A DNA stretch of 38,211 nt, taken from contig JAKSAX010000315.1 in the NCBI GenBank assembly GCA_022361395.1, positions 1 to 38,211 on the forward strand, in the 5' to 3' direction. A program made the position numbers and the translations under genes. The notes under the pieces were generated by a model. That model saw only the letters and a list, made by a program, of their open reading frames with translations, searched no databases and was not told where the DNA came from. This stretch comes from Desulfobacterales bacterium. Its GTDB lineage: Bacteria; Desulfobacterota; Desulfobacteria; Desulfobacterales; Desulfobacteraceae. Below, in pieces: positions 1 through 38,211 of this stretch. The first letter of the stretch is position 1; each line of letters opens with the position of its first letter.

Positions 1-343
1 ACCCGGCCTTTACAAAGAGGCTGGAATCAAACAGCCAGGCCAGGATAAACAAGATCACGGATACCAGCAGGATACCGTTGGGCATATGCACGGATACCGG
101 GTGGGCATGGTGTTTGATCATCAAATGGGTGACTTTGTCAAAACCGGTCTCAGGTTCCGGCGGCTTTTCAGGCGGGGCCGGTCCTCTCTCTGGCTCCTGT
201 GCCGGCCTGGCGGTTACGGCTTCCTCGGGTGTGTCTTCCAGGAGGACGAATTTTTCGCGGGGCACCCCGCACACGGGGCATTTCTCAGGCGGCTCGTCAC
301 CTTTGTGAATATACTTGCATACACTACATTGCCATTTTTTCAT
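1..343 (-). CDS. Rubredoxin-like domain fused to DUF2231-type membrane domain (partial)
   Basis: The gene starts at 343 and runs off the left edge, so the C-terminus is missing. AAGGA lies six bases before the ATG. Residues 1-35 form a short rubredoxin/rubrerythrin-type iron knuckle pair (CSVC, then CPVC), which would hold one Fe(Cys)4 centre. A proline- and glutamate-rich linker follows. Then comes HPVSVHMPNG leading into a hydrophobic segment, which resembles the start of DUF2231 membrane proteins. It lies 26 bp downstream of citrate synthase and is probably the last gene seen of the glutaredoxin-FTR-gltA operon. I infer a membrane-anchored electron carrier; partner and direction of electron flow are unknown. 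Confidence 0.75.
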   Translation of the reverse strand, partial: MKKWQCSVCKYIHKGDEPPEKCPVCGVPREKFVLLEDTPEEAVTARPAQEPERGPAPPEKPPEPETGFDKVTHLMIKHHAHPVSVHMPNGILLVSVILFILAWLFDSSLFVKAG

Positions 344-369
344 TTAGAATCCTTAGAGAAGTCCAGTTT

Positions 370-1554
370 TTAGCGTTCATCAATTTCAGTATAGGAACAT
401 TCGTCAGGGCCGCAGTAATCACCGACGTAAGCAGCACCGGGCCGGTACAGGGACGGCTTGGGCGCAGCCATGGCATATTGCTCTTCAATGACATGGGCGG
501 TCCACCCGCTGACCCTGGATACGGCAAACAGCGGTGTGAACAGGTCTGTGGTAATGCCCATGGAGTAAAACAGGGATGCGGAGTAAAAGTCCACGTTGCA
601 GTAAATCTCTCTCTGCTTCCGTTCTTTAAAAGCGGCCTTGCCCTTAATTTCAAGTGCCTTTGTCAGTTCGTACCAGGTGGTATCACCGGACAGTTCACCC
701 ATGCGTTTACTCATGGGGGCGAGGATGGTGGCACGGGGATCATCTGTCTGGTATACCGCATGGCCGAGTCCCATGATCAATCCGCCGGAATCCAGGATAT
801 CGTTGATATAGCCGTCGATTTTCTCCACAGACCCGATCTCCTTGAGCATTTTCATGACCCTGACATTTGCCCCGCCGTGCAGGGCGCCTGACAGGGAGCC
901 GATGGCCGCAGAGATGGCTGCATAGATATGGGCCTTTGTGGATGCGACCTGGCGGGCGGTAAAGGTGGAGGCGTTAAATGAATGCTCGGCATGGAGCACC
1001 AGCCCCGTATCAAAGAAATGGGCTGCCTCGTCATTGGGTTTTTCTCCGTTGAGCATATAGAGAAAGTTTGCTGCATGGCTTAAAGAGGTATCCGGCTCAA
1101 CCGGTTTTTTCCCGTTCCTGATCCTGTCCCAGGCCGCAGTTATGGTGGCCATTCCTGCAATAAGATTTTCTGCGGAGTACAGGGTGTTTTCCATACCTTC
1201 CCTGCCTGCGTTGGCATCGGTCTGGATCAGCATGGGGGTGACGGCCTGCAGAACATCCATGGGGTTCATATCCCGGGGCAGGGTGCCCATGAGATCATAA
1301 ACACTGTCATGCACCTTCCGTTTTCCAGCCAGGCTTTGGGTGAAATCCCCCAACTCCTCTTTTGACGGGAGACGTTCATAGAGCAGGAGGAAACAGATCT
1401 CTTCAAAACTGGCCCGTTCAGCCAGATCCTGGATCAGGTAGCCCCTGTATATCAGTTTTCCTTCCTTGCCCCGGACATCACATATTTTTGAACTTGCAAC
1501 ATCCACACCCCTTAATCCGGTATTTATTACAGACGTACATTCATTCTCATTCAT
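370..1554 (-). CDS. gltA: Citrate synthase (type II-like, 394 aa)
   Basis: Condenses oxaloacetate and acetyl-CoA to citrate in the cytoplasm. Full family length for the short form (about 370-440 aa). The catalytic triad is visible: His226 in HGGAN, His265 in GLGHAVY and Asp322 in NVDFYS, with the DPRA arginine motif just after His265. An AAGGAG box precedes the ATG. It follows the FTR gene by 35 bp on the same strand, which suggests one transcript with two thiol-redox genes. A 2-methylcitrate synthase is the main alternative; no prp genes are nearby, so citrate synthase is preferred. Placing a TCA-cycle entry enzyme behind redox genes may mean carbon flow is matched to thiol redox state, but that is inference. 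Confidence 0.93.
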   Translation of the reverse strand: MNENECTSVINTGLRGVDVASSKICDVRGKEGKLIYRGYLIQDLAERASFEEICFLLLYERLPSKEELGDFTQSLAGKRKVHDSVYDLMGTLPRDMNPMDVLQAVTPMLIQTDANAGREGMENTLYSAENLIAGMATITAAWDRIRNGKKPVEPDTSLSHAANFLYMLNGEKPNDEAAHFFDTGLVLHAEHSFNASTFTARQVASTKAHIYAAISAAIGSLSGALHGGANVRVMKMLKEIGSVEKIDGYINDILDSGGLIMGLGHAVYQTDDPRATILAPMSKRMGELSGDTTWYELTKALEIKGKAAFKERKQREIYCNVDFYSASLFYSMGITTDLFTPLFAVSRVSGWTAHVIEEQYAMAAPKPSLYRPGAAYVGDYCGPDECSYTEIDER

Positions 1555-1589
1555 GGCTGTCTCCTTGGTAAGGTTAAAATTAAGGAAAA

Positions 1590-1919
1590 TTAGAATATTT
1601 TTTCAGGCGGTCTTCTCTCCGGAACGTATTGTGACTCAATCTCATTATTGTTCAAAGCCGCGGAAATGTAAAGGCCGCAGAAGCAGGCGCCGAATTCTTC
1701 CAGATCCGGTGCCCTGTATACGCAGGGGCAGATGATATCCTTGTCTTTTTCCCTGTCCCCGCAGGCCAGCCTGCAGGGGCAGGCCATATACCCGTAGCGT
1801 TCTTTATTGAGGATAAGGGCTTCAAGCAGTTCAAAGACCAGGTCTTTGTCCTTGTTAAAATAGATGCCCTTGGCCTCCTGGGACTTTTTTAATGCCGCAT
1901 ATAGCTGGTCAACCTTCAT
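1590..1919 (-). CDS. Ferredoxin-thioredoxin reductase catalytic (beta) subunit-like protein
   Basis: A 109-aa protein carrying the FTR catalytic cysteine pattern: CPC at 47-49, CPC at 64-66 and CFC at 79-81, plus Cys53. In known FTRs these hold a 4Fe-4S cluster beside a redox-active disulfide, passing ferredoxin electrons to thioredoxin-type disulfides in two one-electron steps. The usual third motif is CHC. Here its histidine, which sits next to the cluster in plant and cyanobacterial enzymes, is Phe80. No variable (alpha) subunit is present, as in other anaerobe-type FTRs. The start overlaps the glutaredoxin end by 11 bp, so the two are translationally coupled, and that glutaredoxin is the likely partner. 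Confidence 0.88.
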   Translation of the reverse strand: MKVDQLYAALKKSQEAKGIYFNKDKDLVFELLEALILNKERYGYMACPCRLACGDREKDKDIICPCVYRAPDLEEFGACFCGLYISAALNNNEIESQYVPERRPPEKIF

Positions 1920-2175
1920 TGTTAATCCCCAATGCCTCCTTGATTTCGTTTTCTTTGTATCCGACGATTACTGTCTCATTGATTTTTATGGTGGGAAAGG
2001 AACACCGGGGATTCAGTTCCTTGATGTCCGCAAGAATCGCTTTCCGCTCTTCTCCTTCCAGGTCATCCACTTCCACATAATCATATTCAACGTCACATTC
2101 GCTTAACAGCTTTTTGGTTGATTTACAGTGACTGCAGGTGCTCAGTGCATATAGTCTCGGTTTTTCCGTTTCCAT
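1909..2175 (-). CDS. Glutaredoxin-like protein (NrdH type)
   Basis: An 88-aa single-domain thioredoxin-fold protein with active site CSHC (Cys14, Cys17) after the first strand, the cis-Pro segment SFPTIKIN near residue 60 and a following GYKENEI helix. Small redoxins of this class reduce protein disulfides and take electrons from glutathione or a reductase. No glutathione enzymes are visible here, and the next gene, overlapping by 11 bp, is an FTR catalytic subunit, so I infer a ferredoxin to FTR to glutaredoxin chain. The ATG at 2175 has a GGAGA site. First gene of the minus-strand operon; a possible sigma54 promoter lies about 95 bp upstream. Confidence 0.88.
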   Translation of the reverse strand: METEKPRLYALSTCSHCKSTKKLLSECDVEYDYVEVDDLEGEERKAILADIKELNPRCSFPTIKINETVIVGYKENEIKEALGINNEG

Positions 2176-2256
2176 TAAATGATCTCCTCAATTTTGTTAA
2201 GGTGCATCCTGTATCCTTTGGGACGTTTGGAATCTGCTGCCCCTGAATGTTTAATG

Positions 2257-2275
2257 CATGCATATAAATTGCATG
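2257..2275. promoter_or_regulatory. Inverted repeat CATGCA-N7-TGCATG
   Basis: Perfect 6-bp arms around TATAAAT, about 80 bp upstream of the glutaredoxin start. It could bind a dimeric regulator. It overlaps the weak -12 element of the sigma54-like site, so the two readings compete. Function is inferred from symmetry and position only. Confidence 0.3.
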
Positions 2276-2286
2276 TTTCGTGCCGG
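2270..2286 (-). promoter_or_regulatory. Possible sigma54 (-24/-12) promoter for the glutaredoxin operon
   Basis: On the minus strand this reads CCGGCAC-GAAAC-ATGCA. The invariant GG and GC dinucleotides have the correct spacing, but the first base of TGGCAC and the first T of TTGC differ. Start of transcription would be near 2259, giving a leader of about 80 nt. Weak on its own; it gains weight only from better matches elsewhere in the window. Confidence 0.3.
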
Positions 2287-2740
2287 TTTTGCAAGGTAAA
2301 GTTTATGGCCTGGTTCTTGCTGTTAAAAACATCAACAGCAGGCTGAGTGAAGGTGAATCGCCCGAAATCCGAAAGGATTATGGGGCAGTACTTCTGCCGG
2401 GGACACAGAAATGTATCAGGATGAGACGTATCAGCGATACAGGGTTACACAAAGCGGCCATGGCAGATCCCGGAGAGGGAATTCCCCGCCGGGGAAGGCT
2501 GCCGGAAAGCGGGGATTGCCTCCCAGGACCGTTTTAGCGTGTTAAAAGAGAGACCATTGGTTGATTATCCCTTTGCCGGAGAAGAAATGAATGATATCCT
2601 GAGCAGAATCTGATCTCCTGTTTCTGACAGATTCCGTAAAGGAAACTTAGCAGCATTGTCGTTATTGTATTTGAACAGCTTGAAATCCGTGATCAGGTGC
2701 GGATGCAACCAACTGAAGTTTAAACTGAATAGGAGAAATC

Positions 2741-3175
2741 ATGGGAAAAGTTCTGATTGTTTATGCCACCAGGTCCGAGGAAACCAAAGGAATTGCCGAT
2801 CTTATCGCCGAGGGGGTCAGGATATCCGGCCATGAGGCTGAACTCAAGCGGGTGAATGAAATAAAAAACGAGGAAGACCTAAAAGGATATGACGGTTATC
2901 TGTTCGGATCAGCCACCTACCACGGGGAGATGATCTCATCCATGAAACAATTGCTTTTTATCGCAGAGCGGGCAGAGTTGAAGGGAAAACCCGGCGGCGC
3001 ATTCGGTTCCTATGGCTGGAGCGGTGAGGCTGCGGGCAGGATCTTTGACACCATGGCCAATATTTACGGGATGGATATGGTGTCTGACGGCCCCCTGATG
3101 CTTAAGGCCGGGTGGGTGGAGGGCGGCATCCAGGCTGCCCAGGGCTACGGTAAAAACCTGTCTGCCATGATGTAA
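2741..3175 (+). CDS. Flavodoxin-domain protein
   Basis: A 144-aa FMN-binding flavodoxin fold. The N-terminal strand and phosphate loop read VLIVYATRSEET. The ring-binding segments include GSATYHGE (near 65) and FGSYGWSGEA (near 95). It is close in style to the flavodoxin half of FprA proteins (compare the AAFGSYGWSGEA segment encoded at 7059-8261) rather than to long-chain electron-transfer flavodoxins. A GGAGA site precedes the ATG. First gene of a plus-strand operon with thioredoxin nine bases downstream. Likely a low-potential one- or two-electron carrier in the cytoplasm serving the redox genes behind it; the exact partner is not evident. Confidence 0.85.
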   Translation: MGKVLIVYATRSEETKGIADLIAEGVRISGHEAELKRVNEIKNEEDLKGYDGYLFGSATYHGEMISSMKQLLFIAERAELKGKPGGAFGSYGWSGEAAGRIFDTMANIYGMDMVSDGPLMLKAGWVEGGIQAAQGYGKNLSAMM

Positions 3176-3184
3176 GGAGGGATC

Positions 3185-3628
3185 ATGCCTGATTCAGTTA
3201 TTCTGGCGTGCGAAGCATGCCGTGCGAAAAATCGGGTACCCAGGACAAGGCTGAGTGAAACCCCCGTGTGCGGCCGGTGTAAAGCCCGGCTGCCTGTGGG
3301 AAATCTGTCCCGGGTGACATCGGTGACTGATGCGAATTTCAATACGGTGGTCATGGAGGCTGCACTGCCGGTGATGGTGGACTGCTGGGCGCCCTGGTGC
3401 GGCCCGTGCCGGGCTGTCGCACCTGTTCTGGATGATCTTGCCAGGGACTATGCCGGCCGTGTCAGGATCGTCAAGTTAAACCTGGATGAAAATCCTGCCA
3501 CCGGCTCCCGGTTCGGTATTACCAGTGTGCCGACAATAATGCTGGTTAAAAATGGCCGGATCATTGAAACCCTGGTGGGCGCCCAGCCCAGGGAAATAAT
3601 GGAGGCTGCACTTGGACGTCTTATCTGA
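3185..3628 (+). CDS. trxC: Thioredoxin with N-terminal zinc ribbon (TrxC type)
   Basis: A 147-aa protein: a zinc ribbon at residues 9-32 (Cys9/Cys12 and Cys29/Cys32), then a canonical thioredoxin fold with active site WCGPC at 71-75 and the cis-Pro loop TSVPTIM. This is the thioredoxin-2 architecture, a cytoplasmic disulfide reductase whose zinc ribbon in characterised members releases metal on oxidation and alters activity. GGAGG sits just before the ATG and the gene follows flavodoxin by nine bases. Its 3' end overlaps the next gene by 17 bp. Electrons could come from an FTR-type or flavin reductase; none is adjacent on this strand. Confidence 0.92.
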   Translation: MPDSVILACEACRAKNRVPRTRLSETPVCGRCKARLPVGNLSRVTSVTDANFNTVVMEAALPVMVDCWAPWCGPCRAVAPVLDDLARDYAGRVRIVKLNLDENPATGSRFGITSVPTIMLVKNGRIIETLVGAQPREIMEAALGRLI

Positions 3629-4586
3629 GTTGGCTGAGGACAGGTTCTGTGCGTGGGTGGCAGCACACTGGGGGATCCGGGTGAAAGCGGTCCGGGATGA
3701 GTTCCAGATTCAGGGCAGTCCTGAGCGGTCCCTGTCCCGTGCCGTGTTTGCCGATGACGGGGACCGTCTTTTTCTTCTGGAAAAATTTGCCGGAGAGAAA
3801 TTTCCCGTCAGGGACCGGGTGGCCAAAACCCTGGCTCACCTGAATCAAAACGGCATGGACCGGGCATTGGCAGCCGAGCCTTCGGTTTCAGGCGAATTTT
3901 TGCCCTTTTACGGTAAGGACTGTTTTCAGGTCACCCGGTTCCTGGACAGTACTGAACTTGAGCGGCCCGGCTGGCTCTCATCCGGAAATATAGGTGAAGA
4001 AATGGCCGGGTTTCTCATCTCCATGCGCAAGGCTTCCCTGGGAATAGAGAGGAAAATTTCTTACCCCGGGTTCTCCATAAAAGAATATATCTATAAATTG
4101 TACCGGGATATGGAAACCCATAACAAAGCGGCCCACAAAATGTATCTGCCTGTACTCGGGTTTCTGGAACAGGGGTTCATGGATGCCCATGACAGTCTTA
4201 AGCCTCAGTTCTGTCACGGAGATTTTCATCCCCTGAATGTTATCTGGGACGGCCACCGGATAAGGGCTGTGATTGACTGGGAGTTTACAGGGATCAAGCC
4301 GGATTGTTATGATATGGCGAACCTGACGGGCTGTGCCGGAATAGAACACCCCGAAGGCCTTGCCATGCCCATGATTACGGAATGCCTCGAACGGGTGCGG
4401 GATGCCGGGGTTATCAGCTGGATGGGATGGAAGTGGTTTCCCGAGTATACCCTGGCCCTGCGGTTTGCCTGGCTGTCCGAATGGCTGAGAAAAAAAGATC
4501 ACGAAATGCTGGAAACGGAATTGGCCTTTATGAATATTCTCATCCGTCATATGGATGAGCTAAGGGAGATCTGGAACCTTTCTTAG
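3612..4586 (+). CDS. APH/choline-kinase-family phosphotransferase of unknown substrate
   Basis: A 324-aa kinase of the aminoglycoside/homoserine phosphotransferase fold. The Brenner catalytic loop is intact (HGDFHPLN, His202, Asp204) and the metal-binding aspartate is Asp222 in VIDWEF. The chosen start is TTG at 3612, because GGAGG at 3601-3605 is spaced six bases before it. This start overlaps the thioredoxin end by 17 bp, implying translational coupling. Placement between thioredoxin and a rhodanese-ferritin protein points to a stress or metabolite-repair kinase rather than antibiotic resistance. E. coli pairs a kinase of this fold (SrkA) with DsbA, a loose parallel only. Confidence 0.8.
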   Translation: MDVLSELAEDRFCAWVAAHWGIRVKAVRDEFQIQGSPERSLSRAVFADDGDRLFLLEKFAGEKFPVRDRVAKTLAHLNQNGMDRALAAEPSVSGEFLPFYGKDCFQVTRFLDSTELERPGWLSSGNIGEEMAGFLISMRKASLGIERKISYPGFSIKEYIYKLYRDMETHNKAAHKMYLPVLGFLEQGFMDAHDSLKPQFCHGDFHPLNVIWDGHRIRAVIDWEFTGIKPDCYDMANLTGCAGIEHPEGLAMPMITECLERVRDAGVISWMGWKWFPEYTLALRFAWLSEWLRKKDHEMLETELAFMNILIRHMDELREIWNLS

Positions 4587-4595
4587 GAGGAAGCA

Positions 4596-5408
4596 ATGAC
4601 CGGATTTATCTCACCCGAGGAGCTGGAGGCTCTGGTCCGGCAGGGCAGGGAAGCCTCATTTGTCATCATTGATGTCAGAACCCCCCGGGAATACGCCCTG
4701 GACCACATTCCCGGGGCAGTAAACATTCCGGTTTCCGGAATTGAAACACATGAACTCATCCTGGATCCCTGTGACAGGCTTGTATTTTACTGCCGGAACG
4801 GTATGCGGTCAAAGGTGGCCGCTTTTATTGCGTCAGAAGCGGGTGTTCCGGAAAACCGGATATTTAACCTGACCGGCGGCATGGCCGGGTATACCGGCGA
4901 AATTCTGCTGGATATGCCCCGGCTGGAGATCCTGTCCGGTGCCATGTCCCTGGATGAACTTTTGAACGCGGCCATGAACCTGGAAAAAGGGGCTTATCTG
5001 TTTTACGAAATGGCTGCCCCTTTATTTGAAGGGACGCCTGTTCATCCTGTAATGGTGAAAATGGGGGAGACAGAGGTCGGCCATGCCAGGAAAATATTCA
5101 ATACCCTCGACCGCCCGGACAAGGGGAGCCCCTCTTTTGAAGAGGCGTTTCAGGCCTGCTGCGGTGACATTCTGGAAGGGGGTAAAAGCCGTGTTGACAT
5201 GGAGGCCTTCTTATCCGGTATCACCGCGGAACGACGTCTTGAAGTGCTTGAATTCGCCCTGGACATGGAGTTCTCAGCCTATGACCTGTATAAAAACTGG
5301 GCACTGACACTTCCGGAGGCCCGGGCCAAAACTCTCTTTATTTCCCTTGTGCAGGCGGAAAAAGAACATATATCAGACATCATCCGCTGCCTGGACATCT
5401 GTCCCTAG
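4596..5408 (+). CDS. Rhodanese - rubrerythrin-like ferritin fusion
   Basis: A 270-aa two-domain protein. Residues 1-105 are a single rhodanese domain (IIDVRTPREY, HIPGAVNIP) with active-site Cys66 in CRNGMRS, able to carry a persulfide. Residues about 118-265 are a four-helix ferritin-like domain with the E...ExxH pattern expected of a diiron site: Glu130, Glu138, Glu160/His163 (ETEVGHA), Glu225 and Glu255/His258 (AEKEHIS). There is no signal peptide, so it is cytoplasmic. GGAGGAAG precedes the ATG, nine bases after the kinase. The fusion suggests coupling of sulfane sulfur handling to peroxide or oxygen chemistry; this role is inference. Confidence 0.9.
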   Translation: MTGFISPEELEALVRQGREASFVIIDVRTPREYALDHIPGAVNIPVSGIETHELILDPCDRLVFYCRNGMRSKVAAFIASEAGVPENRIFNLTGGMAGYTGEILLDMPRLEILSGAMSLDELLNAAMNLEKGAYLFYEMAAPLFEGTPVHPVMVKMGETEVGHARKIFNTLDRPDKGSPSFEEAFQACCGDILEGGKSRVDMEAFLSGITAERRLEVLEFALDMEFSAYDLYKNWALTLPEARAKTLFISLVQAEKEHISDIIRCLDICP

Positions 5409-5771
5409 GAAATATTTTTTATCCTTGAATTTTTTTCTTGATTTTTTAATTCGTATTTTGGTAGGATCTCTGTCAGCTTCATCTATATATTAAGTCTTCC
5501 AAAATTTTTACGAAATGTTTTAACAGAAACACAAGTGTTTCCGGCTTTTGTTGTTGATACGATTGCCTGATACAATTTTGTTTCTGGTTGTGTCCGACGT
5601 CAGGATTATTGATTGATTTTTTATTGAAATCGTTAAAAATCGAGTTGTTTGGGCAAAAATGGGGACTGAGGTCTGCCGTGGTATGGACTTTGCTTTTTTC
5701 GTAATGAAACGAAGGCGAACCAGGGGATCTGGCTCAAGCATATCAGGATTGAAATCCAGGAGGGATTGAAC
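5409..5771. other. 363-bp AT-rich intergenic region
   Basis: No coding sequence or strong hairpin found after the rhodanese-ferritin gene. The first 120 bp are T-rich on the plus strand and may dissipate transcription without a classical terminator. A sigma54-like site lies at 5678-5694 upstream of the small gene at 5772. Confidence 0.5.
5678..5694 (+). promoter_or_regulatory. Possible sigma54 (-24/-12) promoter before the small gene at 5772
   Basis: Reads GTGGTAT-GGACT-TTGCT. The -12 half is consensus and GG is in place, but -24 lacks the usual C (TGGTAT against TGGCAC). It would start transcription near 5706, about 65 nt before the ATG. The desulfoferrodoxin gene is next downstream and could be co-transcribed. 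Candidate only. Confidence 0.35.
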
Positions 5772-5996
5772 ATGTCTGAATCAAATGATCTTAGTAAAAG
5801 GAAAAAGACGTATAAAAGGGGCGTGGTTCCTTTTTACGGAGCACTAAAATCCAAAAACGAGGTTTATTTTCAGATGGCCTCCCTGTTTAAAGAGGTGACA
5901 AAGGGGGATGAGCGCCTGAGCGGTCAATGGATAGACCGGATGCTGGCCTCCCGGCAGCCAAATAGTCCTGGTAAAATTTTTATGGATAACATATAA
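5772..5996 (+). CDS. Small basic hypothetical protein (74 aa)
   Basis: The ATG at 5772 is preferred over an in-frame TTG two codons earlier because GGAGGG ends eight bases upstream. The product begins MSESNDLSKRKKTYKRG, has a lysine-rich N-terminus, no signal peptide, membrane segment or cysteines, and looks like a mixed helical cytoplasmic protein. I do not recognise a family. It lies 99 bp before desulfoferrodoxin on the same strand, so a stress-related role is possible by context, and it may have its own promoter. Good ribosome binding site and ordinary codon use argue that it is real. Confidence 0.6.
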   Translation: MSESNDLSKRKKTYKRGVVPFYGALKSKNEVYFQMASLFKEVTKGDERLSGQWIDRMLASRQPNSPGKIFMDNI

Positions 5997-6056
5997 AAAA
6001 ATAAGTTCCGGCATATCATTCTTTTTCAGCCGGGCAGGTTATCCAAGGCAAAATAG

Positions 6057-6073
6057 TTAAGTAACATACTTAA
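6057..6073. promoter_or_regulatory. Perfect 17-bp palindrome upstream of desulfoferrodoxin
   Basis: TTAAGTA-ACA-TACTTAA, 7-bp perfect arms, ends 22 bp before the desulfoferrodoxin ATG. The position over a likely core promoter or leader fits a repressor operator. It does not match the PerR, Fur or Rex consensus sequences as I know them. Confidence 0.5.
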
Positions 6074-6095
6074 AATTAAAAAAGGAGCATTATCA

Positions 6096-6476
6096 ATGGC
6101 AGAACAACTCGGTATCTATAAGTGTGAAAAATGCGGAAACATTGTACAGGTTCTTCATGGTGAACAACCCCCGGTGACCTGTTGCGGCAAACCCATGGAC
6201 AGACTGGTTGAAAACACGGTTGACGCTGCCGTGGAAAAGCATGTTCCCGTGGTTGAAAAGATCGACGGCGGCTACAAGGTAAGCGTGGGCAGTGTGGCAC
6301 ACCCCATGACACCGGATCACTGGATAGAATGGATCGAACTGACCTCCTGTGAAGGCACCTATGTTCAGCGTGTGATGCTGACCCCGGACAGCATTCCTGA
6401 AGCCACGTTTAAATGTGACGCAGACAAGGTGGTTGCCCTTGCCTATTGTAACCTCCACGGTCTCTGGAAGTCATAG
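6096..6476 (+). CDS. dfx: Desulfoferrodoxin (class I superoxide reductase)
   Basis: A 126-aa two-iron protein that reduces superoxide to hydrogen peroxide in the cytoplasm without making oxygen. Domain I (1-36) is a desulforedoxin Fe(Cys)4 site: Cys10, Cys13, Cys29, Cys30. Domain II has the superoxide reductase site: His49, His69, His75, Cys118 and His121, with Glu47 of the EKHVP loop opposite the iron. All ligands are present, so it should be active. The electron donor is usually rubredoxin, and one is encoded at 8289-8444. AAGGAGC lies before the ATG. A perfect palindrome sits 22 bp upstream and a strong terminator follows. A class I protein from a sulfate reducer is the textbook case. Confidence 0.97.
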   Translation: MAEQLGIYKCEKCGNIVQVLHGEQPPVTCCGKPMDRLVENTVDAAVEKHVPVVEKIDGGYKVSVGSVAHPMTPDHWIEWIELTSCEGTYVQRVMLTPDSIPEATFKCDADKVVALAYCNLHGLWKS

Positions 6477-6496
6477 AGTCCTCCCACAGTTCCAAT

Positions 6497-6538
6497 AAAA
6501 AAGCCCGCTGTCCGTGAGATCCGGACAGCGGGCTTTTT
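6497..6538. terminator. Strong bidirectional intrinsic terminator
   Basis: A perfect 12-bp GC-rich stem (GCCCGCTGTCCG at 6503-6514, its complement at 6522-6533) with a 7-nt loop, flanked by six A on the left and five T on the right. It ends the desulfoferrodoxin transcript on plus and the rubredoxin-fprA-rubrerythrin transcript on minus. Confidence 0.92.
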
Positions 6539-6558
6539 AAAATTCAGTAACCGGAAGC

Positions 6559-7032
6559 TTACTTAAACTCAACCAGTTTTCCTGCCAGCAACTGGATATG
6601 GCTCATCTCTTCTTTGATGATATCATCCACTTTGGATTTTCCCAGTTTTTCGGAAACCAGTTCTTTCATACCCAGGTAAAATGCTATGGAATCTTTCTCT
6701 GCGCTGATGGCAGCTTTAAGAATCCCCTTCATGCTCTCTTCGGGCTGATCTTTTTCAAAAAAGACCCGGGTATCGGCCAGGGCTTTCAGGTACAGGGCAT
6801 TCTGGTCTTCAGGATCAAAAACAGCCTCTGCTTTCTCTGCTGCACTCAGCTCCTTTTGCATCTGCGCAAAGGTCTGCTCGTGTGTATCTTCCATCTCGGC
6901 AAGGCTTAAAAGGAACTGCTTGTGGGTCTCTTCATCCACACGATTGGCTGCCGTCCTGTAGAATTTGGCTCCGTTGATTTCAATCTGCTTTGCAATTTCA
7001 AAAATATCATTGGCATTAAACTCGTTACCCAT
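6559..7032 (-). CDS. Rubrerythrin-like ferritin-family protein without rubredoxin domain
   Basis: A 157-aa four-helix protein with the rubrerythrin diiron pattern: EINGAKFY near residue 19, EMEDTH near 46, an AEKDSIAFY helix near 113 and EEMSHIQLL near 143. The C-terminal rubredoxin domain of classical rubrerythrin is absent (no CxxC at all). Such proteins reduce peroxide or store iron and need an external rubredoxin, which fits the rubredoxin gene two genes upstream. GGAGG precedes the ATG. It is the last gene of the rubredoxin-fprA operon, 26 bp after fprA, and ends at the shared terminator. Confidence is high for the family and moderate for peroxidase activity. Confidence 0.9.
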   Translation of the reverse strand: MGNEFNANDIFEIAKQIEINGAKFYRTAANRVDEETHKQFLLSLAEMEDTHEQTFAQMQKELSAAEKAEAVFDPEDQNALYLKALADTRVFFEKDQPEESMKGILKAAISAEKDSIAFYLGMKELVSEKLGKSKVDDIIKEEMSHIQLLAGKLVEFK

Positions 7033-7058
7033 ATTCGTATCCTCCGCTTCTTGTTCTG

Positions 7059-8261
7059 CTATTTGTCAGCTAGTTTATCTTTCAGGCTTTTTGCCAGTTT
7101 TACACCCAGGTCAAAACACTTTGCAAGGTCTGCTTCATCAGGCACGTATTGTACCTTAACCCCCGGATCAATGACGGAAAGCTTCATCTCTTCAAACTCT
7201 TTGTTCAAGATTTTAACGGCCTCACCGGACCATCCGTAGGAGCCGAATGCCGCAGCGATTTTATTCTGGGGCCGCAGTCCCTTGACATAGGTCATAACAT
7301 CGGCAATTACCGGGAATATGCTGTTGTTCAGGGTGGGAGACCCGACAGCTATGGCGCCGGCATCAAGAATTTCGGTCATGATGTCACTGCGATGCCATTT
7401 CCGGGTATTCATGAGCCGTACATTAACCTCTTCGGATTCAATGCCGCTGGTAATGGCCCTGGCCATTTTGGTGGTGCTCTCCCACATGGAGTCAAAAATC
7501 ACCACTGCCTTTTTAGCAGGGGCCTGCAGGGACCACTGATCGTAGGCCTGGATTATCTTTGAAGGATTATCCCGCCAGATAATACCGTGGTCCGGACAGA
7601 TCATATCGATCTTCAGGTTCAGTTTTGCCACATCCTTGAGCAGGGCCTGGACCCTCGGGGAAAAATGGAGCAGGATATTGGCGTAATACTTCCTGGCATG
7701 GGGCATGATCTCCTCACCGATCTCGTCATCAAAGAAAACATCCCCGCTGTAGTGCTGGCCAAAGGCGTCACTTGAGAACAGTATTGCCTCATCCGGCATG
7801 TAGGTGAACATGGAGTCAGGCCAGTGAAGCATTCTTGTCTCAAGAAATGAGAAGGTTCTGTTTCCCAGGGTCAGGATATCTCCCGTACCCACAACCTGGA
7901 AGTTGTATTCCCTGTTAAAATGGCTTTTAAGGTTTTTGGCACCCATTTTTGAGCAGTAGACCGGCTTGTCCTGACCGATTTTGTGCAACACCTTTGGGAT
8001 GGCGCCTGAATGGTCCAGCTCCGTATGGTTGCTTATGACGGCATCTATTTTTTTGGGGTCAATGATTCTGGAGATATTTGCCAGAAGCTCATCCCCAAAC
8101 CCTGATTTGACCGTGTCAATCAGGATGTTCTGCTCACCCAGAACCAGGAATGCGTTGTAGGTTGTGCCTTCGTAGGTGGAATAGCCGTGAAAGTCACGGA
8201 TGTCCCAGTCCCGGCAGCCGACAGAGTAAATCTTGTCTGCTATTTCAAAGGGTTTGTACAT
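7059..8261 (-). CDS. fprA: FprA / rubredoxin:oxygen oxidoreductase (flavodiiron protein)
   Basis: A 400-aa A-type flavoprotein. The N-terminal metallo-beta-lactamase domain holds the diiron site: His79, Glu81, Asp83 and His84 in NHTELDHSG, then the MLHWPDS histidine and the SSDAFGQH aspartate. The C-terminal flavodoxin domain (from about 255) binds FMN with FDSMWESTTKMA and GSYGWSGEA. It reduces oxygen to water, or nitric oxide to nitrous oxide, in the cytoplasm using rubredoxin electrons. The rubredoxin gene is 27 bp upstream and co-transcribed; rubrerythrin follows. AGGAG lies before the ATG. A sigma54-like promoter precedes the operon. Confidence 0.95.
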   Translation of the reverse strand: MYKPFEIADKIYSVGCRDWDIRDFHGYSTYEGTTYNAFLVLGEQNILIDTVKSGFGDELLANISRIIDPKKIDAVISNHTELDHSGAIPKVLHKIGQDKPVYCSKMGAKNLKSHFNREYNFQVVGTGDILTLGNRTFSFLETRMLHWPDSMFTYMPDEAILFSSDAFGQHYSGDVFFDDEIGEEIMPHARKYYANILLHFSPRVQALLKDVAKLNLKIDMICPDHGIIWRDNPSKIIQAYDQWSLQAPAKKAVVIFDSMWESTTKMARAITSGIESEEVNVRLMNTRKWHRSDIMTEILDAGAIAVGSPTLNNSIFPVIADVMTYVKGLRPQNKIAAAFGSYGWSGEAVKILNKEFEEMKLSVIDPGVKVQYVPDEADLAKCFDLGVKLAKSLKDKLADK

Positions 8262-8288
8262 GGATTTTATCTCCTGCGTTTTAAGCGT

Positions 8289-8444
8289 CTATACTTTTTC
8301 AAAATCTTCCCGGGCAGCACCGCAAAGGGGGCAGACCCAGTCTTCGGGAAGATCATCCCAGGAAGTCCCTTGGGCAACGCCGTTATCAGGGTCTCCGTCC
8401 GCAGGGTCATAGACATATCCGCAGGGGCATTCGTATTTATCCAT
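8289..8444 (-). CDS. Rubredoxin with atypical CxC first knuckle
   Basis: A 51-aa rubredoxin, [18 protein letters not shown] at the start and [13 protein letters not shown] near the end, with GGAGG seven bases before the ATG. It should deliver electrons to FprA, rubrerythrin and desulfoferrodoxin. Oddity: the first iron knuckle reads C-P-C-G (Cys6, Cys8) rather than C-x-x-C-G. The other rubredoxin in this window (16108-16266) has the normal CSPCG, one residue longer. The second knuckle CPLC (Cys38, Cys41) is normal. The reading frame is otherwise intact, so a codon deletion or a natural variant fits better than a frameshift error. First gene of the operon. Confidence 0.93.
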
Positions 8445-8524
8445 TTTTTATCCTCCGTATGGGGTTAGGTTGCATCTTTATTTTTTGTATCCGGCTTAAT
8501 TCATGCATAAGCTGCAAGTTAATA

Positions 8525-8541
8525 TGCAAGGCATATGCCAT
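8525..8541 (-). promoter_or_regulatory. sigma54-like promoter for rubredoxin-fprA-rubrerythrin
   Basis: On the minus strand: ATGGCAT-ATGCC-TTGCA, with GG and GC invariants correctly spaced and only the last base of TGGCAC differing. Predicted start near 8514, leaving a leader of about 70 nt. GGCATATGCC is also a 10-bp palindrome, so it could instead be an operator. Upstream, CCCTTA (8549-8554) and TAAGGG (8577-8582) form a spaced inverted repeat. Confidence 0.5.
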
Positions 8542-8654
8542 TTTGCAGCCCTTAAATTAAAAAATGAGATGGCAGATAAGGGTTTTAACTTGCTTGGTAT
8601 TAATATAATATAAGGCCTTTAAAATCAATAAATCATTTACCCGGCAGGCAGGTC

Positions 8655-10040
8655 ATGAAGGACAGGATATTCAGCAAGAAAACCCGGATTAATGTGCCGG
8701 TGGAGCAATTATTTTCCTGGCACGCAAGAAACGGCGCCATTAACCGTCTGACGCCGCCCTGGGCGCCTTTGACCCTGATCTCCCGCAAAGGGGAGGGCAT
8801 TGACAAGGGCGTTGAGGTCAAATTCAGAATGAAGGCCATGGGGGTTCCCATGATCTGGGAGGCCGAACATGTGGCATGCGAGGAAAACAGGCTTTTCAGG
8901 GACCGGCAGGTAAGAGGGCCTTTTGCCCTGTGGGAGCACAGTCATCTTTTTCACTCCCTGGGGCCGAATCGTTCGGTAATGGAGGACAGGGTAAGGTATA
9001 AACTGCCAATGGGACTGTTAAGCCTTCCCTTTTACGGCCATGCCCAAAGGGAGCTGGAGCGGATTTTCAACTACCGCCACCAGGTGCTTAAACAGGACAT
9101 GGAGCACCGGGTGGGAAAGATCAGGAAACAACGGATTCTGATTTCCGGGGCCTCCGGTACCATCGGCCAGGCGCTGGTGCCTTTTTTAAGAACCTGCGGC
9201 CATGAGGTGATCAGGCTGGTGAGAGACAGTTCAGATACCTCAGAAGATGCCCTGTACTGGGATCCCTATGAGAATATCCTGGACATGGATGCTGCAGGGC
9301 CTGTTGATGCCGTAATCAGCCTGAACGGGGTTGATATCTCAAGGGGAAGGTGGACGGCAAAACAAAAAAAACGGATCATTGACTCCCGGGTTATTCCCAC
9401 CCGGGTGCTGGTGGAAAAAATGCGGGCCATGAAACAGCCGCCCTCTGTGTTTATCTCGTCTTCTGCCATAGGACTGTACGGTGAAGGAGGCGATGCCGAG
9501 CTTACTGAGGAGACCCCTATGGGGGATTGTTTTATTTCACAGGTGTGCAACCGGTGGGAGGCTGCCTCGCTTGGTGTGGCCAGAAAAGGCATCCGGACCG
9601 TCAGGCTGCGGATCGGGGTAGTCCTGACCCCGGCCGGCGGTGCGCTTGAACGCATGTCCCTGCCTTTTTCACTGGGGCTTGGGACGCGGCTGTCCCACGG
9701 CAGGCAGTATATGAGCTGGATCAGCATGGACGATGCCCTTGGCGGTATCCTCCACCTCCTTGAAAACAAGGCGGTTCACGGCCCGGTCAACCTCACCGCC
9801 CCTAATCCGGTGACCAACGGAATATTTACAAAAACCCTGGGCCGGGTCTTTTCACGGCCGGCTGCTTTTGTGATTCCCGCCCCGGTTGCCAGGCTCCTGT
9901 GGGGGGATATGGGAAAGGAGACCTTGCTGACTTCCGCCCGTGTTATGCCTGAAAAGCTGCTGGACAGCGGTTTTATTTTTACCCACACCCATTTGGAGCC
10001 GGCCCTGCGCCATGTTCTGGGCAGGCCGGCTGCGTCATGA
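8655..10040 (+). CDS. SRPBCC domain - TIGR01777 NAD-dependent epimerase fusion
   Basis: A 461-aa protein. Residues 1-150 look like an SRPBCC (START/polyketide-cyclase-like) ligand-binding domain of the type fused to this family. Residues 158-455 are an extended short-chain dehydrogenase of the TIGR01777/YfcH family with nucleotide loop GASGTIG (165-171), the SSSAIGLYGEGGD active-site region and the C-terminal DUF1731 region. The substrate is unknown for the family; related plant and cyanobacterial proteins act in photosystem or cell-division roles that do not apply here. Cytoplasmic. It is the first gene of a plus-strand group, transcribed divergently from rubredoxin. The membrane-protein gene starts 22 bases later. 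Confidence 0.88.
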   Translation: MKDRIFSKKTRINVPVEQLFSWHARNGAINRLTPPWAPLTLISRKGEGIDKGVEVKFRMKAMGVPMIWEAEHVACEENRLFRDRQVRGPFALWEHSHLFHSLGPNRSVMEDRVRYKLPMGLLSLPFYGHAQRELERIFNYRHQVLKQDMEHRVGKIRKQRILISGASGTIGQALVPFLRTCGHEVIRLVRDSSDTSEDALYWDPYENILDMDAAGPVDAVISLNGVDISRGRWTAKQKKRIIDSRVIPTRVLVEKMRAMKQPPSVFISSSAIGLYGEGGDAELTEETPMGDCFISQVCNRWEAASLGVARKGIRTVRLRIGVVLTPAGGALERMSLPFSLGLGTRLSHGRQYMSWISMDDALGGILHLLENKAVHGPVNLTAPNPVTNGIFTKTLGRVFSRPAAFVIPAPVARLLWGDMGKETLLTSARVMPEKLLDSGFIFTHTHLEPALRHVLGRPAAS

Positions 10041-10062
10041 AATCAAATTTAGGGATGAATCA

Positions 10063-11166
10063 ATGAATATTCAACTCAAACTCTTATTTTCATTTTTGAT
10101 GATTGTTGCCCTTATTTTCGGGTTTATCAACGTATATTTCCCGGTGGAGGCGTTCAGTTTCGAACGGCTCCATATATTTTTATTCAACCTTTGCACCGGC
10201 GGCAGCATCCTGCTGTACTACACCCAGGGCAGGCACCGGGTGTCGAAAACCGTCCGTTTCTTTTTTTTCTCTTCGCTGGTTTATGCCTTTTCCGCTTTTT
10301 TCAAGCTGTATCCCGTTACCCTCCTGGTCTCCCTGGCCTTGTGCTTTCTCGTGGAAAAGGTCCGTATCCAGCGGTTTTCACTGGTACCGGTCCAGTTCTT
10401 CCGGAGAGATGTCTCTGTGTCTGACAAATTTCACCAGGCCTCCCTGTGGTGCCTGTCCATCGGCCTTGCCATGGCTTCACTGGTGATCATCAACAATGAG
10501 TATACCCATTGGGTTCAGATGGAAAAACTGACCCTGAATACGTTTTTCCTGGGGTTTTCCTTTCCCCTGTCCCTGATCACGCTTTCCCTTGTATTCGGTA
10601 TGCTGAAAAAGATTGAAGGCTCCGGTCGCAAGGTCACCATGGAGGTCTGTTTCTGGGTCATTACCCTGGGGGTAATCATCTTTTTTATATTTATCCTTTT
10701 TGAAAAATTCATTCCCCAGATTTTTGTCACCCTGTCCCTGTTTTTCGCAGTGGTAACCGTGTTTTATCTTTACTATACCTTTGCAGAGCGGATTCAGAAA
10801 AAATTGTTCCTGACTTCCGGTATCGGATTTTTAATTATCACGGCAGTCACCGGCATAGCCTACATTTTCCTGCAGATGCAGGAAGGGTATGACCCGGCAA
10901 AGACAAAATGGCTGCTCCACATCCACGTATTTGCCTCCCTGTACGGTTGGAACCTGTGCGGACTGGCGGTCATCTGCCGGTTTGACGACTTTCCCATCAG
11001 GCTGCACTCCCCCTCCGTCATCTTTATCCACTGGCTCACCGCCCTGGTTCTGGCACCCCTGGGTATCTTCTACGGATGGTTTGCCATTCTGGCTATTCTG
11101 GGGTATGCTTTTATAACCATTACCCTATTTTTTTCCAGCAACGGACAACATACTTATGACCAGTAA
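10063..11166 (+). CDS. Polytopic membrane protein of unknown function (367 aa)
   Basis: I chose the ATG at 10063, just after the epimerase stop; the open frame extends back into that gene but the extension is its shadow. The product is very hydrophobic, with about ten predicted membrane segments, the first at residues 4-26. Basic loops include EKVRIQRF. A cluster of histidines and aromatics lies in the last third (LLHIHVFASLYGWN, HWLTALV), which could suggest haem or metal binding, but no known motif is complete. I do not recognise the family. Its end overlaps the DHH phosphoesterase start by 11 bp, so the two are translationally coupled. Confidence 0.8.
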   Translation: MNIQLKLLFSFLMIVALIFGFINVYFPVEAFSFERLHIFLFNLCTGGSILLYYTQGRHRVSKTVRFFFFSSLVYAFSAFFKLYPVTLLVSLALCFLVEKVRIQRFSLVPVQFFRRDVSVSDKFHQASLWCLSIGLAMASLVIINNEYTHWVQMEKLTLNTFFLGFSFPLSLITLSLVFGMLKKIEGSGRKVTMEVCFWVITLGVIIFFIFILFEKFIPQIFVTLSLFFAVVTVFYLYYTFAERIQKKLFLTSGIGFLIITAVTGIAYIFLQMQEGYDPAKTKWLLHIHVFASLYGWNLCGLAVICRFDDFPIRLHSPSVIFIHWLTALVLAPLGIFYGWFAILAILGYAFITITLFFSSNGQHTYDQ

Positions 11167-12148
11167 CCGGGAACGCATAAAACAGCTTCTGACATTATTC
11201 TGCGGTTCATCCAGAGTCCTGGTGGTCATCAATGCCGATCCGGATGCCATTGCCTCTGCCATGGCGGTAAAGCGTATACTCTGGCGCAGGGTGGAAAAGG
11301 TGACCATCACCTATTTTAACCGGATCAGCCGCCCGGATAACCTGGCCATGATCGAACATACGGAATCCGGCCTGGTCCCCCTTGAAGAGATCGATAAAAA
11401 ACAGTTTGACCGGTTTATCATCATTGACTCCCAGCCGGACCATAATGAGTGTTTTGAGCGGTTTACCTTTGATGTCATCATCGATCACCATCCGAAAACA
11501 GCAGATGATGCCCCGTATTCCGATGTCCGGCCAGATTACGGGGCCTGTGCCACCATCCTTACCGAATATTTACGAAGCCTGAAGATAAAGCCCTCGGCCA
11601 AGCTTGCGGCTGCGTTGATGCTGGGCATCAAGACAGATACCGCGGATTTTACACGGCAGGCCTCATCCAGGGATATCAGGGCCTTTCAGCATCTTTATAA
11701 ATTTGCAGACATGAATATCGTGACCAAGGTGGAAAGGGCACTGCTCACGGAATCCGACCTGGATTTTCTGGGCAATGCCATTAAAAAGAGACAGGTCACC
11801 CACAACCGGGCATTTTACCATGCCGGAAATATTTCCAAACCTGACAAACTGGTGGTGGTGGCTGATTTCTTTCTGTCCATTGCCAAGGTGAACTGGAGCG
11901 TGATTTCAGGGGTTTATGAGAAAAAACTCATCATCATCCTGCGCAATGACGGGCTGAGAAAGGGAGCCGGAAACACGGCCCGGGATGCCTTTGGCAAATT
12001 CGGATCAGCCGGCGGCCATAAGACCATGGCCAGGGCGGAACTCTCAATACCGCTTATCCGCAAGGAGATAAAAAAGGTAAACCAGAAGGCCCTGTCCGAA
12101 TGGATAGTGGACCGGATCTCCCGGACCGCAGGCAAGAAAATCGAGTAA
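11156..12148 (+). CDS. DHH-family phosphoesterase (NrnA/RecJ-like)
   Basis: A 330-aa cytoplasmic protein with the DHH catalytic core: NADPDAIASA (metal-binding aspartates near residue 25), the DSQPDH motif near 86 and VIDHHP near 103, which gives the family its name. The C-terminal DHHA1 substrate domain carries GSAGGHKTMA near 285. Relatives with this size degrade short oligoribonucleotides, pAp or cyclic-dinucleotide products; some lack N-terminal RecJ extensions, as here. Adenylate cyclase and signalling genes follow, so nucleotide-signal turnover is plausible but not shown. The ATG lies inside the end of the membrane-protein gene with no strong Shine-Dalgarno site, consistent with coupling. 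Confidence 0.9.
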   Translation: MTSNRERIKQLLTLFCGSSRVLVVINADPDAIASAMAVKRILWRRVEKVTITYFNRISRPDNLAMIEHTESGLVPLEEIDKKQFDRFIIIDSQPDHNECFERFTFDVIIDHHPKTADDAPYSDVRPDYGACATILTEYLRSLKIKPSAKLAAALMLGIKTDTADFTRQASSRDIRAFQHLYKFADMNIVTKVERALLTESDLDFLGNAIKKRQVTHNRAFYHAGNISKPDKLVVVADFFLSIAKVNWSVISGVYEKKLIIILRNDGLRKGAGNTARDAFGKFGSAGGHKTMARAELSIPLIRKEIKKVNQKALSEWIVDRISRTAGKKIE

Positions 12149-12484
12149 TTCAGGTGCTGACAGAACGCGGGAAAAATAGAAAATCCTTCACCGGAACGGC
12201 AAACCAGCCGGGATCCCATAATTCCAATTCAACTTTGAACAGCAGTCGTTGCCCGGCAAATGCCGCTTTGGTCATGGACATTTTCAAAACTGTCTGAAGA
12301 CAATTGCCCCGGCAGGTAAACAGCACGGTTTACCAGTGCAGCACTGGCGGGTTTCCCGGGTATTGAAAAAAAAATCTTATTCTGATACCTGTGATATATG
12401 CAATTATTACATGCGTATCTTTTTGCCTGTCAGGGCACGGCTGTATTTTCCGCAAGTGAACCCAAAAAAGCAGGGTCGGTAGTT
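12149..12484. other. 336-bp intergenic region with hairpin cluster
   Basis: No gene. Contains consecutive small hairpins at 12315-12358 followed by a nine-A run (12366-12374). An open frame from 12398 is the unused upstream extension of the coiled-coil gene. May hold the promoter and leader of the coiled-coil and cyclase genes; I see no clear sigma70 or sigma54 match. Confidence 0.5.
12315..12358. repeat. Three consecutive inverted repeats (structured leader element)
   Basis: GGTAAAC and GTTTACC (12315-12321/12328-12334), then CCAGTGC-A-GCACTGG (12333-12347), a perfect 15-bp palindrome sharing CC with the first stem, then CGGG-TTT-CCCG (12348-12358). The shared CC means stems one and two cannot both close fully, as in a switch. 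It does not fit the riboswitch consensus sequences I know. Confidence 0.5.
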
Positions 12485-12808
12485 ATGATAGAATCGGATA
12501 ATGAACGAATTGAACTTGAACATGAGAACGAGCACCTTAAAGAGACCATTTCAGAACTCAGGGAACGGCTGGAGCATCTTGCCCTGAGCAAGGAACAGGC
12601 TGTCCAGGATGCGGTTGCCGAACGGAACAAGGAGATTGCCCAGCTCAAGAAGATCATAGGCGCCCTGAGGGACGAGATGGAAAAACAGACCAGTGACCAC
12701 CAGCAAAAAATCCAGGCCGCTTTTATGGAGAGCCGGGATGAAATTAATCAACTCAGGGAAATGATCCAGGTGCTGAGGCAAAAAATTGAAAAAAAGGCCT
12801 GGGATTAG
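12485..12808 (+). CDS. Small coiled-coil protein (107 aa)
   Basis: The ATG at 12485 is chosen because coiled-coil sequence begins there and the upstream extension has no coherent content; the ribosome binding site is weak. Nearly the whole product is heptad-patterned and charged (for example ISELRERLEHLAL and IAQLKKIIGALRDEMEKQ), predicted as one long alpha-helical coil. No cysteines, signal or membrane segment. It ends 11 bp before the adenylate cyclase start, so it is probably co-transcribed and may scaffold or dimerise with the cyclase, whose GAF domains are often joined by coils. The function is not recognised. Confidence 0.75.
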   Translation: MIESDNERIELEHENEHLKETISELRERLEHLALSKEQAVQDAVAERNKEIAQLKKIIGALRDEMEKQTSDHQQKIQAAFMESRDEINQLREMIQVLRQKIEKKAWD

Positions 12809-12819
12809 GATATACCACC

Positions 12820-15129
12820 ATGGGAATTAGTGAAAAAGAGACTGCGGAATCGGCCGGCTCAGGGGATCCTGCCATTTTAACAAGTGATGAGCGTCAGAGG
12901 CTTAACCGGGCTGAAATGCTGCTGGCCATTTCCAAGGATATGGCGAAACTGGAGAGCCTTGACGAAATTCTTCAGCACCTCATGGGGATCACCGCCAAAG
13001 AGGTGGATGCCCAGCGGTGTACGATTTTTCTCAACGATTCGGAAACCAGCGAACTCTATGCACGGGTTGCCATGGGCAGCTTTAAGCAGCGGATTCGCAT
13101 GCTCAATACCAAAGGGGTCGCAGGCATGGTCTTTCACGAGGGCACCGGTGTCATTATCCATGACGCCTATGCTGACGAACGGTTTAACCGGGCCATTGAC
13201 GACCAGACCGGATTTACCACCAAGTCCATCCTTTGTGCGCCTATCCGGACCGGACGGGGAGATATTATCGGTGTTATCCAGGCATTGAATAAAGTCCACG
13301 GAAAGTTTACCGACCAGGATATGCGAACCCTGGAGTCCATGTGCCTCCAGGCGGCTGTCACCCTTCAAGACGCCCAGGTCATTGAGAAGATGAAGATTTC
13401 CAGGGAAAAAGAGATGGGGTTCCTGGACATGGTGGCGGACATTACCTCTGAAATAGAGCTGGGCACCCTGCTCCAGAAGGTGATGGGAGAGGCCACGAAA
13501 ATGCTTCATGCCGAACGCTCCACCCTGTTTCTCAACGATGAGAAGACCAATGAACTCTGGTCTGAGGTGGGAGAAGGCATGGGCGCAACCCAGATCCGTT
13601 TCCCCAATCACATGGGCATCGCCGGTGCCGTATTCACCACAGGCAAGACAATCAACATTCCCTATGCCTACGCAGATTTGCGGTTTAACCCGGCCTTTGA
13701 CAAGCAGACCGGGTTTTTCACACGGTCCATTCTCTGTGTACCCGTGGTTAATAAAGACGGAAAAATTATCGGGGTGACCCAGGTGCTCAACCGCAAGGGC
13801 GGTGCCTTTACGGATGAAGATGAATCCCGGCTGCGTGCGTTCACCGCACAGATCTCCATCGCCCTTGAAAATGCCAACCTCTTCAATGATGTCCAGAACA
13901 TGAAAAATTACAACGAGAGCATGCTGGAAAGCATGTCAAACGGGGTGATCACCCTGGACGAAGAGGGCAGGATCATTACCTGTAATACCGCGGGACTGAA
14001 GATTTTCCAGGTTAAGGATGAGGATATTTTAAACAAAACCGCTGATGAGTTTTTCAACGGGTCGAACAATTGGATTCTGGAGCAGCTGAAAACCACAGAG
14101 GAAACCGGGAAACACATGTTGACCATGGATGCGGAAATGATCTTTCCAGGGCATGAGGTTTCGGCCAATGTTAACTGCCTGCCCCTGCTCAGCGGGGAGG
14201 GAACTAGCCTGGGCACCATGATCGTGGTGGAGGATATCAGTACGGAAAAACGGATGAAATCCACTATGTCCCGCTACATGGATCCCGGGCTGGCCGACCG
14301 GCTGCTTACCGGGGAGAATCAGGATATTCTGGGCGGCCGGAGCATGGAAGCCACCATTCTTTTTTCTGATATCAGGGGATTTACCACTATCACGGAGACC
14401 CATGGCGCCCAGGATACCGTCAGCCTTCTCAACGAGTATTTCACCATTATGGTGGACTGTATCAAGAGGGAAAACGGGATGCTGGATAAATTCATCGGCG
14501 ATGCCATCATGGCCGGCTTCGGCATTCCCATACCCGGGGAAAATGATGAGGATGCCGCGGTCAGGGCTGCCATATCCATGATTACGGAACTGGATAAGTG
14601 GAACCTTGAGCGGGAAGCCCTGGGAAAGATGCGGCTTGACATGGGAATCGGCCTGAATACGGATCAGGTGGTCTCGGGAAACATCGGCTCTCCCAAACGC
14701 ATGGACTTTACTGTGATCGGCGACGGGGTGAATCTTGCGGCCCGGCTGGAATCCGCATGTAAACAATACTATGCACGGATTCTCATTTCCGAATATACCT
14801 TTGCCAAGCTGCACGGCACCTACCGGATCAGGGATATCGATGATGTGATCGTAAAAGGTAAATCCACACCGGTACGGGTCTATGAGGTGCTCGACTACCA
14901 TACCGAGGAGAGTTTTCCCAACCTCATGGAAGTGGTCAATCATTTCAGGGAGGGCAGGGAGCACTACAGGAAGGGAGGCTGGTCAAAGGCCATCTCAGCC
15001 TTTTACAGGGCCCTGGAGCTGAACCCCGGGGACCGGCTGGCAAAGATGTTTGTGGAGCGGTGCCAGCACCTGGCGGATCACCAGCCTAAAGAGGAATGGA
15101 CCGGGGTATGGACCATGGTTTCCAAATAA
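12820..15129 (+). CDS. Class III adenylate cyclase with GAF-GAF-PAS sensors and TPR tail
   Basis: A 769-aa soluble enzyme. Two GAF domains (about 35-185 and 205-360) are followed by a PAS domain (365-475), a class III nucleotide cyclase domain (about 505-690) and a short TPR-like C-terminus (FREGREHYRKGGWSKAISAFYRALELNPGD). Catalytic residues are intact: metal aspartates Asp517 (FSDIRGF) and Asp561 (IGDAIMAGF), transition-state Asn638 and Arg642 (GDGVNLAARLE). Lys557 and Asp629 are the pair that favours ATP, so the product should be cAMP. The two GAF domains share internal similarity and probably bind a small ligand. No membrane segment. A CRP-like protein is encoded at 31155-31859 and could read the signal. 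Confidence 0.93.
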   Translation: MGISEKETAESAGSGDPAILTSDERQRLNRAEMLLAISKDMAKLESLDEILQHLMGITAKEVDAQRCTIFLNDSETSELYARVAMGSFKQRIRMLNTKGVAGMVFHEGTGVIIHDAYADERFNRAIDDQTGFTTKSILCAPIRTGRGDIIGVIQALNKVHGKFTDQDMRTLESMCLQAAVTLQDAQVIEKMKISREKEMGFLDMVADITSEIELGTLLQKVMGEATKMLHAERSTLFLNDEKTNELWSEVGEGMGATQIRFPNHMGIAGAVFTTGKTINIPYAYADLRFNPAFDKQTGFFTRSILCVPVVNKDGKIIGVTQVLNRKGGAFTDEDESRLRAFTAQISIALENANLFNDVQNMKNYNESMLESMSNGVITLDEEGRIITCNTAGLKIFQVKDEDILNKTADEFFNGSNNWILEQLKTTEETGKHMLTMDAEMIFPGHEVSANVNCLPLLSGEGTSLGTMIVVEDISTEKRMKSTMSRYMDPGLADRLLTGENQDILGGRSMEATILFSDIRGFTTITETHGAQDTVSLLNEYFTIMVDCIKRENGMLDKFIGDAIMAGFGIPIPGENDEDAAVRAAISMITELDKWNLEREALGKMRLDMGIGLNTDQVVSGNIGSPKRMDFTVIGDGVNLAARLESACKQYYARILISEYTFAKLHGTYRIRDIDDVIVKGKSTPVRVYEVLDYHTEESFPNLMEVVNHFREGREHYRKGGWSKAISAFYRALELNPGDRLAKMFVERCQHLADHQPKEEWTGVWTMVSK

Positions 15130-15156
15130 TGCCTGGCTGAGTAATGCCTGGCTGAG
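15127..15156 (+). repeat. Exact tandem duplication of 15 bp containing the cyclase stop codon
   Basis: TAATGCCTGGCTGAG occurs twice back to back. The first copy starts with the TAA stop of the cyclase, so the second adds an identical stop 15 bases on. It is probably a slippage product in the gap between two converging genes. Confidence 0.9.
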
Positions 15157-15168
15157 CGGTCTTAAACG

Positions 15169-16008
15169 CTACTCCGCTTCCCGTGTCAGCAGTCCGGCAA
15201 GGTGTTCGCTCATGAACATGACAGCCTCAATGTCCATGTGATCCATAACGGTTTCGTCAAACATCAGCTTGGCATCCGGCTCAAACCCTTCATTTTCGTC
15301 CCAGAACAGCAGGGTGATGTAAATTTTAGGAAACACCCTGAACTGGTAGGCAAGATCCGGTGAATCATACCGGTTCCCCACATCTGTTCCGCCGTTGGTT
15401 TCGCAGGCGGTTTTCAGGGCCCGGAGCCTGCCGGCAAACCTTTGGCTGATCGGCGTTTCCACGACATCCTGCATGGACACAATCTTTGATACGGTATTGG
15501 GGAATTCCTTCAGGCTTTTCATCCTGCCCGTGGGGGATGAGGTGCCCCCTGAGGCCAGGTGGATATAGACAAAGGTCTGTTCATTCCGGGAGAGATCCTT
15601 TCCCAGTTCGTCTGCCACCCGGTCTTTGGATACCAGGAGACTGCCGGTGAAATAGGGCAGCCGGATATGGGGCGTACCGCTGAAGGGGCCTGGGGATTTC
15701 CCGTCCTCAAGGATTCCGCCGGTGCGGCCGGCCATGGCGCCAAGATCAAGGGAGGCGGTCCTCTCTTTGGCCAGGGACAGGGCTTCGGCAGCCATATCTT
15801 TTTTCAGCCATTTCCCCTGGGCATATTGTTCATCCAGCTCGGCCTGGGCCTTTTCCAGTACATCCGGGGCAATGTGAGGACAGTTTTTCAGGGGAAGTTT
15901 TTCAGAGACCACCATGCCTGCAAAGGCAATGCATGTGGGATATCCGCAGTCTTTACAATTGGTTTTAGGAAGGATTTTTGCGTACAGGTCCACAACAGAA
16001 AGTGCCAT
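15169..16008 (-). CDS. DUF3786 protein with N-terminal 4Fe-4S (Fes) domain
   Basis: A 279-aa protein. Residues 12-45 have the Fes-type cluster motif, CKDCGYPTC followed 16 residues later by a fourth cysteine in NCPHI, like the cluster domain of corrinoid/acetyl-CoA pathway proteins. The remainder matches the DUF3786 pattern: an LPYFTGSLLVSKDRV segment and a C-terminal FPKIYITLLFWDENEGFEPDAKLMFDETV region. DUF3786 proteins are common in anaerobes and have no established activity. GGAGGAG precedes the ATG. It lies downstream of the second rubredoxin on the same strand, separated by a hairpin, and converges on the cyclase gene. Confidence 0.87.
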   Translation of the reverse strand: MALSVVDLYAKILPKTNCKDCGYPTCIAFAGMVVSEKLPLKNCPHIAPDVLEKAQAELDEQYAQGKWLKKDMAAEALSLAKERTASLDLGAMAGRTGGILEDGKSPGPFSGTPHIRLPYFTGSLLVSKDRVADELGKDLSRNEQTFVYIHLASGGTSSPTGRMKSLKEFPNTVSKIVSMQDVVETPISQRFAGRLRALKTACETNGGTDVGNRYDSPDLAYQFRVFPKIYITLLFWDENEGFEPDAKLMFDETVMDHMDIEAVMFMSEHLAGLLTREAE

Positions 16009-16025
16009 ATCTCCTCCGTAAAGCG

Positions 16026-16063
16026 CAATGCCGGGCAGGTCAGGCCCTGCCCGGCATTGTTTT
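16026..16063. terminator. Hairpin between second rubredoxin and DUF3786
   Basis: CAATGCCGGGCAGG and its exact complement (16046-16059) form a 14-bp stem with a 6-nt loop. TTTT follows on the plus strand; on minus, the direction of the flanking genes, only a short CGCTTT follows. It may act as a weak terminator or an mRNA-stabilising stem. Confidence 0.6.
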
Positions 16064-16107
16064 AATCTGGAAATTCAAGCCCGGGTGCATAAAACCGGGG
16101 GAGTGAA

Positions 16108-16266
16108 TTATTCTTTTTCAAATTCATCTTTGGATGCGCCGCAGATGGGGCAGCACCAGTCTTCGGGAAGGTCTTCAAAGGCGGTACCGGGATCTATGTC
16201 GTTGTCAGGATCGCCGTCAGCCGGATCATACACATAACCGCAGGGGCTGCATACGTATTTGTCCAT
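16108..16266 (-). CDS. Rubredoxin (second copy, canonical)
   Basis: A 52-aa rubredoxin with normal CSPCG (Cys6, Cys9) and CCPICG knuckles, the aromatic core YVYDP and the W37 region [14 protein letters not shown] precedes the ATG. It is a one-electron, single-iron cytoplasmic carrier. It lies downstream of cydAB but is separated by a 12-bp stem hairpin at 16321-16350, so it may be partly uncoupled from cydAB transcription. It is more conventional than the FprA-linked copy, and the two may have different partners. Confidence 0.95.
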
Positions 16267-16320
16267 GTGTTGTTCTCCTTAAAGTTAATTTTTATTTTGT
16301 CTGTTTTTACCGGGATACTC

Positions 16321-16350
16321 TTTCCCCGGCAGGTGAAGCTGCCGGGGAAA
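16321..16350. terminator. Hairpin downstream of cydB
   Basis: TTTCCCCGGCAG and its complement (16339-16350) form a perfect 12-bp stem with a 6-nt loop, directly after the cydB stop on minus. No long T-run follows on either strand, so termination may be partial and allow read-through to rubredoxin. Confidence 0.6.
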
Positions 16351-16361
16351 CTATATCTAAA

Positions 16362-17390
16362 TTAATAGGCTTCGTCCAGTCCCAGGTCTTCATCTGTTAT
16401 GGGGTCCTTAAACAGATAGTAGGCCCATACCTGGTAGCAGATCACAATGGGGATGAAGACCAGGACAACCCCGAGCATGATTTTCAGGGTCAGGGGGCTT
16501 GACGAGGCGTTGAATGCGGTCAGATCCCACTCCGGGTTCATGGAAGAGGGGAAAAGGGCCGGAAAAAGCCCGGCAACCCCGAAAAAGGTGCACCCTACAA
16601 TGGTCAGGCCCGAAGCAAACCAGGCTTTAAACCAAGCCTGTTTGGCTGAAAAGAACCGGGCGGCAAACAGGGCTGCCACAGCCACAAGGATGATCAGGAA
16701 CAATACCGGGTACTTGAAATAGTTGGCATAGAGATCCGTGGCAAAGTAGGAGGCAATTAAGAAGACCACTGCCACAGGTACCAGGATCAGCCAGGTTTTG
16801 GCTGAGATAGCCACGGCCCGTGCATGGAGGTCGCCGGTGGCTTTGATTGCCAGCCAGTTGGCACCGTGGAGGATAAAGAGCAGGACAAAGAGCAGGCCGC
16901 CCAGAAGGCCGTAAGGGTTGAGCAGTTTCAGGGTGTTGCCGTGGTAGAACCCCTCATTGTCAAAGGGAATGCCCTGGAAGATATTGGCAAAGGCCACACC
17001 GAATAACAGGGCCGGCAGGAAGCTGCCGATAAATACGAGGGAATCCCAGGTTTTCTTCCAGGCTGGAGAATCGATTTTTCCCCGGAAGTGGAGGGCAACC
17101 CCCCTGAAAATCAGGGCAAAAAGGATCAGCATCAACGGAGTATATAAAGATGAAAACATGGTGGCGTAAACCTGGGGGAATGCGGCAAAAGTTACCCCGC
17201 CGGCCGTAAGCAGCCAGACTTCATTGCCGTCCCAGAAGGGGCCCATTGAGTTAAGCATGACCCGTCTGTCACGATCTGTTTTACCGGCAAAGGGATAGAT
17301 GGTCCCGATACCGAAGTCAAATCCGTCTGTGAGAAAGAAAACGGCCCACAATAGCCCCCACAGGAAAAACCAGATAGATTGAAGTTCCAT
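16362..17390 (-). CDS. cydB: Cytochrome bd quinol oxidase subunit II
   Basis: A 342-aa polytopic inner-membrane protein typical of CydB: it opens with FFLWGLLWAVFFLTDGFDFGIGTIYPF, carries the GPFWDGNEVWLL signature near residue 50, and has about eight to nine membrane segments. It pairs with CydA to oxidise quinol and reduce oxygen to water with a high affinity, protecting the cell and conserving some energy. AAGGAG precedes the ATG and the gene follows cydA by 13 bp. No cydX-like small subunit is obvious in the operon. In a strict anaerobe this enzyme mainly scavenges oxygen. Confidence 0.96.
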   Translation of the reverse strand: MELQSIWFFLWGLLWAVFFLTDGFDFGIGTIYPFAGKTDRDRRVMLNSMGPFWDGNEVWLLTAGGVTFAAFPQVYATMFSSLYTPLMLILFALIFRGVALHFRGKIDSPAWKKTWDSLVFIGSFLPALLFGVAFANIFQGIPFDNEGFYHGNTLKLLNPYGLLGGLLFVLLFILHGANWLAIKATGDLHARAVAISAKTWLILVPVAVVFLIASYFATDLYANYFKYPVLFLIILVAVAALFAARFFSAKQAWFKAWFASGLTIVGCTFFGVAGLFPALFPSSMNPEWDLTAFNASSSPLTLKIMLGVVLVFIPIVICYQVWAYYLFKDPITDEDLGLDEAY

Positions 17391-17403
17391 AGTATTATTC
17401 TCC

Positions 17404-18714
17404 TTAGTTGGTTGCGGCCTTAGGGCCTTCTTTTACGGTTTTCGCCATCAGGTAAAAACCCACGGCGCCCAGAAGTCCGTATACCAGGATAAACCCGATA
17501 AGGGAGACAAATACCTGGGAAGTCGTAATGGGAGATGCTGCTTCAGCAGTTTTCATCAGTCCGTAAACGATCCAGGGCTGGCGTCCGACCTCGGTAACCA
17601 TCCACCCCATTTCAATGGCAATATAGGGCAGGGTGATGGACCAGAGCATGATCTTAAGATAGGTAGGGCTTTCCATGAGTTTGTTCCGCCGGAACCACCC
17701 GTAAACGGTGAGCAGGATAAACAGGGTACCCAGTCCCACCATGGTTCTGAAGCCCAGGAAGGTGAGCAGTACAGGCGGACGTTCATCTTTGGGAATATCC
17801 CGCAGGCCGACCACTTCGGCATTAAAATCGTGGAATCCCAGGAAACTTAAAAGACCTGGGATTGAACCGATTTCAACGAGGTTCTTCTCCTGGTCTTCAC
17901 TGGGAATGGCAAACATGACAATGGGAGCCTGGGTCTGGGTTTCCCAGTGGGCTTCCATGGCAGCCAGCTTGGCCGGCTGGGTTTTGGCTACGTTGACCCC
18001 GTGCATATCGCCGGAGATGCCAAGCCAGATGGAGGTCACAAGACCGACAACCAGGCCGATTTTAAAGGATTTCTGGAAAACGTCCAGGTGCTGCTTTCTC
18101 AAGAGGTGGTAGGCAGAGATGCCCATAATGAAGAAGGCGGCCAGGAGCAGGCCTGCCGGTAACATGTGAAGGATTTCAAGAATACCGTGTTTGTTGAATA
18201 CAACAGCTGAAAAATCTGTGAGTTCGGCACGGCCGTTCCTGATGGCGTACCCAACGGGATTCTGCATAAACCCGTTGGCGGTGAGGATCCAGACGCCTGA
18301 CAGGTTACTGGCAAAGGCAATCAGGCACATGACCAGGGCATGGGCCTTGGCAGACAACTTTTTCCAGCCGAAAATCCATACACCGATAAGGGTGGATTCA
18401 AGGAAAAAGGTCACTGAGGCTTCAATGGCCAGCAAAGATCCGAATACATCACCCACATACTCGGAGTACCTTGACCAGTTTGTACCGAACTGGAATTCCA
18501 GGGTGATCCCCGTGACCACCCCCAGGGCAAAGTTGATTAAAAAAAGCTTTCCCCAGAATTTTGTCATTCGCAGATAGACTTCTTCACCGGTCCTTGCATA
18601 CTTCATCTCCATATATGCAATGATGGTGGTAATGCCAAGGGTCAGGGGAACAAAAAGAAAATGGAACATGGTGGCTGCGGCAAACTGCAGTCTGGATAGA
18701 AATACCGGATCCAT
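17404..18714 (-). CDS. cydA: Cytochrome bd quinol oxidase subunit I
   Basis: A 436-aa membrane subunit carrying haems b558, b595 and d. The start is set at 18714 (MDPVFLSRLQ), since GGAGG is just upstream; an in-frame TTG four codons earlier overlaps that site. Family marks: a ligand histidine in AAATMFHFLFVP near residue 19, the LEFQFGTNWSRYSEYVGDVFG block, and GRQPWIVYGLMKT. At 436 aa it is shorter than the roughly 520-aa E. coli subunit, which means the short form of the periplasmic quinol loop. It lies 60 bp downstream of a small winged-helix gene; a near-perfect sigma54 site precedes that gene. Confidence 0.96.
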   Translation of the reverse strand: MDPVFLSRLQFAAATMFHFLFVPLTLGITTIIAYMEMKYARTGEEVYLRMTKFWGKLFLINFALGVVTGITLEFQFGTNWSRYSEYVGDVFGSLLAIEASVTFFLESTLIGVWIFGWKKLSAKAHALVMCLIAFASNLSGVWILTANGFMQNPVGYAIRNGRAELTDFSAVVFNKHGILEILHMLPAGLLLAAFFIMGISAYHLLRKQHLDVFQKSFKIGLVVGLVTSIWLGISGDMHGVNVAKTQPAKLAAMEAHWETQTQAPIVMFAIPSEDQEKNLVEIGSIPGLLSFLGFHDFNAEVVGLRDIPKDERPPVLLTFLGFRTMVGLGTLFILLTVYGWFRRNKLMESPTYLKIMLWSITLPYIAIEMGWMVTEVGRQPWIVYGLMKTAEAASPITTSQVFVSLIGFILVYGLLGAVGFYLMAKTVKEGPKAATN

Positions 18715-18774
18715 AAACTCCTCCAAAGTTAAGGTTATAATAAGGTTAGTTATTTTATTTCAATAGCAGCCAGA

Positions 18775-18945
18775 TCAGGGAAGTGAATAATAACAGCGCT
18801 TGGGGGAGATAACCTCGCCTTTTTCCTTCAGCTTTTTGATAGCCTTTGATACCTCTTTGCTGTCAACGTTCAGTGCTTTTGCAATCTCTCCGGGGCGGAC
18901 CGGTTTGCCGGCTTTTTCCATGGCGGTCAAGACATCTTTTTCCAT
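18775..18945 (-). CDS. Small winged-helix DNA-binding protein (56 aa)
   Basis: The start is set at 18945 because AAGGAG lies six bases before that ATG; a further ATG five codons upstream overlaps this site. The product is a bare winged helix-turn-helix: VLTAMEKAGKPVRPGEIAKAL as helix one and two, then VDSKEVSKAIKKLKEKGEV as recognition helix and turn, then a wing with SPKRCYYSLP containing one cysteine. No sensor domain. It is the first gene before cydAB on the same strand and probably autoregulates or tunes them. Similar tiny regulators occur in other sulfate reducers as far as I recall. The target is inferred. Confidence 0.8.
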   Translation of the reverse strand: MEKDVLTAMEKAGKPVRPGEIAKALNVDSKEVSKAIKKLKEKGEVISPKRCYYSLP

Positions 18946-18986
18946 TTGGTACTCCTTCATAAATTTGGGTTACGTTGGCTTTCAAG

Positions 18987-19004
18987 TTCAAATTTTTCAA
19001 ATTT
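18987..19004. repeat. Exact tandem repeat TTCAAATTT x2 upstream of the wHTH gene
   Basis: Two identical 9-bp units, 41-59 bp upstream of the wHTH start and just downstream of the predicted sigma54 start site, so within the leader. A possible operator for the small wHTH protein. Confidence 0.45.
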
Positions 19005-19015
19005 CTCTAAAGATC

Positions 19016-19032
19016 AGCAAGTAGCGTGCCAT
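19016..19032 (-). promoter_or_regulatory. sigma54 promoter for wHTH-cydAB
   Basis: On minus it reads ATGGCAC-GCTAC-TTGCT, which matches the TGGCAC-N5-TTGCW consensus at every specified base. Predicted start near 19005, about 60 nt before the wHTH ATG. Two 9-bp direct repeats 165-200 bp upstream could bind an enhancer protein. Confidence 0.7.
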
Positions 19033-19196
19033 AGTTTAGATAGAGAAATCCTGGAGACAAAAGATGCTTCGAAATTGAGGTCAGCATATCGAATTCCCAA
19101 GGGGTTTTCAAGGCTGTTTTAGTCAAAAGAAAAAAATGAATGGAAACCTGCGCCAGAGTGGAGGGGGATCTGTTTTTGTCTCGTGGTATAAAAGAT

Positions 19197-19229
19197 GTGA
19201 TACAGGTCTGTTTCTTGGAGGTGATACAG
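19197..19229. promoter_or_regulatory. Paired GTGATACAG direct repeats, possible enhancer
   Basis: GTGATACAG at 19197-19205 and 19221-19229, 24 bp apart. Each is followed by CTGT, giving short dyads (ACAG-N2-CTGT and ACAG-N5-CTGT). Position upstream of the cyd sigma54 site suits an activator-binding site. They differ from the TTAACAC elements near 23402 and 25371, so a different activator is implied. Confidence 0.4.
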
Positions 19230-19289
19230 TTTTGCTGTTTCAGAATTCCTGCTGCTTTCCCTTAAGGGGTAAGGGGCCGGCAGGTAAGA

Positions 19290-19320
19290 CTTCCCGGGCA
19301 GACAGAATCTGCCCGGGAAG
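19290..19320. terminator. Hairpin downstream of the cytochrome b gene
   Basis: CTTCCCGGGCAGA with its exact complement forms a 13-bp stem and a 5-nt loop, 12 bases after the end of the minus-strand cytochrome b gene. No clear T-run follows, so it may be a 3'-end stabiliser as much as a terminator. Confidence 0.6.
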
Positions 19321-19332
19321 ACAGGGTCGGAT

Positions 19333-19977
19333 TTATGCTTTTTTCGTGGCTTTGTTTTCCCATTCCTGTATTTTCGTGGTTTCGTAGATCTCTTCCCAGC
19401 CGGTAATCATGCCTGAAATATGACTGAACAGGGAATGGCCTGTGGTGGTCATGTAGACATGGATAATCAGGAAGTTGACCAGCAGAAACGCCACAAAGGT
19501 GTGGGCAATGGCCACAACGGAGAGATCCATACCGCCTGGAATGTAGTTGTACAGGTAGTATAACAATCCGGTGATCATCTGCACGGGCAGCAGCATGGCT
19601 GAAATCCCGAGGTAGGCGATCCGCTGCAGGGGGTTGTGCTTTGCCCCTTTGGATTTCTGAACCGGGTGTTCCCGGCCTTTGAAAATCCCGTAGGCATAGT
19701 AAAGAACCACATCGAGCAGCTTTTTGGTGGTGGGTATATACTGTTTCCACTCTCCGGTGGTCAACAGCCAGAAAACAAAAAAGGCAAACATGATCAGCCA
19801 GGCAAGGCCTGTAAAATTATGAACGGTCACAGCTGTCTTAAACCCCAGAAAGGCATAGGTGCCGTGTACCTCAAACCCGGTGACCAGAAGTATAATGATC
19901 ATCAGGGCCTGGAGCCAGTGCCAGAGGCGTTCAAACCGTGTGTAAAGATATACCTTTATCAGTTTTTTATCATTCAT
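19333..19977 (-). CDS. Cytochrome b (formate dehydrogenase gamma / thiosulfate reductase-like)
   Basis: A 214-aa integral membrane cytochrome b561-type protein with four to five membrane segments. It begins VYLYTRFERLWHWLQALMIIILLVTGFEVHG, where the ERLWHW histidine is a typical haem b ligand; further candidate ligands are VHNFTGLAW, IAHTFVAF and IIHVYMTT. These proteins exchange electrons between the quinone pool and a periplasmic partner. It follows the octaheme cytochrome by four bases, so the pair probably forms a quinol-linked complex. Last gene of the operon; a hairpin follows. Which direction electrons flow cannot be read from the sequence. Confidence 0.9.
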   Translation of the reverse strand: MNDKKLIKVYLYTRFERLWHWLQALMIIILLVTGFEVHGTYAFLGFKTAVTVHNFTGLAWLIMFAFFVFWLLTTGEWKQYIPTTKKLLDVVLYYAYGIFKGREHPVQKSKGAKHNPLQRIAYLGISAMLLPVQMITGLLYYLYNYIPGGMDLSVVAIAHTFVAFLLVNFLIIHVYMTTTGHSLFSHISGMITGWEEIYETTKIQEWENKATKKA

Positions 19978-19981
19978 TGCG

Positions 19982-21652
19982 TTAATCCTCTCTTCCGTTC
20001 CGGGTAAAGAACCTGCCCAAACCGTGAAGCATGACCCCGATTAAGGCACCCAGAACAGCAATCATGCCGATGGTGTCCAAAAACGGGCTTTTATCGCGGC
20101 CCGGCAGATAGATGCCGGTGAGGTTTGCCAGGCGGGAATTCTCCCTGACATGGCACTCCGTGCAGTTTAATGCGTTTTTTCCCGGTGCCACCATATGGGT
20201 AATGGGAAAGGCATAGGTGGTCTCTACAAAGTCAAATTCACCTGAATAGGGAACATCCAGTGTCTTATTGCCCCGGGTGATGGCATCGTTCATGTCAAAG
20301 GTTGCCCAGAAGCCCTTGGGGCCTGAGAGAACAGGGGCGACCAGCCGGTTGTTGACCTTGTCGTAGGGCTGTTTTCCCCTGTGGATTTTAAAGGGATGGA
20401 TCCTGGCATCCGGATCTTCCTGTTCACCGATGGGATGACTGACCTTCACGATGCCGGCGGGATCTATTTTATCCTTGATGCCGATGTTGGAAAATGAACC
20501 GTTGTACCAGAAATATTCCGGCTCTACATTCTTTTCCCATGTAAACTCCCCCTTGATGGATTTAAAGGTGGGCTTACCGAACTCCCCTTTGGTTACATAG
20601 GGCTTCCCGTCTTTCAGTTCCCCTGCCTTGGTCCAGTCCCATGACATTTTTGTGGGATTTACCCTAGCATATTCAGGGATGTGGCAGGACTGGCAGGCGA
20701 CTTTATCCACATGGTCGTTCATCTTTGAATCTGTTTTATGGGGCAGGGTTCCATGGCAGGACTCGCAGGTGATCTTGGTGGCCATGTCATCCTCGATCAG
20801 GCTTTTGCGTTCTGCCGATGCGGGACGGGTATACAGCCTTCCGGCAATATTATGCTTGACCGTGGTGTGGCACCGGGTGCAGGTAAAGTCCGCGCCTTCG
20901 GCAGCCATATGAACATCCAGCATCCTGTTGGGCTGGGCCAGGGAAGTGTCCAGGTCCCCGTGCTTTACCCCGTCACCGCCGCCGCCTTTAAAGTGGCATT
21001 CCCCGCAGTGATTCCGCTGGGGCATGGTGATTTTTTTAACTGCGGATTTTATTTCTCCCTGAAGGTCGCTGACAATCTCCCTGGTTTCGGGATCGTCATC
21101 CTCCAGAAAGGCTTGGATATCACCAAAAGCCTCATTGTAATTGTAGTTTTCACCACCGTGACAATTCAGGCAGTTTACCCCTTCCTCGGTGCCGTTCCAG
21201 CCCACATGGCAGCTGAGACAGCCCTTGTCTTCCATGGCATTGCCTGAAATACAGAAGTTGTTCACGGCATGGCCGGCTTTGCCGTTCATGATTCCCGGGG
21301 TGTTGGATTCAACCTTCCAGGTCCAGTGGATGGTTTTTTCAAATTGCGTGGACGCATCGGTGTGACAGGATAAACAGGCTTGGGTGATCTGCTCGCCCGA
21401 GGTGAAATCCTTGTCCAGGGCATCCATTTTTGAATGATCCGTGGTGGTCCAGCGCTTATTGGATCTAACGGCCTGTTTTGCCAGCTTCATCCCCAGCGCC
21501 TCTCCGCTCACTCCGGTCTCTGTGGCGGCAAATCCCGCCCCCTGGCTTAACACCAGGACCAGTACTGCCGTAATTGCGCCTATCCAGGCAAGCCGGCAAA
21601 CACCTGGTTCGTTACTGCCGGACTTGTTCTTACCGGCATCTTTCTTTCCCAT
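19982..21652 (-). CDS. Octaheme c-type cytochrome, tetrathionate reductase (OTR) family
   Basis: The start is set at 21652 (MGKKDAGKNKSG) because GGAGGAG lies just before it; this gives 556 aa. An N-terminal hydrophobic segment (about residues 20-45) exports the protein, and a second near the C-terminus (IGMIAVLGALIGVMLHGLG) anchors it. Between them are eight CxxCH haem sites: CLSCH, CLSCH, CLNCH, CGECH, CTRCH, CESCH, CQSCH, CTECH. Shewanella OTR, the reference member, reduces tetrathionate, nitrite and hydroxylamine in vitro and has an unusual CxxCK at its active haem. All eight here are ordinary CxxCH, so chemistry may differ. Periplasmic. Flanked by the cytochrome b and rhodanese partners. 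Confidence 0.92.
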   Translation of the reverse strand: MGKKDAGKNKSGSNEPGVCRLAWIGAITAVLVLVLSQGAGFAATETGVSGEALGMKLAKQAVRSNKRWTTTDHSKMDALDKDFTSGEQITQACLSCHTDASTQFEKTIHWTWKVESNTPGIMNGKAGHAVNNFCISGNAMEDKGCLSCHVGWNGTEEGVNCLNCHGGENYNYNEAFGDIQAFLEDDDPETREIVSDLQGEIKSAVKKITMPQRNHCGECHFKGGGGDGVKHGDLDTSLAQPNRMLDVHMAAEGADFTCTRCHTTVKHNIAGRLYTRPASAERKSLIEDDMATKITCESCHGTLPHKTDSKMNDHVDKVACQSCHIPEYARVNPTKMSWDWTKAGELKDGKPYVTKGEFGKPTFKSIKGEFTWEKNVEPEYFWYNGSFSNIGIKDKIDPAGIVKVSHPIGEQEDPDARIHPFKIHRGKQPYDKVNNRLVAPVLSGPKGFWATFDMNDAITRGNKTLDVPYSGEFDFVETTYAFPITHMVAPGKNALNCTECHVRENSRLANLTGIYLPGRDKSPFLDTIGMIAVLGALIGVMLHGLGRFFTRNGRED

Positions 21653-21678
21653 AGCTCCTCCCGTTGGAATAGTGTGAT

Positions 21679-21708
21679 GCCCTGTGCAGCCCGGTTGCCG
21701 CACAGGGC
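21679..21708. terminator. Intercistronic hairpin before the octaheme cytochrome gene
   Basis: GCCCTGTGC and GCACAGGGC form a 9-bp stem with a 12-nt loop between the small secreted protein stop and the octaheme cytochrome start on minus. It has no T-run, so an mRNA processing or attenuation role is likelier than full termination. Confidence 0.5.
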
Positions 21709-21717
21709 GCGTGATGC

Positions 21718-22068
21718 TTATTTACAGGTGGCAGGGGTTGGGGAATCCGCTGCAAAACTATAGAAGTAAGAGTAGATATCCAGGATATCCTTGTCCTTGG
21801 CATTTGCCCATTCCTGGTCGCATCCGAATGCACTGAAATCCCTGCCTTCGAAAACAGCTGTCCATTCGGCCATTTTTTTATCTGCCGGACTGACTTTTGG
21901 AGAGGCGGACTCAACCGCGCCTCTTTCAAAACAGGCCTTTACCAGCTTACGATAGGTATATTTGCCCTTTCTTTTATTTCCGGCAGGACCTTCTGCGGCA
22001 AAGGCCGCTCCCACGGGACCCAGGGTGAACATTACCAGAACAGCAGCAATCATCATTTTCTTAAACAT
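21718..22068 (-). CDS. Small secreted protein, cytochrome-like but lacking a CxxCH motif
   Basis: The start is set at 22068 (MFKKMMIAA), where AAGGAG is six bases upstream; an ATG nine codons earlier overlaps that site. The 116-aa product has a clear signal peptide ending VGAAFAA. The mature part begins GNKRKGKYTYRKLVKACFERG and ends IYSYFYSFAADSPTPATCK. This layout resembles small monohaem cytochromes, with KACF where CKACH would be expected, so the haem site seems lost. Three cysteines remain. Sits between the triple rhodanese and the octaheme cytochrome in the operon and is probably periplasmic. The cytochrome ancestry is inference. Confidence 0.7.
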   Translation of the reverse strand: MFKKMMIAAVLVMFTLGPVGAAFAAEGPAGNKRKGKYTYRKLVKACFERGAVESASPKVSPADKKMAEWTAVFEGRDFSAFGCDQEWANAKDKDILDIYSYFYSFAADSPTPATCK

Positions 22069-22105
22069 TTTTATCTCCTTGGTGAGGTTTTTCATTTTAA
22101 ATCTG

Positions 22106-23197
22106 TTAGTTTTTCTTCAGGGTATAGGAGCCGTCGGCTTTATAATCGATGGTGGCTTCCACGTAATAAACATCAAGCTCCGGCCTGACATCTTTGACCA
22201 TATAGTATCCTTCACCGCTTCTGGCGCCTGTGGAGCAGACAAAGACAAGGGGTTTGTCAGAGGGCAGGTCTTTGATCCTGGGTTCCAGGTCCTCCACCGG
22301 GATATGGCGGGCGGTTTTGAAATGGCCTTTTTCGAACTCATCTGCATCCCTTACGTCGATGAGGGTAACGGACGAGGGATTTTCAGCCAGGATCTTTTTG
22401 AACCGGTCAAGGTCAATGGAGCCTTCCACATCACCTGCTTTTACAGCCACAGCTTCGCCGCCGGTGCCGAATTGCTTTTTCCACGCCGGATACCCTGTGG
22501 TGAATACGGAAACGTTTTTGTAACCCATGGCAATGGCTTTGGCTGCAGACTTATGGCTCAATTTGCATTTAAGGCCGCCGCAATAAAAAATAATCGGTGT
22601 TGACAATTCCCTGGGCAGCTTTCCTTTAAGGGCGTCAAATTTGGAAAAGGGGATGCTGATGGCAGTGGGGATGTGGCCCTTATCATATTTGGGTTTCTTG
22701 GGCCTGGCATCCACCACCAGGGTTTTATTTTCCGCAATCTGAACGGCAACCTGCTCTGCGGTGATGGCCGGATAGGCGCCCGGCTGTTTTTTATACTCGG
22801 GGAACCCTTTGGCAAACACCTTTACATTGGTGTAGCCGAGAGCCCTGGCTTTTTTAGCGGATTTATGGCTGAGCTTGCACTTTACGCCGCCGCAGTAAAA
22901 GATAAGGAGCGCGCCTTTGTCCTTGGGCAGCATATCCGTCTTTTTATCAAATTCGGAAAAGGGGATACTGACGGCACCGGGAATAAAGCCTTTAACGTAT
23001 TTGGTTTTGTACGGCCTGGAATCGATGATCATTACATCCTCGGCCATGGGAACGGACATTTTTGAAATTACATAGTCAACATCCACGATATCGTCGAACA
23101 TCCAGGCCTCTTTTGCCTGGGAGGATGATACCATGAACAGGATAGCCAGACCTGTAACCAGGCCGAGAATCAATGATTTCTTTGTGAAGGGTTTCAT
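22106..23197 (-). CDS. Periplasmic triple-rhodanese protein
   Basis: A 363-aa secreted protein: signal peptide 1-28 (cut after SSSQA), then three rhodanese domains. Domains one and two are near-duplicates with active loops CGGVKCKLSHKSA (Cys102, Cys107) and CGGLKCKLSHKSA (Cys206, Cys211), each with a second cysteine. Domain three is more conventional, with Cys321 in CSTGARSGEG. All three keep the D-x-R and H-IP marks. Rhodaneses carry sulfane sulfur as persulfide, so this may feed or relay sulfur in the periplasm to the octaheme cytochrome encoded two genes downstream. First gene of the operon, with a sigma54 promoter about 80 bp upstream. Confidence 0.92.
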   Translation of the reverse strand: MKPFTKKSLILGLVTGLAILFMVSSSQAKEAWMFDDIVDVDYVISKMSVPMAEDVMIIDSRPYKTKYVKGFIPGAVSIPFSEFDKKTDMLPKDKGALLIFYCGGVKCKLSHKSAKKARALGYTNVKVFAKGFPEYKKQPGAYPAITAEQVAVQIAENKTLVVDARPKKPKYDKGHIPTAISIPFSKFDALKGKLPRELSTPIIFYCGGLKCKLSHKSAAKAIAMGYKNVSVFTTGYPAWKKQFGTGGEAVAVKAGDVEGSIDLDRFKKILAENPSSVTLIDVRDADEFEKGHFKTARHIPVEDLEPRIKDLPSDKPLVFVCSTGARSGEGYYMVKDVRPELDVYYVEATIDYKADGSYTLKKN

Positions 23198-23278
23198 TCT
23201 GTCTCCTAAAAATATGGGTTTTTATTCAGGGATGAGCAGATCCCTGCATCGTTTTTATCTGTTATCTGTTATCGTATG

Positions 23279-23295
23279 AGCAAAGGGTGTGCCAA
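23279..23295 (-). promoter_or_regulatory. sigma54 promoter for the rhodanese-octaheme cytochrome operon
   Basis: On minus it reads TTGGCAC-ACCCT-TTGCT, a full match to TTGGCAC-N5-TTGCT. Predicted start near 23268, giving a leader of about 70 nt before the rhodanese ATG. The adjacent divergent gene encodes a sigma54 activator. Confidence 0.8.
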
Positions 23296-23401
23296 TGACG
23301 GATATGAATATTTTCAAGTTGTTAACTATCTGATATTGCAACAAAATAATGCGTATTGCGTGGCGGGGGTAATTATGGGTTTAGCCGGTTTTGTTGCCTT
23401 G

Positions 23402-23419
23402 GTGTTAATTCTGTGTTAA
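23402..23419. promoter_or_regulatory. Candidate activator site, GTGTTAA-N4-GTGTTAA
   Basis: Two exact GTGTTAA units 11 bp apart, one helical turn, 106 bp upstream of the minus-strand sigma54 site and 35 bp before the activator's own ATG. The same element, with 16 of 18 bases identical, occurs at 25371-25388 before the other sigma54 promoter, in the same orientation relative to its promoter. Suits an enhancer for the activator, with possible autoregulation. Confidence 0.65.
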
Positions 23420-23454
23420 GTATGGTGCTAATGTGGTTAACAGGAGGAGATATT

Positions 23455-24849
23455 ATGGATATCGGCGGCCAGTGGCGTCCCATCATTGATTCGGTCCAGG
23501 ACGGCATTATTATTGTGGATGCCTACGGAAATTTCATCGCGGCCAACAGTTCCGCCCAGCTCATGACCGGCTATTCAGAGGCAGAGCTTAAGGGGCAATC
23601 CTGCCGGCTGCTGAATTGCACCGGGTGTGAAATCAGGGGGGAGGGGCCGGGAAAAGAGTGGTGCGGCCTGTTTTCAGCCGGAATGATCAGGGATAAAAAA
23701 TGTTTGATCACCTCAGCCTCCAACAGGACCATTCCCATTGTAAAGTCCGCCACTGTCCTGTCCGGGAAAAATGGTGAAATCATCGGTGCCGTGGAGACCC
23801 TTAAAGATGTTTCGGAAAATATCCACTATAAAAACGAACTGGCATCCATCCGGCGGATGTACCACATTGATGACGGATTCCACGGGATCATCGGCCGGAC
23901 ACCTGTGATGATGAACCTTTATGAGCACATTGAAAGCGTAGCCGCCCTGGATACCCCGGTCATGATCCTGGGGGAGAGCGGTACCGGAAAGGAGATGGTG
24001 GCCAAGGCCCTTCACGAGACCGGAAACCGTTCGGACAGGCCTTTTATCAAGGTAAACTGTGCGGCCCTGAGCGAAAGCATCCTGGAGAGCGAGCTTTTCG
24101 GTCATGTCAAAGGGGCATATACCGGGGCGGACACCGACCGGGTGGGACGGTTTGAAGCAGCCCACAGGGGAACCATATTCCTGGATGAGATCGGGGATAT
24201 CCCCCTGTCGGTTCAGGTTAAATTGTTGCGGGTACTGGAAGAGCGCATGATCCAGCGGGTGGGGGAAAACAGGTCCATCCCCGTTGATGTCCGGATCGTC
24301 ACAGCCACCAACAAAAACCTTGACGCCCTGATTGCCGACGGCAAGTTCAGGGAGGATCTTTTTTTCCGGATCAATGTCTTTCCCATAACCTGCCCGCCGT
24401 TACGGCACCGGAGGGATGATATCACCCTGATTATCCAGCATTTTATTACTGTTCATGCGGAAAAAACCGGCAAGAATATCCTGGGATTCACCCCTGAAGC
24501 CATGCGTTTCATGGTGGCTTATCCCTGGCCCGGAAATATCCGGGAACTGCGTAACACGGTGGAGTATGCCTTTGTCCTGGCAAAGGGAAAAGGTATACGG
24601 CCGGAGCATCTGCCCGAGAAAATTCACGGCACTGCTTTTTTTACGCCGGAACCTGAGGCCCCGCTGCCTGAGCCGCCTGCTGCCGGTTCCACCACGGTGA
24701 CGGTACACCGGACCCAGCGCCAGGAGCTGATCGATGCCCTTCACAAGGCCGGGGGAAATCAGACCCGGGCTGCAGAGATCTTAGGCGTTTCCAGGATCAC
24801 CGTGTGGAAACGGATGAAAAAGTACAATGTAAAGGTAAAAAGCGTCTAA
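23455..24849 (+). CDS. sigma54-dependent transcriptional activator (PAS - AAA+ - Fis HTH)
   Basis: The start is set at 23455 ([10 protein letters not shown]), with AGGAGG upstream; the open frame extends back 33 codons through the regulatory site. The 464-aa product has an N-terminal PAS domain (1-120), an AAA+ domain with Walker A GESGTGKE (173-180), the sigma54 contact loop GAYTGA (220-225, a Phe-to-Tyr form of GAFTGA) and Walker B IFLDEIGD (241-248), and a Fis-type helix-turn-helix at the end. The PAS domain has a cysteine cluster, Cys50, 55, 58, 70 and 83, suited to a redox or iron-sulfur sensor. No receiver domain, so it senses directly. Likely controls the flanking operons. Confidence 0.93.
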
Positions 24850-25205
24850 AGGCTTATACAGGCCGCATCACAGGCAATATCTATGAGTTCTGCCGCCGTG
24901 GCCATTCTGCAGGATTCGGCCAGGTCCTTCTCGCCGATAAACCTGGATTGGGCACAGGGGGTGCAGACAAGGATCGGGACCTCATGGGCCTGGAGATAGG
25001 CCAGGGAGTCATCGGCAGAATCCCCGGTGGCTGCTTTCAGGTTTTCCGCCACACCCTGGCGGGCCAGATATACCCCGTCATCCAAAAGGAAGACCGTTAC
25101 ATTTTTATCCTTTTTCCGGGCAACCGTTGCCAGAAAGAGTCCCCGGGTTGCCCGGTTGGGGTTATCGGTTCCGCAGGAGATGGTTATAAGAACGTTATCC
25201 GTCAT
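24846..25205 (-). CDS. DsrE-family protein
   Basis: A 119-aa cytoplasmic protein with the DsrE/DsrF-like fold: VLITISCGTDNPNRATRGLFLAT at the N-terminus, VFLLDDGVYLA in the middle and a CTPCAQSRF loop near residue 83. The loop cysteines may carry persulfide in a sulfur relay, or the fold may simply bind a small ligand. Its end overlaps the sigma54 activator's end by 4 bp, tail to tail. AAGGAG precedes the ATG. It is divergent from the thioredoxin-like operon, so both may use signals in the 25206-25585 gap. The context supports a sulfur-handling role. Confidence 0.85.
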   Translation of the reverse strand: MTDNVLITISCGTDNPNRATRGLFLATVARKKDKNVTVFLLDDGVYLARQGVAENLKAATGDSADDSLAYLQAHEVPILVCTPCAQSRFIGEKDLAESCRMATAAELIDIACDAACISL

Positions 25206-25370
25206 TTGATGCTCCTTTCTTGAAAGTGGAACAAAGCCACAGGTGAGATTTTCCCTTCAGGTCATAAGCTATCTTGAAATGATTTGTAAAGCCACACTGT
25301 GGTAGTCTTTTTTATATCCTGGTTTTATGATACTTTGGGCGCTTAACGGAATTATCCGCAGGGGATGAGG

Positions 25371-25388
25371 TTAACACATGATTAACAC
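25371..25388. promoter_or_regulatory. Candidate activator site, TTAACAC-N4-TTAACAC
   Basis: Two exact TTAACAC units 11 bp apart, 118 bp upstream of the plus-strand sigma54 site. It is the reverse-complement counterpart of the element at 23402-23419, so relative to each promoter both point the same way. The two inter-promoter distances (106 and 118 bp) differ by about one helical turn. Confidence 0.65.
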
Positions 25389-25506
25389 CTGACGGATGAA
25401 CCGCAGAGGTGAAGGTATTAATCATTTAAAAAAAACAGACCTAACAATCGAATAATCAAGGGGTTTGGACGGCGGATCATCAGGCACGGGTTCGACATTT
25501 CAAATC

Positions 25507-25523
25507 CTGGCATTATCTTTGCT
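25507..25523 (+). promoter_or_regulatory. sigma54 promoter for the thioredoxin-like / ferredoxin operon
   Basis: Reads CTGGCAT-TATCT-TTGCT, with a full -12 match and one difference in -24 (T for the last C). Predicted start near 25534, about 50 nt before the ATG at 25586. Confidence 0.7.
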
Positions 25524-25585
25524 GTTAACGACATAACGGAGACAAGGCCCGGGTTTTGTCTTCACCGGTAAGTAAAGGACTTAAA

Positions 25586-26149
25586 ATGAAAAAAGAGAAT
25601 ATACTGGTTGTGGCCCTTGTTGCAATTGCCCTTGGCGGAATTTATCTGTTCAATGCCATGGACTCCGGGGGAAGAGGTGGTAGTGACGCCCAAACCCTTG
25701 CGGTTGCTGCCCAGGAAAAAACAGAGGGTGCCTCTGCCGGCGGCACAATGTCGCCTGCCGGAGAGTATTCAGGCATAGGCTGGAAGGACTATACCCCGGG
25801 TATGGCATTGGCCAGAAAAGAAAACAAAAGTATTTTTCTCTATTTCCATGCCCCCTGGTGTACCTATTGCACAAAGCTGAAGAAGACCACTTTCAGGGAT
25901 AAGCAGGTGCTTGCCTATCTGGAGGAGAATTTCATCAGCATCCAGGTAAACACGGATGAAAATCAGGCCCTTGCCAATCAATGGCGGGTAAAGGGGCTGC
26001 CCACCATGTGGTTCCTGGAATCAGACGGCGGGAAAATCGACAGCATGCCGGGGTATGTTGAGGCAGGAAGACTGCTTCAGATCCTTAAGTACATTCATAC
26101 CAAAAGCTATACTGACATGGAGTTCAATGAGTTTGTAAAACAAGGATAG
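25586..26149 (+). CDS. Membrane-anchored thioredoxin-like protein
   Basis: The start is set at 25586 (MKKENILVVA) because it opens directly into a hydrophobic anchor; an in-frame start ten codons upstream is possible. The 187-aa product has a membrane segment at 5-23, a Ser/Gly/Ala-rich linker, and a thioredoxin fold in the periplasm with active site APWCTYCTKL and cis-Pro motif VKGLPTMWF. The sequence style is that of DsbD-gamma or thiol-disulfide reductases. It may reduce disulfides or carry sulfur between periplasmic partners of this module. First gene of the plus-strand operon with a sigma54 promoter about 65 bp upstream. Confidence 0.88.
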   Translation: MKKENILVVALVAIALGGIYLFNAMDSGGRGGSDAQTLAVAAQEKTEGASAGGTMSPAGEYSGIGWKDYTPGMALARKENKSIFLYFHAPWCTYCTKLKKTTFRDKQVLAYLEENFISIQVNTDENQALANQWRVKGLPTMWFLESDGGKIDSMPGYVEAGRLLQILKYIHTKSYTDMEFNEFVKQG

Positions 26150-26179
26150 TCCGGTTCCGGAATTTTTTCAGGGAGCCGG

Positions 26180-27160
26180 ATGAAAGGCAGAACACGTATG
26201 ACCCGAAAATTATCCCGGCGCGCCTTTTTAAAAGGCTCCCTCACCGCAGCAGCCTCTGCTGCGGCGGTTACCCCCCTGGCCCGGGCAGCTGATGCTGCTG
26301 CCGGACCCTCTGGCGAGCCCCTGGTAACCGTCATTAATATTGCCGATTGTACCGGATGCCAGGAGTGCGTCCATGCATGCCGCGAATCCAATGCAGGAAA
26401 ATTTCCCCGCCCCCAAAAGCCCTTTCCCAGAATGTTTCCTGACCGGGTACCGGTGGAGGACTGGTCTGACAGAAAAGATGTTTCAGACCGTCTGACCCCC
26501 TATAACTGGCTGTTTATCCAACAGGCATCAGCCGTAATTAACGGCGAAGAGACTCTATTGACCATCCCCAGGCGATGTATGCACTGCGTCAATCCCCCCT
26601 GTGTAAAACTCTGCCCCTGGGGAGCTGCCAAGCAGGAGGTGAACGGGTTGTCACGGATTGATTCCGATATCTGCCTGGGCGGTTCCAAATGCAATAAAGT
26701 CTGTCCCTGGGATATTCCCCAGCGCCAGACCGGTGTGGGCCTCTACCTGGATATACTTCCCGGTTTGGCCGGGAACGGCGTAATGTACAAGTGCGACCGT
26801 TGTTTTCAGAAGATTGAAAACGGTGAGACGCCGGCATGTATTGATGCCTGCCCCGAGGGGGTGCAGACCATGGGACCGAAATCCGAGATGGTGAAAAAAG
26901 CCAAGGCCATGGCTAAAGAGATGGACGGCTATCTTTACGGGCTGGATGAAAACGGGGGAACCAATACTATTTATGTGTCACCGGTTCCCTTTGACCAGCT
27001 GGCCATGGAAACCGGTAAAGGCGTCCCCCATTTGGATCCGGTGGAAGACCGGATGGCACAGGGAACCAACCTGGCACGGGCTATGATAATTGCACCTCTT
27101 GCAGGGGCGGCAGCGGCATTTGGTAAATTCTACAAAGGGATGAAGGAGGAGGATAAATGA
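26180..27160 (+). CDS. Tat-exported four-cluster ferredoxin (HybA/PhsB-like)
   Basis: A 326-aa periplasmic iron-sulfur protein. It has a twin-arginine signal RRAFLKG followed by an alanine-rich hydrophobic stretch. Cysteine sets follow for four 4Fe-4S clusters: CTGCQECVHAC, CMHCVNPPCVKLC, CLGGSKCNKVC and CDRCFQKI with CIDAC. This is the layout of electron-transfer subunits in hydrogenase-2, thiosulfate and tetrathionate reductases. A short hydrophobic C-terminus (MIIAPLAGAAAAFG) could anchor it as in HybA. No catalytic molybdopterin or hydrogenase subunit is adjacent. It overlaps the following membrane-protein gene by 4 bp (ATGA), so the two should form a quinone-linked unit. Confidence 0.9.
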   Translation: MKGRTRMTRKLSRRAFLKGSLTAAASAAAVTPLARAADAAAGPSGEPLVTVINIADCTGCQECVHACRESNAGKFPRPQKPFPRMFPDRVPVEDWSDRKDVSDRLTPYNWLFIQQASAVINGEETLLTIPRRCMHCVNPPCVKLCPWGAAKQEVNGLSRIDSDICLGGSKCNKVCPWDIPQRQTGVGLYLDILPGLAGNGVMYKCDRCFQKIENGETPACIDACPEGVQTMGPKSEMVKKAKAMAKEMDGYLYGLDENGGTNTIYVSPVPFDQLAMETGKGVPHLDPVEDRMAQGTNLARAMIIAPLAGAAAAFGKFYKGMKEEDK

Positions 27161-27591
27161 AAATCAAAGGGAAATTGTACGGAATCATCCTGCTCTTCAT
27201 AACCCTGACCGGATTTGCCCAGATGCCGATTTTCAAACGGTACTATACTGCCGATATTCCCGGACTGGGCTGGCTGGCGGAGTTTTATGTCATCCACAGC
27301 CTCCACTATATACTGGCATCCGCACTTCTCTGCCTGGCCGGATATTCAGTTGCCGGTTTTTTGCTGAGTAAAAGGGGGCTTTCCTCCCTGACCTTCTGGG
27401 GCGGGGTCAAGACCTGGCTTATTCTGGGGCTGGTTGTCTCCGGGGGATTGATGGTGGTGAGAAATCTGCCGGGGATATATTTTTCCCATGTGGCTATTTA
27501 TTTAATGAACCTTTCTCATCTGGGGTTCTGTGTGGCCCTGCTCATGGTTTCCGGATTCACCCGGGCAGCCGGCAAACCCTGGGTGCGCTGA
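27157..27591 (+). CDS. Small four-helix membrane protein, probable cytochrome b partner of the ferredoxin
   Basis: A 144-aa protein with about four membrane segments. Histidine pairs near membrane faces (VIHSLHYILA near residue 47 and YFSHVAIYLMNLSHLGF near 112-122) are arranged as haem b ligands would be. It therefore resembles the small cytochrome b subunits that connect periplasmic ferredoxins to the quinone pool, but the sequence is diverged and I would not name a family. The start overlaps the ferredoxin stop by 4 bp. Last gene of the operon; the transcript ends at a hairpin 17 bases later. Confidence 0.8.
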   Translation: MKIKGKLYGIILLFITLTGFAQMPIFKRYYTADIPGLGWLAEFYVIHSLHYILASALLCLAGYSVAGFLLSKRGLSSLTFWGGVKTWLILGLVVSGGLMVVRNLPGIYFSHVAIYLMNLSHLGFCVALLMVSGFTRAAGKPWVR

Positions 27592-27607
27592 GCCGGATTT
27601 GCCAGGC

Positions 27608-27648
27608 AAAAGACCGGCAGGTGGTTACCTTAAAAAGCCGGTCTTTTT
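27608..27648 (+). terminator. Intrinsic terminator nested in the 3' end of the response regulator gene
   Basis: AAAAGACCGGC (27608-27618) and GCCGGTCTTTT (27637-27647), an 11-bp stem with an 18-nt loop, followed by T. The right arm and part of the loop lie inside the last codons of the convergent response regulator gene. It ends the thioredoxin-ferredoxin transcript and may also act on minus, where A/T flanks are symmetric. Confidence 0.8.
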
Positions 27649-28017
27649 GAGTTTTTCCATGATCACCTCCTTGTTAAAGGGTTTGATCACATAGCCGTCA
27701 CACTTGCCCACACAGGCTTTGACTGTTTCAATATCCGAATGGGAGGTGACCATGAGAATGGTGGCCCGCTCTTCATCGTCCAGGCCCCGTTCAGCCTCAA
27801 GTATCCTGATCTGGGTCAGGACCTCGGTTCCGCTGATATCGGGCATGGAAATATCAAGGGTAATCAGATCGTAAAGTTTCCACTCTTCCAGTGCTGTTCT
27901 TACTGCACTCAAGGCTGCGCTGCCGTTCTGGACCCCCTCACAGACACCCAGTTCGCTTACGCTTTTCATCATTTTTTTTCGGCTGACAACTTCGTCATCC
28001 ACAACTAGGATACGCAT
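27625..28017 (-). CDS. Stand-alone CheY-like response regulator
   Basis: A 130-aa single receiver domain. Conserved residues are present: Asp7/Asp8 (VVDDE), phosphoacceptor Asp55 (ITLDISMPD), Thr91 and Lys112 (IKPF). No output domain, so it works by protein contact, as CheY or a phosphorelay shuttle. No kinase is adjacent; the hybrid kinase at the right end of the window has an HPt and could in principle feed it. It stands alone, converging on the ferredoxin operon with a terminator overlapping its end. Confidence 0.9.
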   Translation of the reverse strand: MRILVVDDEVVSRKKMMKSVSELGVCEGVQNGSAALSAVRTALEEWKLYDLITLDISMPDISGTEVLTQIRILEAERGLDDEERATILMVTSHSDIETVKACVGKCDGYVIKPFNKEVIMEKLKKTGFLR

Positions 28018-28359
28018 GTATTGGTTTTCCTTCGGGTATGTATATAGTAGGCTATGTTTTTATTTGGTGACTCAAAGTATAGCCAGTTTTTTCAGCTTTG
28101 GGAATAAGTTTTCTTTTTTAATGTCCGGGCACAGGGCAATTACATACCCCCTGTCTTATTTTACCACCCTGTATCCGGCCGGGCACGGTTTCCATTTTTT
28201 ACCATAAAGGGTATATTCTTGCTTAGGGATCGCGCAATAATTAGTTCGCGTTCTGTTTGCAAAATACCCAATGTTTTAAGGTTTTTTGTCAACAGACTAT
28301 GTGACGTTATTTTTGCGCGACTCCTTATGGCAGTTTTACCCTTTCAGGAGAGAATAAAA
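28018..28359. other. 342-bp intergenic region before the SAM hydrolase gene
   Basis: No gene. Sequence is AT-rich, with GGCTAT/ATAGCC arms at 28050-28055 and 28079-28084 and an 8-bp inverted repeat TCGCGCAA (28230-28237) and TTGCGCGA (28313-28320), 75 bp apart. The frame continuing upstream of 28360 lacks family content. Either inverted pair may be chance. Confidence 0.4.
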
Positions 28360-29172
28360 TTGAAGAAAAATACCCCGCCGATTGCCCTGCTCACGGATTT
28401 CGGACAGACCGACCCCTTTGTGGGAATAATGAAAGGCGTGATTCACGGCATCCATCCAGGCACCGATATCATTGACCTGTCCCACGGAATCCGGCCCCAG
28501 GATGTTTTTCACGGCGCCTTTGCCCTGTGGCGTTCCTATGCCTGGTTTCCCAGGGGAACTGTTTTCTGTGCTGTGGTGGATCCGGGAGTGGGAACGGGCC
28601 GGCGGCCGGTGGCGGTTAAAACCCGGGACTATATTTTCGTAGGCCCGGATAACGGACTTATCTGGGCCGCGGCCGATGAAAATGGCATTGAAAAGGCGGT
28701 GTGCCTGGAAAATCCGGCCTTTTTTTTAGATGAGATATCCCGCACCTTCCATGGCCGGGACATCTTTGCGCCGGTATCCGCCCACCTTGGCCGCAAGTCA
28801 AGGATAGATGAGATGGGACCGGTAATTGATGATTTGAACAGGCTTGAGTTTCCCCTGCCTGAGCCCGGGGAGAACGGATTGATACTTACCGTGCTGGATA
28901 AAGATATATACGGTAATCTCACATTGAACATCTCTGCCCGGGATTTTCTGGAATATACAGGCCGGGTGTTTAATCTGGAGTGTAAAGGTGTAAGGATAAC
29001 CCGGTTCCATGCGACTTACGCAGAGGCAGAGAAAAATATCCCCTTTATTTTAGACGGATCACACGGGCTTTTGGAAGTTGCCGTGAGAAACGGCAGTGCA
29101 GCAGAATTAACAGGCGCTTCACCGTTGGACCGGTTTACACTGGTATCAGGTAAACAGAAACCGTGTATTTGA
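28360..29172 (+). CDS. SAM hydrolase / SAM hydroxide adenosyltransferase (DUF62)
   Basis: The start is taken as TTG at 28360, where AGGAG lies nine bases upstream and the product begins MKKNTPPIALLTDFG as in other members; an ATG 11 codons earlier (28327) is the alternative. The 270-aa protein has the family marks LTDFG, HGIRPQDV, VVDPGVGTGRRP, GPDNGLI and the FHGRDIFAPV segment. It hydrolyses S-adenosylmethionine to adenosine and methionine in characterised homologues, related to fluorinase. Cytoplasmic. MTA phosphorylase and APT follow on the same strand, which fits adenosine and adenine salvage. Confidence 0.88.
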   Translation: MKKNTPPIALLTDFGQTDPFVGIMKGVIHGIHPGTDIIDLSHGIRPQDVFHGAFALWRSYAWFPRGTVFCAVVDPGVGTGRRPVAVKTRDYIFVGPDNGLIWAAADENGIEKAVCLENPAFFLDEISRTFHGRDIFAPVSAHLGRKSRIDEMGPVIDDLNRLEFPLPEPGENGLILTVLDKDIYGNLTLNISARDFLEYTGRVFNLECKGVRITRFHATYAEAEKNIPFILDGSHGLLEVAVRNGSAAELTGASPLDRFTLVSGKQKPCI

Positions 29173-29268
29173 AGCGTAGATCTTTCTTGATTCCCGGGCC
29201 TGATTATGGTAGCGCATTGTGGCGTAATAAATTAATACCACACTTATTCGTTTTAAAAGGAGAACTAA

Positions 29269-30018
29269 ATGATACGGGTCGGTATAATCGGCGGCTCCGG
29301 TTTGGATGACCCTGATATCCTCAGGGATGCCAGGGAAATTGAGGCAGATACTCCGTATGGCAAGCCTTCCTCAACAATTAAATCCGGAAAGATAGGCAAT
29401 ACGGATGTCCTGATTCTGGCCAGGCACGGCCGGCAGCATCAATTCAGCCCCACCCAGGTAAACAACAGGGCAAATATCTATGCACTTCAGGTTGCAGGGG
29501 CCTCCCATATCCTGGCGACTACCGCCTGCGGCAGTCTCCGGCAGGATATCGACCGGGGACATTTTGTGATACTGGACCAGTTTATTGATTTTACACGGTT
29601 TCGTAAAAACACCTTTGCCGATTCCTTTGCAGGAGGGGCGGTGCACACGGCCATGGCCCACCCCTTTGACGAAAACCTGAGAAATAATCTCTATACCTCT
29701 GCCCAGGCCCTGGATTTAAGGGTACACAAATCCGGTTGCGTGGTGACCATTGAGGGCCCCAGGTTTTCAACCGTGGCTGAGTCTAAAATGTTCCGCCTCT
29801 GGGGAGCGGATGTGATTAATATGTCCATTGCCCCCGAAGCCATGTTGGCCAATGAGGCCGGCATACCCTATGCCGCAGTGGCCATGTCCACGGATTATGA
29901 CTGCTGGAAAGAGGATGAGGCCCCGGTGACCTGGGATGAAATCCTGGAGGTATTTAATAAAAACGCAGATAATGTTAAAAACCTGCTTGTCAGGACCATT
30001 GAGAATTTATCCATTTAA
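29269..30018 (+). CDS. mtnP: S-methyl-5'-thioadenosine phosphorylase
   Basis: A 249-aa purine nucleoside phosphorylase family enzyme. Markers are GIIGGSGL at the N-terminus, ARHGRQHQFSP, TACGSLR and the MTAP signature STDYDCWKEDEAPVT, which includes the base and sugar contacts. It splits methylthioadenosine with phosphate to adenine and methylthioribose-1-phosphate. The ATG follows AAAAGGAG. Located 97 bp after the SAM hydrolase gene and 41 bp before the adenine phosphoribosyltransferase gene. No downstream methionine-salvage genes are here, so the ribose branch must be handled elsewhere. Confidence 0.93.
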   Translation: MIRVGIIGGSGLDDPDILRDAREIEADTPYGKPSSTIKSGKIGNTDVLILARHGRQHQFSPTQVNNRANIYALQVAGASHILATTACGSLRQDIDRGHFVILDQFIDFTRFRKNTFADSFAGGAVHTAMAHPFDENLRNNLYTSAQALDLRVHKSGCVVTIEGPRFSTVAESKMFRLWGADVINMSIAPEAMLANEAGIPYAAVAMSTDYDCWKEDEAPVTWDEILEVFNKNADNVKNLLVRTIENLSI

Positions 30019-30058
30019 TTAAACCCAAAATATATACACAGGAGCGCAACAGACATTT

Positions 30059-30580
30059 ATGGATTTAAAAGAGACCATCAGAAGTATTCCCGGCTGGCCC
30101 ATTGAAGGGGTGATTTTCAGAGATTTGACCACCCTGATGCAGGATCCCGATGCATTCAGGGAGTCCTGCGACATCCTTTACAACAGGTATAAGGATGAGG
30201 GGCTGGATAAAATCGTGGGCATTGACGCCAGGGGATTCGTGTTTGGGGCGGTTCTGGCCTATAAACTGGGTATCGGATTTGTACCGGTACGTAAAAAGGG
30301 AAAACTTCCCTATGCCACCATCCAGGAGAGCTACAGCCTGGAATATGGTGAAGATATCCTTGAAATCCACGAAGATGCCATAGAAAAAGGTGAGAAGGTT
30401 ATCATCGTGGATGATTTGATTGCCACCGGCGGTACTGTGGGTGCCACGGTAAAACTGGTCAACAAGCTTGGGGCGGACCTGATTGAGTGCGCCTTTGTCG
30501 TGGAGCTGCCCGATCTCAACGGCCGGGCTCAGATTCCGGGATGCAAGGTTTTTTCCATCACGGAGTTTGAAGGGGATTAA
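30059..30580 (+). CDS. apt: Adenine phosphoribosyltransferase
   Basis: A 173-aa enzyme converting adenine and PRPP to AMP. The PRPP loop EKVIIVDDLIATGGTVGA is intact, as are the early SIPGWPIEGVIFRDLT segment and IDARGFVFG. It recycles the adenine released by the preceding MTA phosphorylase. The Shine-Dalgarno box AGGAG is 14 bases from the ATG, longer than usual, so translation may be moderate. A double hairpin follows before the lipoprotein gene. Confidence 0.96.
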   Translation: MDLKETIRSIPGWPIEGVIFRDLTTLMQDPDAFRESCDILYNRYKDEGLDKIVGIDARGFVFGAVLAYKLGIGFVPVRKKGKLPYATIQESYSLEYGEDILEIHEDAIEKGEKVIIVDDLIATGGTVGATVKLVNKLGADLIECAFVVELPDLNGRAQIPGCKVFSITEFEGD

Positions 30581-30590
30581 TCAAAGTAAT

Positions 30591-30655
30591 GCAGTGCCGG
30601 GGTCCCGGCTCCACACGTGTTATCCGGCGGCGTCCGCCGGATTTCCCGGCATTGC
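30591..30655. repeat. Two-stem structured element between apt and the lipoprotein gene
   Basis: Outer stem GCAGTGCCGGG (30591-30601) pairs with CCCGGCATTGC (30645-30655) over 11 bp with one G-T wobble. Inside it, ATCCGGCGG and CCGCCGGAT (30622-30642) form a 9-bp stem with a 3-nt loop. No T-run. The 11-mer GCAATGCCGGG also begins the hairpin near 16025. Confidence 0.6.
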
Positions 30656-30673
30656 TGCCTTATCGGAGGAATT

Positions 30674-31153
30674 ATGAAATCATTTATCCGTAAAACCGGC
30701 CGGAAAGCGGCTGGTTTAACAATATATCTTTGTATATTTATTTTTGCCGGATGTATCGGTGCCGGGTGGAGCGGGCTCCGACACAACCAGGACCTGATGG
30801 TCAGTTATAAGGAGGGCACCCTTCCTGATAACCTGAACTACTACTATTGCGGCAGATCGTCAATTCCCTATGCCGTTATCGGCATTGACAGGGCTTATAC
30901 CTTTAAGGGCAAGACCTGGTTTAAAATTGAGTCCAGGGAAGACCTTTATTATAAGATAAGAAACCTGAGTGACCTTGAGCCCGGTCATATCGTGGCCTAC
31001 GGTAAAGATATTGTCGGGCCTGAAGGCCAGAAAGTGGGCATCTGGTTCTCTTACTACTCCGGCACCGGGGTCAGGGTGGATGAGGGAAATAAAATCGTAG
31101 AGGTGTTTAACCCTTATAAACCAGGGTCCAGATCCATGTTCAGGGACGATTGA
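30674..31153 (+). CDS. Probable lipoprotein of unknown function
   Basis: The start is set at 30674, with GGAGGAATT right before it; the open frame continues upstream through the hairpins. The 159-aa product has a basic N-terminus, a hydrophobic core and a lipobox-like FAGC (Cys27), so it is probably a periplasmic or outer-membrane lipoprotein. The mature part is rich in Tyr and Gly, with YYYCGRSSIPYAVIGIDRAYTF and GPEGQKVGIWFSYYSGTGVRV. It may be a small beta-barrel or sandwich fold. I do not recognise a family. It ends next to, and converges on, the CRP-like gene, one base apart. Confidence 0.75.
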   Translation: MKSFIRKTGRKAAGLTIYLCIFIFAGCIGAGWSGLRHNQDLMVSYKEGTLPDNLNYYYCGRSSIPYAVIGIDRAYTFKGKTWFKIESREDLYYKIRNLSDLEPGHIVAYGKDIVGPEGQKVGIWFSYYSGTGVRVDEGNKIVEVFNPYKPGSRSMFRDD

Positions 31154-31154
31154 A

Positions 31155-31859
31155 TTAAACCGGCTCCACCCTTTCGATCATTGCGAACACCTTAAGGGCT
31201 TTTTCAAGAAACCTGCTGCCGCCCAGCAGGGTGATGATCTGCTGCCCGTCGCTGTCCTGGCCCGATTCTACCAGGTTAAAGTCCTCCATGGTTGTCAGGT
31301 CCTGGGCGATCTCATCTTCGGGTTTTACAAGTGCCTTGGCCACTGCGGAAAGGGTGGGGCCATAGGTTAATTCTGTACTGCCGTGAACCCTCAGTAAGTC
31401 AAGGATCCGGGCAATCCGCTCCAGGGTGGCCGGCCTGCCGCACTCATGGGTGGAAAACTCATTGAGCCTGTGGGCAATGGCCACCAGACAGGCGGATATC
31501 ACCCTGGGACTTTTGTTCAGGTACTGCTCAAACACCTCTTTGGGAATACGGATGATCTGTGACTCTTCCAGGGCCGTGGCTGTGGCTGAGCGGGTATGGT
31601 TCCCCGTGAGCAGTGCAACCTCTCCGAATACCGCCTGCTCCCCCAACACCGTCAATACGGACTTCTTGCCACCCCTTCCAATAGAAATCTCCACCTCACC
31701 GGACTTGATCACATAGGCGGCATACCCCCTGGCACCTTTTGAAAAAATTGTCTCGCCCTTACCATAGTGCTGGATCTGAAACCCCTCCATTTTTGAAACG
31801 GGCTCAGGGTCGGGTTTGTTTTTAATGTACTCGGTAAAAGGGGTAAACTGGGTGCTCAT
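31155..31859 (-). CDS. CRP/FNR-family-like cyclic-nucleotide-binding regulator
   Basis: A 234-aa protein with an N-terminal cyclic-nucleotide-binding domain (about 25-140) and a C-terminal helical region with a weak winged-helix pattern (LERIARILDLLRVHG, LSAVAKALVKPEDEIAQDL). The phosphate-binding cassette FGEVALLTGNHTRSATATA keeps the Glu and Arg that contact the cAMP or cGMP phosphate, so it should bind a cyclic nucleotide. The DNA-binding helix is not strongly typical, and it may regulate by protein contact. A class III cyclase is encoded at 12820-15129. No cysteine cluster, so not an FNR oxygen sensor. Confidence 0.8.
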   Translation of the reverse strand: MSTQFTPFTEYIKNKPDPEPVSKMEGFQIQHYGKGETIFSKGARGYAAYVIKSGEVEISIGRGGKKSVLTVLGEQAVFGEVALLTGNHTRSATATALEESQIIRIPKEVFEQYLNKSPRVISACLVAIAHRLNEFSTHECGRPATLERIARILDLLRVHGSTELTYGPTLSAVAKALVKPEDEIAQDLTTMEDFNLVESGQDSDGQQIITLLGGSRFLEKALKVFAMIERVEPV

Positions 31860-32070
31860 GTTTTGCCTCGCGCTCGCATGGGTTTTAATTGACAGATCTG
31901 ATTCTTATATTCAGGAAAAAAAACAAATTGCAACAAAAAAAGCCGGATCACCCGGCGCGATAATTAACCGGATTGTAACTTTTATTGTACATATACCCTA
32001 AAAAAGGATACTAATGTAAGTATTCCTGTGAACAGCACAGGCTTTTTTAACCCCCAAAAGGGAGATAGAT

Positions 32071-32436
32071 ATGAACGACAACGGCGGTTCGCCCAGCAGC
32101 ATTGACTTTATAGTCGATAAAGAGAACCTTTATCGCGAAGAAACCATCACGGATCTGAAAATTGCCACCATAAGGCAACTTATCCCCATCAAGACAGACG
32201 GATCCGACGACACTGAAAGAGAAGCCATTTTTATCGGAAGCACCCAGCTGGGCACTCCCCAGGGACCGATCCCCATGCAGGCCAAACTGGAGGCCAGTTC
32301 CTTTGAGCAGGCCATGGAAGTCTTTCCCAAAGCCATGGAAGAAGAGACAAAAAAGGTAATTGAAAACTTAAAACGGATGCATGAACAGCAGAAAAAGGCC
32401 AATGATTCAAGGATCATTATGCCCGGCATGCAATAA
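32071..32436 (+). CDS. Hypothetical protein (121 aa)
   Basis: Starts at an ATG with GGGAG upstream. The product has an N-terminal globular part containing VDKENLYREETITDLKIATIRQLIPIKTDGSDD and a C-terminal helical tail rich in Glu and Lys (EETKKVIENLKRMHEQQKKA). No signal peptide, membrane segment or cysteine; a cytoplasmic, soluble protein. I do not recognise a family. Its own strong terminator follows, so it is monocistronic. The gap to the divergent CRP-like gene (about 210 bp) is AT-rich and could hold both promoters; a possible relation to the CRP protein is only positional. Confidence 0.75.
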   Translation: MNDNGGSPSSIDFIVDKENLYREETITDLKIATIRQLIPIKTDGSDDTEREAIFIGSTQLGTPQGPIPMQAKLEASSFEQAMEVFPKAMEEETKKVIENLKRMHEQQKKANDSRIIMPGMQ

Positions 32437-32460
32437 TAAGCCATATCTGAATATATCCTC

Positions 32461-32514
32461 AAAAAAGCCATGGAACCTGCCTGTAAACAAGGCCGGATCT
32501 CATGGCTTTTTTTT
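32461..32514 (+). terminator. Intrinsic terminator after the hypothetical gene
   Basis: AAAAAAGCCATG (32461-32472) pairs with CATGGCTTTTTT (32501-32512), followed by more T (eight in the run). The interior is a longer loop with minor pairing. Confidence 0.85.
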
Positions 32515-32528
32515 GCGTGATCCCATAA

Positions 32529-32557
32529 TTGACACTTTGTCTGGATTCCATTAGAAT
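32529..32557 (+). promoter_or_regulatory. sigma70-type promoter for the partner-switch operon
   Basis: TTGACA, 17-bp spacer, TAGAAT: consensus -35 and one mismatch in -10, at optimal spacing. Predicted start near 32564, about 78 nt before the ATG at 32642. In contrast to several redox operons in the window, this one looks like a housekeeping promoter. Confidence 0.7.
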
Positions 32558-32641
32558 CACAGATACCAAGCACACGCAAATTACAAAAAAACCGCCTGTT
32601 TGACTCCACCTTATCGCCCCTGTAACCGCATATGAGGAAAT

Positions 32642-34177
32642 ATGGTGAGAAACCCTGCACATGTATTCAGGTACTATCAGGATAATCCACTGACCTTCAG
32701 GTTATTGGTTTACATACTTTTATGCAGCTCCGCCGTTACCCTGTGTGCCACGGTTTTTCAGATTGCAGTGGATTATAGAAAAGATGTCAGGGACATCCGG
32801 ACCAGGCTGATGGAGGTTGAGATCAGTCATGCCAGGACCATTGCCGTTGCGGTCTGGAATTTCAACGATGAGCAGATTCATAATCTCATGGGAGGGATTC
32901 TGGCGCTGCCGGATTTTGAGTATATGGAAATCGTCACTAAAACAAATGATTATCGTGCAGGTGAGAAAACAGAAAAAATGTCCATTTCCCATCAGTTTGA
33001 ACTGCCAAGGATCGAACCGGAAGAGTACCTTGGCACCATATTGATTACAGCCAGCCTGGAGGCGGTATACCGCAGGATCAAGGAGCGGGTCCTGATCATT
33101 CTTGGCAGCCAGGCAGTGAAAACCTTTGTGGTCTCCTTCTTCATTCTTTTTATTCTCCGTCATCTGGTGACCCGCCACCTGAAGGCCATGGCTGAGTTTG
33201 CAAGGCTCCTGGATTTCAAAAAACCGGGGCAGAAGGAAGAGGAACGGTTTTTAAAGCTGAACCGGGGGAAAAATAAGGTGGAGGATGAACTTGACCGGGT
33301 AACGGAAGCCATCAACCAGATGATCGGGAACCTGTCCAAAGCGGCAAAGGAAATGGAGACCCAGGCAAGGATCCAGGGTGAACTTGACGCCGGGGCCATC
33401 ATTCAGAAGGCCTGTACCCCTGAAATCCTTCCGGAACTGAAAGGGTATGAACTGGCCGCAGGGTTCCATCCGGCAAGGGAGATGAGCGGCGATTATCTGG
33501 ATACCCTGATCATTGATAACCGGTATGCGGTGCTGGTGGTGGCTGATGTGTCGGGTAAGGGGGTCTCTGCCGCCATGTACGCCAATATTACCCGGGTGCT
33601 TCTCCGGGATAAGGAAACGCTTCAGATTTCACCGTCCATGCTGTTGACCGCGTTAAACCGCAGCCTGAGAAAAGAATTCCATGCCAATCATTTTCTCACC
33701 ATGGGATATATGGTGGTTGATTTGAAAAACAGCACCCTGACCTATGCCAGTGCCGGGCATGAACCCTTTATCCTGATCCGTGAATCTGACGGGGAAATCA
33801 GCTATTTAAAACCCTCCGGCTATCCCTTTTCAAGGCTCCATGCCGATATTTTTGACCAGCGCCTGGTCCAGGAGTCCATTGATATGCACCCCGGGGACCT
33901 TGTTTTCGCCTATACGGACGGGCTGACGGATGCGGAGAATCCGGAAGGGGAAATGTTTGGTGAACACCGGCTGGTCAGGGAACTGAAAAAGTTGCGCCGG
34001 CTGCCGGCGGAAGATATATCCCGGGCGCTGCATGGACGGGTGCGGGCATTTTCCGGGGCAGCGGCCCAGACCGACGATATCACCATGATTGTTTTAAAAA
34101 AACAGGCCATGGATCATAAAGCAGAGAAAAGAACAGATAATAAAGAGGAGGAATTATGCCATGCTGCTGGAAAATGA
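32642..34177 (+). CDS. Membrane-bound SpoIIE/RsbU-type PP2C phosphatase
   Basis: A 511-aa protein with a membrane segment near 20-40, a periplasmic sensor region to about 155, a second membrane segment near 158-178, a linker with HAMP-like helices (to about 245), and a SpoIIE-type PPM phosphatase (about 260-490). Metal-binding aspartates are present: EMSGDYLD, VADVSGKG, YTDGLTD and QTDDIT. Such enzymes dephosphorylate a STAS-domain antagonist and so activate it. The STAS protein is encoded two genes downstream. The next gene overlaps by 17 bp. The sensor region is not similar to any domain I recognise. Confidence 0.93.
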   Translation: MVRNPAHVFRYYQDNPLTFRLLVYILLCSSAVTLCATVFQIAVDYRKDVRDIRTRLMEVEISHARTIAVAVWNFNDEQIHNLMGGILALPDFEYMEIVTKTNDYRAGEKTEKMSISHQFELPRIEPEEYLGTILITASLEAVYRRIKERVLIILGSQAVKTFVVSFFILFILRHLVTRHLKAMAEFARLLDFKKPGQKEEERFLKLNRGKNKVEDELDRVTEAINQMIGNLSKAAKEMETQARIQGELDAGAIIQKACTPEILPELKGYELAAGFHPAREMSGDYLDTLIIDNRYAVLVVADVSGKGVSAAMYANITRVLLRDKETLQISPSMLLTALNRSLRKEFHANHFLTMGYMVVDLKNSTLTYASAGHEPFILIRESDGEISYLKPSGYPFSRLHADIFDQRLVQESIDMHPGDLVFAYTDGLTDAENPEGEMFGEHRLVRELKKLRRLPAEDISRALHGRVRAFSGAAAQTDDITMIVLKKQAMDHKAEKRTDNKEEELCHAAGK

Positions 34178-34694
34178 GCAAAACGAATTGATGGCGTTTA
34201 TGGCAAAAGAGGGAGACGCCCTTGGGCTGGATCCGGAGAACATCCGGACCATTACCATGGAAACCGAGGCCAGTCTGAAATTTACCTTTCCCAGCCATAC
34301 CTCGCACCTGGAGTTGATCCGGTTGGTGTCGACCCGGGTTGCCGCCTATGTGACCTCATTTACCGAGGAAAACCTGGACGATATCGGGCTTGCCATGGAT
34401 GAGGCCTGTACCAACGTGATGAGCCACTCCTATGAAAATGGCCAGAACGGGGGGATTCTGGTGAACTTTACCCTGGCCCGGGACAGGATCACAATAGATA
34501 TAATTGATGAAGGGGAGAAGGGGCAATCCTTTAATATTGAGGAATTGTCACCGGTTGACAAGGAGGAGTATCTCCGAAACCTCTCCCGCGGGGGGCTGGG
34601 AGTTCACCTGATAAAGAAGATCATGGATGAGGTCAAATACACGGTGTCCCCCGGGGTTCACAACTGCCTGCACATGGTCAAACATGCCGGTTAG
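34161..34694 (+). CDS. Anti-sigma factor-type serine kinase (RsbW-like HATPase)
   Basis: A 177-aa GHKL ATPase domain protein. The N-box DEACTNVMSHSYEN and the G1 (IIDEGEKGQSF) and G2 (SRGGLGVHLIKK) boxes are all present, so ATP binding and serine kinase activity on a STAS partner are expected. It has an N-terminal extension of about 35 residues. AGAGGAGG lies before the ATG, which falls inside the end of the phosphatase gene. In the RsbW scheme it holds a target (a sigma factor or other) until its phospho-antagonist is dephosphorylated. No sigma factor gene is nearby, so the target is unknown. Confidence 0.9.
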   Translation: MLLENEQNELMAFMAKEGDALGLDPENIRTITMETEASLKFTFPSHTSHLELIRLVSTRVAAYVTSFTEENLDDIGLAMDEACTNVMSHSYENGQNGGILVNFTLARDRITIDIIDEGEKGQSFNIEELSPVDKEEYLRNLSRGGLGVHLIKKIMDEVKYTVSPGVHNCLHMVKHAG

Positions 34695-34773
34695 GTCCGG
34701 CGGTTAGACCCGGCGGCCGGATATTGCTGAACAGGATGGAATCCAAAGGGGGGAAGGAGGCAAAACAAAAACC

Positions 34774-35121
34774 ATGAAAACATTAAGCATCACGCAGACA
34801 AAAAAAGAGACGGTGGAGATCATTACCCTGGACGGTATCCTTAATGCCGATACCGCATCCCGGCTGGATGACCTGCTCAAAGAGTTGTCAGGAGCAGCAA
34901 GACCCTGCCTGCTCCTGGATGTGGAAAATTTAAGCTATATTTCCAGTGCGGGAATCGGGTGTTTTATCGGGATCATTAAACTGATCCGCACAAAAAAGGG
35001 GGATATTCATTTTTTAAACATGCAGCCCAAGGTCCAGCGGGTCTTCCGGTTACTGGACATGGAGGATTTTTTCCGGTTTTACACAGATTTTGAAACAGCC
35101 GTAAAGGGGTTTGATACTTAG
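34774..35121 (+). CDS. STAS-domain anti-sigma factor antagonist (RsbV-like)
   Basis: A 115-aa single STAS domain with the phosphorylation loop [15 protein letters not shown], in which the serine before AGIG is the expected target of the RsbW-like kinase and the SpoIIE-type phosphatase. Cytoplasmic. GGAGG lies upstream of the ATG, though slightly far. Completes the trio phosphatase-kinase-antagonist; the hybrid kinase gene starts ten bases after its stop. Whether the STAS protein also feeds that kinase cannot be told from sequence. Confidence 0.92.
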
Positions 35122-35131
35122 TGGAGCGGCC

Positions 35132-38211
<3,080 letters not shown>

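Follow-up and report, generated by a model that had tools for sequence, protein, structure and literature searches.

In the PspF-pspA and NorR-norVW systems, the activator gene lies divergent from its target, and the enhancer sits in the shared region beside the activator gene. The locus analyzed here, part of a stretch of 38,211 nucleotides from a Desulfobacterales bacterium (hereafter the window), resembles them in having a putative enhancer in such a shared region, where binding can also affect the activator's own promoter. Unlike in those systems, a second predicted target operon is found on the far side of the activator gene with its own copy of the element, and the sites have the appearance of phased direct units, in contrast to the palindromes of PspF and NorR.

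The closest counterpart is treated in sections of Kazakov et al. (2015; PMC4641369) in which DVU3142, an enhancer-binding protein (EBP) encoded divergently from the octaheme genes ohcBAC, was predicted to control these genes from sigma54 promoters in six Desulfovibrionales genomes. As in those sections, the gene for a one-component EBP is here divergent from octaheme complex genes, upstream of which lie a sigma54 promoter and predicted EBP sites. Unlike the regulon described there, octaheme and Fe-S genes are split between two operons that flank the EBP gene; genes for a triple-rhodanese protein, a small secreted protein, a thioredoxin and a membrane protein are added; and two unlinked operons are also predicted as targets. 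When the Desulfomicrobium EBP encoded beside its octaheme gene (locus L158) was used as query, 69 sigma54 activator-like proteins were matched in the genome under study, the best of them, in this one direction of search, being the EBP of the window (E 1.1e-135; next, 9.9e-97). From the layout and this best match, the predicted regulon is regarded as an enlarged Desulfobacteraceae counterpart of the already predicted DVU3142/ohc regulon, which it closely resembles in gene content and layout. In addition, the legend of Fig. 4 in the same paper presents a DVU2956 site of three half-sites, with EBP binding by gel shift; the site predicted here likewise has more than two half-sites, but regulator and target differ. 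Literature searches on direct-repeat EBP sites and on the motif letters gave nothing on TTAACAC-N4-TTAACAC among the matches listed, which is not proof of its absence from print.

The two near-identical sites of the window are very probably docking sites for a regulator that switches on two neighbouring operons of respiratory genes, and the layout of sites and regulator was kept in many related sulfate reducers. Elements A and B were located at the coordinates claimed in a previous sequence-only reading (Table 1), with 16 of 18 bases identical and a unit spacing of 11 bp in both, and the sigma54 activator gene that this reading had placed between them was recovered as well, starting with ATG. 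Distances were measured from the element to the TGG of the -24 box; the values in Table 1 replace the 106 and 118 bp given previously, whereas the same relative orientation at both promoters stood. Scored against TGGCAYRNNNNTTGCW, the -24/-12 sites of operons A and B, which are of the TGGCAY-N5-TTGCW type, reached 12/12 and 11/12, respectively.

Table 1. Features of the EBP locus, in coordinates of the window.
Feature	Positions	Strand	Remarks
Cytochrome b561-type membrane subunit, OhcC-like	19333-19977	minus	
Octaheme c-type cytochrome, OhcA-like	19982-21703	minus	TIGR04315, 503.5 bits vs. curated cut-off of 375
Small, probably secreted protein, operon A	21718-22095	minus	conserved with octaheme genes
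Protein with three rhodanese domains	22106-23197	minus	first gene of operon A
-24/-12 of octaheme operon (operon A), TGGCACACCCTTTGCT	23279-23294	minus	107 bp from element A
Full five-unit array A	23392-23440	minus	TTAACC / TTAGCAC / TTAACAC / TTAACAC / GCAACA; unit starts spaced 9, 12, 11, 11 bp
Element A, TTAACACAGAATTAACAC	23402-23419	minus	core pair (units 3 and 4) of array A
One-component sigma54 activator (EBP), 464 aa	23455-24849	plus	PAS, AAA+ (GAYTGA), Fis-type HTH
DsrE-family protein	24846-25205	minus	between EBP and element B; present in part of the loci
Element B, TTAACACATGATTAACAC	25371-25388	plus	
-24/-12 of thioredoxin/Fe-S operon (operon B), TGGCATTATCTTTGCT	25508-25523	plus	119 bp from element B
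Thioredoxin-like protein	25586-26149	plus	first gene of operon B
4Fe-4S protein, OhcB-like	26180-27160	plus	nearest NCBIfam models HybA/HmcB, score below their cut-offs
Small membrane-protein-like gene	27157-27591	plus	last of operon B; without Pfam or NCBIfam match

Element A turned out to be part of a longer array, which ends 14 bp short of the EBP start codon in the window. Its conservation was evaluated upstream of EBP relatives (identity of 60% or more), in the 41 distinct regions that were left once duplicates and loci short of upstream DNA had been removed. The best -24/-12 site scored at least 11/12 in 40 of these regions, and the best pair of units at least 12/14 in 32. The gap from the pair to the -24 box was 104-109 bp in 32 of the 41 (the remaining nine ranged from 31 to 176 bp), and in most regions the pair lay 33-45 bp upstream of the EBP start codon. 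Over the 32 regions with a gap of 104-109 bp, columns -22 to +28 averaged 0.98 bits, compared with 0.37 bits between the array and the -24 box, and column conservation defined five units, at -21, -12, 0, +11 and +22 (spacings of 9, 12, 11 and 11 bp), the last of them GCAACA. Thus, the array, the -24/-12 site and their spacing were conserved before orthologous octaheme operons in the related genomes that the sequence-only reading had suggested searching; lack of conservation beside such operons, which it had named as evidence against itself, was looked for and the opposite was found.

Units 3 and 4 were picked by direct-repeat score, while units 1, 2 and 5 played no part in locating the array region. 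The profile correlation was higher for a direct repeat (r 0.91, a value biased because units 3 and 4 were picked by that very score) than for a palindrome (0.59), and the two arrangements are hard to distinguish because GTTAAC is itself a palindrome. Units 1, 2 and 5, which were not picked by score, have the same polarity as units 3 and 4, and polarity favours the interpretation of the array units as direct repeats. In the 150 bp before 76 EBP relatives, TTAACA or TGTTAA occurred 3.05 times on average (dinucleotide shuffles: 0.29, sd 0.06), and 64 of the 76 regions had two or more occurrences. In five loci of the same genus, with EBPs 44-45% identical, TTTAACAC-type units were found at 10-11-bp steps before a -24/-12 site divergent from an octaheme-family gene, and in two Desulfovibrionales loci (L157 and L158; EBP 42-47%) TTAACAC was present before the -24/-12 sites.

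Conservation of element B was lower. A -24/-12 site of at least 11/12 preceded the thioredoxin gene of operon B in all 30 distinct regions, whereas a pair of at least 12/14 was found in 11 of them, nine with a gap of 106-121 bp. Six more regions showed a pair of 10/14 at 105-121 bp, a score that shuffles reach 7-17% of the time. Because a good pair at the expected gap was seen in nine of the 30 regions, element B is considered real in this genome and not a universal part of the system. In five loci the space between the EBP and thioredoxin genes was shorter than 120 bp, with no array found in it; there, either the distant array A would have to serve operon B, or the EBP does not control operon B.

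In order to evaluate whether the element follows the activator, 98 genomes (own genome included) were scanned for a composite pattern, that is, the element followed within 91-121 bp by TGGYA-N6-TTGC. This resulted in 34 matches in 23 genomes, and in none for the reversed pattern; by list comparison, 26 of the 34 were located at an EBP locus. Of the 97 relatives, 29 had an EBP orthologue with 62% identity or more, and one further relative (G014) had a broken copy. The composite was present in 20 of the 30 relatives with an EBP orthologue vs. 2 of the 67 without (G074 and G082, which have no close orthologue), a difference with a Fisher p of 2e-11 in genomes that are not independent, owing to kinship; the co-occurrence of element and EBP is partly kinship. 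The remaining 10 of the 30 had no match to this pattern, which is strict. Within the genus, the composite was detected in 2 of 3 relatives with the EBP and in 0 of 15 without. Since octaheme genes are near-ubiquitous in the genus (family matches at E 0.001 in 18 of the 19 genomes searched, own genome included, 16 of them above cut-off) and the composite is found there only with the EBP, the element follows this EBP and not octaheme genes in general. A degenerate pair without the promoter part was much less discriminating: in 59 genomes it matched 13 times, with 6 of the matches at the EBP locus and 7 away from it, and its reversed control matched 4 times. Conversely, among 80 loci fetched by their octaheme gene, 52 had a divergent EBP relative, 3 had one elsewhere and 25 had none, 11 of these 25 with at least 5 kb of upstream DNA.

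Some individual loci departed from the general picture. At one octaheme locus with no EBP within 21.6 kb (L148), a weak -24/-12 site is preceded by three TTAAC units, spaced 8 and 11 bp apart. At the locus with the broken EBP orthologue (L077, in G014), both operons and array-like upstream DNA persist. Part of a second EBP lies beside an octaheme operon in L199 (G039:C99), with its own array and -24/-12 site.

The gene between the two elements would encode, by domain criteria, a bacterial enhancer-binding protein: its translation matched the sigma54-interaction AAA+ domain (PF00158, 236.7 bits) and HTH_8 (PF02954, 47.7 bits), and contains the GAFTGA-type loop as GAYTGA. Five cysteines of its PAS region (C50, C55, C58, C70 and C83) were invariant in all 18 aligned EBP relatives. 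Among the products of operon A, the small secreted-looking protein had no Pfam or NCBIfam match at E 0.001, and three of its cysteines (C55, C92 and C124) were invariant in 15 aligned sequences; its gene adjoins octaheme genes in many loci. In four genomes of the same genus (G001, G005, G017 and G018), octaheme family matches contained one TGA in frame, attributable to selenocysteine, a sequencing error, a broken gene or a terminal stop.

Sites, promoters, a nearly fixed distance between them, conservation and co-occurrence with the activator are thus features of the DNA itself. Elements A and B are very likely upstream activating sequences for the EBP encoded between them, which would drive the two flanking operons and probably two unlinked ones. 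The layout of an EBP with two targets, as first proposed, was supported with modifications: the box is the core of a five-unit array at the EBP gene, the downstream site is less conserved, and the number of operons is probably four. There are strong grounds to propose that binding of the EBP to the array activates operon A and, in this genome, operon B. In such a mechanism, the PAS domain of the EBP would serve as the sensor. The signal may be redox or sulfur chemistry, a kind proposed because of the five conserved PAS cysteines, which hint at a possible Fe-S or thiol sensor. The Fis-type HTH would dock on helically phased TTAACA(C) units, and DNA looping over approximately 107-119 bp would allow the EBP to remodel sigma54-RNA polymerase at the -24/-12 sites of operons A and B. 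Jointly, these operons would encode electron transfer by octaheme cytochrome, cytochrome b and Fe-S proteins, with sulfur-handling partners (rhodanese and thioredoxin). The same EBP probably also drives the two unlinked operons, which encode two secreted rhodaneses and an outer-membrane barrel protein, respectively.

Since the EBP gene begins right beside array A, occupation of the array may well modulate synthesis of the EBP, most likely dampening it. Autoregulation, which the sequence-only reading had also predicted, is put forward more tentatively than activation, being plausible from this position. The -24/-12 scan of the window gave no site directed at the EBP gene, and no confident sigma70 promoter was identified (9 sigma70-like matches in 22000-26000 vs. 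4.6 expected, sd 2.4).

An alternative is that a different regulator binds the array, for instance a winged-helix response regulator of the OmpR/PhoB type, and that the EBP uses other sites. Regulators of that type classically read 11-bp direct repeats, and the unit geometry found here (7 bp plus 4 bp, with an 11-bp period) is similar to that of Pho-box-type repeats; polar direct repeats with this period, the mark of a Pho box, were indeed observed, though units 3 and 4 had been picked by direct-repeat score. Besides, several Desulfovibrio EBP motifs in the sections considered of PMC4641369 look different, with TGT/ACA half-sites 9, 11 or 12 bp apart. Nevertheless, the gap to the -24/-12 site is nearly fixed, the element follows the presence of the EBP within the genus, and variants of the same units occur with relatives of the EBP. 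Pfam scans of ten proteins encoded around the site revealed no response regulator, and a receiver-like ORF recognized by eye (27625-28017) occurs in part of the loci only, at variable distance. Control of the array by another regulator is consequently considered unlikely.

In addition to the EBP locus, the complete genome (611 contigs; 6,569,353 bases) was searched for the element. The exact TTAACAC-N4-TTAACAC pattern matched twice, on both flanks of the EBP gene. There were 4 near-matches with one mismatch and 25 with two, numbers around the chance level, since the reversed pattern gave 20 matches at up to two mismatches. Six of these 29 near-matches were inspected singly, and the other 23 were covered by the composite pattern alone. 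Two of the six, on contigs C35 and C293, had a -24/-12 site of 10/12 at gaps of 89 and 95 bp; such a promoter score alone is weak evidence, because 22 of 300 random 380-bp stretches of the window scored at least 10. A near-match on C305, with a 10/12 score at a gap of 60 bp, was set aside, and those on C581, C73 and C125 scored at most 9/12 on the matched strand. A looser composite, TTAAY-N6-TTAAY-N91-121-TGGYA-N6-TTGC, matched in four places of the genome, the same ones as the stricter composite and no others, with none for the reversed control.

The composite match on C293 (gap 95) precedes genes for two rhodanese-domain proteins with signal-peptide-like starts, and the one on C35 (gap 89) a gene for an outer-membrane barrel protein. 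It is reasonably supported, from these matches, that the regulon comprises four operons: A, B, that of the secreted rhodaneses and that of the barrel protein. Both contigs could be foreign, as the genome bin is listed with 8.89% contamination. Among 59 genomes, a single relative of the rhodanese target was found at E<=1e-25 beyond its own genome (G074, 43%), without the element. An 81% orthologue of the outer-membrane target (G011) was preceded by three degenerate 11-bp units and an approximate -24/-12 site, with a gap of 99 bp. Eight of the 34 composite matches across genomes were outside EBP loci: C35 and C293, one each in G036, G045 and G053, one each in G021 and G074, and one in G082. In G036, G045 and G053, the gene downstream of the unlinked match (gap 105) encodes a homologue of operon A's small secreted protein. 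The product of the gene after it has a coiled-coil-like N-terminus and, over its length, is 60-64% identical to the EBP-adjoining protein of loci L064, L067 and L068. No EBP gene was present among the ORFs listed beside these three matches or those on C35 and C293, and together they support regulation in trans. In G074 (L181) and G021 (L174), the composite precedes ORFs of 130 and 113 aa, respectively, with signal-peptide-like starts. The match in G082, which precedes an unrelated-looking gene, was treated as due to chance.

These matches also bear on the possibility that array A is mainly an operator of the EBP gene, used in autorepression, with element B as a partial copy and other sites activating the -24/-12 promoters. 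The closeness of array A to the EBP start codon and its better conservation with respect to element B would agree with such a role. Against it stand the gap to the -24 box of the divergent operon, which is 104-109 bp in 32 of the 41 regions, and the matches in trans that combine the element with a -24/-12 site (C35 and C293 in the own genome; G036, G045 and G053), and this interpretation was judged very unlikely. Chance likeness of AT-rich intergenic DNA was rejected with next to no probability left to it: although at up to three mismatches 1.96 matches are expected by chance in the window, which makes loose matches uninformative, the exact pair is confined to the EBP locus within the genome, the reversed composite control gave 0 in 98 genomes, dinucleotide shuffles were far below the TTAACA/TGTTAA count upstream of EBP relatives, and conservation in orthologous regions contradicts it.

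Returning to the elements as activating sequences for the EBP, we tentatively suggest, with clearly less than even confidence, that the site recognized by this Fis-type activator family is a polar array, not a palindromic enhancer, with up to five TTAACA(C) units that follow one another at roughly one helical turn (9-12-11-11) and keep a nearly fixed distance from the promoter. If so, several HTHs of one activator oligomer would align on one face of the DNA, a single array would serve divergent activation and also control the activator gene, and octaheme electron transfer and rhodanese sulfur handling would be joined in the four-operon regulon. With its phased repeats and an unusually constant distance from enhancer to promoter, the system makes a tidy test case for how such an activator holds its DNA. 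At the level of the organism, a sulfate reducer, one of its many sigma54 activator-like proteins is assigned a predicted target set and binding site, the regulon prediction made in Desulfovibrio is extended to Desulfobacteraceae, and genes whose role is unclear (for octaheme cytochrome, rhodanese, thioredoxin and outer-membrane proteins) are tied into one testable regulon.

The array was also considered as a generic companion of sigma54 promoters, an idea rejected on account of the cytochrome bd genes of the window. A perfect -24/-12 site (19016-19031, minus strand) precedes cydA (17404-18726) and cydB with no TTAAC array, and this site scored 12/12 in all 12 loci examined, window included. 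A small ORF, winged-helix-like by eye, lies between the -24/-12 site and cydA in the window.
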